Assembly: GCF_019693215.1 (NCBI RefSeq)
Contig: NZ_CP081183.1
Location: 1,615,226 to 1,679,225 of the forward strand
Direction of reading: 5' to 3'
DNA: 64,000 nucleotides
Source: Salinarchaeum sp. IM2453
Lineage (GTDB): Archaea; Halobacteriota; Halobacteria; Halobacteriales; Salinarchaeaceae
This document shows positions 1 to 64,000 of this stretch, piece after piece. The notes under the pieces were generated by a model. It searched no databases. It had not been told where the DNA came from and saw only the letters and a list, made by a program, of their open reading frames with translations. How positions within the stretch are numbered: the first letter of the stretch is position 1; each line of letters opens with the position of its first letter. The position numbers were made by a program, and so were the translations under genes.

Positions 1-429
<429 letters not shown>

Positions 430-437
430 TTAGCCAG

Positions 438-445
438 ATAATAAA
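438..445 (-). promoter_or_regulatory. TATA-like box for proS
   Basis: On the minus strand TTTATTAT lies 24 to 31 bp before the proS ATG at 414. This is the spacing expected for a leaderless haloarchaeal transcript. Confidence 0.5.
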
Positions 446-642
446 CACCACGAACCAGTGTGTTTATTTTTGCTCTCTCTATGTTTTGCGAAGATTTTTA
501 TATGTCACAGATTGATTCACTGATACGTAAGTTTTCGCCGCAGTCCAATCGTACCTGAACATGGCGTACGGTATCCTTTATGGATGTCCTGTGGACTGTC
601 ATGTTCTGTGTACCGATTGACCGTGGTGACCATATCTAACCC

Positions 643-2571
643 ATGAGTTCAGTTGATAAGCAACTTGAGGATATTAAAGCAGAGATTGAAAGTGAGTTGC
701 CGCCGCGTATTTCCGTTTCGGAGGTCTCATTTGAGGGTCCTGAGCTGGTAGTTTATACCCATGATCCCAAAGAGTTCGCCGACCAGGGCGATTTAATTCG
801 TCAACTTGCCTCGAAACTTCGCAAGCGAATTACTGTTCGTCCCGATCCGAGTGTGTTGTTGCCTCCAGCGGAAGCACGTAAGCGCGTCCAAGATGTCATC
901 CCTGATGAAGCCGGAGTAACCGATCTTGATTTCCATGCAGATACCGGTGAAGTCGTTATTGAAGCAGAAAAACCTGGGATGGTTATTGGACGTCACGGCG
1001 CAACGCTTCGAGAAATAACAAAAGAGGTTGGTTGGACTCCAGAGGTGGTTCGAACGCCTCCAATCGAGTCATCAACCGTTAAAAACGTCCGAAGCTTCCT
1101 GAAGCAGGAGCGTGGAGACCGCCGTGATATTCTGGAGCGGGTTGGTCGACAAATTCATCGCGAAGAGCTTTCTGATGATGACTACGTTCGTGTCTCTACG
1201 CTTGGGTGTTGTCGAGAAGTCGGTCGTGCAGCGTTTATTCTGTCAACACCCGAAACGCGAATCCTTATTGATTGTGGCGATAAACCCGGCGCAGAAGATG
1301 AGGTTCCGTATCTACAGGTGCCAGAGGCCCTTGGTGCTGGTGCAAGTAATCTTGACGCGGTTGTCTTGACACACGCACATCTCGACCACTCGGCGTTCAT
1401 CCCGCTTCTGTTTAAGTATGGATATGATGGCCCGATTTACTGTACTGAGCCCACCCGCGATCTAATGGGTCTTCTCACACTTGACTATCTCGATGTCGCC
1501 GCTAAGGAGGGGAGAGCACCCCCATACGAGTCAGAGATGGTTCGAGAAGCAATCAAACACACCATACCAATTGAATACGGTGATGTGACAGATATCGCCC
1601 CAGATGTCAAATTAACATTTCATAATGCGGGTCACATCCTTGGATCTGCGATTTCGCACTTCCATGTTGGTGATGGGTTGTACAATGTTGCATTCTCTGG
1701 TGACATTCACTATGAGGATACCCGATTATTCAATGGAGCCGTAAACGATTTCCCTCGTGTTGAAACGCTTATCCTCGAATCAACATATGGCGGTCGTGAT
1801 GATTACCAAACCGATCAGGAAGATTCTGAAAAGCGACTGAAAAAGATTATTCGAGAAACTGCAGAGCGCGGAGGCAAAGTACTCATCCCTGCTTTCGCTG
1901 TTGGCCGATCCCAAGAGATCATGCTGGTTATTGAGGAAGCTATGCGGAATGATGAAATTCCTCGCATCCCGGTCCATCTTGATGGTATGATCTGGGAAGC
2001 TACAGCGATTCATACCACATATCCAGAATATCTTCGCGATGAGCTCCAGAATCGAATCTTCCATGAAGAAGAAAACCCATTCCTAGCAGAGGAATTCAAC
2101 CACATCGATGGCGGAGAGGAAGAACGACAAGAAGTAGCTGACAGTGGACCATGCATCGTTCTATCGACCTCAGGTATGGTTGAAGGTGGACCAATTATGT
2201 CTTGGATTCGACATCTCGGGGGAGAAGAAGACTCCTCTCTTGTCTTTGTTGGCTATCAGGCACAAGGAACATTGGGCCGACGCATTCAGAGTGGCTGGGA
2301 TGAAATCCCAATTCAAACCCAGCAGAATGGAGCGAACAAGACTCAAACACTTCAACTTAACATGGATGTTGAAACAGTTGACGGGTTCTCAGGACACGCT
2401 GATCGTCAAGGTCTCATTAACTTCGTCAAAACAATGAATCCGCGTCCGGAAAAAGTTCTATGCGTCCACGGTGACGAACAGTCAACTCAGGACCTTTCCT
2501 CTGCCCTCTATCATAAATTCGATATGCGAACCTTTGCACCTAAGAACCTTGAGACATTTAGGTTCCTATAA
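643..2571 (+). CDS. fttA: aCPSF1/FttA transcription-termination ribonuclease (KH + metallo-beta-lactamase + beta-CASP)
   Basis: This 642-residue protein matches the usual length of archaeal CPSF1 (FttA). The family cleaves nascent RNA at U-rich ends and terminates transcription with Spt4/5 and RNA polymerase. Two KH-like domains fill about residues 1-150, including the GMVIGRHG loop. A metallo-beta-lactamase domain follows with HAHLDH at residues 244-249 as the zinc-binding motif. The beta-CASP part carries the family's VLIPAFAVGRSQE and LSTSGMVEGG segments. A late SGHADRQGL and a final CVHGDE supply further metal ligands. It stands alone, divergent from proS. Annotation as a generic mRNA 3'-end processing factor would refer to the same protein. 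Confidence 0.95.
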   Translation: MSSVDKQLEDIKAEIESELPPRISVSEVSFEGPELVVYTHDPKEFADQGDLIRQLASKLRKRITVRPDPSVLLPPAEARKRVQDVIPDEAGVTDLDFHADTGEVVIEAEKPGMVIGRHGATLREITKEVGWTPEVVRTPPIESSTVKNVRSFLKQERGDRRDILERVGRQIHREELSDDDYVRVSTLGCCREVGRAAFILSTPETRILIDCGDKPGAEDEVPYLQVPEALGAGASNLDAVVLTHAHLDHSAFIPLLFKYGYDGPIYCTEPTRDLMGLLTLDYLDVAAKEGRAPPYESEMVREAIKHTIPIEYGDVTDIAPDVKLTFHNAGHILGSAISHFHVGDGLYNVAFSGDIHYEDTRLFNGAVNDFPRVETLILESTYGGRDDYQTDQEDSEKRLKKIIRETAERGGKVLIPAFAVGRSQEIMLVIEEAMRNDEIPRIPVHLDGMIWEATAIHTTYPEYLRDELQNRIFHEEENPFLAEEFNHIDGGEEERQEVADSGPCIVLSTSGMVEGGPIMSWIRHLGGEEDSSLVFVGYQAQGTLGRRIQSGWDEIPIQTQQNGANKTQTLQLNMDVETVDGFSGHADRQGLINFVKTMNPRPEKVLCVHGDEQSTQDLSSALYHKFDMRTFAPKNLETFRFL

Positions 2572-2790
2572 TTCGCTATAATTGCCATACTATTTCAGAC
2601 GGCCAATCAAATTCGTACTGTAATTTTGTCAATCCGGTTCAGATCCCTCAATATCTTCTCTCTGAATAACTCCCAATGTGACAGAACAAACGAACTGGAT
2701 ACTTACCAAACAAGAAGTATCTCTAGGTGGGGCAGGTCGAGTGATTCGAGGTCAAGTCTCAGCGGTTTACCGAAATATATGACAACAGGA

Positions 2791-3204
2791 TTATTCAACT
2801 TCTATCTCAACGGATAACTCCCCACCTTCCGACAAGCGATCAATCATCTCCCGGGGTAAGTCGGCTGCCGCCTTATCTGCGTTGACCATTATCGTTCGAT
2901 CATCAACATAATCGCTTGTTCTACATACCATACTTCGATCGTTCTCGAAGGACAAATCAGGATGTCCTTGTCCGTTGATTGTAGCTGTTTTCTCGTCAAC
3001 AGTGAACGTAACTGTGATCTGGGCCGAGTGGTCTTTGCATGCTTCTATGAATCTGCTATCGAATTCTGCTGGTGTCTGATCAGCATTAATACCGACAATA
3101 CAGTCGCCAGCTGGTGTTAAGTAGTCATCTGACGTGATCTCCGCCGTTGATGTGTGCTTTGCTCGTACATTCTCGTGGCCAGTAGCTGCAATCTTTTGTT
3201 TCAT
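2791..3204 (-). CDS. DUF371 family protein
   Basis: A 137-residue protein with the hallmarks of archaeal DUF371: an N-terminal GHENVRAKHTSTAEIT stretch and the LTPAGDCIVGINAD segment. No catalytic role is established for the family. It has no signal peptide or membrane segment, is acidic, and is probably cytoplasmic. The zinc-ribbon gene at 3259-3453 lies 54 bp upstream on the same strand, so the two may be co-transcribed. The 219 bp between fttA and this gene show nothing recognisable. Confidence 0.8.
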   Translation of the reverse strand: MKQKIAATGHENVRAKHTSTAEITSDDYLTPAGDCIVGINADQTPAEFDSRFIEACKDHSAQITVTFTVDEKTATINGQGHPDLSFENDRSMVCRTSDYVDDRTIMVNADKAAADLPREMIDRLSEGGELSVEIEVE

Positions 3205-3258
3205 ACCCGCTACTATTGTAACTGAACACGTGGCTTTTGCGCTTTCTACCGTCGGCTA

Positions 3259-3453
3259 TCATTTCTGTGTCTGTGATACCGTGATTGTGATTGCCCCACA
3301 CTCACATTCATATACATGCCGGAGACACCCATCCTGCTCCATGGTCAGCCTCCATTCTTCCCCCGTTAACTTACGGTCACACTGCTCGCATGAGCAGGCG
3401 TCAGTTTGTTTTATCACATCTATTGATCGTTTCTTTATCTCCCTTAAACTCAT
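3259..3453 (-). CDS. Small zinc-ribbon-like protein (64 aa)
   Basis: This short reading frame encodes CSCEQC near residue 20 and CECG near residue 51, which together look like the two knuckles of a zinc ribbon. A TATA-like ATATTTAC at about 3475-3482 lies 22-30 bp before the ATG, the normal leaderless spacing, which argues that it is a real gene. Haloarchaea carry many such small zinc proteins, mostly of unknown function. It is upstream of, and on the same strand as, the DUF371 gene. Family name not recognised. Confidence 0.6.
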   Translation of the reverse strand: MSLREIKKRSIDVIKQTDACSCEQCDRKLTGEEWRLTMEQDGCLRHVYECECGAITITVSQTQK

Positions 3454-3719
3454 CCTACCTCGGTGAAACTGAAAGTAAATATCAACTGAATAATTCTGTC
3501 AGAATGTGGTAACTGGTAACGGGTTTCTTACGGCCTGTATGCCGGATTTTTGGCGTCTTCACCGGTACTTTTAAACATCAGCACACGGTACACTTAGATA
3601 CCAGAACGACACTGGCATTTGGTGGTACCGCTTGCAAACTGTCAATATTTCCTTATGGCTGTTCGCACATCCACCAGTGGTATCACCAGCCAGTGCGGTA
3701 ATGGAATAGAGGTTCAACC

Positions 3720-4619
3720 ATGCAGCTAGACGTACAACCACTTGACGAATCGAATAACATTGAAATTAGTGAAGAGGAGCTCGAAACAAGTTCTAAAGGC
3801 GAACTGATCAAACGTGCTGGTCAACTTCGTGACCGTCGGAATGAGCTGAATCAGATGGCTTCTGAACGCGCGAGTGAGCGTGATGAACTTAATGCGAAGA
3901 CTCGAGAGAAAGTTGACGCCGCTCAGGAACATCGGCATAAACGAGACACATTGAATGAGCTTGTTCAGTCGCACAAAGAAAAGCGAAACGAGCTAAACGA
4001 GAAGGCAAACGAACTGTTTGACCGGGTTGAAGATCGGAAATCTGATCTTGAAGTCGACGACGGAAAAGATCTGGAAAAACTCGAAGAAGAAATTGAAGAT
4101 CTTGAATTCAAACAGCAGACAGAGGTTCTCTCGACTGAGGAGGAACGCGAACTGATCGAGAAAATCGAAGCCAAACGCGAAGAATATCGCGAGCTCAAAG
4201 AGAAACTTGAACAGACTGATGATCTTGAAGATCTCAAGGACAAAGCTGAAAAAGTCCGATCCGAGGCTTCAAAACACCATCAGAAAGTCACTGAGCTTGC
4301 TGATAAGGCTCAGGAACATCACAACGAAATGATTGAGGCTTATCGCGAAGCTGACGAAATACGTGATAAAGCTGACGAAATGCACGAAATGTTCGTGGAA
4401 GCACAGGAAGCGGCCGACCAACACCACGAGGACTTTGTTCGTGTTCAGAAGCGCCTTCGTGAACTGGACAAGCAGGAAGAAGAAGAGCGCAAGAGCGAAC
4501 GAGAGCAAAAGAAGGAAGAAGCAAAAGAAGAAGCCGAAGAAATCTATCAGAAGTTCAAGGAAGGCGAGACCCTCGATACCGAGGATCTGATGAAACTTCA
4601 GAAAACGGGTATGCTGTAA
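3720..4619 (+). CDS. Archaeal coiled-coil protein (COG1340-like)
   Basis: The 299-residue product is almost entirely heptad-rich charged helix from about residue 20 to 270, dominated by Glu, Lys, Arg and Asp, with repeated RDELN- and KRNELNEKA-type units. It ends in a short FKEGETLDTEDLMKLQKTGML tail. This pattern and length match the uncharacterised archaeal coiled-coil family COG1340, sometimes wrongly labelled phosphoserine phosphatase. It has no membrane segment or enzymatic motif. A purine-rich GAGG lies shortly before the ATG. The gene precedes sppA with a 115 bp gap. A scaffolding or ribosome/cytoskeleton-associated role is possible but unsupported here. Confidence 0.8.
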   Translation: MQLDVQPLDESNNIEISEEELETSSKGELIKRAGQLRDRRNELNQMASERASERDELNAKTREKVDAAQEHRHKRDTLNELVQSHKEKRNELNEKANELFDRVEDRKSDLEVDDGKDLEKLEEEIEDLEFKQQTEVLSTEEERELIEKIEAKREEYRELKEKLEQTDDLEDLKDKAEKVRSEASKHHQKVTELADKAQEHHNEMIEAYREADEIRDKADEMHEMFVEAQEAADQHHEDFVRVQKRLRELDKQEEEERKSEREQKKEEAKEEAEEIYQKFKEGETLDTEDLMKLQKTGML

Positions 4620-4734
4620 GATCTGTTCTTGACTGTAGGGGAGGCATATTAGTATAATATATCTGATGTAACGATCCGGCGTTTGTTTTGAACCGGAACA
4701 CAAAACAGTTTACAGAGCCCATACATTCTGGTAT

Positions 4735-5724
4735 ATGGCTCGAACACTGCTTCGAATCATTATTACTGTTCTTGGAGGTGCTGTTGCTGCTGTAATTGGG
4801 GCCGCTCTTTTTGTTGGCCTCCCAGCAGACATGACAGAGCTGGTTGGAATCCTTCTTACTGTACTGGTTGCTATTGCAGGAGTCCGAATGGCTTACTCTG
4901 TTTCTGACAGCCTCTTTCCATCGTACAATGTTGCTGAGGTTGCTGTGAATGGCCCTATTTCCCGTGACAGTAATTCTCGACCTCTTCCATCATCGCCGAT
5001 GGACCCAGGAGCTGACGAAATCGTTGAGCAAATTGAGCGAGCGGATGCCGAAGAACATGTAGATGCTCTTCTTGTGAAGTTAAATACACCGGGTGGAGAA
5101 GTTGTTCCAAGCGACGACATCAGAAGAGCGATAGAAGACTTTGACGGCCCATCAATTGCTTATACAACGGATCTTTGTGCAAGTGGTGGATATTGGATCG
5201 CATCCGGATGTGATGAGCTGTGGGCCCGAAAGGGTAGTATCGTTGGTAGCATTGGAGTAATTGGATCTCGATATAATATTGCAGATTTGGCTGATCGACT
5301 TGGGGTGTCGTATGAACGATTTGTTGCTGGTGATTTCAAAGATGCTGGAAGCCCATTCCGAGAGATGTCTGACGAGGAACGCGACTATCTACAACAGCGT
5401 GTTGATGAATTCTATGACCAGTTCATCGAACGTGTAGCAGAGGGTCGCGACCTTGAGGAATCATTTGTCCGCGATACTGAAGCGAAGGTGTACCTTGGTG
5501 AAGAAGCCCACAAGCTTGATCTCGTTGACCACATTGGGACGACCGACGATATCCGCGAACAGTTGCAAACGCAACTTGACGCTGATGAGATTGTCATTGA
5601 ACAATTTGAGCCAGAACGCGGGTTCGTCTTCCAGTTGCAACAGAGCACAGCAAAAGTGGCATACGCTTTTGGAGCCGGTGTTGCTAACGTTCTGTCTGAC
5701 GGCACCCGCTTCCGATTCCGGTAA
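4735..5724 (+). CDS. sppA: Signal peptide peptidase SppA (S49 family serine protease)
   Basis: A membrane-anchored serine protease that degrades released signal peptides. Two hydrophobic segments occupy about residues 5-30 and 35-55, followed by the ClpP/crotonase-like catalytic domain. The nucleophile is probably Ser150 in CASGGYW and the general base Lys202 in GDFKDAGSP. Their 52-residue spacing equals that of the Ser-Lys dyad of characterised archaeal SppA. NTPGGEVVPSDDI forms the expected oxyanion-side strand. At 329 residues it is the short, single-domain archaeal form. It sits between the coiled-coil gene and the DUF373 gene, all on the plus strand. Confidence 0.92.
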   Translation: MARTLLRIIITVLGGAVAAVIGAALFVGLPADMTELVGILLTVLVAIAGVRMAYSVSDSLFPSYNVAEVAVNGPISRDSNSRPLPSSPMDPGADEIVEQIERADAEEHVDALLVKLNTPGGEVVPSDDIRRAIEDFDGPSIAYTTDLCASGGYWIASGCDELWARKGSIVGSIGVIGSRYNIADLADRLGVSYERFVAGDFKDAGSPFREMSDEERDYLQQRVDEFYDQFIERVAEGRDLEESFVRDTEAKVYLGEEAHKLDLVDHIGTTDDIREQLQTQLDADEIVIEQFEPERGFVFQLQQSTAKVAYAFGAGVANVLSDGTRFRFR

Positions 5725-5780
5725 TTAGCCTGAGCCGACCATGAGACTTTTATTTGATTTGTTACTCATACTAGAGTGTC

Positions 5781-6935
5781 GTGACTACATTGGTTGTGTG
5801 CCTTGACCGAACCGATGATATCGGCACCCAGACTGATATCAATACGCCGATCTCCGGCTGGGAGACTGTTCTCTCATTAGTTGCCGATGTTGGCCTATCT
5901 GACCCGGAAGATTCCAGTGTTAATACCATTCTTGAAGGTCTTCGTATTACACAAGAACTTCGGGACAATGGGGAATCCGCTGATATTGCTATTGTATCAG
6001 GTAGCTCCGATTCCGTGGTTACTGCAGATCGTGCTGTTGCACAGCAAATTGATGAGTTAGTTGCTAAATATGATCCTGAATCAGCTATTGTAGTTCTTGA
6101 TAGTGCTGAGGATGAACGGCTTGTCCCAATCGTTGAAAGCCGAATCCCCGTTGACTCAGTTAATCGAGTTGTCGTTCGACAGGCACGCGACTTAGAATCG
6201 ACGTATTACCTTCTCAAACAATTCCTTGCAGATGAGGAACTTCGCCAAACCACACTTGTCCCGCTCGGTGTCGTTCTCATTGTGTTCCCTGCTTTAGCCT
6301 ACTTTGGGTCAATTGCATTCGCAAGTGCAACGATAACAGCCGTCATTGGCGCGTTTCTTGTATATAAAGGACTTGGCGCACAGGAGTATATCGATGGGTT
6401 TGTTGCCCAAGCACAAAATGCGCTATACTCCGGGCAGGTTTCTGTAGTCACATACGTTATAGGGATTGGGTTGGCACTTATTGGAGTCTTCTTTGGACTG
6501 CTTGATATCTCCGAATTTGACCTCTCAGAGGGTATCTTTCTTCCAGCAATGCAGTTTGCGTACGGAAGCGTTCCATGGCTGACCGCCGCAGCCTTAACTG
6601 CAACTATTGGTCGATTGCTTGATAAATACCTTGACAGAAGTAGCGACATCAAGCAGCCGTATCTCAATTTGCCTTTCCTTGTAGTTTCTGTCGGGCTTGT
6701 CGTGCGAGGCTTTTCTGCTTACTTCCTTGAACGGTCAGAAATTATTGATTCAGTTGTTGTTTCTTCGATGTCCATTGGCCCCGTTTCGGTAAGCCAACTT
6801 ACCCTTGCCCCCGGAGAACGACTTGCAATCTTCGTTGCTGCTGGTATTCTTATTAGTCTGGTTGGCGTCCAAATAGCTACGCGCATTAGTCAATCTGGAC
6901 TCTCTCGTGCTACTCTTGAAATTGATAATAACTGA
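5781..6935 (+). CDS. DUF373 family membrane protein
   Basis: Starts at a GTG (MTTLVVCLDRTDDIG in translation), the typical DUF373 opening. About 150 soluble residues come first, followed by five to six hydrophobic segments from about residue 160 to 375. The soluble part contains VVLDSAEDERLVPIVESRI, a conserved-looking acidic segment. The family is widespread in archaea and of unknown function; the topology suggests an integral membrane protein with a cytoplasmic sensor-like head. It is 57 bp downstream of sppA and directly upstream of the Dph6-like gene, possibly one transcription unit. Confidence 0.85.
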   Translation: MTTLVVCLDRTDDIGTQTDINTPISGWETVLSLVADVGLSDPEDSSVNTILEGLRITQELRDNGESADIAIVSGSSDSVVTADRAVAQQIDELVAKYDPESAIVVLDSAEDERLVPIVESRIPVDSVNRVVVRQARDLESTYYLLKQFLADEELRQTTLVPLGVVLIVFPALAYFGSIAFASATITAVIGAFLVYKGLGAQEYIDGFVAQAQNALYSGQVSVVTYVIGIGLALIGVFFGLLDISEFDLSEGIFLPAMQFAYGSVPWLTAAALTATIGRLLDKYLDRSSDIKQPYLNLPFLVVSVGLVVRGFSAYFLERSEIIDSVVVSSMSIGPVSVSQLTLAPGERLAIFVAAGILISLVGVQIATRISQSGLSRATLEIDNN

Positions 6936-6977
6936 GCCGACCGTAGCTTGTTTGTCACTTCCGTCCAAACTATTCAT

Positions 6978-7706
6978 ATGGATGAGTTCTCTTCTGGACA
7001 CAACTGGGTTAGCCTCTTTTCTGGCGGTAAAGATTCATCGTATGCCCTTTATTTAGCGTTGCAACACGACCTCAATGTTGAACGAATTCTTACTATTCTT
7101 CCAACAGAGGAGTCATACATGTATCATGTTCCAGCAATTGATTTGGCAGAACTCGCTGCAGAAAGTATCGGCATTGAGTATCAACCTATTGACACTACTG
7201 ATCTGTCTCTTAGTGGTGACTCAACTGTTCAGGGCGACACAGAGATTCAACCTCTTGAAACTGCGCTCAGAGAACTGACTACTGAATCACCAGATATCAA
7301 GGGTGTTATTGCTGGCGCTGTCGAAAGTGAGTTCCAGGCAAATCGAATTGAATCGATGTGTAACCGATTGAATTTTGAACTGTTTTCTCCACTGTGGCAA
7401 CGAGATCCGTATGCTCTTGCAACTGACATGATTGATGCTGGATTCGATATTCGTATCGTTCAAGTTGCTGCTGCCGGACTTGACCAATCGTGGCTTGGCA
7501 GACAACTTGACCAAGATACACTACAAGACCTCAAAGCACTTAACGAAAAATATGGTGTTCATCCGCTTGGTGAAGGAGGTGAGTTTGAAACAATTGTGGT
7601 CGACGGTCCCCATATGTCCAAACGAATCGAGTTAGAATACGAAAAGAAATGGGAAAATATGCGAGGCGAACTGGTAATCACAGATGCGACTCTTACTGAG
7701 CGTTAG
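6978..7706 (+). CDS. Diphthine--ammonia ligase family protein (Dph6/MJ0570-like PP-loop ATPase)
   Basis: The ATP-binding PP-loop SGGKDSSYAL lies near residue 15 and the GVIAGAVESEFQ and ERPVD-equivalent GEGGEFETIVVDGP segments are typical of the DUF71/Dph6 family. The family amidates diphthine to diphthamide on elongation factor 2. The start is placed at the internal ATG (MDEFSSGHNWVSLFSGGKDS) rather than at a longer start ten codons upstream, because family members begin just before the PP-loop strand. 242 residues. The stop overlaps the stop of the convergent nucleotidyltransferase by 4 bp. Whether it acts on diphthine or another substrate cannot be settled from sequence. Confidence 0.85.
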   Translation: MDEFSSGHNWVSLFSGGKDSSYALYLALQHDLNVERILTILPTEESYMYHVPAIDLAELAAESIGIEYQPIDTTDLSLSGDSTVQGDTEIQPLETALRELTTESPDIKGVIAGAVESEFQANRIESMCNRLNFELFSPLWQRDPYALATDMIDAGFDIRIVQVAAAGLDQSWLGRQLDQDTLQDLKALNEKYGVHPLGEGGEFETIVVDGPHMSKRIELEYEKKWENMRGELVITDATLTER

Positions 7707-8671
7707 CCGTTATCCGGCAATCGTGTATCTGCACCGATTTGTGCTCCCGCCAGATTCAGATTTTCGACAACTGCGTATTCGTCTATGATCGAAGACCGAA
7801 CTTCACTTGATTTTACTTTCACGTTTGGGAAGATAACAGAATTCTCTATGTGTGAATCGATAATTGTTGCTCCTTCCATAATGTGAACATTCTCTCCGAT
7901 CGTTGAATTTTCAACTGTTGCGTCGTCGTGAACCAGTGATTTCCCATCTAAGTGCCAAGCAACTGCATCTAAATATGATTGTGGTGTTCCAATGTCAAAC
8001 CATGCACCCTCAAATGCAAATGCGTGTACAGTTTCCCGATCAACTAGCCATTGAATGAACCATCCTGGCTCATCGGGGTTATTATCTCCTGACAAATACT
8101 CCTCAAGTAGCGTGAGCGTTCTACTTGGAAATCCATAGCACGCGATTGAAACAAGTGTACTTTCTGGACTGTCTGGTTTCTCTTGAAACTCCGTTACGAC
8201 GTTTTCTTCTACACTTACAACTCCATATTCAGTTGCTCGTTCAGTTGCCCCAACATCATACGCTGCAAGCGTTGGCTCATCATTCCCTTGAAACGTATCA
8301 ATGAAGTCTGTCAGCGAGAAGCTAATGAGGTTATCACCGGCAACGACGATTGTATCGGAACTCAACCCCTCTCGATCAACCAGTTGAGCAAGAGCTCCAA
8401 TTACCCCGAACTTTTCATCTTCTTTAACGGTCTCTTCAATACTCAGTACCGGTTTCTCGTATGAACTGGATTCAAGATATTCTTCGAAGTCCTCAGCAAA
8501 CCGCTTGTTTGTACTTACGTACACGGTCTCAACCCGCTCATCAGACTCAAGTTCCTCAAATATCCGATCAATGACCGTAGACTCTCCTATTGGAAGGAAC
8601 ATCTTCGGCCGATGACGTGTAATCGGCCATAGACGCGTCGCATACCCACCCGCTAACACAATCGCATCCAT
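7703..8671 (-). CDS. Sugar-phosphate nucleotidyltransferase (GlmU/RmlA-like) with left-handed helix tail
   Basis: The N-terminal nucleotidyltransferase domain begins with the signature LAGGYATRLWPIT and contains VVAGDNL, the metal-binding Asp region. From about residue 245 the sequence becomes a hexapeptide-repeat-like tail (VENSTIGENVHIMEGATI), as in archaeal NDP-sugar pyrophosphorylases that make UDP-, dTDP- or GDP-sugars for glycan assembly. 322 residues. The exact sugar and nucleotide cannot be assigned. It converges on, and overlaps by 4 bp, the Dph6-like gene. The upp gene follows on the same strand 53 bp upstream, so read-through from upp is possible. Confidence 0.88.
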   Translation of the reverse strand: MDAIVLAGGYATRLWPITRHRPKMFLPIGESTVIDRIFEELESDERVETVYVSTNKRFAEDFEEYLESSSYEKPVLSIEETVKEDEKFGVIGALAQLVDREGLSSDTIVVAGDNLISFSLTDFIDTFQGNDEPTLAAYDVGATERATEYGVVSVEENVVTEFQEKPDSPESTLVSIACYGFPSRTLTLLEEYLSGDNNPDEPGWFIQWLVDRETVHAFAFEGAWFDIGTPQSYLDAVAWHLDGKSLVHDDATVENSTIGENVHIMEGATIIDSHIENSVIFPNVKVKSSEVRSSIIDEYAVVENLNLAGAQIGADTRLPDNG

Positions 8672-8724
8672 GTGTTACAATTGTTCGAACCTCTGATATG
8701 GGTCTTTCCTTCCTGCATTAGCTC

Positions 8725-9381
8725 TCAGTCTGTCTTGAATGCACGATCACCAGCGTCACCTAGCCCTGGAACGATGTATCCTTTCTCATTGAGATGATCA
8801 TCAACTGCTACGGTCAGTATCTCCGCCTGTGGATGACTTTCGTTTACGCGAGTGATCCCTTCTGGCGCGCTTACTGCGGATAGAACAAATACAGCAGGGT
8901 CCTCTGATGTGGAATTATCAATATGTTCTAGTACCGCACACATTGTGCTTCCCGTTGCCAACATTGGATCCGCAACAATAACTGTATCTTCCGAACTTAT
9001 CTCAGGAAGCTTAGCATAGTCCACGGAGATTGGAAATGATCCATCCTCATTCTGCTGTTCCTCGCCTCGAGAGGCGGATATCACGCCTTGTCTGGCCGTG
9101 GGAAATGCTTTTAATAAACCCTCAACGAAAGGTGTCGCTGCCCGTAGAATATTAATAATTACAATATCGTCAAGCCCCTCTAGCTGTTTGCAGGAGGTCT
9201 GCGTAATTGGCGTTTGCACCGTTGTTTCCTCCATCTCCATCCACTGATCGATAATTTCATACCCAGCTACCCGTCCAAGTTTAACGAGTCCCTTTCGGAA
9301 CGCGACCTGTCCTGTTTCTCGATCGCGAAGATTTGTCAGTGTATGTTCTGCAAGCTTATGTTCAATCTGTGTTGCATCCAT
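8725..9381 (-). CDS. upp: Uracil phosphoribosyltransferase
   Basis: Converts uracil and PRPP to UMP in pyrimidine salvage. The PRPP-binding loop [13 protein letters not shown] is intact, [12 protein letters not shown] supplies the PPi-binding segment, and the C-terminal [15 protein letters not shown] is the uracil-binding flap characteristic of UPRT. 218 residues, a normal length. A TATA-like box lies 27-34 bp before the ATG, consistent with leaderless transcription. Confidence 0.96.
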
Positions 9382-9407
9382 CGTTATCGTGAATAGGATA
9401 CTGATAC

Positions 9408-9415
9408 ATTATAAA
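9408..9415 (-). promoter_or_regulatory. TATA-like box for upp
   Basis: TTTATAAT on the minus strand lies 27-34 bp before the upp ATG. The 319 bp intergenic stretch 9382-9700 holds this promoter and the one for the divergent regulator at 9701; nothing else is recognisable in it. Confidence 0.55.
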
Positions 9416-9666
9416 TCGATAGACCGGCGTTCGTTCTCAAACGTTTAAATGGCTCTTCTGATTTCACATGTACTAAATCACTTTTGATCTTTTCTACAGA
9501 GAAAGCAGTCCGCCGGTTTGGGCTAATTCTCACGGTAGTTCATCGGATTGAATAACTTCTTTAGAGTTCTAATATTCGTATACGTTTGTTTAATTTTGAT
9601 CTAATCGGGTCCACTCTGGTGCAGATTATCCGCATCTGCCTAATATTGTGGAAGATGTGCAAAAAC

Positions 9667-9673
9667 ATTATAT
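9667..9673 (+). promoter_or_regulatory. TATA-like box for the OxsR-like regulator
   Basis: ATTATAT lies 28-34 bp before the ATG at 9701, the expected position for a leaderless haloarchaeal promoter. Confidence 0.5.
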
Positions 9674-9700
9674 CCCACGACCGGCAACATACATAGTACG

Positions 9701-10105
9701 ATGTCTAGCTCAATGGCTGACCATCTTAATCAAGATATGCAGTGCGAAGGTCTGCTTCAGTGTCTACACGGCCTTCGTGAACTTGATAAAGAGGTGTATA
9801 AAACACTCGTCGACGCTAAGAATCCACTTACGGTTGACGAGATCGCATCCGAAGTCGAACGTGAACGTTCAACCGCCTATCGTGCTGTTCAACGGCTTCT
9901 GAATGCCGGATTTATCCAAAAAGAACAGGTTAACTACGAAGACGGTGGGTACTATCATGTATATCGCCCGGCCGATCCAGATCAGGTCGCTGAAGACATG
10001 CGACGTATTCTCAATGACTGGTATGCCAAAATGGGTCAACTTATTCAGGAATTCCAAAATAAATACTCTCAACAACAGACGTCGACCTCTTCGAACGAAT
10101 ACTGA
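9701..10105 (+). CDS. TrmB-family winged-helix regulator, OxsR-like
   Basis: A 134-residue single winged-helix protein. ELDKEVYKTL through RSTAYRAVQRLLNAGFI forms the DNA-binding HTH of TrmB-like regulators, followed by a wing and a C-terminal helix that probably dimerises. The short N-terminus carries a Cys at residue 15 and another at 21 around ECEGLL-like sequence (QCEGLLQCLHGL). OxsR of Haloferax volcanii, a redox-responsive TrmB-like regulator, depends on a conserved Cys in a comparable place; the resemblance is from memory. The next two genes are thioredoxin and a thioredoxin-reductase-like protein, which supports a thiol-stress role. Confidence 0.75.
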   Translation: MSSSMADHLNQDMQCEGLLQCLHGLRELDKEVYKTLVDAKNPLTVDEIASEVERERSTAYRAVQRLLNAGFIQKEQVNYEDGGYYHVYRPADPDQVAEDMRRILNDWYAKMGQLIQEFQNKYSQQQTSTSSNEY

Positions 10106-10314
10106 TTCCCCTTTGCTGATTAACCTATTATAGATTGGAAAGAGCAGAGCACAAAATATCCTCTCTGAGTATCATTTTACAAACACTCTGTTCCTGCCTG
10201 TCTCGCCACCATTCTACCCCTGTAATTATCGAAACAGTGCGACTGGTCACAGTATTGTGGAAAATAGGGATTACTATCCAAACAAATAAGACGGTCGACT
10301 GTCTATATATAGAT

Positions 10315-10740
10315 ATGACTGACGAACAATCCATTGAGGATATTCGCAAACAAAAACTGGAAGAACTTCAATCAAAGACCGGTGGCGAATCAGTTGATAG
10401 CTCTGCGTCCTCTACCCCGTCCGAACCAATCTATATTGACGGGTCAAGTCACCTCTCTGAGGTTGTCAATTCCCATAACTTGGTTTTAACTGATTTCTAC
10501 GCTGACTGGTGTGGCCCATGCCAGATGATTGACCCAATCGTAACCGAGATCGCGGCTGAGACAGGGGTTACTGTTGCCAAAGTCGATATTGATGATCACC
10601 AACAGCTAGCCGCTCAATATGGGGTTCAGGGTGTTCCAACGCTGATTTTATTCAATAATGGAGATGCCACTGAACGTCTTGTTGGTATGCAACAAAAACC
10701 GCAGTTAATGCAGGTCATAAATAAGTACAAGTCTGCATAA
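10315..10740 (+). CDS. trxA: Thioredoxin with N-terminal extension
   Basis: A disulfide reductase with the canonical active site WCGPC (Cys66, Cys69) and the cis-Pro segment GVPTLILF. About 40 residues of polar, charged sequence (DIRKQKLEELQSKTGGE) precede the thioredoxin fold, so the protein is 141 residues rather than about 105. The start is the ATG beginning MTDEQSIEDI; reading further upstream is open but the extra 60 codons have no protein-like character. The extension begins with a helix of the kind common in haloarchaeal thioredoxins. It lies 23 bp upstream of the reductase-like gene, probably the same operon. Confidence 0.92.
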   Translation: MTDEQSIEDIRKQKLEELQSKTGGESVDSSASSTPSEPIYIDGSSHLSEVVNSHNLVLTDFYADWCGPCQMIDPIVTEIAAETGVTVAKVDIDDHQQLAAQYGVQGVPTLILFNNGDATERLVGMQQKPQLMQVINKYKSA

Positions 10741-10763
10741 TTATACACTACCTACAAAATACC

Positions 10764-11735
10764 ATGACTACAGAGAACAATTTTACACAGATTGATGTAG
10801 CGGTTATCGGTGCTGGTCCAGCGGGGACTAGCGCTGCGGTCTACACCGCTCGCGCTGATCAAGAGACGTATGTATTTGATGACGGTGGAGGGACAACAAG
10901 AGATGTCGGACTGATGGAAAATGTATTTGGATTTCCAGACGGTGTGACTGGCCCAGAGATAATGGAACTTGGTCGTGAACACGCAGAAAAGTTCGGTGCG
11001 ACATTTGTCAACGAAGAGGTTGTTCGAATTGGTCGTAATGATGAAGAGAGTTATGAGATAGAAACAACCACAAACACGTATATTGCGAGAGGAATTATAA
11101 TTGCAACTGGTGCTGCATACGAACCTCCCGCAATCAAAAACGTCGACGAGTTTGAGGGGAAGGGTGTCTCTTACTGTGTTGAATGTGACGCTTATTTCTA
11201 TCGAGATAAACCGGTTGGTGTCATTGGGGCAGAAAACTACGCAGCAAAAGAGGCACTCATGTTACTTGATTACACTGATGAAGTCACTCTTCTAACTAAC
11301 GGGAAAGAACTCGACGCAGATCCAGAACTTCAGGATCAACTTTCCGCTGCTGATATTTCAATCCGAACTGACAACCTAGATGAGCTAATTGGAGAGAGTA
11401 CTCTTGAAGGTGTTGTCACAGACGATGGTGAAACGATTGAGATGGATGGATTATTCGTTGCTCTTGGAGCTGCAGGTGGAACTGACCTTGCAGAAATGAT
11501 CGGTATCGCAACAGAGGGTCAATATATCAAAACAGACGAAGATGCGTCTACAAATGTCCCGCGAATCTACGCAGCGGGCGATGTCACTGGTGGCCAACAG
11601 CAAATCAATACATCAGTCGGAGAAGGGACGCGTGCTGGCATTGGACTTCTTGAAGAACTCCGGGGTACGTCTGGCTACAAAGATTATAAGAAACTTGAGT
11701 CCTCTAAGCAAGAGTCAACCGCTCCATCTCAATAA
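10764..11735 (+). CDS. Thioredoxin-reductase-like FAD disulfide oxidoreductase with degenerate NADPH site
   Basis: The N-terminal FAD-binding motif GAGPAGTSAAVYTAR is intact, the redox-active CVEC is at residues 138-141, and the closing IYAAGDVTGG binds FAD as in thioredoxin reductase. The second nucleotide-binding fold is unusual. Where NADPH-dependent enzymes read GGGxSA it has GAENYA (about residues 154-159), and the HRR-type NADPH-phosphate motif is absent (LLTNGKELD instead). Known relatives with lost NADPH motifs use ferredoxin or F420H2, so another electron donor is plausible. 323 residues, normal length. It sits 23 bp after thioredoxin, its likely substrate. Confidence 0.85.
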   Translation: MTTENNFTQIDVAVIGAGPAGTSAAVYTARADQETYVFDDGGGTTRDVGLMENVFGFPDGVTGPEIMELGREHAEKFGATFVNEEVVRIGRNDEESYEIETTTNTYIARGIIIATGAAYEPPAIKNVDEFEGKGVSYCVECDAYFYRDKPVGVIGAENYAAKEALMLLDYTDEVTLLTNGKELDADPELQDQLSAADISIRTDNLDELIGESTLEGVVTDDGETIEMDGLFVALGAAGGTDLAEMIGIATEGQYIKTDEDASTNVPRIYAAGDVTGGQQQINTSVGEGTRAGIGLLEELRGTSGYKDYKKLESSKQESTAPSQ

Positions 11736-11767
11736 CTCTTTGACGTCATACGCCTGTCGCACAGAAG

Positions 11768-11774
11768 TTTATAT
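11768..11774 (+). promoter_or_regulatory. TATA-like box for the zinc-ribbon gene
   Basis: TTTATAT lies 25-31 bp before the GTG at 11799. It supports both the GTG start and leaderless transcription of this small gene. Confidence 0.55.
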
Positions 11775-11798
11775 TTCCTCACATATAACGTAGAAGAC

Positions 11799-11999
11799 GT
11801 GTCCCAACAAGAGTCAAACTTTGATTACCTCCAAGAGTACTGCCCCCACTGTGATGGTGAAACACCACACTCAGTAACGCTTGAAATCCGCACTGAAGCT
11901 GGTAGTAGCGATAATGTTGGCCATTCTCGAACTCCCTATCGTGTAACCGAGTGTCAACAGTGTGGCCATACATCATCCCGGCGGATGAATAATGTTTAG
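11799..11999 (+). CDS. Small zinc-ribbon protein (66 aa)
   Basis: Starts at a GTG with a well-placed TATA box. CPHC at residues 15-18 and CQQCGH near residue 53 form a classic zinc ribbon with about 35 residues between knuckles. Such proteins are common and well conserved in haloarchaea, but their function is unknown; nucleic-acid or protein binding is the usual guess. No operon partner is evident: mch starts 158 bp downstream. Confidence 0.75.
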   Translation: MSQQESNFDYLQEYCPHCDGETPHSVTLEIRTEAGSSDNVGHSRTPYRVTECQQCGHTSSRRMNNV

Positions 12000-12157
12000 T
12001 CCTTTAATCTCACATCTGCCTTTTCCTGGATAAATAAAACAGTCAAACCTGAGCTGTAGCACGGATACTCAGTGGGGAAGCCTCTGCGACAGAGAGTATA
12101 TTTGTCACACACTCTGTCAACGCTGCACTATTGTATGTGGATAGTGTGAATACATAC

Positions 12158-13090
12158 ATGGAAAGTCTCAACCGAATGTCAATCGAACTCGTCGATGAAG
12201 CTCTTGATTTTGCTGAGGAACTCGACATTGGTGCATACGAACTAGATAATGGTGCAACAGTACTCGATTTTGGCGTTGATTTTGACGGAGGGATCGAAGC
12301 AGGTTTACTATTGACCGAGATTCAAACTGCTGGCTTGGCAACAGTTCAATCACGTATTGACTCTGTTGCGGGCGTAACGCTTCCTCACATCGAACTGAGC
12401 ACTGATCATCCTGCCCTTGCATTGCTTTGCTCACAGAAGGCTGGCTGGGAAATCTCTGTTGATGGATACGAAGCCTTAGGAAGCGGGCCTGCTCGTGCCC
12501 TTGTTGCCCAAGAGACTGAGTTTCAGGAACTCGACTACGTGGACATTTTTGATCTTACTGTTCTTGCGCTTGAGAGCGATACGCTTCCTTCGGATTCTGT
12601 TGCTGAGCATGTTGCAAACTTGGCTGATGTTGATACTTCAGGTGTTTTTCTCCCGACATTCCCAACAGCTAGTGTTGCTGGTGGCGTTTCACTTGCAGCA
12701 CGTGCACCCGAACTTGCTTTATTCCGACTCTTTGAACTCGGATATGATCCTTCAGACGTAATAACCGCAAGCGGTACTGCTCCGTTGCCGCCTATACCTG
12801 CTGATGAGGATATTGCCATTGCACGTGCGAATGATGCTCTTGCATATGGCGGTAAAGCCCATCTTGTCGTCCGTGAGGATTTTGACCAGTTCTCCGAAGT
12901 TCCATCTTCTGCAACTAACGAATACGGCCGTCCATTTGAGCAAATCCTTGAGGAAGCCGACTGGGACTTCTATGCCATCGATGACGATGTTTTTGCGCCG
13001 GCTGATATTACAATCGATGTTGTTGGTGGGCCAACATACTCATTTGGCGAACCAAATGAGTCAATTCTCCAAGAGAGTTTTGAACTGTAA
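12158..13090 (+). CDS. mch: Methenyltetrahydromethanopterin cyclohydrolase
   Basis: Interconverts methenyl- and formyl-tetrahydromethanopterin (or tetrahydrofolate) in C1 metabolism. The opening MESLNRMSIELVDEALDFAEE and the FGVDFDGGIEAG and SGPARALVAQE segments are characteristic of Mch. The start is the ATG of MESLNRMS, as in family members; a longer in-frame start nine codons upstream adds unconserved residues. 310 residues. Haloarchaea do not make methane and use this enzyme in C1-folate interconversion. It is monocistronic in this context. Confidence 0.93.
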   Translation: MESLNRMSIELVDEALDFAEELDIGAYELDNGATVLDFGVDFDGGIEAGLLLTEIQTAGLATVQSRIDSVAGVTLPHIELSTDHPALALLCSQKAGWEISVDGYEALGSGPARALVAQETEFQELDYVDIFDLTVLALESDTLPSDSVAEHVANLADVDTSGVFLPTFPTASVAGGVSLAARAPELALFRLFELGYDPSDVITASGTAPLPPIPADEDIAIARANDALAYGGKAHLVVREDFDQFSEVPSSATNEYGRPFEQILEEADWDFYAIDDDVFAPADITIDVVGGPTYSFGEPNESILQESFEL

Positions 13091-13336
13091 GTTGCCGTAT
13101 AAATAATTCAAGACGATCATCAGGGGCTCGACTGTGGAATAAAGCGTGAGCATATAGGAATCAAGACAAATACCACAGATTTGCCACACAGTTATTGACC
13201 GTTGAATTGTGGGGAAGTACAGACCTCTTGAACCCCTGTGACTAACAATATCTTTGATAATATCAGTGCTGATAACTGACGAAACCCTCAAACCAGCTGC
13301 AAACGTATCCTTACTTGAAAAGCATTTGTGTAAGTA

Positions 13337-13795
13337 ATGGCATTACGTAGTTTATATCATTCCCGTGGATCCGCTGACATTCTTGGGATTGTCGTCCTAT
13401 TATTTATTTCATTAGCGATCATCGGAGCTACAGCAGTCTTTGGGGTCATTCTCTATGTTCCTGAGCCAACGACGACAAACCCGTCAGCTGAATTCACGTT
13501 CGAGCATGATGACTCGGCGACTGATACGATGATAATTGACCATACTTCTGGTGACCGGATACCCAGTGATGCCGTTCGCATTGATATTGAGGGTGCTGAT
13601 CCTCGGCTCGATGATAAAACATTGTACTGGGCAAATTTCACGGATAATGAATACGTCTATGAAAACAGCATTGAAATCACAAGGGATAGTCTCGACATCA
13701 ATGATCTCCTCGATCTTAGTGAAGCATCAATCGAACTGCATGTTGAGGATGAGGATGATGGGGAAGAGACACGCGTTGGCCGCTGGCCGATATAA
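13337..13795 (+). CDS. Type IV pilin-like secreted protein
   Basis: A 152-residue protein with a short basic N-terminus (RSLYHSRG), one strongly hydrophobic helix (about residues 16-42), then an acidic, beta-rich exterior domain. The FTFEHDDSATDTMIIDHTSGDRIPSDAV pattern matches the ectodomain of haloarchaeal archaeal-type pilin-like (DUF1628) proteins. The prepilin cleavage region reads SRG followed by SADILGIVV instead of the usual VSPVIGV, so PibD processing is possible but not certain. It could be a minor pilin or a membrane-anchored surface protein. The 246 bp upstream show nothing else. Confidence 0.65.
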   Translation: MALRSLYHSRGSADILGIVVLLFISLAIIGATAVFGVILYVPEPTTTNPSAEFTFEHDDSATDTMIIDHTSGDRIPSDAVRIDIEGADPRLDDKTLYWANFTDNEYVYENSIEITRDSLDINDLLDLSEASIELHVEDEDDGEETRVGRWPI

Positions 13796-13908
13796 TTCTG
13801 TAACTGTTTGTTAATCCAAATTCTTTGGCCTCAGCAGTTGAAGAGGTTAACGACAGATAGCGACGAAAACGCCACTCGTATATGAAAGCTAGCAAAATCG
13901 ATACGTAT

Positions 13909-15072
13909 ATGCAACATCTCACAACTCCTGGTCCGACAGTCGGGGTTGTTGGTGGTGGACAACTCGGTCGTATGCTCGCTGAAGCGGCATCTCCTCTTGG
14001 AGTAGAGTTGATAGTACTTGATCCAACCCCGAATTGTCCTGCATCGTCTGTCGCTGAAAATCAGATTGTTGCTGATTTTGATGACCCTGATGCTATCATG
14101 GAGCTTGGAAAGAAAGTCGATGTATTAACATTCGAAATCGAGTTGGCTTCCCCTGACTTGCTTGAAAAAGTTCACAACGAGATTGGTGTTCCGGTCCACC
14201 CTGATCCTGATACATTGCGCATGATACAGGATAAATACGTCCAAAAGCAGCGGCTCGCTGATGCTGATATTCCTGTCCCCACATTTACCGAAGTTACATC
14301 TCAGGGAGATCTAGAAACCGCACTGGATGAGCTGGGTTCTGTAATGGTCAAAGCAAAAGAGGGTGGCTATGACGGCCGAGGAAACGTCCCCGTCGAATCA
14401 CTTGAAGAAATTGAATCGGCACTTTCAGTTGTTGATCAAGGGGCTATGGCTGAGGAGTTCCTAGATTTCAAACGCGAACTTTCGGTAATCGGTATTAAAG
14501 GAGCAGACGACTCCAGGGCCTTTCCGGTCGGTGAAAACATCCACCGTGACGAAATCCTTCGTGAAACCGTTGTCCCAGCACGTGCACCGGAGAATGTTCT
14601 GGAGGAAGCACGTTCTGTTGCGCTTGATGTTCTTGAGCTAATGGATGGACGCGGGGTGTTTGGTATCGAGTTATTCCAAACCACAGATGATGCAATTCTA
14701 GTTAATGAAATTGCTCCTCGTCCACATAACTCTGGTCACTGGACTATTGAGGGAGCTGTCTCATCTCAGTTTGAGCAGCATATTCGTGCTGTTCTTGGCT
14801 GGCCGCTTGCTTCGACGGCACAACGCTGTCCAACTGCTATGCTAAACCTGCTTGGAGATGTTGATAAGAATGTTCCTGCGAAGCTTGCTGGTGTTGAGAC
14901 TCTTCTTGATAGCCCTGGTGTGTCTTTACATTGGTATGGTAAAAGAGAAGCGCGACCTCTTCGCAAGTTAGGTCACATAACGTTAACCGCTGATGGGTCG
15001 GACCTCGATGAAGTCAATCAATTACTATCTCGTGGAAAAGAACTACGAGACAAAACTACATTCATCGAGTAA
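13909..15072 (+). CDS. purK: N5-carboxyaminoimidazole ribonucleotide synthase
   Basis: ATP-grasp enzyme that carboxylates AIR to N5-CAIR in purine synthesis. GVVGGGQLGRML opens the pre-ATP-grasp fold, KAKEGGYDGRGN is the ATP-binding loop, and NEIAPRPHNSGHWT is the metal/phosphate site. The start is the ATG at 13909 (MQHLTTPGP). A TATATG at 13878-13883 lies 26-31 bp before it, while the upstream in-frame ATG at 13882 overlaps that box. 387 residues. Followed 46 bp later by purE, the next enzyme. Confidence 0.93.
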   Translation: MQHLTTPGPTVGVVGGGQLGRMLAEAASPLGVELIVLDPTPNCPASSVAENQIVADFDDPDAIMELGKKVDVLTFEIELASPDLLEKVHNEIGVPVHPDPDTLRMIQDKYVQKQRLADADIPVPTFTEVTSQGDLETALDELGSVMVKAKEGGYDGRGNVPVESLEEIESALSVVDQGAMAEEFLDFKRELSVIGIKGADDSRAFPVGENIHRDEILRETVVPARAPENVLEEARSVALDVLELMDGRGVFGIELFQTTDDAILVNEIAPRPHNSGHWTIEGAVSSQFEQHIRAVLGWPLASTAQRCPTAMLNLLGDVDKNVPAKLAGVETLLDSPGVSLHWYGKREARPLRKLGHITLTADGSDLDEVNQLLSRGKELRDKTTFIE

Positions 15073-15118
15073 GACTAAATCCGTCCCTTCTTTGTGAGAT
15101 GATTACATATATTGGTGT

Positions 15119-15757
15119 ATGGCAGATGAAGTTTCAGCGATAATTAATGCGCTTCATGAAGAAGCGAGTACGGAACGACCACTTGAATCAACCCCTGATA
15201 TTGGTATTATTATGGGGTCAGATTCTGATCTTGATGTCATGATGGGCACTGATGATGACTCTGGTGCATACCATGCGCTTGTCGAGAAACTTGGGTTTGC
15301 AGAAGTAACTGATTATGACAACCCACCGGCAGAACGTTTTACGTTTGAAACGTATGTGGTTTCGGCTCATCGGACCCCGGACCTTATGACGGCATACGCG
15401 GAAACAGCAGCAGACCGAGGAATTGAAGTCATTATTGCCGGTGCAGGTGGAAAATCTGCCGATCTTCCTAACATGACTGCATCTATTGCGTACCCGCTTC
15501 CGGTAATTGGCGTGCCGGTTCAGGAGAAGTCAGTCGATTCTGTTATTGGGATGCCAACTGGAGCGCCAATTACTGCAGTTGACGCCGGGAAATCATTTAA
15601 TGCTGCACTCTCTGCTGTGCAAGTCCTCTCTCGAAAGCATCCTGAACTTCGAGATAGACTAATCGCATATCATGACCAGCTTCGATCAGATGTCGGAGAA
15701 ACTTCACAAGCGTTACATCAGCTTGGAACTCCGACGTTCCGGAATCAACGTCAGTGA
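15119..15757 (+). CDS. purE: N5-carboxyaminoimidazole ribonucleotide mutase
   Basis: Rearranges N5-CAIR to CAIR. The IIMGSDSDL phosphate loop, VVSAHRTP, and AGAGGKSADLPNM identify PurE. At 212 residues it is longer than bacterial PurE (about 165) because of a leading 20-residue helix and an acidic insertion after GSDSDLDVMMG, which haloarchaeal PurE proteins usually have. Directly downstream of purK on the same strand, forming a two-gene purine unit. The 220 bp before nuoA show nothing except an AT-rich TATATG near 15938. Confidence 0.93.
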   Translation: MADEVSAIINALHEEASTERPLESTPDIGIIMGSDSDLDVMMGTDDDSGAYHALVEKLGFAEVTDYDNPPAERFTFETYVVSAHRTPDLMTAYAETAADRGIEVIIAGAGGKSADLPNMTASIAYPLPVIGVPVQEKSVDSVIGMPTGAPITAVDAGKSFNAALSAVQVLSRKHPELRDRLIAYHDQLRSDVGETSQALHQLGTPTFRNQRQ

Positions 15758-15977
15758 TTACACGACCACGTCTAACAGAGCAAGTATTACAGCGGTAGCG
15801 AGACGAGTCAAACAGAGGAGGCTGTCGAGGACACAAGCAGACAAAGGATCTGCCGTCGGCTATGACACAAATTAGCAGGATCGTCGAACTGTTAAACTAA
15901 ATAAAATCCGGAGAATTCCTCTAAACTTCTGAACGCTTATATGGGTGGCTTCACTACAGGGGCACAACTGTGAGAAC

Positions 15978-16388
15978 ATGAGCCAATGGATCGCTATCGG
16001 TGCGCTGGCACTTGTCGCAATAGCTATTCCGTTAGTCATGATGTTTGCGTCATGGCTGTTGCGTCCCAGCGTTCCCGAAAAAGGCAAACGCACAACCTAC
16101 GAAAGTGGGGAAGTGCCTACTGGGACGACGAGAAGTCGGTTCAACATCCAGTACTACATGGTTGCACTATTGTTCCTCGTCTTCGACGTGGAAACGGTGC
16201 TGATCTTCCCATGGGCAATGGCCTACCCAGAAGCAATTGACAAGGTTGGAACAGGACAGGCACTGATCCCAATGCTTGTATTTATTGGAATCTTACTGCT
16301 TGGCCTGGTCTGGGCATGGAGAACCGGTGCTATCCGATGGATACGTAGCGACTCCCAGAAATCAGTCTTACGGAGGGTAGAACAATGA
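15978..16388 (+). CDS. nuoA: NADH-quinone oxidoreductase-like subunit A
   Basis: First gene of the complex I operon. Three membrane helices with the ESGEVPTGTTRSRFNIQYYMVALLF-region characteristic of NuoA between helices 1 and 2, and FDVETVLIFPW in helix 2. The start is the ATG of MSQWIAIG; an in-frame ATG 11 codons upstream adds a poor N-terminus. A TATAT at 15938-15942 lies 36-40 bp upstream, leaving a short leader. 136 residues. Its stop overlaps the nuoB start by 4 bp (ATGA). Confidence 0.93.
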   Translation: MSQWIAIGALALVAIAIPLVMMFASWLLRPSVPEKGKRTTYESGEVPTGTTRSRFNIQYYMVALLFLVFDVETVLIFPWAMAYPEAIDKVGTGQALIPMLVFIGILLLGLVWAWRTGAIRWIRSDSQKSVLRRVEQ

Positions 16389-17089
16389 GTAATGAACCGA
16401 TTGAGAAACTCGAAGGTAGTGCAGATCCACAAACAGCAACACGAGAGGCAAGAACTGGAGAAGGGTTGGACAATCGTTTTAATTCTAAGCTTCGGTCTGC
16501 GTTCGGATCTGCCCCGTTCATTCTTACCAAGTTTGATAAGTTCATGAACTGGGCACGAGGATCATCGATGTTTATGTTGCAGTTTGGAATTGCCTGTTGT
16601 AGTATTGAGATGATGCACACCTATTCGGTCAAGCACGACCTTGACCGATTCGGGGCTGGTGTTCCTCGAGCTTCACCACGACAGGCGGATGTGATTATCA
16701 TCCCTGGAACTATTGTTTCGAAGTTTGCTCCTCGAATGAAGCGCGTCTATGATCAAATGCCTGAGCCGAAGTTCGTCATTAATATGGGATCATGTGCAAT
16801 TTCTGGAGGGCCGTTCCAGGAAGGATACAATGTCGTTAAAGGAGCCGAAGAGGTCATTCCGGTTGACATTCACGTCCCTGGATGTCCTCCTCGTCCAGAG
16901 GCACTGATTTACGGTGTTGCAAAGCTACAGGAACGAATTTCGGAAGGTGAATCGTCGCCTGTTGTAGTTAAGCCGTATGAACTTGAGCAGTTCTCTGATC
17001 TAGAACGCGATGAGGTGGTCGATAAACTCGCTGCACAGATTGATGAGGAAGATCTAATCATGCGATATAACTGGGCTGATTCACCATGA
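16385..17089 (+). CDS. nuoB: NADH-quinone oxidoreductase-like subunit B
   Basis: Carries the terminal N2 iron-sulfur cluster of complex I. The four expected cysteines are present in CCSIEMM, GSCAISGGPF and VPGCPPRPEAL. 234 residues with a roughly 60-residue N-terminal extension ahead of the core. It overlaps nuoA and nuoCD by 4 bp each, which indicates translational coupling. Confidence 0.96.
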   Translation: MSNEPIEKLEGSADPQTATREARTGEGLDNRFNSKLRSAFGSAPFILTKFDKFMNWARGSSMFMLQFGIACCSIEMMHTYSVKHDLDRFGAGVPRASPRQADVIIIPGTIVSKFAPRMKRVYDQMPEPKFVINMGSCAISGGPFQEGYNVVKGAEEVIPVDIHVPGCPPRPEALIYGVAKLQERISEGESSPVVVKPYELEQFSDLERDEVVDKLAAQIDEEDLIMRYNWADSP

Positions 17090-18741
17090 GCACGCCAGAA
17101 GAAGTCATCTCGGAGGAAGAACAATCCTCCATCGCTGATATTCAGTCGCTTGTTGGTGAATATATCATTGAAACAGAGACGCACATCAATGCACCAGCAA
17201 TTGTTATTCGACCAGATGACACGCAGACAGTTCTGCAAACGCTTCGTCAGGACGCTGGATTTGATCATCTCTCCTGTGTTACTGCACAGGAATACCAGGA
17301 TCGTTTCGAGTCCATTTACCACCTCAAGAAATTTGATGATCCCACTGACGAGCTGAGTGTTGTCGTACCTGTTCCACGGGATGCTCCAATAAGCCAAAGT
17401 GCTGAACCAGTATTCCGCACTGCTGACTGGCATGAACGAGAAGCCTACGATCTGCTTGGCATCCAGTATGATGAACATCCAGATCACCGTCGAATTCTCC
17501 TTCCTGAAACGTGGCAGGGACATCCTCTTCGAGAAGACTATGACCAAGATCGTCCACAGATTGTCCCATTCCGTGCGCACGAAAACCCAATTGAGAAAAA
17601 TGTAGATGGAGACGGGGATACGATGTTTATTAACATCGGTCCTCATCACCCAGCAACACACGGCGTGCTTCATCTAAAAACCGTTCTTGACGGTGAGCAG
17701 GTCGTTGATGTTGAATCTGACATTGGGTACCTTCACCGCTGTGAAGAGCAAATCTGTCAGCAAAGCACCTACCGGCATCAGATTATGCCATATCCTGATC
17801 GGTGGGACTACATTTCCTCAGGTCTCCTCAATGAGTGGGCATATGCTCGGGTGGCAGAGGATCTCGCTGACATTGATGTTCCAGAATATGCCCAAGTTAT
17901 TCGTACAATGGGAGCAGAGATGTGTCGAATTGCATCTCACATGCTGGCCCTAGCAACGTTCGCCCTCGACGTTAACGGTGACTTTACAGCTGGGTTCATG
18001 TATGCGATCCGCGAACGTGAAAAAGTCGAGGACTTACTTGAAGAACTCACCGGCCAGCGGTTGATGTTTAATTACTTCCGGCTTGGTGGTCTCGCGTGGG
18101 ATATCCCAGAGCCTCGAGAGCAATTCTTTGAAAATACACGTAGCTTCCTGAATGATCTTCCAGAGGCTGTACAGGAGTTCCATAATCTACTGACGAACAA
18201 CGAAATCTATCAGGCTCGGACAATTGGCACTGGTATTCTTGAGCCTGATGTTGCCAGGGACTACGGTTGCACTGGTCCGGTACTTCGAGGGTCCGGAGTT
18301 GACTATGACTTGCGAAGAGATGACCCATACGGATACTATGATGAACTTGACTGGGACGTTGTCACTGAAGACGGGAAAGACAACTACTCCCGTGTGCTTG
18401 TCCGTATGCGCGAGGTCGAACAGTCTGCTCGGATCATCGATCAGTGTATTGATCTACTCGAAGACTGGCCAGAAGATGAACGAGATGTTCAATCGAATGT
18501 ACCACGAAAAGTGGCTCCTGACGCTGGCCAAGAAATCTACCGCGCCGTTGAGGGTGCTAAAGGTGAACTTGGAATTTACGTACGCACAGATGGGACTGAT
18601 AAGCCTGCCCGGTTTAAGATCCGAAGTCCGTGCTTCTCAAACCTGCAGGCATTACCAGAGATGGCCGAAGGTGAATACGTTCCAGACCTTGTTGCTGCCC
18701 TTGGAAGTCTTGATATTGTTCTTGGGGAGGTGGATCGATAA
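17086..18741 (+). CDS. nuoCD: NADH-quinone oxidoreductase-like fused subunit C/D
   Basis: A fusion of the 30 kDa (NuoC) and 49 kDa (NuoD) subunits. Residues about 1-170 are NuoC, with HEREAYDLLGIQYDEHPDHRRILLPE. From about residue 180 the NuoD part begins with GPHHPATHGVLHLKT and continues through DIGYLHRGxE-type DIGYLHRCEEQICQ to the C-terminal LGxxDxVLGEVDR. NuoD forms the quinone-reduction chamber. 551 residues. Fused NuoCD is usual in haloarchaea. The stop overlaps the start of nuoH by 1 bp (TAATG). Confidence 0.95.
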   Translation: MSTPEEVISEEEQSSIADIQSLVGEYIIETETHINAPAIVIRPDDTQTVLQTLRQDAGFDHLSCVTAQEYQDRFESIYHLKKFDDPTDELSVVVPVPRDAPISQSAEPVFRTADWHEREAYDLLGIQYDEHPDHRRILLPETWQGHPLREDYDQDRPQIVPFRAHENPIEKNVDGDGDTMFINIGPHHPATHGVLHLKTVLDGEQVVDVESDIGYLHRCEEQICQQSTYRHQIMPYPDRWDYISSGLLNEWAYARVAEDLADIDVPEYAQVIRTMGAEMCRIASHMLALATFALDVNGDFTAGFMYAIREREKVEDLLEELTGQRLMFNYFRLGGLAWDIPEPREQFFENTRSFLNDLPEAVQEFHNLLTNNEIYQARTIGTGILEPDVARDYGCTGPVLRGSGVDYDLRRDDPYGYYDELDWDVVTEDGKDNYSRVLVRMREVEQSARIIDQCIDLLEDWPEDERDVQSNVPRKVAPDAGQEIYRAVEGAKGELGIYVRTDGTDKPARFKIRSPCFSNLQALPEMAEGEYVPDLVAALGSLDIVLGEVDR

Positions 18742-19826
18742 TGACGACATTATCAACTACACCACTGCCGGAATGGATTGCTGATCTAGCTGGCCTCGAT
18801 GGCAGCATGGGATCGTTTGTTGGTGGAATTGTTGGAGCTCTTGTTATCGTGAGCTTGCTCCTTGCGATGTCAGCTGTCGCTGGACCGTGGGCTAAACGAA
18901 AGATTACGGCTGCATTCACTGATCGAATTGCTGTTAGTCGACTTGGACCGTTCGGCTTATTCTTCATCGTTGCCGACTCGATTCGATTACTCTCCAAGGA
19001 ACTTATTATACCTGAGAACGCCGACCGGCCTGCATACGACATTGCCCCGATTATAATTGTTCTGTCAGCACTACTCGGATTTGCTATTATCCCAATGGGG
19101 TCGATTGCAGGCGTTGAGTTCCAACTGGCTGACCCTGACTCAGGACTTGTCTTGCTCTTTGCATTCTCATCGCTAGCTACGATTGGCCTTGTTGTCGGCG
19201 GCTATGCATCAGCAAATAAGTATTCGACACTCGGCTCACTGCGATCAGTTGCACAGAGTGTTGCATATGAGATTCCACTGGTAGTCATTGCAATCTCTGT
19301 TGTTCTGCTTGTTGGAGGGCTCGGAGAAAGTAATGCGTTAGCACTCTCTACAATTGTTGAAGCTCAACAGCAGGAACTGGTGTCCGTAGCAGGCCTCTCA
19401 ATCCCTGCTTGGTTCATTTTCCTTAATCCATTTGCATTTATCCTTTTCCTAGTTGCCAGCCTTGCCGAGGTTGGGCGTAATCCGTTTGATATCCCAGAAG
19501 CGCCTACTGAAATTGTCGCTGGGTACCAAACAGAATACTCTTCAGTATACTTCGTCCTCTTCTACCTTGGTGAGTTCCTCCATATCTTCCTCAGTGCAGG
19601 TATTATTACCGTTCTTTTCCTTGGAGGTGGATCAGGGCCAGTTCTTCCGGGCTTAGTCTGGTTTATCATCAAACTCTGGATCATCTTCTTGCTCACTCAG
19701 TGGGCTCGTGCTGCATTACCACGCTTCCGCATTGACCAACTCATTGCTATTGGCTGGAAAGGACTGTTAGTTTTAAGTTTCGCCAATCTAATACTCACAG
19801 CAGTTATCGTTGGGGTGATAGTATGA
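18741..19826 (+). CDS. nuoH: NADH-quinone oxidoreductase-like subunit H
   Basis: About eight transmembrane helices. The conserved quinone-site loop RxGPxG is represented by SRLGPFGLFFIVADSIRLLSKE, and LAEVGRNPFDIPEAPTEIVAGYQTEYS is the most conserved NuoH segment. 361 residues. It forms the membrane face of the quinone pocket with NuoB and NuoCD. Overlaps nuoI by 4 bp. Confidence 0.96.
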   Translation: MTTLSTTPLPEWIADLAGLDGSMGSFVGGIVGALVIVSLLLAMSAVAGPWAKRKITAAFTDRIAVSRLGPFGLFFIVADSIRLLSKELIIPENADRPAYDIAPIIIVLSALLGFAIIPMGSIAGVEFQLADPDSGLVLLFAFSSLATIGLVVGGYASANKYSTLGSLRSVAQSVAYEIPLVVIAISVVLLVGGLGESNALALSTIVEAQQQELVSVAGLSIPAWFIFLNPFAFILFLVASLAEVGRNPFDIPEAPTEIVAGYQTEYSSVYFVLFYLGEFLHIFLSAGIITVLFLGGGSGPVLPGLVWFIIKLWIIFLLTQWARAALPRFRIDQLIAIGWKGLLVLSFANLILTAVIVGVIV

Positions 19827-20284
19827 TTGGTGTGCTCAAGTCCATGGCGACAACGATGAAACATGCGTTAGGTGGTGAAACGTTTACTGTCCGTTACCCG
19901 GAGGAAACCCCGGACGTTAGTGCTCGATTCCGCGGTATTCATAAATACAGCCAAGAACGCTGTATCTGGTGTCGACAGTGTGAGAACGTCTGTCCAAATG
20001 ACACGATTCAGATTGTGATGGACGATAAACGTAATGGGGAACGGTATAATCTCCACGTCGGGCAGTGTATTTACTGCCGACTTTGTGAGGAAGTCTGCCC
20101 GACTGATGCGATCCTGTTAACACAAAACTTTGAGTTTACTGGTGATACTAAAGATGATCTTGTGTATAACAAGGATCAACTTCGCGCTGTCCCTTGGTAT
20201 AAAGACTCTGATCCGCTTGCTGCCAGAGAACCGGATCGAAGCGCGTGGGTCGGTGAAGGGGATGACGAACTCGACTACCAGTAG
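19823..20284 (+). CDS. nuoI: NADH-quinone oxidoreductase-like subunit I (2x[4Fe-4S])
   Basis: Ferredoxin-like subunit with two complete cluster motifs, CIWCRQCENVCP and CIYCRLCEEVCP, carrying clusters N6a and N6b. 153 residues. It is the last gene before a 203 bp gap in the operon. With no NuoE, F or G gene in the cluster, electrons probably enter here from a donor other than NADH (ferredoxin, for example); that is an inference from the known haloarchaeal layout. Confidence 0.96.
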   Translation: MIGVLKSMATTMKHALGGETFTVRYPEETPDVSARFRGIHKYSQERCIWCRQCENVCPNDTIQIVMDDKRNGERYNLHVGQCIYCRLCEEVCPTDAILLTQNFEFTGDTKDDLVYNKDQLRAVPWYKDSDPLAAREPDRSAWVGEGDDELDYQ

Positions 20285-20487
20285 TTAGTTTTGCCCACAT
20301 TTTTAAATCGAATTGCTTTGTTATTGTATTTCCTTCTCATTCTTCATGATTCATAATACTAATACATCTTCGAAGTATCAATATATGTTCATTTGCTGGT
20401 GCTGTTCCGTCGTATTTTGCCGCAAGTTTTAGCCAATACGATTCTATTTAGTAATCTTGAAAAAGCCCCCCACACATCTAATTCTCA
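20285..20487 (+). other. 203 bp gap inside the nuo operon
   Basis: The only real break in an otherwise overlapping gene run. It is AT-rich with several TATA-like stretches (TTATTGTATTT, AATATATG, CTATTTAGTAA at about 20445-20455, the last 33-43 bp before nuoJ1). A short open frame from 20393 runs in a different frame from nuoJ1 and looks spurious. A second promoter for nuoJ-N is the simplest reading. Confidence 0.4.
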
Positions 20488-20751
20488 ATGTCACAATTCG
20501 GCACAGTCGCATTTGCGCTGTTTTCCATTCTTCTGGTTGGGAGTAGTCTCGGTGCCGTTCTCATGCGAGAAGTCTGGCACAGCGCCCTTCTCCTCGGTGT
20601 CGCCTTGGTGTCGGTGGCAGCATTGTATGTCACGCTCAGTGCCGAGCTCCTTGCTGCCATACAGATCCTTGTTTATGTCGGAGGGGTGCTGGTCTTGATT
20701 GCATTCGCTGTCATGTTAACTGAATCAGATGAACCGGAGGTGAGTAGCTAA
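20488..20751 (+). CDS. nuoJ1: NADH-quinone oxidoreductase-like subunit J, N-terminal half
   Basis: 87 residues with three hydrophobic helices, including LAAIQILVYVGGVLVLIAFAVML, the conserved third helix (pi-bulge region) of NuoJ. The C-terminal helices are encoded by the next gene; NuoJ split into two short genes is common in haloarchaea. The stop overlaps the next start by 1 bp (TAATG). Confidence 0.92.
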   Translation: MSQFGTVAFALFSILLVGSSLGAVLMREVWHSALLLGVALVSVAALYVTLSAELLAAIQILVYVGGVLVLIAFAVMLTESDEPEVSS

Positions 20752-21032
20752 TGGCCCGTCCTCGATTACACCTTGGACGCCATCTACTTCCTGGTATCGT
20801 CGCTATTGGGATTTTTATCCTAATAGCTGCTACCACACTTAGCATTGAGTTTACTGATTCTGTCGGCACATTTGAACCGAATATCATCGAAGAGATCGGA
20901 CTATCCCTTGTCAACGCTGCATCTGAAGCTGACGGATACCTTGTTCCGTTGATTTTAATTGCACTTCTGCTTGATGCAGCCCTTGACGGAGCCGTGTACC
21001 TTGCCAGAAGAGATGGAGGTGAGCAAGAATGA
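20751..21032 (+). CDS. nuoJ2: NADH-quinone oxidoreductase-like subunit J, C-terminal half
   Basis: 93 residues with one N-terminal hydrophobic helix, an acidic external loop (FEPNIIEEIG) and a second helix (VPLILIALLLDAALDGAVYLARRD), matching the last two helices of a full-length NuoJ. Translationally coupled to nuoJ1 and overlapping nuoK by 4 bp. Confidence 0.88.
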   Translation: MARPRLHLGRHLLPGIVAIGIFILIAATTLSIEFTDSVGTFEPNIIEEIGLSLVNAASEADGYLVPLILIALLLDAALDGAVYLARRDGGEQE

Positions 21033-21334
21033 ACATTGGAGTTGAATATTATTTACTCATCTCAGCAGCAGTGTTTAGCATCGGATTGTTCGGTGTTCTT
21101 ACCCGGAGGAATGCACTGATGTTTCTAATCTCTGTTGAGCTCATGCTTAACGCTGCGAACCTCAATCTTGTTGCGTTTGCACTCCACTATGGTGACCTTT
21201 CTGGGCAGATATTCGCGCTGTTTGTTGTTGGACTTGCTGCTGCTGAGGTGGCGATTGGTATCGGAATCATATTAGTACTGTATCGTAAGTTTGACTCACT
21301 CGACGTTACACTCGCTACAACGAGGAGGTGGTAA
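21029..21334 (+). CDS. nuoK: NADH-quinone oxidoreductase-like subunit K
   Basis: 101 residues, three helices. The two membrane-buried glutamates of NuoK are visible in SVELMLNAANLNLVAF and GLAAAEVAIGIGII, part of the proton-transfer axis. It starts inside the nuoJ2 stop (ATGA) and ends three bases before the preferred nuoL start. Confidence 0.95.
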   Translation: MNIGVEYYLLISAAVFSIGLFGVLTRRNALMFLISVELMLNAANLNLVAFALHYGDLSGQIFALFVVGLAAAEVAIGIGIILVLYRKFDSLDVTLATTRRW

Positions 21335-21336
21335 TC

Positions 21337-23361
21337 ATGTCGGAACTAATCGAATCTGCTTGGATCATTGCGGTCCTTCCATTCCTATCGTTCGTCATTG
21401 CACTGGTTACTGGTAAATATCTTCCAAAGAAAGGGGCTATCCCTGGTATCTTGGCAACAGCGGCCTCATTAGCCATTTCCATCTGGGCGTTCTTCCAAGT
21501 GTACAATGGCAATGAGGTCTATGAAAATGAGCTGTATACGTGGGTCGGTGCTGACGCGATCGAATTGACGTTTGGAATTCTAATTGATCCACTATCAGCC
21601 TTGATGCTCATTATTGTCTCTTTGATTGCCACGCTCGTTCATATCTTCTCGCTTGGATACATGAACCATGACCCAGGCCATCGTGAACGAGGGGGGCTTC
21701 CACGATACTATGCCAGCCTTGGACTCTTCACGGCCAGTATGCTCGCATTTGTCTTTTCATCAAATCTACTGATGGCGTTTATTTTCTTCGAGCTTGTTGG
21801 CCTGTGTTCGTATCTCCTGATTGGATTCTGGCAAAGTGATCGAGCACCACCGAGTGCCGCAAAGAAGGCATTCCTAGTTACTCGGTTTGGTGATTACTTC
21901 TTCCTGATTGGCGTCGTCGGAGTGTTAGCTACCTTCGGTACTGGAGCATTCTATGATGGGTTCCCTGAGATGACACAAAGCATCATCGATGGCGGGGATA
22001 ATGCTGCCGATGTTGTCAACTGGATCCCAGGCGATCTTGACGCAGAAACGTGGTTCACTATCTTAGGTCTACTAGTCCTCGGGGGTGTAATTGGTAAGTC
22101 CGCACAGTTCCCGCTTCATACATGGTTGCCTGACGCAATGGAAGGCCCAACACCTGTTTCAGCCCTCATTCACGCGGCGACAATGGTCGCTGCTGGCGTT
22201 TATCTTGTGGCTCGGATGTTCGGCTTCTATGCGGTCCTTGAGGTTGCTCTGATCGTAATTGCATTCATTGGAGGATTCACAGCACTCTTCGCAGCAACCA
22301 TGGGCGTTGTCAAAGATGATCTCAAGCAGGTGCTTGCATACTCGACAATTTCCCAGTATGGCTACATGATGCTCGGACTTGGCGTCGGGGGATATGTTGC
22401 GGCGACATTCCACCTTATGAATCACGCGTACTTCAAGGCGCTTCTGTTCCTTGGTGCTGGCGCCATCATCGTTGCAACGCACCATCACCAAGACATGTGG
22501 AAACTTGGTGGGCTCAAAGACAAAATGCCAATTGTACATTACACGTTCTTAGCTGGGGCACTCGCACTTGCTGGTGTTATCCCACTATCTGGATTCTGGT
22601 CAAAAGATGAGATCCTTTATGACGCTCTCCTTGTTGGACTTGAAGAACCTCTGTTCTTGGCCGCATACGGAATGGCGCTCCTTTCAGTCTTCCTCACCGG
22701 GTTCTATACGTTCCGGATGTATTTCCTCACCTTCCATGGAGAGCCCCGGTCTGAATATGCAAAAGATCCTGAACCGCTTGGCTGGGATATCAAATTCCCA
22801 CTCGGTATCCTCGGTATTCTCGCCGTTGTTGCTGGTCTTGTTAATATGAAACCAGTTGACGAGTTAGTCAGTCCTGACATTCTATATCTTGAAAGCTGGC
22901 TGGATGACTTTGGATTTGAAACGCTGGCCTATACCGAATACACCGATGTCTACCAGTTTGGTGCCGCTGAGTTGGCACCATTTATTCCGGCTGGAATCGC
23001 TCTTGCGCTCGCTCTTGCTGGCATTTACTTTGCACATCTGTTCTACAACGTGCCGTCGCCAGCACAGCGGTTCGAAGACCCAGGTCCTGTTGCTCAAGTT
23101 GTAAAACACAACTACTACCAAGATGAGATTCAGGTTTGGATCGCACAGAATCTTGGTCTTGGCGTTGCTCGTAGTGCTAACACGTTCGACCAAGGCGTAA
23201 TCGATGGAATTGTTAACGGAGCCGGTGGTATCAGCCTTGCTGGTGGTGATCGTGTCCGTCGGATCCAGAGTGGATTCCTTAATAACTACATCTTACTGAT
23301 ACTCCTTTCATTGTTCGTGTTAACAGCTGTACTCGGAGTTAACTGGGGGTGGTGGCTATGA
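21337..23361 (+). CDS. nuoL: NADH-quinone oxidoreductase-like subunit L (antiporter-like)
   Basis: Proton-pumping subunit with about 16 helices. FFELVGLCSYLLIGFW holds the conserved helix-5 Glu, HTWLPDAMEGPTPVSALIHAATMV is the hallmark Mrp-antiporter segment, and the C-terminal part after residue 480 contains the lateral-helix region. The ATG at 21337 is preferred over the GTG at 21328 because GGAGGTG at 21324-21330 is a good ribosome-binding site for it. 674 residues. The stop overlaps nuoM by 4 bp. Confidence 0.95.
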   Translation: MSELIESAWIIAVLPFLSFVIALVTGKYLPKKGAIPGILATAASLAISIWAFFQVYNGNEVYENELYTWVGADAIELTFGILIDPLSALMLIIVSLIATLVHIFSLGYMNHDPGHRERGGLPRYYASLGLFTASMLAFVFSSNLLMAFIFFELVGLCSYLLIGFWQSDRAPPSAAKKAFLVTRFGDYFFLIGVVGVLATFGTGAFYDGFPEMTQSIIDGGDNAADVVNWIPGDLDAETWFTILGLLVLGGVIGKSAQFPLHTWLPDAMEGPTPVSALIHAATMVAAGVYLVARMFGFYAVLEVALIVIAFIGGFTALFAATMGVVKDDLKQVLAYSTISQYGYMMLGLGVGGYVAATFHLMNHAYFKALLFLGAGAIIVATHHHQDMWKLGGLKDKMPIVHYTFLAGALALAGVIPLSGFWSKDEILYDALLVGLEEPLFLAAYGMALLSVFLTGFYTFRMYFLTFHGEPRSEYAKDPEPLGWDIKFPLGILGILAVVAGLVNMKPVDELVSPDILYLESWLDDFGFETLAYTEYTDVYQFGAAELAPFIPAGIALALALAGIYFAHLFYNVPSPAQRFEDPGPVAQVVKHNYYQDEIQVWIAQNLGLGVARSANTFDQGVIDGIVNGAGGISLAGGDRVRRIQSGFLNNYILLILLSLFVLTAVLGVNWGWWL

Positions 23362-24923
23362 CACCTGACATGATCATTGAGATTCTAATTGTTATCTGTC
23401 TGGTTGGCGCAGTTGCAACGTTCCTTTCGCCTGACCGCTTTGCCGGGCGAATAGCATTCCTTCTTAGCCTACTACCGCTTGCTGGATCTCTCCTGATGTT
23501 TTGGGAGTTCTATGGAGATGCCAGCGAGTACGGAAATGTGTTGTTCGAAAGCACTAATCGGGCATTTGAGTCTGACCTCTCTGGGACAACAATCCTCAAC
23601 CTCGGAACATATGATATCCAGTGGATAGCCGCTCTCGATGGTATTAGTCTCCCACTATTAGTCCTATCAACAATCCTTACCACGCTTGCAATCCTCAGTG
23701 CTTGGACTCCGATTGACGAACGTCAGTCACAATTCTATGGTTTAGTGTTATTCTTGGAGGCTGCGCTGATTGGCGTATTTGCCACACTTGACTTCTTTGT
23801 GTGGTTCATTTTCTGGGAAGCAGTTCTTATTCCGATGTACTTCCTGATTGGCGTCTGGGGCGGCCCACGTCGCAAGTATGCAGCTATCAAGTTCTTCATT
23901 TACACAAATGTCGCCTCATTGGTGATGTTCATTGGATTCCTCGCAATGGTTTTCGGATTAACCGTTGAATCCTTTGATCTATTTGAGATCACCACGGCAC
24001 TGAACAACGACGCGTTCTTAGATGATACATACTTAGGACTTAGCAGCACCACCCTCACGACCATCGCGTTCTTCGCGATGTTCTTTGGATTTGCAGTGAA
24101 GGTCCCCGTTGTTCCATTCCATACGTGGTTGCCTGATGCACACGTTGAAGCACCGTCTCCTGTCTCAGTTATCTTAGCGGGAGTGCTACTCAAGATGGGT
24201 ACTTACGCTCTGCTTCGATACAACTTCACGATGCTGCCAGATGTTGCAACCGAAACTTGGGTTGCACTGCTCCTTGGAGCAATTGCTGTTATCAGTGTTA
24301 TTTATGGCGCGCTACTGGCATTAGCACAGCAAGACCTCAAGCGGATTGTTGCATATTCATCCGTTGCTTCAATGGGATATGTTATCCTTGGCTTGGTTGC
24401 CTACACGGTTTATGGAATCGGTGGAGCCACCTTCCATATGGTCTCTCACGGCCTGATCTCCGGGCTTCTGTTCATGACTGTCGGCGTTATTTACAGTGCT
24501 ACTCATACGCGAATGGTTGAAGATATGTCCGGGTTGGCAGACCGCATGCCAGTAGCTGTCGGAATCTTCGTTGCTGGTGCATTCGCTTACATGGGACTCC
24601 CAGGCATGTCTGGATTCGCGGCTGAGTTCTTTGTCTTCTTCGGGTCTTTCGACTCAGCACTCCCATATTCACCTGTATTCACTGGCGTTGCAATGTTTGG
24701 AATTGTAATTGTGGCAGGATATCTGCTTTATGCGATGCAGCGGACACTGTTCGGTCCATTCGATCTTGCCACTGACTATGAACTTAGCCGGGCGTCTGCC
24801 CAAGATGTCCTTCCACTGTTTATCCTACTCGGCCTGATTATCGCTCTTGGTGTTAATCCTGACCTGATCTTCGATATGATTGAACCAGCAATTGAACCTA
24901 TCGAAAATGGAGGTGATAGCTAA
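23358..24923 (+). CDS. nuoM: NADH-quinone oxidoreductase-like subunit M (antiporter-like)
   Basis: About 14 helices. FFVWFIFWEAVLIPMYFLIGVWGG carries the conserved helix-5 Glu, and FHTWLPDAHVEAPSPVSVILAGVLLKMG is the NuoM signature. The ATG at 23358 shares ATGA with the nuoL stop; the GTG three codons earlier is less likely. 521 residues. The stop and the nuoN start share TAATG. Confidence 0.95.
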   Translation: MTPDMIIEILIVICLVGAVATFLSPDRFAGRIAFLLSLLPLAGSLLMFWEFYGDASEYGNVLFESTNRAFESDLSGTTILNLGTYDIQWIAALDGISLPLLVLSTILTTLAILSAWTPIDERQSQFYGLVLFLEAALIGVFATLDFFVWFIFWEAVLIPMYFLIGVWGGPRRKYAAIKFFIYTNVASLVMFIGFLAMVFGLTVESFDLFEITTALNNDAFLDDTYLGLSSTTLTTIAFFAMFFGFAVKVPVVPFHTWLPDAHVEAPSPVSVILAGVLLKMGTYALLRYNFTMLPDVATETWVALLLGAIAVISVIYGALLALAQQDLKRIVAYSSVASMGYVILGLVAYTVYGIGGATFHMVSHGLISGLLFMTVGVIYSATHTRMVEDMSGLADRMPVAVGIFVAGAFAYMGLPGMSGFAAEFFVFFGSFDSALPYSPVFTGVAMFGIVIVAGYLLYAMQRTLFGPFDLATDYELSRASAQDVLPLFILLGLIIALGVNPDLIFDMIEPAIEPIENGGDS

Positions 24924-26479
24924 TGTCTGAACTTGTTGATTCAACGATTGCATTGCTTCCAGTTGTTTTACTGGCAGTGACAGCACTAGCAGTTTTTGCT
25001 GTTGATGCGATTTTGCCAGACAGGAATACTAGCGGGCTTCTAGCTGGTATCTCTGCTATTGGCGCAATTGGTGCCTTAGCAACCTCTCTTTGGTATCTGT
25101 ATGATGGAATTCCTTCAGTCGATGGAAGCGATCCGAGTGATGGAATCCTTGCCAATCAGCTCGTTGTCGACGATATCAGTCTTATCTTTGCTGCTATCGT
25201 CTCTGTTGTGACTCTGTTGGTTGTTCTCGGTGGATATGATTATCTGAAGCAGGTTCCCAGAAAAAGCGAGTTCTACTCACTCGTCCTGCTAGCAGCAACC
25301 GGAATGGCTACTCTCGCCTATGCAAACAGCCTTCCAACCGCATTCATTGCTTTTGAACTGGCAAGCCTTCCATCATATGTCCTTGTTGCCTACCACAAGG
25401 ATCGACAAGGCAGCGCTGAAGCAGGATTTAAGTACTTTGTTATCGGTGCTATCTCGTCTGCAGTTCTCCTGTATGGTATCAGCCTTGTCTATGCCTCTAC
25501 CGGGGCCCTTGTATTCTCAGATATCTTGAGTGCGCTTCCTTCAGAAGGAGCAGATAAGATGGGTCTTTTCGGGATTGGCGTTTTGATGATGATCGTAGGG
25601 CTCGGATTCAAAGTTGCCGCTGTCCCGTTCCATTTCTGGGCTCCTGAAGCCTACGATGCTGCACCCGCTCCAGTGGGAGCGTTCCTTTCGTCTGCATCAA
25701 AAGCTGCTGGGTTTGTTATCACGTTCCGTATCTTCTTTGAAGCATTCCCAATGAGCGAACTTCCTGCAGCCGAGATTGACTGGATCCTCATTTTTGGCGC
25801 ACTTGCTGTGCTTACGATGCTTCTTGGGAATTATGCCGCTCTTGTTCAGTCAAATGTCAAACGCATGCTTGCGTACTCCTCAATCGGCCATGCAGGATAT
25901 GTACTGATTGTCCTTGGAGCCTTAGCGACAGGCGACTTCTCCGGAGCAGAGAATCAGTTCCTAATCGCCGCGGGTATCTTACATCTTACTGTATATGCAT
26001 TTATGAACACTGGTGCGTTCCTCTTTGCCAGTGTCGGTGAATATTGGAACCTCGGGGAGAAATTCAGCGACTTTGCTGGTCTGGCCAAAGAAGCACCGAT
26101 ACTCTGTGTGGCAATGACTATCTTACTTTTCAATCTGGCAGGGCTCCCAATCGGCGGCGGCTTCTGGAGCAAGTACCTACTTTTCACTGGTGCTATTCAG
26201 ACTGAATTCTGGTGGCTCGCCGCTGTTGGTGCCTTGACGAGTGCAGTCTCGCTGTATTACTACACCCGTCTTGTCAAGGTCATGTGGATTGATGAGCCAG
26301 ATCAACCGCATGGAATCAGTGGTCGGCCAACTGGCATCTATGTTAGCGTCCTCACTGCTGCAACCGTCTCGATTGCGCTTCTAGTTGTCTGGATCATTTC
26401 CGGCGTTGACGCAGTTGAATTTGATCTCTTCCACGATCTATTCGTTGACGCCGCTAACGATCTCCTCCCCGAAGAATAG
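24923..26479 (+). CDS. nuoN: NADH-quinone oxidoreductase-like subunit N (antiporter-like)
   Basis: 518 residues, about 14 helices. AFIAFELASLPSYVLVAYHK carries the helix-5 Glu; FHFWAPEAYDAAPAPVGAFLSSASKAAGF is the NuoN signature. Last gene of the operon: the next gene begins 81 bp later behind its own TATA-like box. All three antiporter-like subunits and H/J/K are present, so the proton-pumping arm is complete. Confidence 0.95.
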   Translation: MSELVDSTIALLPVVLLAVTALAVFAVDAILPDRNTSGLLAGISAIGAIGALATSLWYLYDGIPSVDGSDPSDGILANQLVVDDISLIFAAIVSVVTLLVVLGGYDYLKQVPRKSEFYSLVLLAATGMATLAYANSLPTAFIAFELASLPSYVLVAYHKDRQGSAEAGFKYFVIGAISSAVLLYGISLVYASTGALVFSDILSALPSEGADKMGLFGIGVLMMIVGLGFKVAAVPFHFWAPEAYDAAPAPVGAFLSSASKAAGFVITFRIFFEAFPMSELPAAEIDWILIFGALAVLTMLLGNYAALVQSNVKRMLAYSSIGHAGYVLIVLGALATGDFSGAENQFLIAAGILHLTVYAFMNTGAFLFASVGEYWNLGEKFSDFAGLAKEAPILCVAMTILLFNLAGLPIGGGFWSKYLLFTGAIQTEFWWLAAVGALTSAVSLYYYTRLVKVMWIDEPDQPHGISGRPTGIYVSVLTAATVSIALLVVWIISGVDAVEFDLFHDLFVDAANDLLPEE

Positions 26480-26560
26480 TCGTACTTGACCATATCTGCA
26501 CAAATCTGAGCTTGATTCTCCGTAGCGTTTTAACCGATACATGCCTGAATATAAAATAGA

Positions 26561-28057
26561 ATGACCCGGTTGATCTTGGGTTGGGGGTCTGTAGCTCGCA
26601 ACATTGTGGAGCGCGAAAGTTCAGATGTCTTCATTATCGCTCCAAATATCTCTCAAGAAGAGCTTCCTGCTGCCCCTGTTCACCAGGCTGATCCAGCTGA
26701 TTCTTCTGTTCTTAACAGTCTTGATATTAATCCTTCTGGAATTTTTATTGCTGATCCTGCTTTTGATCGAACGATAGCATACGCTGAAACGGCAAGTGCA
26801 ATGTATCCTGCAACTCCAACTGTTGCGTATATTAATTCCGATACATCACCCCAACGACAAGAACAACTCTCATCGATGGTTGATGATGTTATTGAGTGTA
26901 ATACCGTCTTAGCTGACCAGATCTTGGGAAAAATATTCACAGAGAGTGCCGCCCGAGCTTTAGAACTCCGCCGCGCAGTTACCGGTATTGATGGTAAACT
27001 GGCTGTCGTTGCACACGACAATCCGGACCCAGATGCAATCGCCAGTGCTACTACTCTTACATATATCGCTAATAAGCTTGGAGTAGATGCTACAGCTTGC
27101 TATGCCGGAGAGATCAACCATCAACAAAACAGAGCACTTGTCAATGCACTTGATCTTGATTTATCACAGTCCTCAGCTTCAGAAATAATAGACTCATATG
27201 ACGGTATTGCGCTGGTAGATCACTCTCGAGCGGGCGTTAACAATCAGCTACCAGAGGAGGCTTCGATTGACATCGTTATTGATCATCACCCCCAGAAAGG
27301 TCCAGTTCAAGGAACCTTCGTTGATATCCGGGAAAATGTCGGATCAACAAGCACTCTTCTAGTGGACTATATCTCTCAGTTTGGATTTCAGTTTACCTCT
27401 CCAGTAGCGACCGCATTATTCTTTGGCATCACGACAGATACCGACGTATTCACTCGTCAAACATCGCAAGCCGACTTTGAGGCGTCTGCAATCTTGGCAC
27501 CCCACGTTGACTTTTCACGACTTGACAGCATCTCCTCACCAGCTGTTAGTTCTAGCACATACGGCGCGATTGCAGCAGCGATTCGAGGTCGAGAACGACA
27601 TGAATCGACCGTTATTTCGTTCATGGGTGAACTTAGTGACCGCGATACAATTGCCCAAGCTGCTGACTTCTTGCTTCAGTTGGAGGATATTGACGTGACC
27701 CTTGTCTATGGCTATCAGGATGATACTGTCTACTGTTCTGGTCGTTCACAAAATGACAATATTGACATCGGTGAACTATTCCGCCGATCTCTTGACTACA
27801 TCGGTAGTGCTGGCGGTCATGAGGAGATGGCCGGTGGTCAAATTCCGATTGATATGATTGTAGACGAAGACGATAGTAATCCAGATGATATTATTCGTTC
27901 GTTTGTAAAGACACGATTTTTAGAAACAATTGATGTTATCGCTTCTACTGTCCCTGTTCGATACCAATCGTCAGAAGACATCACATCGCTACGCACTTTC
28001 TCAGCTAGATCGTATCTGGATTCTAACAACTCGTCTTCTGACCACTCAGATAACTAA
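26561..28057 (+). CDS. DHH-family phosphoesterase with N-terminal RCK-like domain
   Basis: Residues 1-110 resemble a TrkA-N/RCK Rossmann domain (opening MTRLILGWGSVARNIVE). A DHH phosphoesterase domain follows with HDNPDPDAIASA (about residues 147-158) and VIDHHPQ, then a DHHA1 domain with GSAGGHEEMAGGQ. Archaeal proteins of this layout are predicted to hydrolyse small nucleotides such as c-di-AMP/pApA or nanoRNA, and an attached RCK-like domain would fit cyclic-nucleotide sensing; the substrate is not known. An ATATAAAATAG stretch just upstream is the probable TATA box. 498 residues. The C-terminus is Ser/Asn/Asp rich. Confidence 0.85.
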   Translation: MTRLILGWGSVARNIVERESSDVFIIAPNISQEELPAAPVHQADPADSSVLNSLDINPSGIFIADPAFDRTIAYAETASAMYPATPTVAYINSDTSPQRQEQLSSMVDDVIECNTVLADQILGKIFTESAARALELRRAVTGIDGKLAVVAHDNPDPDAIASATTLTYIANKLGVDATACYAGEINHQQNRALVNALDLDLSQSSASEIIDSYDGIALVDHSRAGVNNQLPEEASIDIVIDHHPQKGPVQGTFVDIRENVGSTSTLLVDYISQFGFQFTSPVATALFFGITTDTDVFTRQTSQADFEASAILAPHVDFSRLDSISSPAVSSSTYGAIAAAIRGRERHESTVISFMGELSDRDTIAQAADFLLQLEDIDVTLVYGYQDDTVYCSGRSQNDNIDIGELFRRSLDYIGSAGGHEEMAGGQIPIDMIVDEDDSNPDDIIRSFVKTRFLETIDVIASTVPVRYQSSEDITSLRTFSARSYLDSNNSSSDHSDN

Positions 28058-28093
28058 CTACGATTAGTGTATTCTACAGAAGAACAGGCAGAG

Positions 28094-28522
28094 TGCCTCG
28101 GGGTCGTTTGGAAATCGAAGATTTCCATGATGACGAGACGCTTTGCGTCTCGAACCACTTGCCCCCGAGGGTGAATGCCGTCAAAATATTATACAAATGT
28201 AAGATGTTCGAGCGACAATACACCGGTAACGACCAGAAACAAACCACTCAACGTATGGAAATGAAGCCCTCATTTCCTTTGCTGGTCGTTGGATAGTTTG
28301 GAAATGCGACTCCTCTCAACACCGTCCATTGGGCGTGAGACGGGAGTTGTCGGGCGGTGGTGGAGCTGCCGACTCCCACGGACACATCGGCGTGTTCGGG
28401 TGTGAATTCCAGCCGACTCCTCACAGAGAAGGTCGGGAGGAATTAAATTCCGTTGCCGGTGCAGTGCGGTGCGGTCCCAAGACGGCGAAGCCTCGGGGCT
28501 TGACACCGAGGTACTTCACCTA
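28094..28522 (+). mobile_element. Decayed IS200/IS605 (IS1341-type) element, no intact transposase
   Basis: This part of the 532 bp gap 28058-28589 is richer in GC than its neighbours and full of perfect inverted repeats: CCTCGGGG (28096-28103) with CCCCGAGG (28163-28170), enclosing GGAAATC/GATTTCC (28110-28126) and CGAGACGC/GCGTCTCG (28134-28152). A second nest has AACGACCAG (28228) with CTGGTCGTT (28282) around GGAAATGA/TCATTTCC (28257-28277). The right end has CCTCGG/CCGAGG near 28492-28513 followed by TACTTCAC. These end structures, and the look of the sequence between, recall the tnpB 3' region and right end of haloarchaeal IS1341-type elements. The identification rests on recall; no open transposase frame remains. 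Confidence 0.5.
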
Positions 28523-28589
28523 TTGAGTAATCATCGGGTGGAACGATAGTCTGGGAAGCCTTTTCGTTACTGCTCTGTATTGTCCTTAT

Positions 28590-29387
28590 ATGGCGGTTAA
28601 AGAATCGGACCGAGATATTCAGGTCCAGGACTACATGACTGAAGATGTCAGCACGGTTTCTCCGGAGGCAACCGTTCGTGATGTCGCGGAACGAATTGTC
28701 AGCAGTGACGGTCACTCCGGATATCCAGTAGTTGAACGCCGACGCGTTGAAGGTTTTGTTAGTGCTGATGATCTTTTACTCGCTGATCCAGATAGTCCAA
28801 TTTTCACTGTGATGGAAACGGATATACTGGTTGCTCACCCTGAGATGAAACTCACCGATGCGGCTCGTGTGATCCTTCGATCAGGCTTTCGTCGATTGCC
28901 TGTTGTTGATGACACCGGCAACCTTGTTGGTATTATCTCGAATACTGACGTTATACGTAGCCAAATTGAACGAGCAACTCCTGAAAAGGCAGAGAAGCTT
29001 CAACAAACACTTGAAAATATCCATGGTGTTACTCTTCGACGTGAGCGACGCGTTGTTCAACTCGATGAAATTACACCTACTCAAAACCGGGTTTATGCTG
29101 ACGAGCTTGAGGGCCGTAAATATGAATTGGAGCGAGGACTTGCTGAGCCGTTGATGGTAGTTGATAATGCTGGTGACTTGTACCTTGCTGATGGCCATCA
29201 CCGCATTATGGCAGCAAACGACCTTGGAATCACTGAGATGGAGGCTTTCGTTATTGTTGTAGATACGCCAATCGATCTTGGGATGAAACAAACTGCGGCA
29301 GAGGATGATCTTAGCTCACTTGAGGATGTTGAAGTAGTAGATTATGCGCGGCATCCATTAGTCGAGAAAACTGAGCGGTTGCGATAA
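28590..29387 (+). CDS. CBS-domain protein with C-terminal ParB-like domain
   Basis: Two CBS motifs fill about residues 12-130 (VQDYMTEDVSTVSPEATVRD and VMETDILVAHPEMKLTDAA, each ending in a GFVSADDL/GIISNTDVI strand) and should bind adenine nucleotides. From about residue 150 a ParB/Srx-like domain follows with LADGHHRIMAAND as its signature. ParB-like folds include nucleotide hydrolases and the free-serine kinases SerK/SbnI, so an AMP/ATP-regulated kinase is one option and a DNA-related role another. 265 residues. The 273 bp after it show no gene. Confidence 0.8.
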   Translation: MAVKESDRDIQVQDYMTEDVSTVSPEATVRDVAERIVSSDGHSGYPVVERRRVEGFVSADDLLLADPDSPIFTVMETDILVAHPEMKLTDAARVILRSGFRRLPVVDDTGNLVGIISNTDVIRSQIERATPEKAEKLQQTLENIHGVTLRRERRVVQLDEITPTQNRVYADELEGRKYELERGLAEPLMVVDNAGDLYLADGHHRIMAANDLGITEMEAFVIVVDTPIDLGMKQTAAEDDLSSLEDVEVVDYARHPLVEKTERLR

Positions 29388-29660
29388 GTACGATCTTAGA
29401 CCAATCTTCAGTGAGTACAATTTCTTCAGGCGGATCCCCTGTCCTCAATTAGCATCGCAGTTTAGGTAAGTAGACAAGAAGCACAGTAGTGTAAGGGGAA
29501 CTGGCGTTAGGTCATGGGGATTCTCGCAGGTACTATTCCCGCTCATCCAATACTATTTCTTGTCACCATAATAATTGTACCCCGTATTAATCGGCAGTTA
29601 AGGCGAATATAATCGGTGTATACCTAACTTACCTCTTAGTCTAATCAAGAATGGATCGAC

Positions 29661-30242
29661 ATGGCAAATCCGGACTTTCCCTCTGAACTAGGTAACATTC
29701 CGTATGACGAAATACTTGGAGCTCCACTCAACGCTGCTGTTGAGGCAAACGCAGCTGCCTCAGAAACTGCAGCAAATTTTATTCTTGATGTTGCATTTGA
29801 AGAGCCCGATGATTTCGCATTTGATGCGACACGTAAACCGGTATATGTTGAGTTTTCATACCGGAAAGGAACCGTTAACGAACAAGGTGAATCAACAGAA
29901 GAAGAATTTGAACTACAAGTGCCGCTCTTATTGTTGCTACACGTACCATACTTCGAAGTTGACACTGTTGAGATTGACTTCAATGTTAAGTTGAATTCTG
30001 TAGAGAAAAAAGCCGAATCACAAGAGCGCAAATTTGGCGGAAGAGCTGGGTATTTACCCTATTTTACGGTCAGTGGCAGTTCAAAGAAACAAGAAAAGAG
30101 ACAACAGGAGATTGAACGAAAATATCACCAGAAAGTGCACATCGAGGCCGGATCCATTGAACCCCCAGAAGGGACGAGCAGAGTGATGGACGTGCTAGAG
30201 CAGACAATTACTGAAAAGCCTCTTGATGAGGCTGAAGAATGA
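29661..30242 (+). CDS. DUF2589 family protein, paralogue 1
   Basis: First of a four-gene cluster. Residues 13-48 (IPYDEILGAPLNAAVEANAA onward) form the Ala-rich N-terminal helix of DUF2589; YVEFSYRKG, the VPLLLLLHVPYFEVDTVEIDFNVK core and the late PPEGTSRVMDVLEQTI complete the family pattern. Between them lies a basic linker (about 115-150). No signal peptide. Function of the family is unknown. A TATA-like ATATAAT at 29608-29614 would give a short leader. 193 residues; the gene is 26 bp upstream of a paralogue. Confidence 0.8.
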   Translation: MANPDFPSELGNIPYDEILGAPLNAAVEANAAASETAANFILDVAFEEPDDFAFDATRKPVYVEFSYRKGTVNEQGESTEEEFELQVPLLLLLHVPYFEVDTVEIDFNVKLNSVEKKAESQERKFGGRAGYLPYFTVSGSSKKQEKRQQEIERKYHQKVHIEAGSIEPPEGTSRVMDVLEQTITEKPLDEAEE

Positions 30243-30268
30243 TTCAATTGATCTCATAATGAGTATAT

Positions 30269-30892
30269 ATGCCAGCAATTAGTTCTCTTGAGAATCTTGA
30301 TTTATCGAATTTGTTCTCTGGTCCTCTTATTGCAGCCGTTGATGCCAGTATTCAAGCGCAAACTGAAGTTGTTGATCTACTGCTGGAGACAGCATACGAT
30401 GAACGTGGTAACCTTGTTACCGTTTCATTTCAGTATCAGGCCCCAACTATTCAAAATGAGGAGAACCAGCGCGTAACAAAGCGCATAGATATCCCACTTG
30501 TGCTGTTCTTGTCGCTACCTAACTTACAGGTAGATCGAATTGAACAAAGCTTTTCCGCGGAGATTACCCAGGTTGACGATGTCGAACACTCTCCTGCACC
30601 GGAACGAATTGCTACGCCCCGCCGGCTACAAGTCAAGCCAGCAAGTAAATCAACAGCGTACAACCGTCGTGTAGAGTCTGCCTTTGACTTAGAAGTCAAT
30701 ATGGTCGCAGAAGTGAGAAACGAAACCATCGGTGAAGAAGTGATTGAACGTGTCGCCAATACTGCTATTGAAGAGCAGACTGAAGACACTCAAGAATCGA
30801 GAGATCAGAAGCAGCGACCAGAACGGATTAGTGTCGAGGATATTCTTCGTCAGCGAACCGAACAACTAGACAATCGAGACAACAATGAGTAA
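30269..30892 (+). CDS. DUF2589 family protein, paralogue 2
   Basis: Aligns by eye with the previous gene product: LFSGPLIAAVDASIQAQTEVVDLL matches its N-terminal helix, VTVSFQYQAP its first strand, and IDIPLVLFLSLPNLQVDRIEQSFSAEI its core. The C-terminal third diverges: it is basic then Glu/Gln/Arg rich and probably unstructured or coiled. 207 residues. The stop overlaps the next gene by 8 bp, so the cluster is translationally coupled. Tandem unequal paralogues suggest a hetero-oligomer. Confidence 0.75.
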   Translation: MPAISSLENLDLSNLFSGPLIAAVDASIQAQTEVVDLLLETAYDERGNLVTVSFQYQAPTIQNEENQRVTKRIDIPLVLFLSLPNLQVDRIEQSFSAEITQVDDVEHSPAPERIATPRRLQVKPASKSTAYNRRVESAFDLEVNMVAEVRNETIGEEVIERVANTAIEEQTEDTQESRDQKQRPERISVEDILRQRTEQLDNRDNNE

Positions 30893-31766
30893 GCGTCAAC
30901 CAGAAACTCGTGATCTCCGGACGTTCCTTGTTACACTGTATGAATCACTATCCCGAGCAGAGGTCGAGGCAATGCTGTATGGAAAACAACGAATGCGACA
31001 GCTCGTCAGATCTGGACACTCTGATGTCGCAGTACCTGTATATCATGCTGCTGACTTAGAAATGGAACTCGATACTGGGATAACACTCCAGCAAACAAAA
31101 CAGGGCTATCAAGTTCATCTTGAGCAATCATCATCCGACGGTTCTTCAATATCTTTTTCGTTTGATGTTCTCGACATCTTGACTGATGGGGATATTGAGG
31201 TCGATGGTAAAGGAGATGATTTTCCCCGTCGTAAGGCGGCGATTGAGTCAACTCATCAGCAGATTGATTCACTGATACAAAGAAGGGCCGGGATGTCTGA
31301 TTCGAGCAAGGGGGGCAACTCAATACTTGATCAGCCTATTGACACCATTGATGACCTAGAGGCAGAAACTATCGAGAACTTAAAAGGTACAGGTGTCACG
31401 ACACTTGGTGATTTGCTCTGGGCAGATACTAATCGGCTGAACAGAGCTATTGACGACGAAGAAAAGTTACCTGAGATTAACGAACTCAAGGATTCAATCA
31501 GAGAGATGCGTACGTTGGGACGTGCTGATTCTGATTCGCCTGCTGCACCTCCGATTGAGACTATTAATGGCCTTTCTCGACAGCAAGCAAATCTACTACG
31601 AGACAACGGTTTCCAGACGGTTGTCGATCTGGCATCAGTTAACGAGGAAACAATTGCTGATATTTTTGCATCAGAAGGCCACACTGTGGCTAGAAGACAA
31701 ATAATGCGGTGGATCGAGACTGCGAACAGACGACTATCTCATCACAAACAACAAGAAGGTGAATAG
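30885..31766 (+). CDS. DUF2589-cluster protein with C-terminal helix-hairpin-helix modules
   Basis: Residues 1-105 have a helix (DLRTFLVTLYESLSRAEVEAM) then VAVPVYHAADLEMELDTGI and VHLEQSSSDGSSISFSFDV. This is the same helix-then-strands order as the two DUF2589 neighbours and may be a distant member. A charged linker follows. From about residue 150 two helix-hairpin-helix-like units appear (IDDLEAETIENLKGTGVTTLGDLL and INGLSRQQANLLRDNGFQTVVDL), resembling DUF4332/Rad51-N type modules that bind DNA or proteins. 293 residues. No catalytic motif. Third gene of the cluster, followed 2 bp later by the last. Confidence 0.65.
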   Translation: MSKRQPETRDLRTFLVTLYESLSRAEVEAMLYGKQRMRQLVRSGHSDVAVPVYHAADLEMELDTGITLQQTKQGYQVHLEQSSSDGSSISFSFDVLDILTDGDIEVDGKGDDFPRRKAAIESTHQQIDSLIQRRAGMSDSSKGGNSILDQPIDTIDDLEAETIENLKGTGVTTLGDLLWADTNRLNRAIDDEEKLPEINELKDSIREMRTLGRADSDSPAAPPIETINGLSRQQANLLRDNGFQTVVDLASVNEETIADIFASEGHTVARRQIMRWIETANRRLSHHKQQEGE

Positions 31767-31768
31767 AT

Positions 31769-32080
31769 ATGACTGATAACACACATCTTGGTAAGTACTT
31801 CAACCAACTGAGCTACACAGATCGTAAAGAACTCGAGCAACGAATGGAACAATACCGCGAACGACTTGAAGCAGAAGGATATGAGCTCGCAATCGCAGAA
31901 AGTGATGGTGGGCTATTTGGTGGTGTGCTGGTAATCGACGAAGAGTCTGATCAATATGGATTTCTTGAGGACGATGGAAGTGTAACTTGGCTATCCAGTA
32001 ATGCTAGCGGAATTGGAGCCCTCGGATCTGCGATCATGCAGAATCCGACAACAGAATTTGAAAATCAGCTTGAAAAATAA
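31769..32080 (+). CDS. Hypothetical protein closing the DUF2589 cluster
   Basis: 103 residues, not recognised. The N-terminal 40 residues form an amphipathic helix (SYTDRKELEQRMEQYRERLEAEG), then a Gly-rich beta segment (ESDGGLFGGVLVID) and an acidic strand pair ending in WLSSNASGIGALGSAIM. No cysteines, signal or membrane helix. It starts 2 bp after the previous stop, so it belongs to the same operon, and ends 27 bp from the convergent iron permease gene. Confidence 0.65.
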   Translation: MTDNTHLGKYFNQLSYTDRKELEQRMEQYRERLEAEGYELAIAESDGGLFGGVLVIDEESDQYGFLEDDGSVTWLSSNASGIGALGSAIMQNPTTEFENQLEK

Positions 32081-32107
32081 GATTCTCTGTTCCGACGGTT
32101 CCTTTCT

Positions 32108-33691
32108 TCAGATTAGTCCTGTATTTTCTCCCCGAAGCATGACAACCATCGATATACCTGATATAATGATCAATGCGAGTGCAGGAATGGCTGCATACTG
32201 ATAATGCAGTGTCTGTTCTGCAGCCCAGATAATCGTCACAAGCGTTTCCATTCCAAATGGCTGAAGCATTAACGTTGCTGGTAGTTCTTTCATTGTGGTC
32301 AAAAATACCAACGCTGCTCCCGCCACTACTCCGGGCATAATTAACGGAAGAGTTACCTCTCGGAATGTCCTCCATCTTCCAGCATTCAGCGTTTGAGCTG
32401 CTTCTGTTAGCTGTTGGTCAACCTGTAATGAAGCTGATCGAGTGGTGCCCACTGCCTGTGGCAAGAACCGAACAACGTATGCGAAAACTAAGACAGGTAC
32501 AGTTCGATACAACCACGAAACATAGTTCGCACTAAAGAAAACAAGTGCCAGTCCGATAATCACTCCTGGAACAGCAAAACCAACATACGTTATTCGTTCG
32601 AATAACTGGTCTAGCGACCTGTCTGATCGTGCCGAAAGATATCCGACTGGAATCGAGAGTATTGCAGCGAGAAGTGCTGTGATCCCTGCTAGATATACCG
32701 AATTAAACGCAAACTCTAACTGGAACTCAAGCGATGGTACTTCCTGTGCTGGGTCCTGGAGCAACCAACTTCCAAAGATAATGACCGGCAATGCAATTGC
32801 TACGATGCCTATCAGACCAAACAACCCTACAGCTATATACCTCCATCGTCCAAGCTGGATTTTTGATCCTTTTGTTTGACTCTGTCCGGTTTTTTCATCC
32901 CCGCCAATCTTGCTCTCAAGCAGCAGCACAACTGCTACAACACCAATTAACTGTAACGAGAGTAACGCGGCATACTCAATACTTCCAACATCCCATTGTC
33001 GATAGATTGCACTTGTAAATACCTCAATACCCATGAATGCTGGTGTACCAAAGTCTGAGATTGCATATAACGCAACGAGCAGTGATCCAGCTGCGACGGC
33101 CGGCTTGATTTGTGGAAGTGTAACTCGTCGAAAAGCCCCCAATCGTGTTGCATTGAGCGTCCGTGCAGCATCAATCATTGATTCATCCATTGACAGTAGT
33201 GCGGCTCGCGCTGTTAAGAACACATACGGATATGTATATAGTGTGATAATTAGAATTGCTCCAGCATAACCACTAATTTCTGGAATCGGTATCCCGGCAA
33301 TAGAACTAATCTCTCCATGGGGTCCAAACGTTGAGACAAATGCAAATGCCCCAATGTAACTTGGAATCACTAGTGGAAGTGCCGCGATAATCGTCAGCGG
33401 TCGTTTAAACGGAAGATCAGTACGTGTTACTAACACCGCAAGCGGTATGCCAAGCAGCATCGAAAACGCTGTCACAGCGGCCATCAATCCGATGCTGTTA
33501 AGCAGAATATCGATATTTCGCTGTGCGGTAACCATCTCAACTGCTTCGGCTGGATTAACCTCCAATACCCGTAACGATAACCAGAACAATGGAGATGCAA
33601 CTAAGACCGCAATTGTCCCACTAAGTATTGTCAACAACAACGAGCGATCTTTGTCCGCACGTATGCTTTGGGGCAACCGTAATCGATTCAC
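32108..33691 (-). CDS. fbpB: Iron(III) ABC transporter permease (FbpB-like)
   Basis: A 527-residue permease with about 12 membrane helices and two MetI-type (BPD_transp_1) domains in one chain, as in FbpB/AfuB/SfuB. Two EAA-loop segments are visible, AARTLNATRLGAFRRVTLPQIKPA and AAQTLNAGRWRTFREVTLPLIMPG, where the ATPase docks. Starts at a GTG. It lies 71 bp downstream of the binding protein on the same strand and should be expressed with it under the iron box at 34926. Substrate assigned from context and from the binding protein. Confidence 0.85.
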   Translation of the reverse strand: MNRLRLPQSIRADKDRSLLLTILSGTIAVLVASPLFWLSLRVLEVNPAEAVEMVTAQRNIDILLNSIGLMAAVTAFSMLLGIPLAVLVTRTDLPFKRPLTIIAALPLVIPSYIGAFAFVSTFGPHGEISSIAGIPIPEISGYAGAILIITLYTYPYVFLTARAALLSMDESMIDAARTLNATRLGAFRRVTLPQIKPAVAAGSLLVALYAISDFGTPAFMGIEVFTSAIYRQWDVGSIEYAALLSLQLIGVVAVVLLLESKIGGDEKTGQSQTKGSKIQLGRWRYIAVGLFGLIGIVAIALPVIIFGSWLLQDPAQEVPSLEFQLEFAFNSVYLAGITALLAAILSIPVGYLSARSDRSLDQLFERITYVGFAVPGVIIGLALVFFSANYVSWLYRTVPVLVFAYVVRFLPQAVGTTRSASLQVDQQLTEAAQTLNAGRWRTFREVTLPLIMPGVVAGAALVFLTTMKELPATLMLQPFGMETLVTIIWAAEQTLHYQYAAIPALALIIISGISMVVMLRGENTGLI

Positions 33692-33762
33692 AAGTATACT
33701 TGCTTGAATAAGTGCGTTTGCAAATCTTTACTCTGGCTCGGTAACTGTCACTCTGCGACGCG

Positions 33763-34917
33763 TTATACCGTCATGTCTTCGTCTTCCAACACGTCAATTG
33801 CTCTTTGCAGATCAGATAGCTTATTCAAGTCAAATTCTGGCGGATCAAGTTCCTCTGGTGCTGGTAAACCTTCTGGATAGTCGTCAAATTCAGTAACAAC
33901 AGGATACTCGCCGTTAGCTTCCACAAACTTCTCTTGGCCGTCAACTGCCAAGAGATGTCGAATAAATTCTGCGGCCAAGTTCGGGGTCTCAGCTCCTTCA
34001 AGGATAACAACACCGGAGACCATAAACAATGAACCTGCATCACCAGACGTAAATGTGACATCAATATCTGAATCATCTCCGTACTGCTGTATCCGACGCT
34101 GTGCGTAGTACTGGTTTCCTAGTGCGAGGGTATTCTCATTGTCATTATCAACACTCTCTGCTTGTTGTGACCCGCTAGAGTGTAAATGGACATTTTGATC
34201 TTCCATCATCTTATTTATCCAATCTTTAGTCTCCTCCTCGCCCTTTCGTTCTAACATTGCAATAATAAATGACCGGAACGTCCCTGAATTCGGTCGGGTC
34301 GATATTTCCTCTGCAAATCGATCGTCTTCAGCATACTCCCAAATATCGTCGGGCAGTTCCTCTTCGTCCCACTCTGTTGTGTTATATTGTATCGCTCGCA
34401 CGCGACCTGAAACACCACACCACTCACCGTCATCGTCCCGATATTGCTCTTCGACAGCCTGCTCTACATCTTCTGGTAACTCTTGTGCTAATCCTTCTTC
34501 CTTGATCATTGAAAGTGATCCAGACGACTGTGTGTAGAAAACGTCCGCCTCAGCCTCTTCGCCTGCTTCTATTATTTGATTTCGCGCACCTGCATCCTCG
34601 TCACTGTAGTCTCTTTCAACCGTGAAATCCGGATATTCTTCTTCAAGTGCCTCGAACACTGGATCAATTTGGTCTTGCGTCCTTCCAGTCGTAACCTTCA
34701 GCGTTCCAGTTAACTCCCCTAAGTCGTCCCATGTTACCTGTTCTTCGTTAATCCCTGTTTCCTGTGGACCATACGTTTCGTATGGATCATCCCTAGATCC
34801 AAATCCAAGAAAGTCAGTACATCCTGCAATTCCGGCTACACCAGCAGCACTTGTAGCGGCAAGAAAACGCCGTCTATCTGTCGATTTCGCGCAACTTAGA
34901 TGGTTGCTGTCTTCCAT
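33763..34917 (-). CDS. fbpA: Iron(III) ABC transporter substrate-binding lipoprotein (FbpA-like)
   Basis: The N-terminus has a twin-arginine signal (DRRRFLAATSAAGVAGIAG) followed by a lipobox Cys, so it is exported folded through Tat and lipid-anchored outside the cell. The mature part is very acidic and of the FbpA/Fut type; LALGNQYYAQRRIQ holds the adjacent tyrosines that bind Fe(III) in the family. 384 residues. A TTTAGG-N4-CCTAAA palindrome sits 9-24 bp before the ATG and a TATA box just beyond it, so repression by an iron-loaded DtxR-type protein is likely. Divergent from the ATPase gene. Confidence 0.88.
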   Translation of the reverse strand: MEDSNHLSCAKSTDRRRFLAATSAAGVAGIAGCTDFLGFGSRDDPYETYGPQETGINEEQVTWDDLGELTGTLKVTTGRTQDQIDPVFEALEEEYPDFTVERDYSDEDAGARNQIIEAGEEAEADVFYTQSSGSLSMIKEEGLAQELPEDVEQAVEEQYRDDDGEWCGVSGRVRAIQYNTTEWDEEELPDDIWEYAEDDRFAEEISTRPNSGTFRSFIIAMLERKGEEETKDWINKMMEDQNVHLHSSGSQQAESVDNDNENTLALGNQYYAQRRIQQYGDDSDIDVTFTSGDAGSLFMVSGVVILEGAETPNLAAEFIRHLLAVDGQEKFVEANGEYPVVTEFDDYPEGLPAPEELDPPEFDLNKLSDLQRAIDVLEDEDMTV

Positions 34918-34925
34918 GAAAGGTT

Positions 34926-34941
34926 TTTAGGCTAACCTAAA
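34926..34941 (-). promoter_or_regulatory. Iron box (DtxR/IdeR-type operator) of the FbpA-like gene
   Basis: TTTAGGCTAACCTAAA, a perfect TTTAGG-N4-CCTAAA palindrome, 9-24 bp before the FbpA-like ATG. It sits between start codon and TATA box, where a bound repressor would block transcription. It matches the core of the known DtxR/IdeR consensus. Confidence 0.75.
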
Positions 34942-34949
34942 CATATAAT
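34942..34949 (-). promoter_or_regulatory. TATA-like box of the FbpA-like gene
   Basis: ATTATATG on the minus strand, 25-32 bp before the ATG and directly abutting the iron box. Leaderless spacing. Confidence 0.5.
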
Positions 34950-34989
34950 ACATTCGATTTTCTGTCACATATTCTTATATCATAATGTT

Positions 34990-35005
34990 TTTAGGGAGTC
35001 CTAAA
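34990..35005 (+). promoter_or_regulatory. Iron box of the FbpC-like ATPase gene
   Basis: TTTAGGGAGTCCTAAA, both half-sites perfect. CTTATAT at 34974-34980 is a TATA-like box just upstream on the plus strand, which would put the transcription start near the box. Serves the divergent ATPase gene. Confidence 0.7.
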
Positions 35006-35109
35006 CGTTAGTGAGATAATACACTGAATATGAAATGCCGCCGCTATCAACCTTCTATTCGCTCAAACTACACCTACAAATCCGCTCAGCATTTGAGAAG
35101 GTGGTATCG

Positions 35110-36258
35110 ATGACGGCATCCCATTCATCAAAGTATACACACCAGCATCCGGTATCTGAACAGATTCATAAATCCATAGATCAGGATAAAGCGGATGCAG
35201 ATTCCATCTTACAGCTTGACAACCTCTCAAAGAAGTTCGCGTCTGAACAAGCTGTGTCAGAGTTCGATCTCACTATCGATGAAGGAGAGATCATGACACT
35301 GCTTGGCCCCTCTGGCTGTGGAAAAACAACAACACTTCGTACGATTGCTGGCCTTGAGCGCCCGACCACTGGTCGTATTCGATTGGACGGAAGCACTGTT
35401 TCTGGTCCGGATACATTCGTTCCTCCTGAGAAACGCGATATTGGAATTGTGTTTCAGGACTACGCGCTTTTCCCGCACATGACCGCTGCAGAGAACATTG
35501 CTTTTGGAATCGACCACTGGGAGTCGTCCCGACGCCAGCAGCGAATTGATATGTTACTTGAGCTCGTCGGCCTCCCGGAGCAAAAAGAAAGCTATCCAGA
35601 AGAACTATCTGGTGGCCAGAAACAGCGGATTGCCCTAGCCCGTGCTTTAGCTCCTGAACCCGAGGTGTTACTTCTCGATGAGCCTTTCTCGAATCTTGAC
35701 CGCGATCTCCGGGTGACGATGCGTGAGGAGGTCCGACAAATACTCAAGCAGACTGGTGTGACTGCCATCTTTGTCACACATGATCAAGAAGAAGCACTCT
35801 CAATCTCTGACCGGATAGCAGTTGTACATAATGGAACCATCGAACAGGTCGGTTGTCCCGAAGAAGTCTTCCAACATCCTAACTCACGGTTTGTTGCTGA
35901 ATTCCTTGGCGATGCTGGCTTCCTCAGTGGCACTGTTGAGAAAGGTACTGTTGAGACTCCAATTGCGGATATTCCTGTTTCACAGATTCGAGGTCTTTCA
36001 GACGCATATAGTCAGACGGATGTTGATGTTCTTGTTCGACCAGACGACGTTATTGCGTTACCAGCAACAGAAGCCTCAATGGATGGCCGTGTCACCTATC
36101 GTAAATACTTGGGATCCATGATTCAGTATCGGGTTGAGCTATTAGATGGAACTACCATTGAGTGCATGCACAACCACTCTAACTCTGTCTCTCTCGGTGA
36201 TCCGGTTACAATTGAATTAACCGCAGATCATCCTCTTTCTTGGTTCCCTTGTGACTGA
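35110..36258 (+). CDS. fbpC: Iron(III) ABC transporter ATP-binding protein (FbpC-like)
   Basis: Walker A GPSGCGKTT, signature LSGGQKQRIALARAL, Walker B VLLLDEP and the switch His in FVTHDQEEALS are all intact, followed by a C-terminal TOBE-like domain from about residue 270. GIVFQDYALFPHMT is the Q-loop typical of the iron/spermidine (CUT1-like) branch. The start is uncertain: the ATG at 35110 has an AGGTG nine bases upstream, while an in-frame ATG at 35035 gives 25 more residues without family likeness. It is transcribed away from its binding protein and permease but has the same kind of iron box. Confidence 0.88.
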   Translation: MTASHSSKYTHQHPVSEQIHKSIDQDKADADSILQLDNLSKKFASEQAVSEFDLTIDEGEIMTLLGPSGCGKTTTLRTIAGLERPTTGRIRLDGSTVSGPDTFVPPEKRDIGIVFQDYALFPHMTAAENIAFGIDHWESSRRQQRIDMLLELVGLPEQKESYPEELSGGQKQRIALARALAPEPEVLLLDEPFSNLDRDLRVTMREEVRQILKQTGVTAIFVTHDQEEALSISDRIAVVHNGTIEQVGCPEEVFQHPNSRFVAEFLGDAGFLSGTVEKGTVETPIADIPVSQIRGLSDAYSQTDVDVLVRPDDVIALPATEASMDGRVTYRKYLGSMIQYRVELLDGTTIECMHNHSNSVSLGDPVTIELTADHPLSWFPCD

Positions 36259-36371
36259 TTTCTGGTGAAGCTGTGTTTGATTCTCTTAGATTGGCCGCTT
36301 AACCGTATTGCCAACACTTTCTTTGCAAAGCATACGCATCTCTGAACAGTGAAGTTCACCGCAAAAAATAA

Positions 36372-36456
<85 letters not shown>

Positions 36457-36656
36457 ACTGTGTGCAATATAGAGTAGCCCGCTGGTGGTTAAAAGACCTT
36501 TCTTTTCTCTACCTTCTTCGTTAACTATTCTCTAACTCCAGATTGTCTTTGAGTATTTCACAGAAATTCAAGCCGGATGCCCCGAGGTTGTTGACACGAA
36601 TATCAGAGAAGTATAAATCCATAGATGTTTTAGGAATCTCTAGTAATTGTATAACA

Positions 36657-37682
36657 GTGAAGCGTCGCCTTGCATTAGGACTCGCGGTTGCTGCTGTTGC
36701 ACTTACAATACTCGTTGTGAGTGTCGGCTGGCAAGATGTACTTGATGCTATGCGAGATGCTGATCGGACGATCTTTTCACTCGCTTTCTTAGCCGTTATT
36801 GGGACATTGGCATTCAGAACGCTCTCATGGCATCAAGTCCTCCAGTCCGTTGAAAGGGCTGTCCCTCGTCGACAACTGTTCGGTATCTTCACCTCTGCAA
36901 CCTTCATGAAATACGCAACACCGTATGGACAAGTTGCTGCAACCCCCGCAATTGCGTACGTTTTGTCACAAAACACAGGTGGAGAATTTGAAGGTGACTT
37001 TGCGGCTGTCGTCAGTGGCGACTTTATCAACTACGTTCCATACTATACGCTGGGAACTTTTGGACTTTTGTACCTGATTTTTGGTACGGCCTGGACATTT
37101 GATGTTACAGCTAGATTCTATCTTGTTCCGCTGATCTTCCTTGCAATTCTCGCAGGCTTTCTGTTTATCTGGTACCGTCGCGAGACCGTAGAGCGAGCTT
37201 TGCTATCGGTTGCTGACTGGAGCCGACGTGTTGTCGCTCGAGTCTCCCCTCGTGTTGCAGAGGCACTCAGCAAGGAGAATCTTCAGGATCGACTTCAGGG
37301 ATTCTACAGCACACTTGATTTACTGGCAACAGATCGAAGATCAATCTTGCTGGCCCTCTTTTTTGGACACCTTGGATGGATTATGTTGGCTGTTGCGCTA
37401 TACGTTACTTTATATGCAATCGGCTCACCTATCGCGTTTCCTCTTGCAATGCTCGCTGTTGCATTGAGTAAACTCGGATTCCTTGTGCCTGCTCCTGGCG
37501 GGCTCGGTGGGGTCGAAGCTACCCTGGCAGCTGTTTTGGTCTTAACAGCTGGTATCGGTGTCGCAGCGGCGACAGCCGGGGCTCTTCTGTTTCGTTTGGC
37601 TGCGTACTGGTTCCCATTTGCACTTGGCGGAATCTGGACAGCAGTACTGTCTCTACGGGGCTTTCAATCCAATCGTAACTAA
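36657..37682 (+). CDS. UPF0104 / flippase-like integral membrane protein
   Basis: About 342 residues with roughly eight hydrophobic helices. LVPAPGGLGGVEATLAAVLV near the C-terminus is the signature of the UPF0104 (lysylphosphatidylglycerol synthase TM region, AglD-like) family, implicated in moving lipid-linked sugars or modifying lipids. The GTG at 36657 (VKRRLALGLA) is taken as start: family members begin just before the first helix, and a TATAAA at 36612-36617 lies about 40 bp upstream. An in-frame upstream frame from 36543 has no protein-like features. A half iron-box (TTTAGG at 36629-36634) lies just before it but lacks the other arm. Another family member is at 44465. Confidence 0.8.
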   Translation: MKRRLALGLAVAAVALTILVVSVGWQDVLDAMRDADRTIFSLAFLAVIGTLAFRTLSWHQVLQSVERAVPRRQLFGIFTSATFMKYATPYGQVAATPAIAYVLSQNTGGEFEGDFAAVVSGDFINYVPYYTLGTFGLLYLIFGTAWTFDVTARFYLVPLIFLAILAGFLFIWYRRETVERALLSVADWSRRVVARVSPRVAEALSKENLQDRLQGFYSTLDLLATDRRSILLALFFGHLGWIMLAVALYVTLYAIGSPIAFPLAMLAVALSKLGFLVPAPGGLGGVEATLAAVLVLTAGIGVAAATAGALLFRLAAYWFPFALGGIWTAVLSLRGFQSNRN

Positions 37683-37798
37683 ATAACTGACCTATTCGAA
37701 GCAGCTACAATACCTAGACGCGAAACGCGCTATCGGTCTCCAACGATTTCACCCCGTGATCCTGAATCTGTGTTAGAATCTTCCTGTAAATAAAATGG

Positions 37799-37830
37799 GT
37801 GTCCGCTATACTCGTTTCGAGCGGATACAC
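37799..37830. other. Imperfect hairpin upstream of the MBF1 gene
   Basis: GTGTCCGC and GCGGATACAC arms (two-base bulge) enclose an inner CTCG-TTT-CGAG stem. It lies in the 204 bp gap between the UPF0104 gene and the MBF1 gene. It could be a transcript-end hairpin of the former or a regulatory site of the latter; no further evidence. Confidence 0.3.
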
Positions 37831-37886
37831 TCAAATCAGTAATCGTCTGTGTCAAAGTTAATACCGGTGACGACCTAATATAATGT

Positions 37887-38393
37887 ATGGCAAAATATTC
37901 AACGGGTGACTCCGGGTCTGAGTCTGATGGATCTGCATGTGAACTCTGTGGAAAGCAAAGCGATTCACTGCGTGAAGCAGAGGTTGCTGGGGCAACGCTT
38001 CTTGTCTGTCAGCAGTGTGCACCACACGATGACTCTTCAAAGAAATCATCTTCATCTGACGAGCAGCAGCAAGAATCAACTCCAACGTCTCATAGTTCCG
38101 ATGCCCCACAAACCAGTGAGTTGTGGGATGGTGATTCTAGCCATTGGGAGAAAGAAGGCACTGACTACGACGACGATCCACTTCCATACCTTATATCTGG
38201 ATATGCCGATGTTGTTACACGTGCACGACAGGAAAATGGACTTACCCAGACAGAATTAGCAGAAAAAATTGGTGCGACAGAAGATGATATTCTTGCTGTT
38301 GAACAGGGCCGTGCCGCTCGTGCTGGTGTTGGCGGGTCGGTGATTGAAGATATTGAAAAAACGCTCTCTATCGAATTAACCGAAGAAACATAG
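37887..38393 (+). CDS. Archaeal multiprotein bridging factor (aMBF1)
   Basis: The N-terminal zinc ribbon has CELCGK and CQQC (residues about 18-52), a Ser/Gln-rich linker follows (70-100), and the C-terminal HTH is of the Cro/C1 type (LISGYADVVTRARQENGLTQTELAEKIGATEDDILAVEQG). This order is diagnostic of archaeal MBF1, which binds ribosomal subunits and is related to the eukaryotic TBP-bridging coactivator. 168 residues. A TATA-like TAATATAATG overlaps the immediate upstream region. Monocistronic. Confidence 0.9.
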   Translation: MAKYSTGDSGSESDGSACELCGKQSDSLREAEVAGATLLVCQQCAPHDDSSKKSSSSDEQQQESTPTSHSSDAPQTSELWDGDSSHWEKEGTDYDDDPLPYLISGYADVVTRARQENGLTQTELAEKIGATEDDILAVEQGRAARAGVGGSVIEDIEKTLSIELTEET

Positions 38394-38592
38394 AAGGGCT
38401 CCCTTCCTTTATTCAGTCTCCTTAACGGTGGGATAAGAACGCTAAGCTTCGTTCGCAAAGAATCAATGGTGCCAAGTAGCGAAGCGGTTGACTCACAACC
38501 AACGTTCTGAAATTGTATTCCACATAAAATCCACAGTATTGTTTAAGTATAAGTCAGTTATAAATTAACTAAAAAATAAATGACAGTTCTGA

Positions 38593-38874
38593 TTAAGCCG
38601 AAACGTTAACGAACTCTCCTTCCCAACTGCGTCGGGCCTCGATTTCTCGCTCTCCTCGCTGTGTCAGTGCGTAGCTATTTGTCCGATCGTCAACTTTCCC
38701 TTTTTCAACAAGGCCCTTCTCTACGAGTGTGTCAAGGTTTGGATATAGACGTCCGTGGTTGATCTCACTCCCGTAATATTCCTCTAGTTCTTTTTTCAGT
38801 GCTAGACCATGAGGTTCGTCATTTCCAGCAATTGCGTACAGCAGGTCGCGTTGAAAGCCTGTTAAATCGTGCAT
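38593..38874 (-). CDS. PadR-family transcriptional regulator
   Basis: A 93-residue winged-helix protein beginning MHDLTGFQRDLLYAIAG, the common start of haloarchaeal PadR proteins; HGLALKKELEEYYGSEINHGRLYPNLDTLVEKGLVEKG is the HTH and wing. The ATG at 38874 is chosen over a longer upstream start because the extra 16 residues are translated from what looks like promoter DNA. A perfect 17 bp palindrome lies 47-63 bp upstream. Between the MBF1 gene and this one (38394-38592) the DNA is AT-rich, with a related TATAAGTCAGTTATA stretch near 38547-38561. Confidence 0.88.
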   Translation of the reverse strand: MHDLTGFQRDLLYAIAGNDEPHGLALKKELEEYYGSEINHGRLYPNLDTLVEKGLVEKGKVDDRTNSYALTQRGEREIEARRSWEGEFVNVSA

Positions 38875-38920
38875 ATATAATATGACTCTACTTGGATAAT
38901 AAGCATTTTGATATATACTC

Positions 38921-38937
38921 ATATAACTTAGTTATAT
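38921..38937. promoter_or_regulatory. Perfect palindrome, candidate PadR operator
   Basis: ATATAACT-T-AGTTATAT, arms of 8 bp with no mismatch, 47-63 bp upstream of the PadR start. PadR proteins commonly bind dyads at their own promoters, so autoregulation is plausible. The surrounding 247 bp up to 39121 hold no gene. Confidence 0.45.
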
Positions 38938-39121
38938 TTTACGGGAGTATGTGATAGATATTTCAGATAAGCGTCAATGCACAGGAAGTATAATGCGACT
39001 GTCTTGGAGTTTGATATTAATGTCTATTCGCATACTTTGTGTTCATCCAGCCTGCTGCCATGTTACAGTGAGATTGAAGTGAGGTCTTCTGGAGATAATA
39101 TGACTTCTACCGTTACCTTGT

Positions 39122-39481
39122 ATGGTACAATCAGCATTTGATCGACCGAAATCGCTTTACTATATGATAACGTATTATATTATGATGCTGGCAACATTGA
39201 CAATCGCTGGTGCGACCGCCGTTGCGGCAGTCGGTGGTTACGCAGTTTATCGTGGTATGTCTGCCACCGGTGCTTCACGGCCGGTAAGCCGAGGAGCGCT
39301 TACAGCTGCGGCGTTGTTCCTCTGGACAGCGATCACGCTGCCTTTTGCGCTTCTCGCACTCTCTGGTGGTATTGTACTTGCACTAACACTCATCCCGGTG
39401 GCCGCTGTTCTCCTTGGCGGCTACATGCTCCATCGCCGATGGAAGCAATGGCGTAACCCGGATGTTATCACGGTTAGTTAA
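39122..39481 (+). CDS. Small integral membrane protein of unknown function
   Basis: Three hydrophobic helices at about residues 22-43, 62-82 and 84-105, with an Arg/Lys-rich tail (HRRWKQWRNPD). Not recognised. Two starts are plausible: the ATG at 39122, with an ATAATATG about 20-26 bp upstream, and the ATG at 39182 (MMLATLTIAGA), with a TTTACTATAT upstream. The second would remove an unusual polar leader. GC content is higher than in the flanking DNA. No obvious partner; possibly under the control of the nearby divergent PadR regulator, as PadR genes often sit next to membrane proteins. Confidence 0.6.
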   Translation: MVQSAFDRPKSLYYMITYYIMMLATLTIAGATAVAAVGGYAVYRGMSATGASRPVSRGALTAAALFLWTAITLPFALLALSGGIVLALTLIPVAAVLLGGYMLHRRWKQWRNPDVITVS

Positions 39482-39695
39482 ATCTGGTCGCACAGCCCCT
39501 GATAATTGCTAACTTTTCTATTTTGGCCGTATAACTGAACATTGCAGCCACTGTATAGGCGGTATAAGGCGACCGTCCGGGGTAAGTCCACTGTCCTATG
39601 CTGTCTAGTAAGGATGACAACTATGAGCTTGCCCGCATGTCGAAATATTCCCCTCCTCCGCCAGTTTTAGGCCGCATTGATGTGTATCTAATAAT

Positions 39696-40736
39696 ATGAC
39701 TCATGTCGGCGTTGTTGGGGCCGGAGCTGGTTCAGCGGCCCTCTGCTATCTTCTTGATAGTACTGTTCCTGATGTTGAGATTACTGTTCTTGAAAAGTCT
39801 GGCGGCGTTTGTGGACGAGCAGCCACACGGCGTCGTAGCGCAATAACGTATGACTATGGAGCAAATTACATCAAATCTGATGACAAGCGTGTGAATGAAC
39901 TGTTGACAGAGACACTGGATGCTGGTGGCTTAGTCAACATTGAGGAGCCAATTTACGTTTTTGAACAAGACGAAGAGGTTTCTGAGGGGCGATCAAATGA
40001 CGCATCCCGATGGTCGTATGAGACTGGACTTACACGCTGTGCAAAACAGTTGTTTGGACAGACCGATGTTCAAGTACATCAAAATACCCGCGTCGCATAT
40101 CCACGTTATCGTGATGACACATGGACGCTTGTTGACACTCAATCAAATGAGTGGGGCCCGTTCGACTATGTGGTGTTTAATCCGCCTGCTCCACAGACAT
40201 CTGAGCTACTCTCTGAAGCAGACTGGGACTCTCCTCTTCGAGATGAACTTGTTGATGCCATCGATGCTGTTCCGTACCGGTCGCTCTGGTCGGCCGTCTT
40301 GCACTACCCATACCGGATTGAAAAACCGTACTATGCACTAGTTAATACTGACAAGGAGCACGATATTGGGTGGATTTCTCGAGAAGAGTGTAAATCCGGA
40401 CATGTCCCCGCAGATGAATCTGTTCTCATCGTTCAGGCTAGTCCAGGGTGGTCAGAGCGAAATGAAAATCGATCGCCTGAAAAGAACAACACCCGACTAG
40501 CGGCGATGACTGCAGAAATTATGAACGATGAGAGACTTTCCGATCCTGATTGGACAGATCATCAATTTTGGCGATATGCTCTTCCAGACCGCGGGGTTAA
40601 CACTGGTCCTGTTCAGAGTGCCCAGGATGTTGGATTATATTGTGTCGGTGACTGGGTTGCTGGCGAAGCCCGGGTACATGCTGCTCTTCGAAACGGGCTT
40701 GATGTTGGCGAACGGATCGCTTACTCACTATCTTAA
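39696..40736 (+). CDS. FAD-dependent amine-oxidase/renalase-like oxidoreductase
   Basis: The N-terminal dinucleotide-binding motif is VGVVGAGAGSAALCYLL, followed by LEKSGGVCGRAATRR, the second FAD contact of the amine oxidase/phytoene desaturase superfamily, and DYGANYIK. The C-terminal LYCVGDWVAGEARVHAALRNGLDVGERI closes the FAD site. 346 residues, close to renalase-like NAD(P)/FAD proteins (COG3380). The substrate is unknown. No operon partner: the flavin-reductase-like gene starts 136 bp downstream. Confidence 0.8.
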   Translation: MTHVGVVGAGAGSAALCYLLDSTVPDVEITVLEKSGGVCGRAATRRRSAITYDYGANYIKSDDKRVNELLTETLDAGGLVNIEEPIYVFEQDEEVSEGRSNDASRWSYETGLTRCAKQLFGQTDVQVHQNTRVAYPRYRDDTWTLVDTQSNEWGPFDYVVFNPPAPQTSELLSEADWDSPLRDELVDAIDAVPYRSLWSAVLHYPYRIEKPYYALVNTDKEHDIGWISREECKSGHVPADESVLIVQASPGWSERNENRSPEKNNTRLAAMTAEIMNDERLSDPDWTDHQFWRYALPDRGVNTGPVQSAQDVGLYCVGDWVAGEARVHAALRNGLDVGERIAYSLS

Positions 40737-40872
40737 TTGAATTTTCTCGGTGGTTATTTTGCCGGTCTGTCTACCGCGGTAGCAAGCCGAGTGATTAAGC
40801 TTATCCCCGGAGCAGTCTCCCCAGTTTTCGTGATTCCACACAGTGATAACTCTCTAACAATGGTGTTTCAAT

Positions 40873-41469
40873 ATGGAATATACGCCAGATGATTTTAATG
40901 GCTATGAGCAGTTTCTCACACTTGGACGACTTGTTACACCACGCCCAGTTGGGTGGATTAGCACAGTCGACTCCTCTGGGGAACCCAATATCGCTCCATA
41001 TAGCTTTGTTTCCCCGCTCAGTGTGGATCCACCAGTAATTGGACTATCAGTTGCGCCTCATCCTGACGGAAGTATGAAAGACACTGCACAAAATGTTCTT
41101 GATACTGATGAATTTGTGTATCACCTACTCACAGACGAATTTTTGCACCAGATGAATGAAACAGCCCGAGATGTTGACCATTCTGAGTTCGACCTCATAG
41201 ACGTTGAAACGACATCGTGTACCTCTGTCGAAGTTCCACGTATTGATACAGCCCCGGCATGGCTTGAGTGCACAACATACGATACGCATGAGATTGCAGA
41301 GACACAGGTTATCTATGGAGAAGTTGAGCGCATTGGTATTGCTGATGCGTTTGTAGATGAAACTGACCTTCCGGATGTTGATGCAATAGAGGAATCTGTT
41401 CTCGGCCATCTCATTGATGAACATTACACGACGCTTGATCTCCTTGAGAAACACCAACCTGATGATTGA
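40873..41469 (+). CDS. Flavin reductase-like FMN-binding protein
   Basis: PRPVGWISTVDSSGEPNIAPYSFVSPLSVDPPVIGLSV is the FMN-binding split-barrel core of the flavin reductase (COG1853) family; an acidic C-terminal half follows. 198 residues. Such proteins bind FMN and reduce flavins or act as flavoprotein esters-metabolism enzymes; the role here is unknown. The stop codon TGA falls inside the ATTGAC that begins a dispersed hairpin repeat, so the 3' end may have been remodelled by an insertion. Confidence 0.82.
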   Translation: MEYTPDDFNGYEQFLTLGRLVTPRPVGWISTVDSSGEPNIAPYSFVSPLSVDPPVIGLSVAPHPDGSMKDTAQNVLDTDEFVYHLLTDEFLHQMNETARDVDHSEFDLIDVETTSCTSVEVPRIDTAPAWLECTTYDTHEIAETQVIYGEVERIGIADAFVDETDLPDVDAIEESVLGHLIDEHYTTLDLLEKHQPDD

Positions 41470-41520
41470 CCTCCTCCACACGGCTAAAGCCGGTGGGTGT
41501 TCGCCTCGATACCGCTGTAA
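41465..41520 (+). repeat. Dispersed hairpin repeat, copy A (IS200/IS605-type end)
   Basis: Begins ATTGACCTCCTCC, then CCAC-A-CGGCT-AA-AGCCG-GTGG forms a hairpin (41476-41496), then TTCGCCTC and TACCGCTGTAA. It shares this order with the copies at 51236, 55911, 61170 and 61617. The first bases contain the stop codon of the preceding gene. The rest of the 151 bp gap to feoB shows nothing else. Confidence 0.6.
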
Positions 41521-41620
41521 GCCACATTGTCACCCAACCCGGTAAAATTATCAAATAAATATCCGTGTTATCGTATTCGAGTTTGCTGTCCCTCTCGCTC
41601 TTTACGAAGTATATTTGAAT

Positions 41621-43360
41621 TCACGCTAATGCAAGTGCTTGAGCAAATATCCCTCCAATCAGGAATGAAGTCAATACAGTCAAAAAGAGAATAAAGATTG
41701 CCATTTTGGAGCTATACTCCTGCACGACAGTTGCAAACACAGCAACACAGGGAACGTAAAACAGTGCAACAACTGAGCTGACAAACAATTGACTTGTCGT
41801 AAGATCCATCTCAATTAGCGGTAGTACAGTTAACTCTCGACGAACGATACCTAAAATAAGTGGTATCGCGGCCTCCTCAGGCAAATGCAACCACTCAACG
41901 ACAATCGGTCGCATGTATTTTCCAACCTGCTGCAATGCTCCAAGTTCATATAACACTGACGCGGCTCCGATTGCGTATATCATATGTACTGCGCCGCCCA
42001 GCACAAAGTGTTTGATACGCATCCATACCCGGGTTGCTGTCACTTTCATATTTGGGACAAGCAGCGGTGGAACATCCGTAATTGTTGGGGGAGATGGTCC
42101 ATCAAGCACCCGGTCCAGAATCAGTCCTGAAACAACCATTCCCAGTAAAGACATGAAAAAAATTGTCGGAACAAGCAGCAAAGAGGCTTCACCCAGAAGT
42201 GCGATAAATGCGCCTGTTTGTGCAACACATGGAACCGCAAGCACGATCATCAGTGTCATCATAATCCGTCGTTTCTGTGTCTCTGCAGATCGAGTTGCAG
42301 TTATACCAGGTATTGCACAACCATACCCGAGCATCAATGGAATCGTACTAGTTCCTGTGAGCCCAATTCGATCCATCACACCATCAAGCAGGACTGCAAG
42401 GCGAGGAAGATATCCACTGTCTTCAAGTAAGCTTAATGCGATATAAAACGACAGCACGTACGGTAACACGAGTCCAAAGGGCCATTCAATACTCTTGATG
42501 AGGAAACCATATTCGCCGATGAGAATATTCTGAATCGTTTCTGATGAAGTAGCTGATTGAACTGTCTGCTCTATCACCGGAAAGAGAATTGCTTCAAACA
42601 CCGGTAATAAAACGTACTGTCGAATTCCCATACCGACGCCTACGACGATAGCAAATGTTCCGACGAGTACAAGGAACGCAACAGGTATTCCTGGCCATGG
42701 CTGGACAAGTTGCTGACTGAGACGATCTAGCTTAGATGACCCAGTATTACTCGTCTTTGGTTCTCGAATCGCGTCTGTAGCAAGCTTTTCTGCTCGCTCC
42801 CACTTTTTCGATGGAGGATCATCATGCACAAACGGATCCGTGAGTTGTGCAGTAACCAGTTCTGACAATTTATCAATTCCCTGCTGCTCTGTTGCAATAG
42901 TTTCAACAACTGGACTCGATAGCTCACGCCGCAAATATCCTGTTTCAAGTGTCTGACCATTGTTTGCAAGCAAATCAACTCGATTTACTGCCGCAACAAC
43001 TGGGATATCATACTCCTGAACCTCGAACAATAGGTGCAAACTTGACTCAAGATTAACCGCATCTAACACACAAATGGCAACATCACAACCTTCTTCTAAT
43101 GCATCAATAGCAAGTTGCTCGGCCTCATTGCTTGCTGAGAGCGAATATGTTCCGGGAATGTCAACGACCGTAACTTCATGATTGTCGAACGTTGCCCGGC
43201 CGCGCTTATACTCGACTGTTGTCCCTGAGTAGTTGGCGATCTCTACATCCATGCCAGTGAGCGCACTGAACAGTGAGCTCTTGCCGACGTTTGGAGGCCC
43301 AATCAGGGCAACCGTTGGACGGTTCTCACATGAGAGTTCTGTCTTCTCTCCGTTACTCAT
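41621..43360 (-). CDS. feoB: Ferrous iron transporter FeoB
   Basis: The N-terminal GTPase has G1 GPPNVGKSS (about residues 18-26), G2 YSGTTVEYKRG, G3 DIPGTYSL and G4 NRVD. About ten membrane helices follow, with the two Gate regions marked by GYGCAIPGITATRSAETQKRR and VPCVAVFATVV. It imports Fe(II) across the cytoplasmic membrane. 579 residues, shorter than the roughly 650-770 of many FeoB proteins, with a short spacer between GTPase and membrane part. The start overlaps the stop of the FeoA-fusion gene (ATGA), so the two are co-translated under the iron box at 44359. Confidence 0.93.
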   Translation of the reverse strand: MSNGEKTELSCENRPTVALIGPPNVGKSSLFSALTGMDVEIANYSGTTVEYKRGRATFDNHEVTVVDIPGTYSLSASNEAEQLAIDALEEGCDVAICVLDAVNLESSLHLLFEVQEYDIPVVAAVNRVDLLANNGQTLETGYLRRELSSPVVETIATEQQGIDKLSELVTAQLTDPFVHDDPPSKKWERAEKLATDAIREPKTSNTGSSKLDRLSQQLVQPWPGIPVAFLVLVGTFAIVVGVGMGIRQYVLLPVFEAILFPVIEQTVQSATSSETIQNILIGEYGFLIKSIEWPFGLVLPYVLSFYIALSLLEDSGYLPRLAVLLDGVMDRIGLTGTSTIPLMLGYGCAIPGITATRSAETQKRRIMMTLMIVLAVPCVAQTGAFIALLGEASLLLVPTIFFMSLLGMVVSGLILDRVLDGPSPPTITDVPPLLVPNMKVTATRVWMRIKHFVLGGAVHMIYAIGAASVLYELGALQQVGKYMRPIVVEWLHLPEEAAIPLILGIVRRELTVLPLIEMDLTTSQLFVSSVVALFYVPCVAVFATVVQEYSSKMAIFILFLTVLTSFLIGGIFAQALALA

Positions 43361-44337
43361 ACTTCGCCCGCCCGACGAACGGTCGCTAACTGCTGAACAT
43401 GAATCTCCTGCGCAATATCACGGTCAATTGCAACTGTGCGACCTCCAGTACTGACAACGACTGGTCCATCAAACGGCTGGTGATTCTGTATTTCGACCTC
43501 TTTACCAGAGCGAATTCCTAACGCTGGCAACTGGTCATTATCAGGGGCCGATCTAATTACGACCTGTTCTCCTTCCGCAAATGATGCAAGAGTTCTCGTA
43601 TCTTGATGGATACTGTTTCTTTCGGTGACATCTGCTCCCCGTGCGGGGCAGTCCGGAACATCCACACATGATTCACATGCCTGTGGCTCGGAACACACAA
43701 TGACACTTTCCTTACCGAAACGATGCGAAACCGAGTCCTGATGAATATGGTCTGGAACAGACTCTGTCGGGTATAGATGTTCACTCCATCCACGTGGTCG
43801 ACGGTAAACCAGGGATTGGTGTGCCTGCAGATCAGTTACGAGTTGCTGGACAATCTTTGCTTTTGGGTACACATGGAACGAAAGCCAAACCACATCAAAA
43901 TCACTCGGTTCAACACCTTCTCCGTTTGCATGGCAGATCTCAATCTTCTTATCCAAGTTACGACTGTCAACTGCCGCTTGGGCTGCTTCAACGGCAGCTG
44001 GATCGTGATCAATAGCTGTAACTGAATAACCTTCCTTGGCTAAGACCATCGCCGTCATCGGCAGTGGTCCACATCCCACGTGTAGAATTTGTGCGTCTGT
44101 ATTGGGGTCAAGCAGTTCTAATTCACGCTGTACAAGCCGCTTGTATGCTACTCGCTGATACACGTCTCCGAAAACAGTTGAGTATTGATCTAGTGATTCA
44201 ATTATCTGTAAAATCCGGTTACTTGCTGTAACAGTCTTACGTGGAGACTCTGATGCCGAGACTGCGTTTTTCCCACTGGGTGAGAACGCATCCGTCTTGT
44301 GATCTTCCTCAACTGAATAGTCGGATTTACTTGACAC
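43357..44337 (-). CDS. Nicotianamine-synthase-like/SAM-binding domain fused to FeoA
   Basis: Starts at GTG, 326 residues. Residues about 40-195 form a SAM-binding Rossmann domain with VGCGPLPMTA (motif at 88-96) and RRPRGWSEHLYP (179-190). Both fit nicotianamine synthase (GxGPLPLT and RSxHGxRxFLYP in the plant enzymes) better than ordinary methyltransferases. Four cysteines follow at 215, 221, 224 and 230. From about residue 252 an SH3-like FeoA domain (GEQVVIRSAPDNDQLPALGIRSGKEVEI) ends the protein. FeoA regulates FeoB, encoded by the next, overlapping gene. An iron box lies 22-37 bp before the start. The product of the first domain is unknown. Confidence 0.8.
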   Translation of the reverse strand: MSSKSDYSVEEDHKTDAFSPSGKNAVSASESPRKTVTASNRILQIIESLDQYSTVFGDVYQRVAYKRLVQRELELLDPNTDAQILHVGCGPLPMTAMVLAKEGYSVTAIDHDPAAVEAAQAAVDSRNLDKKIEICHANGEGVEPSDFDVVWLSFHVYPKAKIVQQLVTDLQAHQSLVYRRPRGWSEHLYPTESVPDHIHQDSVSHRFGKESVIVCSEPQACESCVDVPDCPARGADVTERNSIHQDTRTLASFAEGEQVVIRSAPDNDQLPALGIRSGKEVEIQNHQPFDGPVVVSTGGRTVAIDRDIAQEIHVQQLATVRRAGEV

Positions 44338-44358
44338 AGTGTATTCAAGCGTTTGTCT

Positions 44359-44374
44359 TTTTGGTAAGCCTAAA
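44359..44374 (-). promoter_or_regulatory. Iron box of the NAS-FeoA/feoB operon
   Basis: TTTTGGTAAGCCTAAA, one mismatch to TTTAGG-N4-CCTAAA, extended by flanking CT and AG that also pair. It lies 22-37 bp before the GTG start; a TTATCATA about 41-48 bp upstream may be the TATA box. Confidence 0.65.
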
Positions 44375-44464
44375 AGTGTTATGATAACTCGATGACATAG
44401 ATTAACAGATGCTCAAGTATACAGAAGGCATATCTGATTTGGATTTATCTGCTCGGCGGCAGAA

Positions 44465-45463
44465 TTACTGAAACCAACTGTCAACCCGAGTCTCTTCAGG
44501 TGATATTTGTTCGTCTGAAACGAATAGCCAAACTGTTGCTCCGGCCGAAAGAGCAAGCGGAAACCAAAACGTTGCAACCCGAGTAACTAGCGCAACTGCC
44601 ATCCCTTCGCTAAACGTTAATCCTCCAATTACACAAACCGAAGCTAACGTTGCCTCAAACGTTCCAAGTCCTCCTGGTGAAACGGGAAGTAAACTGACTC
44701 CGTATGCAAGAAACGTTCCAACAACTGCGATAAATAAACTTAGCTCAAGGGATAAAAACTGTGCAGCAAGATACACTTTGAACGGATACAATGCCCAGAC
44801 ACCAGTTGAGACGGATAGCATCCATGCCTGTTCAGAATATGTTAGCAACGACCTCGCATTCCGTATGGAACTTTGCAGAAATCTCTGTGCCTCATCTATA
44901 TGCGGGATGGAATATTCTTTGTCAACTAACAGTCGATCTCGAAATCGAATCAGCAAGTAGCCAATCAAGAGTACAATTATCGTCGCTAATATAGGTCCAA
45001 GGACCACATTGGTTTCTAACTGGACCGTCACATCGGCATAGTTGACGAAGAACAGCGTTGAAACGACACAGATGACAAAAAGCGGCCCCAGAGAGACAAA
45101 CTTCTGCACCAGTAATAACGCTGAAAGACGATGATATGCTGTATTTGTTATTTGATGGAATAGATATACTTTCGCCGCCTCCCCGCCCAGTTTTGAGGAT
45201 GGTGTAACGCTTTCAACGAACCCACTGGCGAGATTTACAATCGCTATGTCTCTGTATCGAATACTTTTCCCCGATCGCTTGAACAAATACCCCCACTGGT
45301 AAGCAAGCCCGGCGATAGTTATAATCTGTAGTCCTAACAGAATAAGTAGCTCATACCAGGCTAACATTTGCGCAGTTTCCACGATCTCTGCCCATCCAGC
45401 AATGAGTATTCCTCCAACCAAAATCGCCGCACCAACAACCCACAGAACTGCTTTTTGCCTCAT
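44465..45463 (-). CDS. UPF0104 / flippase-like membrane protein in the iron regulon
   Basis: 332 residues with about eight hydrophobic helices. LLPVSPGGLGTFEATLASVCV is the UPF0104 signature; NLASGFVESVTPSSKLGGEAAKVYLF is the conserved N-terminal loop. The start overlaps the stop of the upstream nicotianamine-synthase-like gene (ATGA), so both should respond to the iron box at 46027. The family is linked to lipid-carrier flipping or lipid modification; the coupling here suggests export or membrane handling of the product of the partner enzyme, which is an inference. Confidence 0.8.
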   Translation of the reverse strand: MRQKAVLWVVGAAILVGGILIAGWAEIVETAQMLAWYELLILLGLQIITIAGLAYQWGYLFKRSGKSIRYRDIAIVNLASGFVESVTPSSKLGGEAAKVYLFHQITNTAYHRLSALLLVQKFVSLGPLFVICVVSTLFFVNYADVTVQLETNVVLGPILATIIVLLIGYLLIRFRDRLLVDKEYSIPHIDEAQRFLQSSIRNARSLLTYSEQAWMLSVSTGVWALYPFKVYLAAQFLSLELSLFIAVVGTFLAYGVSLLPVSPGGLGTFEATLASVCVIGGLTFSEGMAVALVTRVATFWFPLALSAGATVWLFVSDEQISPEETRVDSWFQ

Positions 45464-46026
45464 ACTTGCAGCATCAGGGATTGATCAAACGTCGGCATCA
45501 GGTGTGTAACAGAATCGACTGTCGCCTCAGTCGTAGAAATGGAATCATATGTTTCCTCAAATATTGATCGGGGTTGCCTCACAATGACTTTACTTGGAGC
45601 GTCTGATGTTGATTGGTACGCTGAAACAATTTGATCCTTTGGTCGGGCTTGGAGCGCTAGTACGGCAACATCACAAACCTCAGAAACAATTGATCCGTCT
45701 CCTACGACTTTTGTACCGTCCCCTTCGTATAGTTTAACGTTATCGCCAACTCCGACCCGATTTAAATTCTGCTGCGCCTCTGTAAGGACTGCTGAATCCT
45801 TATCAATTGCATGAATAGTTGCATCAGTGTATTTTGCAAGCAATCCAGCAGTAAACGGCATTGCCCCACACCCCACGTTCAGAATATTATCTGCTTCATC
45901 GAGCGCTCCAAGCGATACCTCTTGTGAAACAACCGGCCGATACGAATGCATGTAGACTGAAAATACCGCTGGAAGTTCGGTGCATGATTTCTCCAACTTC
46001 GCAACTGTCTTTTGAACTGCGCTCAC
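45460..46026 (-). CDS. Second nicotianamine-synthase-like / SAM-binding protein
   Basis: 188 residues starting at GTG. VGCGAMPFTAGLLAKYTDATIHAIDKD (52-78) is the SAM-binding region, with the GxGxxPxT pattern shared with the FeoA-fusion protein. RQPRSIFEETYD (150-161) matches that protein's RRPRGWSEHLYP position for position at R, PR, E and Y. There is no FeoA domain and no four-cysteine segment. A TTTAGG-N4-CCTAAA box abuts the start codon and a TATA box lies 25-34 bp upstream. Plain class I methyltransferase is the conservative alternative. Confidence 0.75.
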   Translation of the reverse strand: MSAVQKTVAKLEKSCTELPAVFSVYMHSYRPVVSQEVSLGALDEADNILNVGCGAMPFTAGLLAKYTDATIHAIDKDSAVLTEAQQNLNRVGVGDNVKLYEGDGTKVVGDGSIVSEVCDVAVLALQARPKDQIVSAYQSTSDAPSKVIVRQPRSIFEETYDSISTTEATVDSVTHLMPTFDQSLMLQV

Positions 46027-46042
46027 TTTAGGTATGCCTAAA
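46027..46042 (-). promoter_or_regulatory. Iron box of the NAS-like/UPF0104 operon
   Basis: TTTAGGTATGCCTAAA, both half-sites perfect, immediately before the GTG start. The repressor would cover the transcription start. Confidence 0.72.
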
Positions 46043-46050
46043 AACAGTAG

Positions 46051-46060
46051 CTTATATAAT
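46051..46060 (-). promoter_or_regulatory. TATA box of the NAS-like/UPF0104 operon
   Basis: ATTATATAAG on the minus strand, 25-34 bp before the GTG. A strong match, spaced for a leaderless transcript. Confidence 0.6.
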
Positions 46061-46183
46061 ACTTTGGAAAAGCCTATACCGATTATACGTGTATTAAGAG
46101 CCGGCTGCTACAGCTCTTTCTCAGAGACTAAGTGTGCAATAAATACGAAGCGTCTATGAGAGAAAAGCCGAGAACAGCTAACA

Positions 46184-47230
46184 ATGGAAACATATCATCA
46201 TGTCTTTGCCGCCGATTCGAGAAGCTTAGATCAACTTGAGGATGACTCTGTTGAACTCGTTGTTACCTCTCCTCCGTACCCAATGATCGAGATGTGGGAC
46301 GATCTCTTTGGCAGCCTCAACTCCGATATTGAATCACATTTAGAGAACTCTCAAGGACAGGCTGCATTTGAAGCAATGCATACCGAATTGGACAAGGTCT
46401 GGGAAGAATTAAGCCGCGTACTGGTTGACGGAGGAATTGCATGTATCAACATCGGCGATGCCACACGAAAGGTCGATAACAGCTTTCGGGTCTACCAAAA
46501 TCACTCCCGAATAATTGATGCGTTCGAAGCGTATGGATTCGAGCCACTTCCCGAAATTTTGTGGCGAAAACCCGTCAACTCCGGAGCAAAGTTCATGGGC
46601 AGTGGAATGATCCCGCCAAATGCCTATGTTACACTCGAGCATGAGTATATCTTGATCTTTAGAAACGGCAAGCAACGACGAACGTTTCAATCTGAATCAG
46701 AGCGCCGATACAATTCTGCATATTTCTGGGAGGAGCGTAATAACTGGTTTTCAGATGTATGGACGGATATCAAAGGAGAAATACAACAGTTAGAGCATGA
46801 TGAGCTACGAAACCGATCTGCAGCGTATCCATTTGAGATTCCATATCGCCTAATAAATATGTACAGCGTCTATGGTGATACAGTGCTGGATCCGTTCTGG
46901 GGAACTGGAACGACTTCGCTTGCTGCGATCATTGCTGGAAGAAACTCGGTCGGCTTTGAGATTGAGAACGAATTTATCCAAGTATTTGCAGACCGAATAG
47001 AAAAAATTCCAGCCTTTTCAAAAAACGTCGTTGAAACCCGCCTTGAGAACCACCGAGAATTTGTTCAGGAAAAACATCGTTCTGGTGACGACCTCAAGTA
47101 TGAAGCAGAACACTACAACTTTCCAGTTACCACAAAGCAAGAACAACCTATTCAGTTTTATACCGTTGCAGATATCGATGACACCGATGATAGATACCAA
47201 GTTAGCTATCAGCCAGTAAGAGAGTCCTAA
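46184..47230 (+). CDS. zim: Site-specific DNA methyltransferase, Zim-like (probable CTAG m4C)
   Basis: [11 protein letters not shown] (SPPY at residues 29-32) is the catalytic motif IV of N4-cytosine/N6-adenine methyltransferases, and [14 protein letters not shown] near residue 245 is motif I for SAM binding. Motif IV preceding I marks the beta class. The overall sequence resembles the Zim protein of haloarchaea, which modifies CTAG; this assignment is from recall. No restriction endonuclease gene is nearby, so it is an orphan enzyme. 348 residues. About 160 bp of AT-rich DNA without features separates it from the MFS gene. Confidence 0.82.
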
Positions 47231-47396
47231 TACGCCAGATATTTTATTCTAATAACAGATTTATCATAGACTTTTTTGCTCTCGCTATTGCTATTCATTT
47301 ATACAACTTTTGAGACACAAATTGCAATCAATGAGCGTAAGTTACTGCCAATCGATACTAAAAATTGTCTACTATGTCTGCTAATGTAGCGCTCCG

Positions 47397-48611
47397 GTGG
47401 TGGAAGTGAAGACGTGGAAAATTGTCACACTTGTTACGGGATGGCAGGTTGCGGCAAGCCTTATTTACTATGCCGTTTTTGCTGCTACGCCATTCTTCCG
47501 TGCTGAGTTAGAAGTCTCTCGATTTCTCGTTGGTGTTGTCATTACTGCAGTTACACTTGGATATGCAATCTCACTTCTACCAATTGGTGCATTGACCGAT
47601 AAATTTGGAGAACGGCGTATCCTTACCTGGGGTTTACTCGGTATTTCAGTCGCAGCCGTCGGCGTTGCTGTTTCGTGGTCTTATATCACACTTCTTGTTG
47701 CAGTGTTCTTTGTCGGAGCACTGTATGGAACGGCGATGCCAGGAACAAATAAAGCGATCTTCAATAAAGTTCCAAGCAATCGGCTTAACTTCGCGATGGG
47801 AGTGAAGCAAGTTGGCGTTACCGCTGGAAGTGGTATCAGCGCAGTGCTCGTGACGTGGATTGCTGGTATCTTGTTCTGGGAGGCTGGATTTTACCTTGCT
47901 GCTGGATTTGCAGTTGCGATAGCTATCCTCTTTTTCGTCCTGTATCCTCCCGTTGAAGGCACATCAGAGGCAACTTATCCGGACTTTCGTAGACTCTCTC
48001 AGAATCGTCCATACCGATCGCTTGTTATTGCTGGGTTCTTTCTTGGCGCAGCGATCTTCACGACGACAGCATATACCGTCTTGTATATGGAAGAGTCAAT
48101 AGGCACTTCCGTTGCAATTGGTGGCGCTGTGCTTGCCCTTGTCCAAGTGACTGGTAGCCTTGGACGTGTTATCTCTGGGTGGATCTGTGACCGGCTCCCT
48201 GGATCTCAGCGCCGACGGACAGCTGGTGTACTACTTGCACAAACCACGGCTGGTACTGTGACATTTATCGCTGTCATGCTTGCTGGATCTGAACTACTTG
48301 CAGCAATTAGCTTTGCTGTGTTGGGCTTCTTTGTTCTTGGTAATACAGGCGTCTACTATTCCTGCCTCGGCTCGCTAGTCTCCTCTGATGAGGTAGGAGG
48401 CGCGACTGGAGGTGGGCAATTGGCAATTACATCTGGTGGACTGTTTGTTCCGCCGCTGTTTGGCCTTGCTGCTGATACTGTTGGATACTGGGCAAGTTGG
48501 ACTCTACTAGCTCTCCTCGTAGGTCTTGCAGGTATCTTCATTATCCGTGTCTTTCGCACTCCGGCACCCAATGAGAAATCTGATAAAATGCGCTCAATCG
48601 ACAGCAATTAG
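47397..48611 (+). CDS. MFS transporter
   Basis: 404 residues and twelve hydrophobic helices. GALTDKFGERRILTWG is the MFS loop 2-3 motif, and GRVISGWICDRLPGSQRRR its repeat in the second half. The closest look is to the nitrate/oxalate-formate-like and general MFS exporters; the substrate cannot be told. The start is one of several GTG codons in a row (47397, 47400, 47406); the last gives VKTWKIVTLVTGW. No operon partner. Confidence 0.85.
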   Translation: MVEVKTWKIVTLVTGWQVAASLIYYAVFAATPFFRAELEVSRFLVGVVITAVTLGYAISLLPIGALTDKFGERRILTWGLLGISVAAVGVAVSWSYITLLVAVFFVGALYGTAMPGTNKAIFNKVPSNRLNFAMGVKQVGVTAGSGISAVLVTWIAGILFWEAGFYLAAGFAVAIAILFFVLYPPVEGTSEATYPDFRRLSQNRPYRSLVIAGFFLGAAIFTTTAYTVLYMEESIGTSVAIGGAVLALVQVTGSLGRVISGWICDRLPGSQRRRTAGVLLAQTTAGTVTFIAVMLAGSELLAAISFAVLGFFVLGNTGVYYSCLGSLVSSDEVGGATGGGQLAITSGGLFVPPLFGLAADTVGYWASWTLLALLVGLAGIFIIRVFRTPAPNEKSDKMRSIDSN

Positions 48612-48757
48612 AGCCCGTTGCTCTGCCCGTCGCTTGCACTGTTATACCAGTGTTCTCTGATTTTAACTGTTAGTCAAAAGTGCCTACATTTTGTATTGAT
48701 GAAACTATTATCAGTTACAAAAAACACACTTATGTGTGGGAACAAAATCGGAGCTTG

Positions 48758-49858
48758 ATGGGTAAGATGCCGCTTATTGATGGTAATATTGATCTTCGTT
48801 TTACACAAAACGAAATTACCGGAGCGATAGGAGATTCGGTTACGGTTCTCCCACTTGTCGTTGCAGTTGCTATATTGACTGACTTATCGCTCACGATGAT
48901 GCTTCTATGGTTTGGTATCTTCCAAATCGTCTGGGGACTCTACTATGGCGTCCCAATCTCTGTCGAACCCATGAAGGCGTTAGCAGCACTTATTCTGGCA
49001 GGAACGATCACAACTGAAGAGTTTCTTCTTGCCGGGTTGCTCCTTGGTGGGATACTCATAGTCATGGGTAAAACTGGAACGCTTGCTCGTGTTGGAGAGT
49101 ATATCGGAAATCCGGTCGTGCGCGGAATTCAACTCGGTGTTGGGCTTGTGCTTTTAGAAACCGGGCTACAACTTAGTGCTGGTGACGTTCAGTTAGCAGT
49201 TATTGCAGCAGGAGTTGCTGTAGGAATTATCGCTCTTGGCTATTGGAACTTGACGGCTATTATTGTGTTACTCTTTGGAGGAATTGTTGCAGGCTATCAG
49301 GTAGGATTCTCGATGCCAACAAGTCCTGATTTCAGCGGACTCTTTCTTGTTAGTGGAGCCAGTCTTAACTTCTCAACACTTGAGGCGACGGCTATTCAAT
49401 TAGCAATGACTGTGGGTAATGCAGCACTTGCTGCATCAGTGCTCTTGTATGATTATTTTGATCGAAATATCTCTGCTGACGATTTATCACATAGCATGGG
49501 TGTGATGAATTTGACTGCAATTCCATTTGGTGCACTTCCTATGTGTCACGGAAGCGGCGGCATCGCTGGAAAATATGCATTCGGTGCCCGGACTGCCGGT
49601 GCAAATATCTTTCTGGGGATCGGATATGTGCTCGTTGCATTGCTTGGTGCTGGCCTTGTCGCGGCGTATCCACTTGCGATGCTTGGCGTTATTTTGGTGC
49701 TAATTGCAGCACAGCTGGGCAAGACGAGCATCCAGAAAGCACAAAATTATCCGTTGGTCATTGGGATTGGAGCTATCGGAGTCCTCATTAATCTCGGTGC
49801 TGCATTCGTTCTCGGCACGCTTGCGTATCTAATTTTCCAACGGTATAAGCGTGTATAA
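48758..49858 (+). CDS. Putative molybdate/sulfate permease (MOT1/SulP-like)
   Basis: About ten hydrophobic helices. The N-terminal NEITGAIGDSVTVLPLVVAVA and the later ALPMCHGSGGIAGKYAFGARTAG are the two conserved blocks of the MOT1 molybdate-transporter branch of the SulP superfamily; SVEPMKALAALI is the third. No STAS domain. The ATG at 48758 (MGKMPLIDGNIDL) is preferred over the GTG at 48680, whose extra 26 residues are polar and unconserved. 366 residues. Sulfate rather than molybdate remains possible. Monocistronic. Confidence 0.78.
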   Translation: MGKMPLIDGNIDLRFTQNEITGAIGDSVTVLPLVVAVAILTDLSLTMMLLWFGIFQIVWGLYYGVPISVEPMKALAALILAGTITTEEFLLAGLLLGGILIVMGKTGTLARVGEYIGNPVVRGIQLGVGLVLLETGLQLSAGDVQLAVIAAGVAVGIIALGYWNLTAIIVLLFGGIVAGYQVGFSMPTSPDFSGLFLVSGASLNFSTLEATAIQLAMTVGNAALAASVLLYDYFDRNISADDLSHSMGVMNLTAIPFGALPMCHGSGGIAGKYAFGARTAGANIFLGIGYVLVALLGAGLVAAYPLAMLGVILVLIAAQLGKTSIQKAQNYPLVIGIGAIGVLINLGAAFVLGTLAYLIFQRYKRV

Positions 49859-49992
49859 GGATTGCAACTTGAGTACCATCTCAGCACTTTTGATCTATGT
49901 CTATCTGTGCATAATCGGCTGACGTTGTACCGATCCTGTGAAACTCGTTTGGGACGGTAGTCTTTTATTCATGGTTACGATACTATCCAGAT

Positions 49993-50454
49993 ATGCCTGA
50001 AAGAATATCTGAAGATGTTGATAACTCTGCCGCACTCTCCGAACAGGAACGGACATTGTATATTGGTGAAGAAAACCCAATCCGGATCAGCTCTGGCCAC
50101 CGCTTGCTCCACCATGAGGGAAAATGCTCTAGACCACATGGACATAACTACCGAATCAGCGTTGAGATCTCGGGTACACTGACTGCAGCAGAAGGTTGGG
50201 TCGTCGATAAGGGAGATGTAGAAGATATCATTGACGAATGGGATCATAAATTTCTCGTAGAACAGGGTGACCCATTGATCGAAGCATTCGAACGATCCGA
50301 TGATCGAAATGCGCTTGTCGTGCTCGACTGTCCTCCCACGGCGGAAGCAATGGCAGTGAAACTTGAGGAAAAACTCAAAGATCGGCTGCCGGATAATATC
50401 ACCACTGTCTCTGTTGCCGTACGAGAAACTGCAGAACTCAATGCAGCATTCTAA
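49993..50454 (+). CDS. queD: 6-carboxy-5,6,7,8-tetrahydropterin synthase
   Basis: Second step from GTP towards preQ0 for archaeosine (and related 7-deazaguanines). SSGHRLLHHEGKCSRPHGHNYRISVEISG gives the three zinc-binding histidines and the catalytic Cys; VVDKGDVEDIIDEWDHKFL and VRETAELNAAF complete the active site. 153 residues with a 30-residue acidic leader. The stop and the queE start share TAATG. Confidence 0.93.
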   Translation: MPERISEDVDNSAALSEQERTLYIGEENPIRISSGHRLLHHEGKCSRPHGHNYRISVEISGTLTAAEGWVVDKGDVEDIIDEWDHKFLVEQGDPLIEAFERSDDRNALVVLDCPPTAEAMAVKLEEKLKDRLPDNITTVSVAVRETAELNAAF

Positions 50455-51230
50455 TGCCAGTCACAACAGATCTCTCACAGCTGGGGTCAGAGTCGCCGCC
50501 AGAAGCAGCGAGTCTCCCAATTAACGAATTGTTCTACTCTTTACAGGGCGAAGGGAAACTCGCTGGCATCCCTTCGGTCTTTATCCGAACATCGGGATGT
50601 AATCTGCGGTGCTGGTACTGTGATTCCTATCATACCTCTTGGGAACCAACAGGTTCGTGGATGCGTATCGAAGACATTGTTGACGCAGTAAACGAGTTTG
50701 ATTCTGCAGACCACGTCGTGCTAACAGGCGGCGAGCCACTAATGCATGAAGAGTCAACGATATTGTTGGAACGACTATCTGACTGCGGGTATCATACAAC
50801 GGTCGAGACAAATGGTACAATTTACCGAGACGCACCCATCGATCTAGCCAGTATTAGCCCAAAGCTATCTAATTCGACGCCAACAACAGACAAAGACCCG
50901 ACAGGCAATGGAGAATGGATGGAACAGCATGAGAAGCGACGAATTAATGTTGATCGTTTTGCTGATTTCATCGATAGCTATCCATACCAACTGAAATTTG
51001 TCGTTACAGACAGTGATGATGTACAGGAAATCAAGACGCTCGTTGACGATATTCAGCAACACAGTGAAACAGCTATCAACGGTACGGACGTGCTACTGAT
51101 GCCAGAAGGAACAACCAGTGAAGAACTAGATCAACAACGCAATCAGGTAGCTGCTTTGGCTCAGGAACACGGGTATCGATACACTCCACGACTCCACGTT
51201 AATCTCTGGGACGACAAACCGGGTACTTGA
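50454..51230 (+). CDS. queE: 7-carboxy-7-deazaguanine synthase (radical SAM)
   Basis: The radical-SAM motif CNLRCWYC has Cys49, Cys53 and Cys56 for the [4Fe-4S] cluster; FYSLQGEGKLAG before it and LTGGEPLMHE after it are the QueE and SAM-binding signatures. It makes CDG from carboxytetrahydropterin. 258 residues. Translationally coupled to queD and convergent with queC, the next pathway enzyme. Confidence 0.94.
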   Translation: MPVTTDLSQLGSESPPEAASLPINELFYSLQGEGKLAGIPSVFIRTSGCNLRCWYCDSYHTSWEPTGSWMRIEDIVDAVNEFDSADHVVLTGGEPLMHEESTILLERLSDCGYHTTVETNGTIYRDAPIDLASISPKLSNSTPTTDKDPTGNGEWMEQHEKRRINVDRFADFIDSYPYQLKFVVTDSDDVQEIKTLVDDIQQHSETAINGTDVLLMPEGTTSEELDQQRNQVAALAQEHGYRYTPRLHVNLWDDKPGT

Positions 51231-51235
51231 GTCTT

Positions 51236-51290
51236 TTATAGAAATTGCGAGGCGAAAACTCACCCCTTCAGGGGTGGGAGGAGGTCAATT
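51236..51290 (-). repeat. Dispersed hairpin repeat, copy D
   Basis: Fills the 63 bp between the queE and queC stops. Read on the minus strand it runs ATTGACCTCCTCC, hairpin CACCCC-TGAA-GGGGTG, TTTTCGCCTCGCAATTTC, TATAAA. The arms differ from copy A but still pair, so the fold, not the sequence, is conserved. TTATAGAAA(T/G)TGCGAGGC is shared with copy E at 55911. Confidence 0.6.
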
Positions 51291-51293
51291 CGG

Positions 51294-51977
51294 TCACTGT
51301 GCGACAACTGGGTCTTCGATATCCGCTTTTTCGAACGCTTCCTTTCGCTCGACGCAGGCGGGGCACTCCCCACATGGAGTTCCAGACTGGTCATTATAAC
51401 AACTGAATGTAAGCGACCAATCAACACCCAACTTCTCTCCCAATGTTAGCACCTCTGGCTTATCGAGATCAATTAATGGTGTCTCAATTGTAACTGTATG
51501 TTGATCAGTTGATCTATTGATTGCTTTTTGTGCTGCTTCAATGAACGCGGGGCGACAGTCCGGGTAATCTGTGCTATCATTGTACTGTGCACCATGGAAT
51601 AGAACAAGTTCAACACCAGGATCAGTGTGGTGCTCAGCAACGGCAGCTGCGGATGTCAGAAAGTGGAGATTTCGCTGTGGAACATATCCAACACTGTGAC
51701 CTTCTTCAGCCATGTGATTGCTATCATACTCTTTGTCTTCTATTGTTCCTTCTGCAAATTCTGCAAATACTGTTCGATAATCTACCGTATGCAGATCAAT
51801 ATTATGTGCTGTTGCTTGTGCTTCTGCATTGCTTCGCTCAATCGATTCTGTCTGTTGTCCATAGTCAATATGAATAGCCTCGACTTTCTCGTATTCGTCG
51901 AGTGCTTGCTGCAGACAAACAGCTGAGTCAATACCCCCGGAGAGCAAGACGACTGCTTTTGGCGTATGTTCAGTCAT
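51294..51977 (-). CDS. queC: 7-cyano-7-deazaguanine synthase
   Basis: Makes preQ0 from CDG using ATP and ammonia. The PP-loop is LLSGGIDSAVCL, the zinc site is CYNDQSGTPCGECPACVERKEAF near the C-terminus, and PQRNLHFLTSAAAVAE is a family block. 227 residues. Encoded on the opposite strand from queD-queE, with only a hairpin repeat between the convergent stops. The three genes together make preQ0; the tRNA insertion step (TGT) is not in the window. Confidence 0.95.
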   Translation of the reverse strand: MTEHTPKAVVLLSGGIDSAVCLQQALDEYEKVEAIHIDYGQQTESIERSNAEAQATAHNIDLHTVDYRTVFAEFAEGTIEDKEYDSNHMAEEGHSVGYVPQRNLHFLTSAAAVAEHHTDPGVELVLFHGAQYNDSTDYPDCRPAFIEAAQKAINRSTDQHTVTIETPLIDLDKPEVLTLGEKLGVDWSLTFSCYNDQSGTPCGECPACVERKEAFEKADIEDPVVAQ

Positions 51978-52091
51978 ATATGTTCTTTAAGTTACTGACC
52001 GAAGTGTTATCTCCGAAAAGTACTCACACAGTAATCAACTTGGTGATGAGCGCAATTCAATATATCAACGCTAATCGCACGAACCCGCTTT

Positions 52092-52871
52092 TTATGATTT
52101 ATCGGGTGCTACTACCTCTCCTTCGACAAATCGCTGTGTCCGCTCCTCTTTAGGGTTATTGAAGAACGTCTCTGCACTGGAATGTTCGACAACTTCACCG
52201 AGATACAAGAAAATAACTTCATCAGCTAGCCTTTGTGCCTGCTTCATACTGTGTGTCACCATAACTATTGTATATTCCTTCTTTAGCCGCTCTAGAGTTT
52301 CTTCGACATTTTGAGCAGAAACAGGATCAAGTGCGGAGGTGACTTCATCACACAGCAGAACTTTCGGCTCAACAGCCAGTGAACGGGCCAGACATAACCG
52401 CTGAATCTGTCCTCTTGATAATTCAGCAGCAGGCGTATCTAACCGGTCTTTAACTTCGTCCCAGAGGTCCACCTCTTTAAGTCGCTGTCTCACAATGTTA
52501 TCAAGCTCTTCGCTTGAAGGTGAGCTATGAAGACGAGGGCCGTATGCAACGTTATCGTAGATTGACAACGGCAGTGGAGTTGGTTCCTGTGGGACATATC
52601 CAACGTCACGGCGAATTTCCGGCACAGGACGGTCCGTATTGTAAATTGGCTCGTCTTCCAAATACGCATCGCCTGAAATCTCAACATTGCCTTGTATATC
52701 ATGAAGCCGATCTAATGATTTGAGCAACGTTGATTTTCCACAGCCCGATGGACCGACAATGGCTGTCGTCTGGTTCTTTGGGAACTGAACAGAAACTCCT
52801 TTGAGCGCCTCTACTTCTTGATTACCGGTATACGTTACTCGAAGATCTTCAGTGTAAAGTACCGAACTCAT
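52092..52871 (-). CDS. pstB: Phosphate ABC transporter ATP-binding protein
   Basis: Walker A GPSGCGKSTLLKSLDRL, Q-loop VGYVPQEPTPLPLSIYDNVAYG, and switch MVTHSMKQAQRLADE identify PstB. Two active-site motifs are slightly altered: the signature is LSRGQIQRLCLARSL instead of LSGGQ, and Walker B ends CDEVTSALDP instead of DEP. Both changes are seen in working ABC ATPases. 259 residues. Last gene of pstS-C-A-B; its start overlaps the pstA stop by 4 bp. Confidence 0.92.
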   Translation of the reverse strand: MSSVLYTEDLRVTYTGNQEVEALKGVSVQFPKNQTTAIVGPSGCGKSTLLKSLDRLHDIQGNVEISGDAYLEDEPIYNTDRPVPEIRRDVGYVPQEPTPLPLSIYDNVAYGPRLHSSPSSEELDNIVRQRLKEVDLWDEVKDRLDTPAAELSRGQIQRLCLARSLAVEPKVLLCDEVTSALDPVSAQNVEETLERLKKEYTIVMVTHSMKQAQRLADEVIFLYLGEVVEHSSAETFFNNPKEERTQRFVEGEVVAPDKS

Positions 52872-53740
52872 GGTGGATTACCTCCAATCGTAAAGCGTGA
52901 CATTCGTCTTGTCAGTAGCTTTGAAATTAGTATCAACAGCAAGACTGCAGTAATTAATAAGAACGATGCTGCATATGCGTGTGCTCGTAACTCAGCGTTA
53001 AATGACGCTGCCTGCTCAAAGATCAGAATTGGTAGTGTCGTTGCTGGTTCAAATGGGCCAGCAGGCATTCTTGTACTTCCCCCTGCGGTAAACAGTACGG
53101 TAGCAGCATCCCCAATTCCTCTGGCGAATCCCATGATAACGCCTGCAACAATGCCAGGCAGTGCCGACTTGATCATCATTTTTGACGCTTCAATACGCGT
53201 TGCTCCAAGCCCATACGTTGCTTCACGAACTTGCTCTGGTGCAGATTGCAAGGCTTCGTCTACGTATCTGGTAATAATTGGATACTGGAAAATCCCAATG
53301 GCAATAATACCAGCCACAAGACTAGCTCGTGCTCCGGCTGCAATCATCAGTGTGAGCACGAATACACCATAGATAATTGGAGGTGTTCCCCACAGTGAGT
53401 TTAATAGCGTATTTGTGTAGTCTGTAAACCGTTCGCTTGAATAGTCACTCTGTAGATACACTGCTGTAGAAATCGCAATCACTGTCGAGATTATCGTCGC
53501 TGGAACAACAATTAGGATACTTCCCATCACAGCATGGAGAAATCCGCCCTCTGCGTCAAGCATGTAGGATCCTCCAGGAGGCGTAATCATGATTGTTGGA
53601 TCAGAAATAAGAACACTGCCTCCTCGATATACCGTCACACCAATTACGAGTATTAGGACACTCAATACCACTGCTGCACTGCCCTTGATAACCGCTTCGA
53701 AGAACCGCTGCTCTCGATACCTATCCATCAGTATTGCCAC
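52868..53740 (-). CDS. pstA: Phosphate ABC transporter permease PstA
   Basis: 290 residues with six hydrophobic helices. The ATPase-docking EAA loop reads QVREATYGLGATRIEASKMMIKSALPGIVAG, and GFARGIGDAATVLFTAGG is the PstA-type conserved segment. It overlaps pstC by 13 bp and pstB by 4 bp. Confidence 0.92.
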   Translation of the reverse strand: MAILMDRYREQRFFEAVIKGSAAVVLSVLILVIGVTVYRGGSVLISDPTIMITPPGGSYMLDAEGGFLHAVMGSILIVVPATIISTVIAISTAVYLQSDYSSERFTDYTNTLLNSLWGTPPIIYGVFVLTLMIAAGARASLVAGIIAIGIFQYPIITRYVDEALQSAPEQVREATYGLGATRIEASKMMIKSALPGIVAGVIMGFARGIGDAATVLFTAGGSTRMPAGPFEPATTLPILIFEQAASFNAELRAHAYAASFLLITAVLLLILISKLLTRRMSRFTIGGNPP

Positions 53741-54654
53741 CTCCGTTCTAACCGCCGTCGGATGACCGTAGCAATTAGATTAAACACTAATACCACGGTA
53801 AGAAGAATTACACCAACAAAGATCAGTGCGGACTGTGTGAGTGGAAGAGTCATAAGTTCGCCAAAGTCATTGACGATTGTTGAAGTCAGTGTCTGACCGG
53901 TGCTAAATGGACTTTCTGGAATTTGTGTCTGGCCGCCGATGAGCATTGTCGGAACTATCGTGGCCCCAAATACGCGGCCAAATCCGAGAAGTGTTGCTGA
54001 GATTAGTGCTGGACCGGCTCCGCGGTATAGGATATGCTTGATCATCTCCCATCGTGTTGCTCCCAGCGCTAGTGCTGATTCTCGCAGTTCGTCTGGCAGC
54101 GACTCCAATGCTTCAACTGCCATTGATATCATATATGGCGTAATAACAATCGACATGACAAGCCCGGCAGTAAGAATGCTCAATCCAGTACTCTGTGCCC
54201 CAAATATTGGTGCAATATAATCTCCCACTAATGGCACAACCACAATGATTCCAACCAGTCCAAACACAACCCCAGGGACAGCCGCAAGGACATCAATAAA
54301 AGATGAAACAACTGCTTTTGACCTCCCTTCTGCAAACTCAGCGATATATGTTGCAGCAAAAATCGCAATCGGCGTTCCAATTATCATCGCAATCGCTGTT
54401 ACGTACAATGTCCCGACAAGAGCTGGAAGGAAGCCAAACTCTTCCTGCGCTGGATCCCAGTTAGCTGAGGTCATCAACTGAACAAGCGAATATTCAGCAA
54501 GCAGATCTAATGACTCCCAGATTAGTAATGCAAAAATCCCCAACAGCAGGGCCGTTGCAAAATACCCCGCTATGTGAAGCCACCCGCTACTGATCCGTTC
54601 GACTATCAACCGCCGCCGTAACCGTGTTTGCTTTACATTACTCTCTTCTGTCAT
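53728..54654 (-). CDS. pstC: Phosphate ABC transporter permease PstC
   Basis: 308 residues, six helices with a 35-residue cytoplasmic leader. LRESALALGATRWEMIKHILYRGAGPALIS is the EAA loop; GFGRVFGATIVPTMLIGG corresponds to the conserved GxxRAxGET-type segment of phosphate permeases. It overlaps pstS by 4 bp and pstA by 13 bp, so the operon is tightly coupled. Confidence 0.92.
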   Translation of the reverse strand: MTEESNVKQTRLRRRLIVERISSGWLHIAGYFATALLLGIFALLIWESLDLLAEYSLVQLMTSANWDPAQEEFGFLPALVGTLYVTAIAMIIGTPIAIFAATYIAEFAEGRSKAVVSSFIDVLAAVPGVVFGLVGIIVVVPLVGDYIAPIFGAQSTGLSILTAGLVMSIVITPYMISMAVEALESLPDELRESALALGATRWEMIKHILYRGAGPALISATLLGFGRVFGATIVPTMLIGGQTQIPESPFSTGQTLTSTIVNDFGELMTLPLTQSALIFVGVILLTVVLVFNLIATVIRRRLERRWQY

Positions 54655-55667
54655 TGATCAACCGATTCGTCCAAGCGTTGCCGTTGTGCTTCTAATTTCT
54701 CTTCGCTAATCGGTACATATCCATTCTCTCGAACCATATCCTGTTGCTCATCGCTTAGTACCCACTCAACAAAATCATAGACCTCTCCTTCAAATTCGTT
54801 TATTGTAGCCAAAAACATATCACGCGCCGGCGGTGATGGATAAGTTCCTTCATCAACTGCATCTAAAAATGTACTTCGATCATCATAGAAGTCTTCATCT
54901 TCACCTAACGTTCCGTCTCCGTCGAGATCTATTGGCACAGGACGAACATCGCTGTCGAGCTCTCCCGTCTCAAAGTCCCAAATATAATTGACATTATTCA
55001 TCGCAATGGCATTCTCTTCACCATCAACAGCTTCTGCAACCTGCTGATCGCCATCAAAATTCCCATCTGATGCGTCATTTAATTCGCTTTGGGTATATTC
55101 TTCATCGCCTTCTCCAAGAAACGCACCCCACTTCTTATAGGCGGCTGATGCATCTGATCGTCCGTAGACAATAATTTCTTCTCCCTCAACATCTGTGTCA
55201 ACTACCTCGTCCCAAGTGTCTACTTCATCGGTAAAGATATCTTCCAGGTCTGACCGGGAGAGACCTTGCTCTTCAATTTCATCCCTGACCGGGTTATCCT
55301 TGTTTATTGTCCCAACAACTGTATCACGTAGGATTGCAACTTCATACACGCCTTGATCCACCTCATCGTCAAATGGCTCTCTGCCCATCATTGCTACATC
55401 AACTTGGTCGCCTGTCAAATCTGAAATTCCAACACCTGTCCCACCACCAGCAATATCGATCACAGTTCCTGTCTCTTCCTCATACTTTTCTGCCCAGACT
55501 TGGACCATTGGAAGCGGTCCTACGCCCCCAGAAATCCGAATATCAGCATCTTCTCCAAAGAGACTACTACAACCAGCGATACCTGCAATTCCCGCTGCTC
55601 CTACACCGCCAAGAAATGTACGTCGAGATGATTCATTCGATATAAACTCAGTGTTGCTTTCGTTCAC
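54651..55667 (-). CDS. pstS: Phosphate ABC transporter substrate-binding lipoprotein
   Basis: The N-terminus has a twin-arginine signal (SRRTFLGGVGAAGIAGIAG) followed by a lipobox Cys, so it is Tat-exported and lipid-anchored. The mature protein is very acidic; ISGGVGPLPMVQVWAEKY and GGGTGVGISDLTGDQVDVAMMGRE are PstS ligand-binding blocks. The GTG at 55667 is chosen over the GTG at 55682 because a TATATAAA-type box at 55683-55690 almost abuts the latter. 338 residues. First gene of the pst operon; repression by phosphate is expected from the family, but no binding site was identified. Confidence 0.9.
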   Translation of the reverse strand: MNESNTEFISNESSRRTFLGGVGAAGIAGIAGCSSLFGEDADIRISGGVGPLPMVQVWAEKYEEETGTVIDIAGGGTGVGISDLTGDQVDVAMMGREPFDDEVDQGVYEVAILRDTVVGTINKDNPVRDEIEEQGLSRSDLEDIFTDEVDTWDEVVDTDVEGEEIIVYGRSDASAAYKKWGAFLGEGDEEYTQSELNDASDGNFDGDQQVAEAVDGEENAIAMNNVNYIWDFETGELDSDVRPVPIDLDGDGTLGEDEDFYDDRSTFLDAVDEGTYPSPPARDMFLATINEFEGEVYDFVEWVLSDEQQDMVRENGYVPISEEKLEAQRQRLDESVDQ

Positions 55668-55910
55668 ATACGGATATAACACTATATAAATAAATCAATG
55701 TCATTCCCCGTAATATAGAGGGATACTACCAGACATCAGTAATAATTGCCGTTAATTTTTGAGTATATATGATGGCTTTGGATGGCCAAACGTGATTTTG
55801 TCTGTAAACGGCTATAGCACCCAGTATACTGCAACAGATCATTGAACCCGACCTATTACTTCCCGCAAGAATTTCCTCTATACACGACGCTCCCAGTAAC
55901 ATGGATTCAA

Positions 55911-55975
55911 ATTATAGAAAGTGCGAGGCAACAGCCCACTCCTTTAGCGGTGTGGACGAAGCCAACAACTGGAAA
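55911..55975 (-). repeat. Dispersed hairpin repeat, copy E
   Basis: On the minus strand it reads GGCTTCGTCC, hairpin CCACaCCgCT-AA-AGgaGTGG, GTTGCCTCGCACTTTC, TATAAT. It matches copy D at the TTATAGAAAnTGCGAGGC end and copy C at the GGCTTC end. It is the start of the 718 bp gene-free gap (55668-56400) between pstS and the tail-anchored gene. Confidence 0.55.
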
Positions 55976-56240
55976 CTAATCAACATGAGAGCTTGAATTT
56001 GGAGTGTTGCCCTTGAGACGCAGGCATGACTGTCCTGAGGCGGTTTAGCCGCTCAAGGAATCTGAACCTCCAACCCAAGCGGTACGGTACCACGGGAATC
56101 CAACGACTGTCCCCGTGGGGAATGTCAATCCGAACACGGAAACAAATCTGGCTAAGCTCGGCACAAGTTCTGGATTTCGTTGCGCAATCGCCGTTTGTGT
56201 CTAATTCCCGTTGTGTTTCAGGTTTATACTAGAACTATGC
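55976..56240. mobile_element. Probable decayed IS200/IS605-type remnant
   Basis: Immediately after repeat copy E the DNA has a hairpin around CGGTTTAGCCG (near 56041-56051) and a 7 bp stem CCACGGG/CCCGTGG (56090-56096 with 56112-56118). Its GC is higher than the neighbouring promoter DNA. Short open frames here are broken, and the sequence looks like the 3' part of a TnpB-type gene plus right end. Identification is by resemblance only. The rest of the gap (55693-55910 and 56241-56400) shows nothing recognisable. Confidence 0.4.
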
Positions 56241-56400
56241 TTCTGCGTGTCGACTAGAATTCAAGCCTTCAGTTCTCTGATTTCCCTAATAGTGCTGTAG
56301 TCTTGTGGTGTTAGACTGATTGTTAATCTCTCAGAAACAGTAACATGGTAGACACTTCACCCAGTAACTTAAACAATGATAACTACGTTGTTCTAGATGT

Positions 56401-57207
56401 ATGACAGAGCGACTTCTCGTCCCTTATCTCGCTGATCTGCTTAGTCCATCCACCGGGCGCTTCTCGCAAGAGGAAGCCAGCCAGCTTATGGGGAAGGTTA
56501 ATATCGCAGCTGCCAAAACGGCTCAGAACTACGAAGCAATCACCGATGGATTGCTTCTTACGATTCTGAAATCGGAGGATGTTCAGACATATCTCTCCGA
56601 GGCAGTTCCCACTCCAGATGAAGAAGCAGAGCTGAACGAGCCGATCTCGCAGGATGAAACTCCCGGGGATGATCTACCAAAAGTTACTCACAGAGACGCC
56701 TTTATTAGTGACCGAATTGACCGACGAGAGATTGACAGATTCGATGAGGTGCTAACAGACGCCCTTAAGGATGTGTTTGACACTAGTCGTGAGACTGATG
56801 CCGAGGAGATTGTTGATGCGTTTATCCGTCAACTCCGTGTTGAGCTGATCGAAGACCCAGGTGCTTGGAGGATGTTCAAAGAACGCCACCAAGAATACGA
56901 TCTGATCGATGTTGAAACTGCACAGAACAGTGTTCAGGAATCGATGCACCAAGAGCTAACAGAATACCGTCAGAAAGGTGATCAGATCGATCGCTATATT
57001 GAACGACAGCGCGCGTTCATTATACAGCTTCTACGAACAGTTTACGAAGAGTTCCAGGATCTTCGAGAAGACTATGAGGAAACCAAAACAAAGAATGAAC
57101 GACTAAATAGCCAAGTCGGACGACAGCGAACCTATCTCATCGGGGCACTCATTCTCGTTGTCGTGATCGCGATTGCTGCAGTTGTTGGCACGATTGCTTT
57201 CGGATAA
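56401..57207 (+). CDS. Tail-anchored coiled-coil protein of unknown function
   Basis: 268 residues, not recognised. The first 70 residues are helical (LLVPYLADLLSPSTGRFSQEEASQLM), an acidic linker follows to about residue 100, then a helical domain rich in charged residues (DRIDRREIDRFDEVLTDALKDVF) and a coiled coil from about 185 to 240. One membrane helix ends the chain (YLIGALILVVVIAIAAVVGTIAFG), so the bulk should face the cytoplasm with the C-terminus in the membrane. It precedes an HTH/zinc-ribbon regulator by 46 bp on the same strand. Upstream AT-rich DNA may hold its promoter. Confidence 0.7.
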   Translation: MTERLLVPYLADLLSPSTGRFSQEEASQLMGKVNIAAAKTAQNYEAITDGLLLTILKSEDVQTYLSEAVPTPDEEAELNEPISQDETPGDDLPKVTHRDAFISDRIDRREIDRFDEVLTDALKDVFDTSRETDAEEIVDAFIRQLRVELIEDPGAWRMFKERHQEYDLIDVETAQNSVQESMHQELTEYRQKGDQIDRYIERQRAFIIQLLRTVYEEFQDLREDYEETKTKNERLNSQVGRQRTYLIGALILVVVIAIAAVVGTIAFG

Positions 57208-57225
57208 CGCTATCGTTTACAATTC

Positions 57226-57243
57226 TGTACAGTGAACTGTACA
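57226..57243. promoter_or_regulatory. Perfect 18 bp palindrome, candidate operator
   Basis: TGTACAGT-GA-ACTGTACA, arms of 8 bp without mismatch, 11 bp before the ATG of the HTH/zinc-ribbon gene and 19 bp after the tail-anchored gene. Its position suits repression of the regulator's own gene. Confidence 0.5.
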
Positions 57244-57253
57244 CAAGTCGATT

Positions 57254-57550
57254 ATGAGTGATGATACACAGACCACACGACAGCAGCTCAAACAACTGCT
57301 CCTACAGGAAAGTCAAACTCCACAACAGTTAGCTGAGCAGTGTGACACAACATCATCGAATGTGTTGCGACATCTCGAACACATTGCAAAGAGCATCGAT
57401 ACAACAGACCAGCAAATGCTTGTTAAACCGCCACAATGCGTAGACTGTGGATTTGATCGGTTTGATGATCGTATTAATATCCCATCTCGATGTCCACAGT
57501 GCAAAAGTGAGACCATTGAAGACCCTGTGTTTAAAATCGAGTCGGTGTGA
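57254..57550 (+). CDS. HTH regulator fused to a zinc ribbon (COG3357-like)
   Basis: 98 residues. An N-terminal winged HTH (TRQQLKQLLLQESQTPQQLAEQCDTTSSNVLRHLEHI) is joined to a zinc ribbon with CVDCGF and CPQCK. This domain order matches COG3357, a group of predicted archaeal regulators. A perfect palindrome lies just upstream, which could be its own operator. It may also act on the preceding tail-anchored gene. Confidence 0.82.
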   Translation: MSDDTQTTRQQLKQLLLQESQTPQQLAEQCDTTSSNVLRHLEHIAKSIDTTDQQMLVKPPQCVDCGFDRFDDRINIPSRCPQCKSETIEDPVFKIESV

Positions 57551-57633
57551 AGCACCCGGGGTCAAGCTCCGAGACACGCTGCCTGCTTTCCCTGTAGATC
57601 TCTGTTACTGTACTTGATTATCTTACTTGATAG

Positions 57634-58503
57634 TTAGTAATATGCTGACTGAATCATCTCGCTGTATGCTGTCTGCAATGCTTCTGTGATCGGGCCAATG
57701 GAAAATTCTGTGTCATCAATTTGGGTTACAGGGCGAACTTCCCATGTTGAGTTTGTTAAAAAGACTTCATCGGCCGTTTTCAGTGCGTCTGTACCGTATG
57801 ATCCAGTTTTTACTGGAATCTCATGTTTGTTGGCCAGTTCTATCACCACTTTCCGGGTAATGCCAGGAAGCAAGCTTAATGAATCAGTCGGAGTGTGGAG
57901 TGTCTTATCCTGTACGAAAAAACAATTGCTCGTTGCTCCTTCCAGTAACCTCTCGGATTGATCTAATAATAATGCCTCATCTGCCGTTTCGGATAGCTCA
58001 ATTCGAGCTAAAATCTGATTGAGATAATTATGGGTTTTGGCGCCTGACGGAACTGCATTGTCTGGAACTCCTCGAGTCGTGACAATCTCTGTGGTTGCCG
58101 GTGTATCCCAGACTGGCTCTCCGTCGATCCCACCACAAGGAAGCTCAGCGATAACGATTGCAACAGTGGGGTCTACCGTTTCTTTTGGCGTCAGCTTCCC
58201 AGGTTGTTCTCCCCGTGAGATGGAGAGTTTTACGTAGGCGTCAGTAAACGGATTTGCCTCGATAGTTTCGTTAACTCGTGAGATTAGTTCTGATCGATCA
58301 ATTCCATGATTTAGTGATAACATCGAACAGGATCGTTCTAGCCGATCCAGATGCGCATCCAATTTGAAAACCTCACCTCCGTACCCCCGCATTGTCTCGA
58401 AGACCGCATCACCATACATGAACCCTCGATCACGGACAGGGATGACTGCATCGTCTGGAGAAACAAGCTTCCCATTGAGGTGGTATTGCTTACTCATGGT
58501 CAA
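57634..58503 (-). CDS. pabC: Aminodeoxychorismate lyase (class IV aminotransferase fold)
   Basis: 289 residues of fold-type IV PLP enzyme. GFMYGDAVFETMRGYGGEVFKLDAHLDRLERS is the N-terminal signature; GAKTHNYLNQILARIE carries the PLP Lys region and LLEGATSNCFFV the phosphate-binding segment. Branched-chain aminotransferases share the fold, but the position behind pabB-pabA points to release of p-aminobenzoate from aminodeoxychorismate. Its start overlaps the pabA stop by 14 bp. Confidence 0.85.
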   Translation of the reverse strand: MTMSKQYHLNGKLVSPDDAVIPVRDRGFMYGDAVFETMRGYGGEVFKLDAHLDRLERSCSMLSLNHGIDRSELISRVNETIEANPFTDAYVKLSISRGEQPGKLTPKETVDPTVAIVIAELPCGGIDGEPVWDTPATTEIVTTRGVPDNAVPSGAKTHNYLNQILARIELSETADEALLLDQSERLLEGATSNCFFVQDKTLHTPTDSLSLLPGITRKVVIELANKHEIPVKTGSYGTDALKTADEVFLTNSTWEVRPVTQIDDTEFSIGPITEALQTAYSEMIQSAYY

Positions 58504-59131
58504 TCGCGTATTGACACAGACGCTTCACAAAATGGTGGCCAATTGATAATGATGTCTCATCGGTCCCATTTGTCTTGCCCGTCAGAATGCTCTCCGGGTG
58601 AAACTGTACTCCAAAGTGTGGGTGTTCTCGATGACGCACGCCCATCTGGATTTCTTGGGAACGATCAACCGTCCGTGCAGTTTCAATCAACTCATCTGGA
58701 AGTTCGTCTCGATCAACAGCAAGTGAGTGGTATCGGCCAACTTGGATTCGTTCTGGGAGCCCTTTAAAGAGTCCAGCACCATCGTGCTCGATAACTGATG
58801 GCTTTCCATGAACAACTTCCGGAGCATGTCGAACTGGAACGCCATGTGTTGCACAAAGCCCCTGATGTCCAAGACAGACACCAAGAATTGGACGAGAAAG
58901 CGCATCAAAAACGTCCATTGTAACTCCTGCATCTGATGGCGTTCCCGGTCCGGGAGAGACAATAATTCCGTCAGGATCTAACTTCTTGATCTCAGGGATT
59001 GTGATTGCGTCATTGCGGCGGACGATTACCTCATCAGCAAAGGTGCCAACATACTGGACAAGATTATACACAAACGAGTCATAGTTGTCAATTACGAGAA
59101 TTCGGATGTCATACGTTTGATGCTCAGACAT
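58490..59131 (-). CDS. pabA: Aminodeoxychorismate/anthranilate synthase glutaminase subunit
   Basis: Class I glutamine amidotransferase supplying ammonia to the chorismate enzyme. GVCLGHQGLCATHG holds the catalytic Cys and VQFHPES the His-Glu pair; VIDNYDSFVYNLVQYVG is the N-terminal block. 213 residues with about a 9-residue leader. Overlaps pabB by 8 bp and pabC by 14 bp. The TrpG role cannot be excluded, but the neighbouring lyase favours p-aminobenzoate. Confidence 0.9.
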   Translation of the reverse strand: MSEHQTYDIRILVIDNYDSFVYNLVQYVGTFADEVIVRRNDAITIPEIKKLDPDGIIVSPGPGTPSDAGVTMDVFDALSRPILGVCLGHQGLCATHGVPVRHAPEVVHGKPSVIEHDGAGLFKGLPERIQVGRYHSLAVDRDELPDELIETARTVDRSQEIQMGVRHREHPHFGVQFHPESILTGKTNGTDETSLSIGHHFVKRLCQYAIDHE

Positions 59132-60734
59132 GGTCAGATTCCTCCTCGACAGTCATTTGCAGCTGATCTCCAAGCGCCTCATCAACAGCGTTAATCAATG
59201 CGCGAGCCTTGTCGAGCGTCTCATCGAATTCTTGATCTGGCACTGAATCATGAACAATACCAGCTCCGACCCGAAGATGATACGCATCTGCACGTCGAAC
59301 CAGTGTCCGGATTATGATGTTGAGTATCGCTCGATTGTCGAATCCAAAGATTCCTACTGATCCGGTGTAGGGCCCACGCCGTGTAGTCTCTAGTTCATCA
59401 ATTACTTCCATTGTCCTCGGCTTCGGTGCTCCAGTAATCGTCCCACCCGGGAACATCGCTGCGATTGCATCAGCAAGAGTTGCATCTGATTGTAATTCGC
59501 CTTCCACAAGCGATACGAGATGCATTACCTCTGAATACCGATCAATCCGACCGTACTCGGTTACGTTCACACTCCCATACTTAGATACCTTTCCAAGGTC
59601 ATTACGCTCAAGATCAACAAGCATTGCGTGCTCTGCTCGCTCTTTTTCATCTGTCAGGAGGTCTTCTTCCAAGTGCTCATCCTCTGTTTGTGTATCGCCA
59701 CGTGGGCGCGTCCCTGCAATTGGTTCGGTTCTGATCTGTGGCTGATCATATTCAAGTAGTAACTCGGGCGATGCACTGACCAAGTCGGCAGCTGGGAATT
59801 CAAGTAATGCAGAATACGGTGCTGGATTCACTTGTCGAAGGGCATCGTACACAGAAACCGGGGGTACAGCTGCTGGCGCTTGTAATCGTTGCGAGATATT
59901 TGCTTGGAAGGTATCTCCGTCACGAATGTATTGCTGAGCATCATGCACCCGCTCAGCGAAGGCCGTTTTGCCACAATTACTCTGGAATGTGATCTGGCTT
60001 GTGTTTTCAACGGCTGGTTGTCCCACAGGTACATTCATCGTCTCGGAATGCATCTGCTCGATTAGATGTGCTCCCCGATCGACTGCTTGTGAATATATTT
60101 GTTCTAGTGATCCTGTGTCCGTAATTTCTGGACATACAGTAACATGCAACGTAACTGGACCTGACTGTGGTTCCTCCCACGCGACCAACGTATCATAGAA
60201 TGCAAGCTGTGCATGTGGGAGCTGCCTGTCATCAGTTGTTTTGTCAGGCAAATCCTCTATCTCCCGGATTACATCATACGAAAGCCAACCGATCGCACCA
60301 CATGGATACGGAACAGTGCATGATCCCCGTGCAAGCTGTTCCTCTTCTAGCGATGATTGCAGTGCAGTAAGTGTATGTGAATCCGTTGCTCCGTCGAAGC
60401 CAGCGATACCTCCACTGCTTGTTTCGTCATCAACGACCGTTCCATCTGGATAGACCGTCAGCCAGTACATCGGATCGACCCCGAAGTACCCCCAGCCAGA
60501 CTGGCCACCTGTTGTTTCTAAGAACGCGCCGCCTTCTCGATATCGCAGACGCTGATATGCACTAAACGGATCAGCAACAGTAGTCCGAAGCTCGACTGGG
60601 ACCCGAGTCTTTTCTTCCACTGACGCCGCTGTCTGAATAAATTCCTCTTTTCCCGTCACAACCGTCGGGTCAACCATGTACTGCCTAGTTATTGGCCAGT
60701 AATAATCATTTTGTGGTCTCGGAGAATCTGGCAA
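59124..60734 (-). CDS. pabB: Aminodeoxychorismate synthase component I
   Basis: 536-residue chorismate-binding enzyme. DGDTFQANISQRL, IAGTRPRGDTQTEDEHLEEDLLTDEKERAEHAMLVDLERNDLGKV and MFPGGTITGAPK are the three hallmark blocks of the TrpE/PabB family. The last is the chorismate/Mg site. First gene of pabB-pabA-pabC, which together make p-aminobenzoate for C1 folate-type cofactors. Separated from the plus-strand HhH gene by 125 bp. Confidence 0.88.
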   Translation of the reverse strand: MPDSPRPQNDYYWPITRQYMVDPTVVTGKEEFIQTAASVEEKTRVPVELRTTVADPFSAYQRLRYREGGAFLETTGGQSGWGYFGVDPMYWLTVYPDGTVVDDETSSGGIAGFDGATDSHTLTALQSSLEEEQLARGSCTVPYPCGAIGWLSYDVIREIEDLPDKTTDDRQLPHAQLAFYDTLVAWEEPQSGPVTLHVTVCPEITDTGSLEQIYSQAVDRGAHLIEQMHSETMNVPVGQPAVENTSQITFQSNCGKTAFAERVHDAQQYIRDGDTFQANISQRLQAPAAVPPVSVYDALRQVNPAPYSALLEFPAADLVSASPELLLEYDQPQIRTEPIAGTRPRGDTQTEDEHLEEDLLTDEKERAEHAMLVDLERNDLGKVSKYGSVNVTEYGRIDRYSEVMHLVSLVEGELQSDATLADAIAAMFPGGTITGAPKPRTMEVIDELETTRRGPYTGSVGIFGFDNRAILNIIIRTLVRRADAYHLRVGAGIVHDSVPDQEFDETLDKARALINAVDEALGDQLQMTVEEESDHV

Positions 60735-60859
60735 CTCCAGTGGACTACTGGAACGGCTTCATACTATAGTTGTGACATCAGAGGTTCCATATCACTGAGT
60801 AATCAGTATGTACACAGCCAGCCGAAATACCTGTATGGGATGCCAACAATATATCATAT

Positions 60860-61174
60860 ATGCAAGGATATATCCGGCGGCTACGTTTTGCACTTGGCCT
60901 CCGTTCACCACCAGCACAGAAAGAGAGTGTGCAGATAACCGTAGAACACGAGCCTGAGCAGGACTCATCTGATGCAACTACCGATACGAACGAACTGACC
61001 GAGATAAACGGAATTGGCCCATCGCGAAGGGATACGCTTAATGACGCTGGCATTACCTCCGTTGCTGACCTGGTTGAAGCCGACTCAGCAGCAATTGCAG
61101 AGCAAACTGGCATTTCAGCAAGTCGAATTGACAACTGGATCAATCAGGCCGAAGAACTGCTCAGTAACGATTGA
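60860..61174 (+). CDS. Small helix-hairpin-helix protein
   Basis: 104 residues. A basic N-terminus (GYIRRLRFALGLRSPP), an acidic linker, and one C-terminal HhH unit (TEINGIGPSRRDTLNDAGITSVADLVEADSAAIAEQTGISASRIDNWINQAEELL), related to the Rad51-N/DUF4332-type modules. Such single modules usually bind DNA or proteins. Its HhH resembles that of the DUF2589-cluster protein at 30885. The stop codon TGA is part of the ATTGAC that begins repeat copy B. Confidence 0.72.
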   Translation: MQGYIRRLRFALGLRSPPAQKESVQITVEHEPEQDSSDATTDTNELTEINGIGPSRRDTLNDAGITSVADLVEADSAAIAEQTGISASRIDNWINQAEELLSND

Positions 61175-61200
61175 CCTCCTCCACACGGCTAAAGCCGTGG
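61170..61200 (+). repeat. Dispersed hairpin repeat, copy B
   Basis: ATTGACCTCCTCC then CCAC-A-CGGCT-AA-AGCCG-TGG. Nearly identical to copy A for 30 bp and, like it, begins inside a stop codon. Right of the hairpin the sequence diverges from copies A and C. Confidence 0.6.
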
Positions 61201-61616
61201 AATTCCTCCGTGGGTAATCCAACCAGATCGATTACCCCGGCTGTGAACTTGCGGGTTCGCTGATGCACCTTCGGCCCACACGGTGTGGGTGTGGCGTCTT
61301 GAGTATCCGCTCAGTGTTGCCCTCCAACGACGGAGTGACACTCACGGGCGTCCAGCACCGTGAGCAGCAGGCCGGGCCATCGGCCTGACTCTCCGTTCCA
61401 GCCACGGATCGGGAGTCCTGTGATGACATGCCAACTGCTGCTGGTTGGGCTGCGAAGGTGTGTGAGTGCAAGAGTTAAGACGCACTCGTGGCCAGCTTGA
61501 GCATGAGCACGTTCCCCGCAGCAGCATGTCACATGTCCGCAGAATGATAACCCCTCTGATAAAATAAACGTTGGGATTACAACTGGTCTGTGTCGCGTAG
61601 CTTGTGGCATATCATG
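61201..61616. mobile_element. GC-rich decayed segment between two hairpin repeats
   Basis: About 416 bp that are clearly richer in GC than the surrounding genes, flanked by repeat copies B and C in the same orientation. Frames on the minus strand stay open for 60-100 codons but in three overlapping frames, a sign of high GC rather than of coding. An inverted pair CACACGGTGTG lies near 61281. Probably the remains of an inserted element or of foreign DNA; no protein was identified. Confidence 0.4.
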
Positions 61617-61670
61617 TCGGCTTCATCCCACGGCTAAAGCCGATGGGCTTTCGCCTTGCTACCGCTGTAA
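61617..61670 (+). repeat. Dispersed hairpin repeat, copy C
   Basis: GGCTTCATCCCA, then CGGCT-AA-AGCCG within CCCA/TGGG arms, then TTTCGCC and TACCGCTGTAA. The tail is shared with copy A. It ends 6 bp from the aroE stop codon. Confidence 0.58.
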
Positions 61671-61675
61671 CGTGG

Positions 61676-62479
61676 CTACTCCAAACGGTTACGAAGCGCC
61701 TGGTTCATCGCTGAGACAGGAGCCTCTTTGTCTGTCCATATCTCAAACGCAGCAACCCCTTGATATAGAAGCATCCACGCACCGTCAATGGTTTTTGCCC
61801 CAACAGCCTGTGCATCACGAAGCAACTTCGTTTGCAATGGGCGATACACCGCATCAAAGACTGTTAGGTCAGCATGTAGTAACTCTGCTGAGACTGGTGA
61901 CTGGTCTTCTTCCATTCCTACGCTGGTTGCATTAATTAGAATATCAGCATCTGGTAGGACCGAAGGAAGTTCGCTAAGCCCACCTGCAGTTGCGCCTTCT
62001 AATTCAGCTGCAAGTGATTCTGCCTTTGATTCAGTTCGGTTTACAATATGGAACTCTGCACCTGCATCAGCGAGTGCAAATGCAACTGCTCTAGCAGCTC
62101 CACCTGCTCCAATAATGACGGCTGTCCTGTCTTCAAGCGTGATATCGTGGTGCTTGAATGTTCGAATTACTCCTGTAATATCTGTATTATATCCTGTCGG
62201 GGGGTCAGTGCTGAAGTCAATCGTATTTACAGCCCCTATCCGTTCTGCTGTTGGATCACACGTGACCTGTTCAAGTACATCTTGCTTGAACGGAATGGTC
62301 ACGTTCAGGCCTTGGATACCAAGTGCCTGTGCTCCAGTAATCACAGATTCAATCGCCTCCGGTTCTGGCTCAAATGTTACATACCGTGCATTCATCCCTA
62401 ACTCCTCGTACGCAGCTTCGTGCATCGGTGGAGACAATGAGTGCCCAACTGGATTCCCAATCAGACCATATACGTCCAT
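61676..62479 (-). CDS. aroE: Shikimate dehydrogenase
   Basis: Reduces 3-dehydroshikimate with NADPH in the aromatic amino-acid and folate precursor pathway. [17 protein letters not shown] and [11 protein letters not shown] bind shikimate; [17 protein letters not shown] is the NADPH Rossmann motif; NATSVGM is the conserved turn. The start is the ATG of [14 protein letters not shown]; a longer in-frame start 16 codons upstream adds an unconserved leader. 267 residues. Chorismate made downstream feeds the pab genes 2 kb away. Confidence 0.94.
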
Positions 62480-62573
62480 ATACGGGGATTTGTTACCGAG
62501 CAAAAAGCACTGGCGGTCGACAATCAAAGCTGTGAAGGTGTAAACTCACGTATAGCAATATCAGTGATACCTT

Positions 62574-63926
62574 GTGATTGGGATTGTCGTCAGCCAGGCC
62601 GACACTGCATCAGCTCACATCGGCGAACAACTTCGCGAGATATGTGACTGGGACACTCGGCGTGATCAGACACAGCCGGAGGCAGAGGGCGGGGGGACGG
62701 TTTACTATACTGATTCATTCGAGATGCGGATGTTTGATGAGTGGCACCTTGAGCTTGAGAATGTCGCAGAACGATTTGATGATCCAGATCTCATTGTCTT
62801 TCCGTCCCGGCATTCTGGAGAAACAGGAAAGCTACTTACAGCACATCACACCGGAAACTTTGGACCAGCAGAGTACGGTGGCATGCCACAGTCCTTTGCC
62901 AAAGCTGCACCACATGCAACCAAACAAATACTGCACGAACTGGAGTCGGTGGCTCCAGAAGGCTACGATGTTGGCATGGAGTGTACACACCATGGACCGA
63001 CAACGGTTGGAGCACCATCTCTGTTTGTTGAAGTTGGCAGTGACACATCGCAATGGGAAGATCCGGCAGCGGCAAAAGCAGTAGCGAAGGCAATTCTGCA
63101 ACTGGAGGGTGTTTCACCACAGTCAGAACGACAAGTGGTCGGTATCGGCGGCGGTCACTATGCGCCCCGATTCACACGGATCGTCAAGGAAACTGACTGG
63201 GCTGTGGGGCATATTGCTGCAAACTGGTCGCTAGACGATCTCAAAGGCGGTACTGACACGCTCAGCAAAATCTTCGACCAGAGTGACACTGAGTATGTTG
63301 TGTTTGATGGTGAGCACCCAAATCTCCGTTCCCGACTTGAGGATCGTGGGTATACTCCGCTCAGTGAAACGTGGATCAGAGAAACAACTGACGTGCCATT
63401 GTCAGTAGTGGCGGAGGTCGAATCAACATTAGGTAGCACTGATTCTGGCACTCGATTTGGAACACAAGCTGCGAAGGTCCGCCCCGACGATATTGAGTAT
63501 CTATCCTTGCCAACCGATCTTATCGACACAATACAAGGCATTGATCGTGAGAGGACTCTTGGGCTACTCGACACACACTGTGTTGGATATACAACAGCCG
63601 AGAATGGGAACCGCGCCCGCTCCGATATTGCAATTAACACAACTGAACCTCGACATGGTGACACTGTGGTGCCGGCCGCATTAATCTCTGACATTGAAGA
63701 CGTACTCGTCGAGAAATACGACACGGTTACTGTAGAACAAACACGCATTCAGGTAGAATCGTCAGAATTTGACCCACAGAAAGCCCAAACATTCGGCGTT
63801 CCTGAAGGCCCAGCGTTTGGCAAATTAGCGAGCGGACAATCTGTTGAAGTTGATGGCCGGACAATCCCTCCCGAAGAAGTTTCGACCAAGACAACAACAA
63901 CGTTCGAACTTCCAGCCAACAGCTAG
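62574..63926 (+). CDS. dtdA: Archaeal D-aminoacyl-tRNA deacylase
   Basis: Hydrolyses D-amino acids mischarged on tRNA. The DtdA/GEK1 signatures are visible: VVSQADTASAHIGEQL at the start, FPSRHSGETGKLLTAHHTGNFG, MECTHHGPT with the metal-binding histidines, and VGIGGGHYAPRFT. Starts at a GTG. 450 residues, typical once haloarchaeal C-terminal extensions are included (family core about 270), so about 170 extra residues form a halophile-type C-terminal domain. Divergent from aroE. Confidence 0.92.
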   Translation: MIGIVVSQADTASAHIGEQLREICDWDTRRDQTQPEAEGGGTVYYTDSFEMRMFDEWHLELENVAERFDDPDLIVFPSRHSGETGKLLTAHHTGNFGPAEYGGMPQSFAKAAPHATKQILHELESVAPEGYDVGMECTHHGPTTVGAPSLFVEVGSDTSQWEDPAAAKAVAKAILQLEGVSPQSERQVVGIGGGHYAPRFTRIVKETDWAVGHIAANWSLDDLKGGTDTLSKIFDQSDTEYVVFDGEHPNLRSRLEDRGYTPLSETWIRETTDVPLSVVAEVESTLGSTDSGTRFGTQAAKVRPDDIEYLSLPTDLIDTIQGIDRERTLGLLDTHCVGYTTAENGNRARSDIAINTTEPRHGDTVVPAALISDIEDVLVEKYDTVTVEQTRIQVESSEFDPQKAQTFGVPEGPAFGKLASGQSVEVDGRTIPPEEVSTKTTTTFELPANS

Positions 63927-64000
63927 ATCATTCCAGACTTGCACCCCTTGCCGGTAACAGACTTATTGTAATACTTATTGTTTGTTGACAGTATGACTGA
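63927..64000 (+). other. Window end; possible start of the next gene
   Basis: An ATG at 63993 begins an open frame that the window cuts after 8 bases. A TATA-like TTGTAATAC at 63966-63974 lies about 20-27 bp upstream. Only the position supports it. Confidence 0.3.

Follow-up and report, generated by a model that had tools for sequence, protein, structure and literature searches.

The described systems closest to the locus analyzed here are the nicotianamine synthases (NAS), which produce the plant metal chelator nicotianamine and are represented by the archaeal thermonicotianamine synthase MtNAS (PDB 3FPE) and the Pfam family PF03059, CntL of staphylopine biosynthesis, the FeoAB system and the MprF/UPF0104 flippases (PF03706). 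FeoAB combines FeoA and the ferrous iron transporter FeoB, with overlapping genes and iron-type regulation; in Bacteroides, FeoA binds the G domain of FeoB and slows GTP hydrolysis (PMC8980893). The locus lies in a window of 64,000 nucleotides from the haloarchaeon Salinarchaeum sp. IM2453, whose numbering is used throughout, and it shares features with all of them. Two of its products, here named NAS1 (a short NAS-like protein) and NAS2 (the NAS-like protein with FeoA), have MtNAS as their top profile and fold match, and carry the GxGxxPxT motif and the catalytic Glu and Tyr. However, both are without most of the N-terminal domain of MtNAS, have 8-9 residues deleted between the Glu and the Tyr, are fused or linked to FeoA and come paired alongside a flippase gene. 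CntL, of the same superfamily, is the second-best match, but its equivalog model NF033601 gives only 28.6 bits on the fusion protein against a cut-off of 350, and the racemase, opine dehydrogenase and cnt transporters of that system were not seen alongside the module. As in FeoAB, the FeoA and FeoB genes overlap and iron-type regulation is predicted, but here FeoA has a predicted SAM-dependent enzyme at its N-terminus and is accompanied by NAS1 and the flippase. Finally, as in MprF, a full-length PF03706 protein is paired with an enzyme gene, although the partner is NAS-like instead of a lysyl transferase and the context is predicted to be iron-regulated.

The initial annotation had described a protein that joins a nicotianamine-synthase-like domain, a four-Cys linker and FeoA next to feoB, and its reading frame, motif positions, Cys spacing, FeoA domain and overlap with feoB were all found as claimed. 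The fusion gene (43357..44337; this and all other genes and coding features of the locus are on the minus strand) has a GTG start and encodes 326 aa, with the Pfam models for NAS and FeoA both over their cut-offs. PF03059 matches residues 64-194, the NAS-like SAM-binding domain (43756..44148), with 45.3 bits against a cut-off of 27.1 (E 9e-12), and this assignment was also obtained by PDB profile and fold searches. This domain contains the motifs GCGPLPMTA (residues 88-96) and RRPRGWSEHLYP (residues 179-190). It is followed by the linker C215-x5-C221-x2-C224-x5-C230 (43648..43695) and by the FeoA domain, PF04023, at residues 249-315 (43393..43593; 53.2 bits, cut-off 23). At its start, feoB (41621..43360) shares 4 bases with the stop end of the fusion gene, and its product passes the cut-offs of FeoB_N (152 bits), Gate (104) and FeoB_C (29.6), with TIGR00437 slightly under its cut-off (300.8 against 315.65). 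The Cys cluster is invariant in five haloarchaeal fusions and variable or absent in other groups; we therefore discarded the idea that metal binding by these Cys residues is central to the system. WD-40 matches in a first PDB search were likewise dismissed, as they corresponded to weak repeats on the N-terminus, modelled as disordered, with no single stretch passing alone.

The relationship to the NAS family proposed in the initial annotation was corroborated by several approaches. Of 16 NAS2 proteins, 15 match Pfam NAS at E <= 0.01. A NAS2 profile built from 16 sequences retrieved from the PDB MtNAS (1.1e-19), CntL (2.4e-13) and, as the best ordinary methyltransferase, an entry at 5.9e-8. With the NAS1 profile, the values were 8.7e-14 for MtNAS and 5.3e-13 for CntL, followed by a precorrin methyltransferase at 6.2e-11, so the margin over methyltransferases is narrower for NAS1 than for NAS2. 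The AlphaFold2 models of the fusion (mean pLDDT 79.3) and of NAS1 (pLDDT 83.5) both had MtNAS as top PDB match (E 2.2e-11 and 4.8e-10, respectively), and a placement in an unrelated methyltransferase family did not appear. In the fusion model, the residues before approximately 37 are structureless and of low confidence.

Three residues, numbered as in the fusion, are kept in 36/36 NAS1, 34/34 NAS2 and 8/8 canonical NAS proteins: E47, Y65 and R179, the strand Arg. Glu47 (codon 44197..44199), conserved in 70/70 NAS1 and NAS2 proteins, aligns with the catalytic Glu of MtNAS (E81) and AtNAS1 (E77), and Tyr65 (codon 44143..44145) with Tyr107 and Tyr106 of these enzymes. The Glu, within an LE motif, and the Tyr align unguided with eight methanogen NAS proteins, the equivalence of the Glu being a sequence alignment across the 8-9 residue gap, with the position of E81 read through a close MtNAS relative (L204). 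The titles of PDB entries list an E81Q mutant of MtNAS and an E84Q mutant of CntL, and in Arabidopsis NAS1 (AtNAS1) the equivalent Glu and Tyr are essential (PMC10248798). It should be noted that neither protein is a full-length NAS with its N-terminal helical domain: the Pfam match of the fusion begins at profile position 101 of 276, and NAS1 has 188 aa in all. NAS1 and NAS2 are thus a truncated branch of the NAS superfamily and not orthologues of NAS or CntL: the nicotianamine-synthase-like label holds for the superfamily but not for a complete NAS or for CntL. Since both proteins lack the greater part of the N-terminal NAS domain, their pocket for the substrate cannot be the same as in NAS. 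Between the chelator enzyme and the metal sensor offered in the initial annotation, the invariant catalytic Glu and Tyr favour an enzyme rather than a mere sensor.

The tree separates NAS1 from NAS2, each being a supported clade (98/93 and 100/98) that holds archaea and bacteria, a pattern that points to an old duplication and gene transfer. Additional Thermoplasmatota NAS-like paralogs (approximately 60-135 bits) branch apart from NAS1 and NAS2, although this split is not strongly supported (90/73); they were set aside for their separate branch and different neighbours. These paralogs, often several per genome, are found for example at positions 2418-5079 of locus L123 and similarly in L124-L131. 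Some of their loci adjoin genes for a UbiA prenyltransferase and an ApbA/PanE-type dehydrogenase, and perhaps represent another cluster for a SAM-derived metabolite.

The link between the fusion and feoB is real, but it is one element of a larger module that the initial annotation had not noticed. Upstream of the fusion there is a gene for a flippase-like membrane protein (44465..45463), which matches LPG_synthase_TM (PF03706) with 132 bits against a cut-off of 33.4 over profile positions 1-301 of 302, that is, at full length, and also NCBIfam TIGR00374. It overlaps by 4 bases with the NAS1 gene (45460..46026), with which it is also paired in relatives. NAS1 has 188 aa and bears the GCGxxPxT signature as well; the protein of the window scores 11.9 bits with Pfam NAS, under the cut-off of 27.1, and was identified by PDB profile search, AlphaFold2 model and tree. 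A second LPG_synthase_TM-like gene, without a linked NAS-like gene, is present at 36543-37682.

The conserved module consists of NAS1 and the flippase, NAS2 and FeoA, either fused or adjacent, and FeoB. Mapping with local HMMs showed all or nearly all of it in 37 loci, which come from Halobacteria, soda-lake Thermoplasmata, other members of the phylum, spirochaetes, Desulfonatronospira-like bacteria, Acetothermia and Dehalococcoidia; these loci are genomes or contigs, include the window and comprise a few near-identical cases. FeoA is present in 36 of them, FeoB in 36, NAS2 in 35, NAS1 in 33 and the flippase in 32, and NAS2 and FeoA are fused in 24; because NAS1 or NAS2 served to find the loci, the counts of these two are not independent, and the informative ones are those of the partner NAS, the flippase, FeoA and FeoB. 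Absent parts may reflect contig ends, for instance in L035 and L046. In the mappable cases, NAS2 of the clade adjoins FeoA/FeoB and NAS1 usually adjoins the flippase gene, and some genomes carry NAS1-flippase apart from NAS2-feo.

The fusion was found in 5 of the 394 Halobacteria genomes sampled, namely that of the window and four others; two genomes sampled from the same family as the window lack it. A scan of named genomes located it in Halobiforma nitratireducens, Thermoplasmata MAGs, Alkalispirochaeta alkalica and a Spirochaetaceae MAG. It is therefore a true NAS-FeoA fusion kept in relatives and present also in soda-lake Thermoplasmata, spirochaetes and other archaea. In four spirochaetes (L050, L180, L183 and L186) the flippase, NAS2 and FeoA are in a single uninterrupted frame of 583-800 residues, an apparent three-part fusion. 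NAS2 and FeoA are neighbouring genes in Desulfonatronospira and Desulfonatronovibrio, and in Acetothermia and Dehalococcoidia they are separate, with NAS1-flippase-NAS2 convergent with feoAB. A minimal form, with one more distant NAS-like gene, the flippase and feoAB, was observed in two genomes of one genus (L191 and L192). In addition, four haloarchaeal loci (L038-L041) present NAS1-flippase pairs with no feo genes nearby, and this pair may work without Feo. No FeoB or flippase was found in the short flanks of canonical methanogen NAS loci, where the only match, L205, is itself a NAS2-FeoA locus, and neither an opine dehydrogenase nor an uptake receptor was found adjoining the module genes.

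Another aspect to mention is the habitat of the hosts. The names B1Sed10, CSSed10 and T1Sed10 presumably refer to the Kulunda soda lakes, and NSHQ14 to what we take to be an alkaline ophiolite well. Together with the genera Alkalispirochaeta, Desulfonatronospira and Halobiforma, these isolate names suggest alkaline or alkaline-saline habitats, a pattern drawn from names and general knowledge that depends on which genomes turned up. Iron is poorly soluble in such habitats, which is consistent with the iron-acquisition role proposed below.

The iron control that the initial annotation had put in its title without evidence is likely. A palindrome with one mismatch, TTTAGGCTTACCAAAA (44359..44374, no strand assigned), lies approximately 22 bases upstream of the fusion gene, and a perfect one, TTTAGGCATACCTAAA (46027..46042, no strand assigned), at the start of NAS1. 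We take their common pattern, TTTAGGN4CCTAAA, to resemble the DtxR/IdeR operator. Module genes of four further haloarchaea, of Thermoplasmata and of two spirochaetes are likewise preceded by it, with 0-1 mismatch, and shuffled sequence gave an expectation of 0.05-0.65 matches per locus at two mismatches. A pattern search of the host genome returned three perfect boxes, none of them outside the window: the one at NAS1 and a pair at a solute ABC transporter. Boxes with one mismatch showed no excess genome-wide (8, against 10 in the reversed control), and for this reason only the perfect and the recurrent sites were used in considering iron control. The host genome encodes DtxR-family proteins, and Desulfonatronospira-like loci have a Fur-family gene upstream. 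Taken together, the module is likely under DtxR-type iron control, with predicted binding of the regulator to these boxes. The two boxes at the transporter (34926 and 34990) are within 34917-35035, where two genes diverge, one for a solute-binding protein (33763-34917) and the other for an ABC ATPase (35035-36258). These genes probably encode an iron ABC transporter that belongs to the regulon of the module. A one-mismatch box is also present upstream of a P-type metal ATPase gene (G000:C1:1168416, L141).

The explanation that we prefer, to which we give about an even chance, is that the locus is an iron-repressed variant of Feo in which SAM-using aminocarboxypropyl transferases make a nicotianamine-type iron ligand at FeoB, both the chemistry and the product being predicted. 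Low iron would lift the repression exerted by a DtxR-family regulator and switch the set on. NAS1 and NAS2 would then transfer the 3-amino-3-carboxypropyl group of S-adenosylmethionine to an amine, possibly in two steps, giving the ligand. FeoA, fused to NAS2 or beside it, would serve to dock NAS2 at FeoB, on its cytosolic G domain, so that the ligand would be made at the site of Fe(II) entry. The flippase-like protein would carry the ligand through the membrane, either as such or in a lipid-linked form, and the ligand may act outside, in iron capture, or inside, buffering the incoming Fe2+. In favour of this explanation are the profile and fold rankings, the invariant Glu, Tyr and Arg, the recurrent gene set and the recurrent boxes. 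Several points count against it: both proteins lack most of the N-terminal NAS domain, NAS1 of the window scores under the Pfam NAS cut-off, no opine dehydrogenase or uptake receptor adjoins the genes, the one-mismatch box is not in excess genome-wide, FeoB is thought to transport free Fe2+, and the PF03706 family has been associated with transport of lipids and lipid-linked sugars (PMC5898192) rather than of small metallophores.

That same association makes lipid modification the strongest rival, although an improbable one, at somewhat more than one chance in five in our judgement. NAS1, and NAS2 as well, would add the SAM-derived aminocarboxypropyl group to a lipid head group, and the flippase would turn it outward, as MprF handles lysyl-phosphatidylglycerol, leaving a membrane-bound metal-binding head group near FeoB. 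Besides the partner itself, a flippase of a family whose studied members move lipids or lipid-linked sugars (PMC5898192), this proposal agrees with the usual adjacency of NAS1 and the flippase gene, seen even in the pairs of L038-L041, and without the N-terminal NAS substrate domain the pocket might be open enough for a bulky substrate. Aminocarboxypropyl chemistry on lipids is, moreover, performed by BtaA. It fits less well that the partner to which NAS2 is linked, FeoA, is soluble, that the system is common to archaea and bacteria despite their differing lipids, and that no lipid-binding feature was identified in the module proteins. We regard as clearly less probable a regulatory role in which NAS2 would sense SAM, or would modify FeoA or FeoB, perhaps with an aminocarboxypropyl group such as that added in diphthamide synthesis, thereby gating iron transport. 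The physical fusion to a modulator of FeoB GTP hydrolysis, as FeoA is in Bacteroides (PMC8980893), and the Cys-rich linker of haloarchaea would suit such a role, but in most loci NAS2 is accompanied by NAS1 and the flippase, suggesting a product that diffuses or is a lipid, and Desulfonatronospira-like bacteria, Acetothermia and Dehalococcoidia have NAS2 and FeoA as two distinct proteins.

Almost the same low probability, or marginally lower, corresponds to NAS1 and NAS2 being ordinary SAM-dependent methyltransferases, NAS-like in the Rossmann core alone. Generic methyltransferase models do match these proteins, and the fold match comes mainly from the Rossmann core; nevertheless, MtNAS and CntL rank above the methyltransferases, MtNAS by approximately 11 orders of magnitude for NAS2, and, outside the SAM motif, the residues that NAS enzymes require do not vary. 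The rarity of the fusion in haloarchaea (5/394 genomes) could raise the suspicion of a local sequencing or annotation error, which we consider extremely improbable: a fusion in 24/37 loci from several phyla, within a conserved gene set, led us to reject an artefact or frame error, since it is present in independent genomes.

No description of the module was found in the literature searched, which covers few subscription papers and may miss an earlier mention, for example in reviews of NAS-like metallophores. Searches for NAS and FeoA returned a single paper with one occurrence of each term, those for NAS and haloarchaea none, and those for a FeoA domain and methyltransferase nothing related. 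Parts of a survey of Feo systems report FeoA with "an additional domain", and those parts make no mention of nicotianamine or methyltransferase (PMC8749426).

Beyond this locus, we tentatively propose, with a confidence somewhat short of even, a cross-domain system for iron acquisition in which paired truncated NAS-type transferases would make a new SAM-derived ligand, soluble or lipid-anchored, that the flippase would display or release, with NAS2, tethered through FeoA, coupling the ligand directly to FeoB. The system would have spread by gene transfer, with many of its hosts in alkaline brines. If true, uptake by FeoB, long seen as that of free Fe2+, would be coupled in some lineages to on-site synthesis of a chelator, FeoA would be a docking module for an enzyme, and archaea would have a metallophore-type pathway derived from the NAS core alone. 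It would also make testable the purpose of FeoA, the acquisition of iron at high pH and salt, and the evolution of nicotianamine-type chemistry. The recurrence of the module in archaea and bacteria suggests a common way to get scarce iron.
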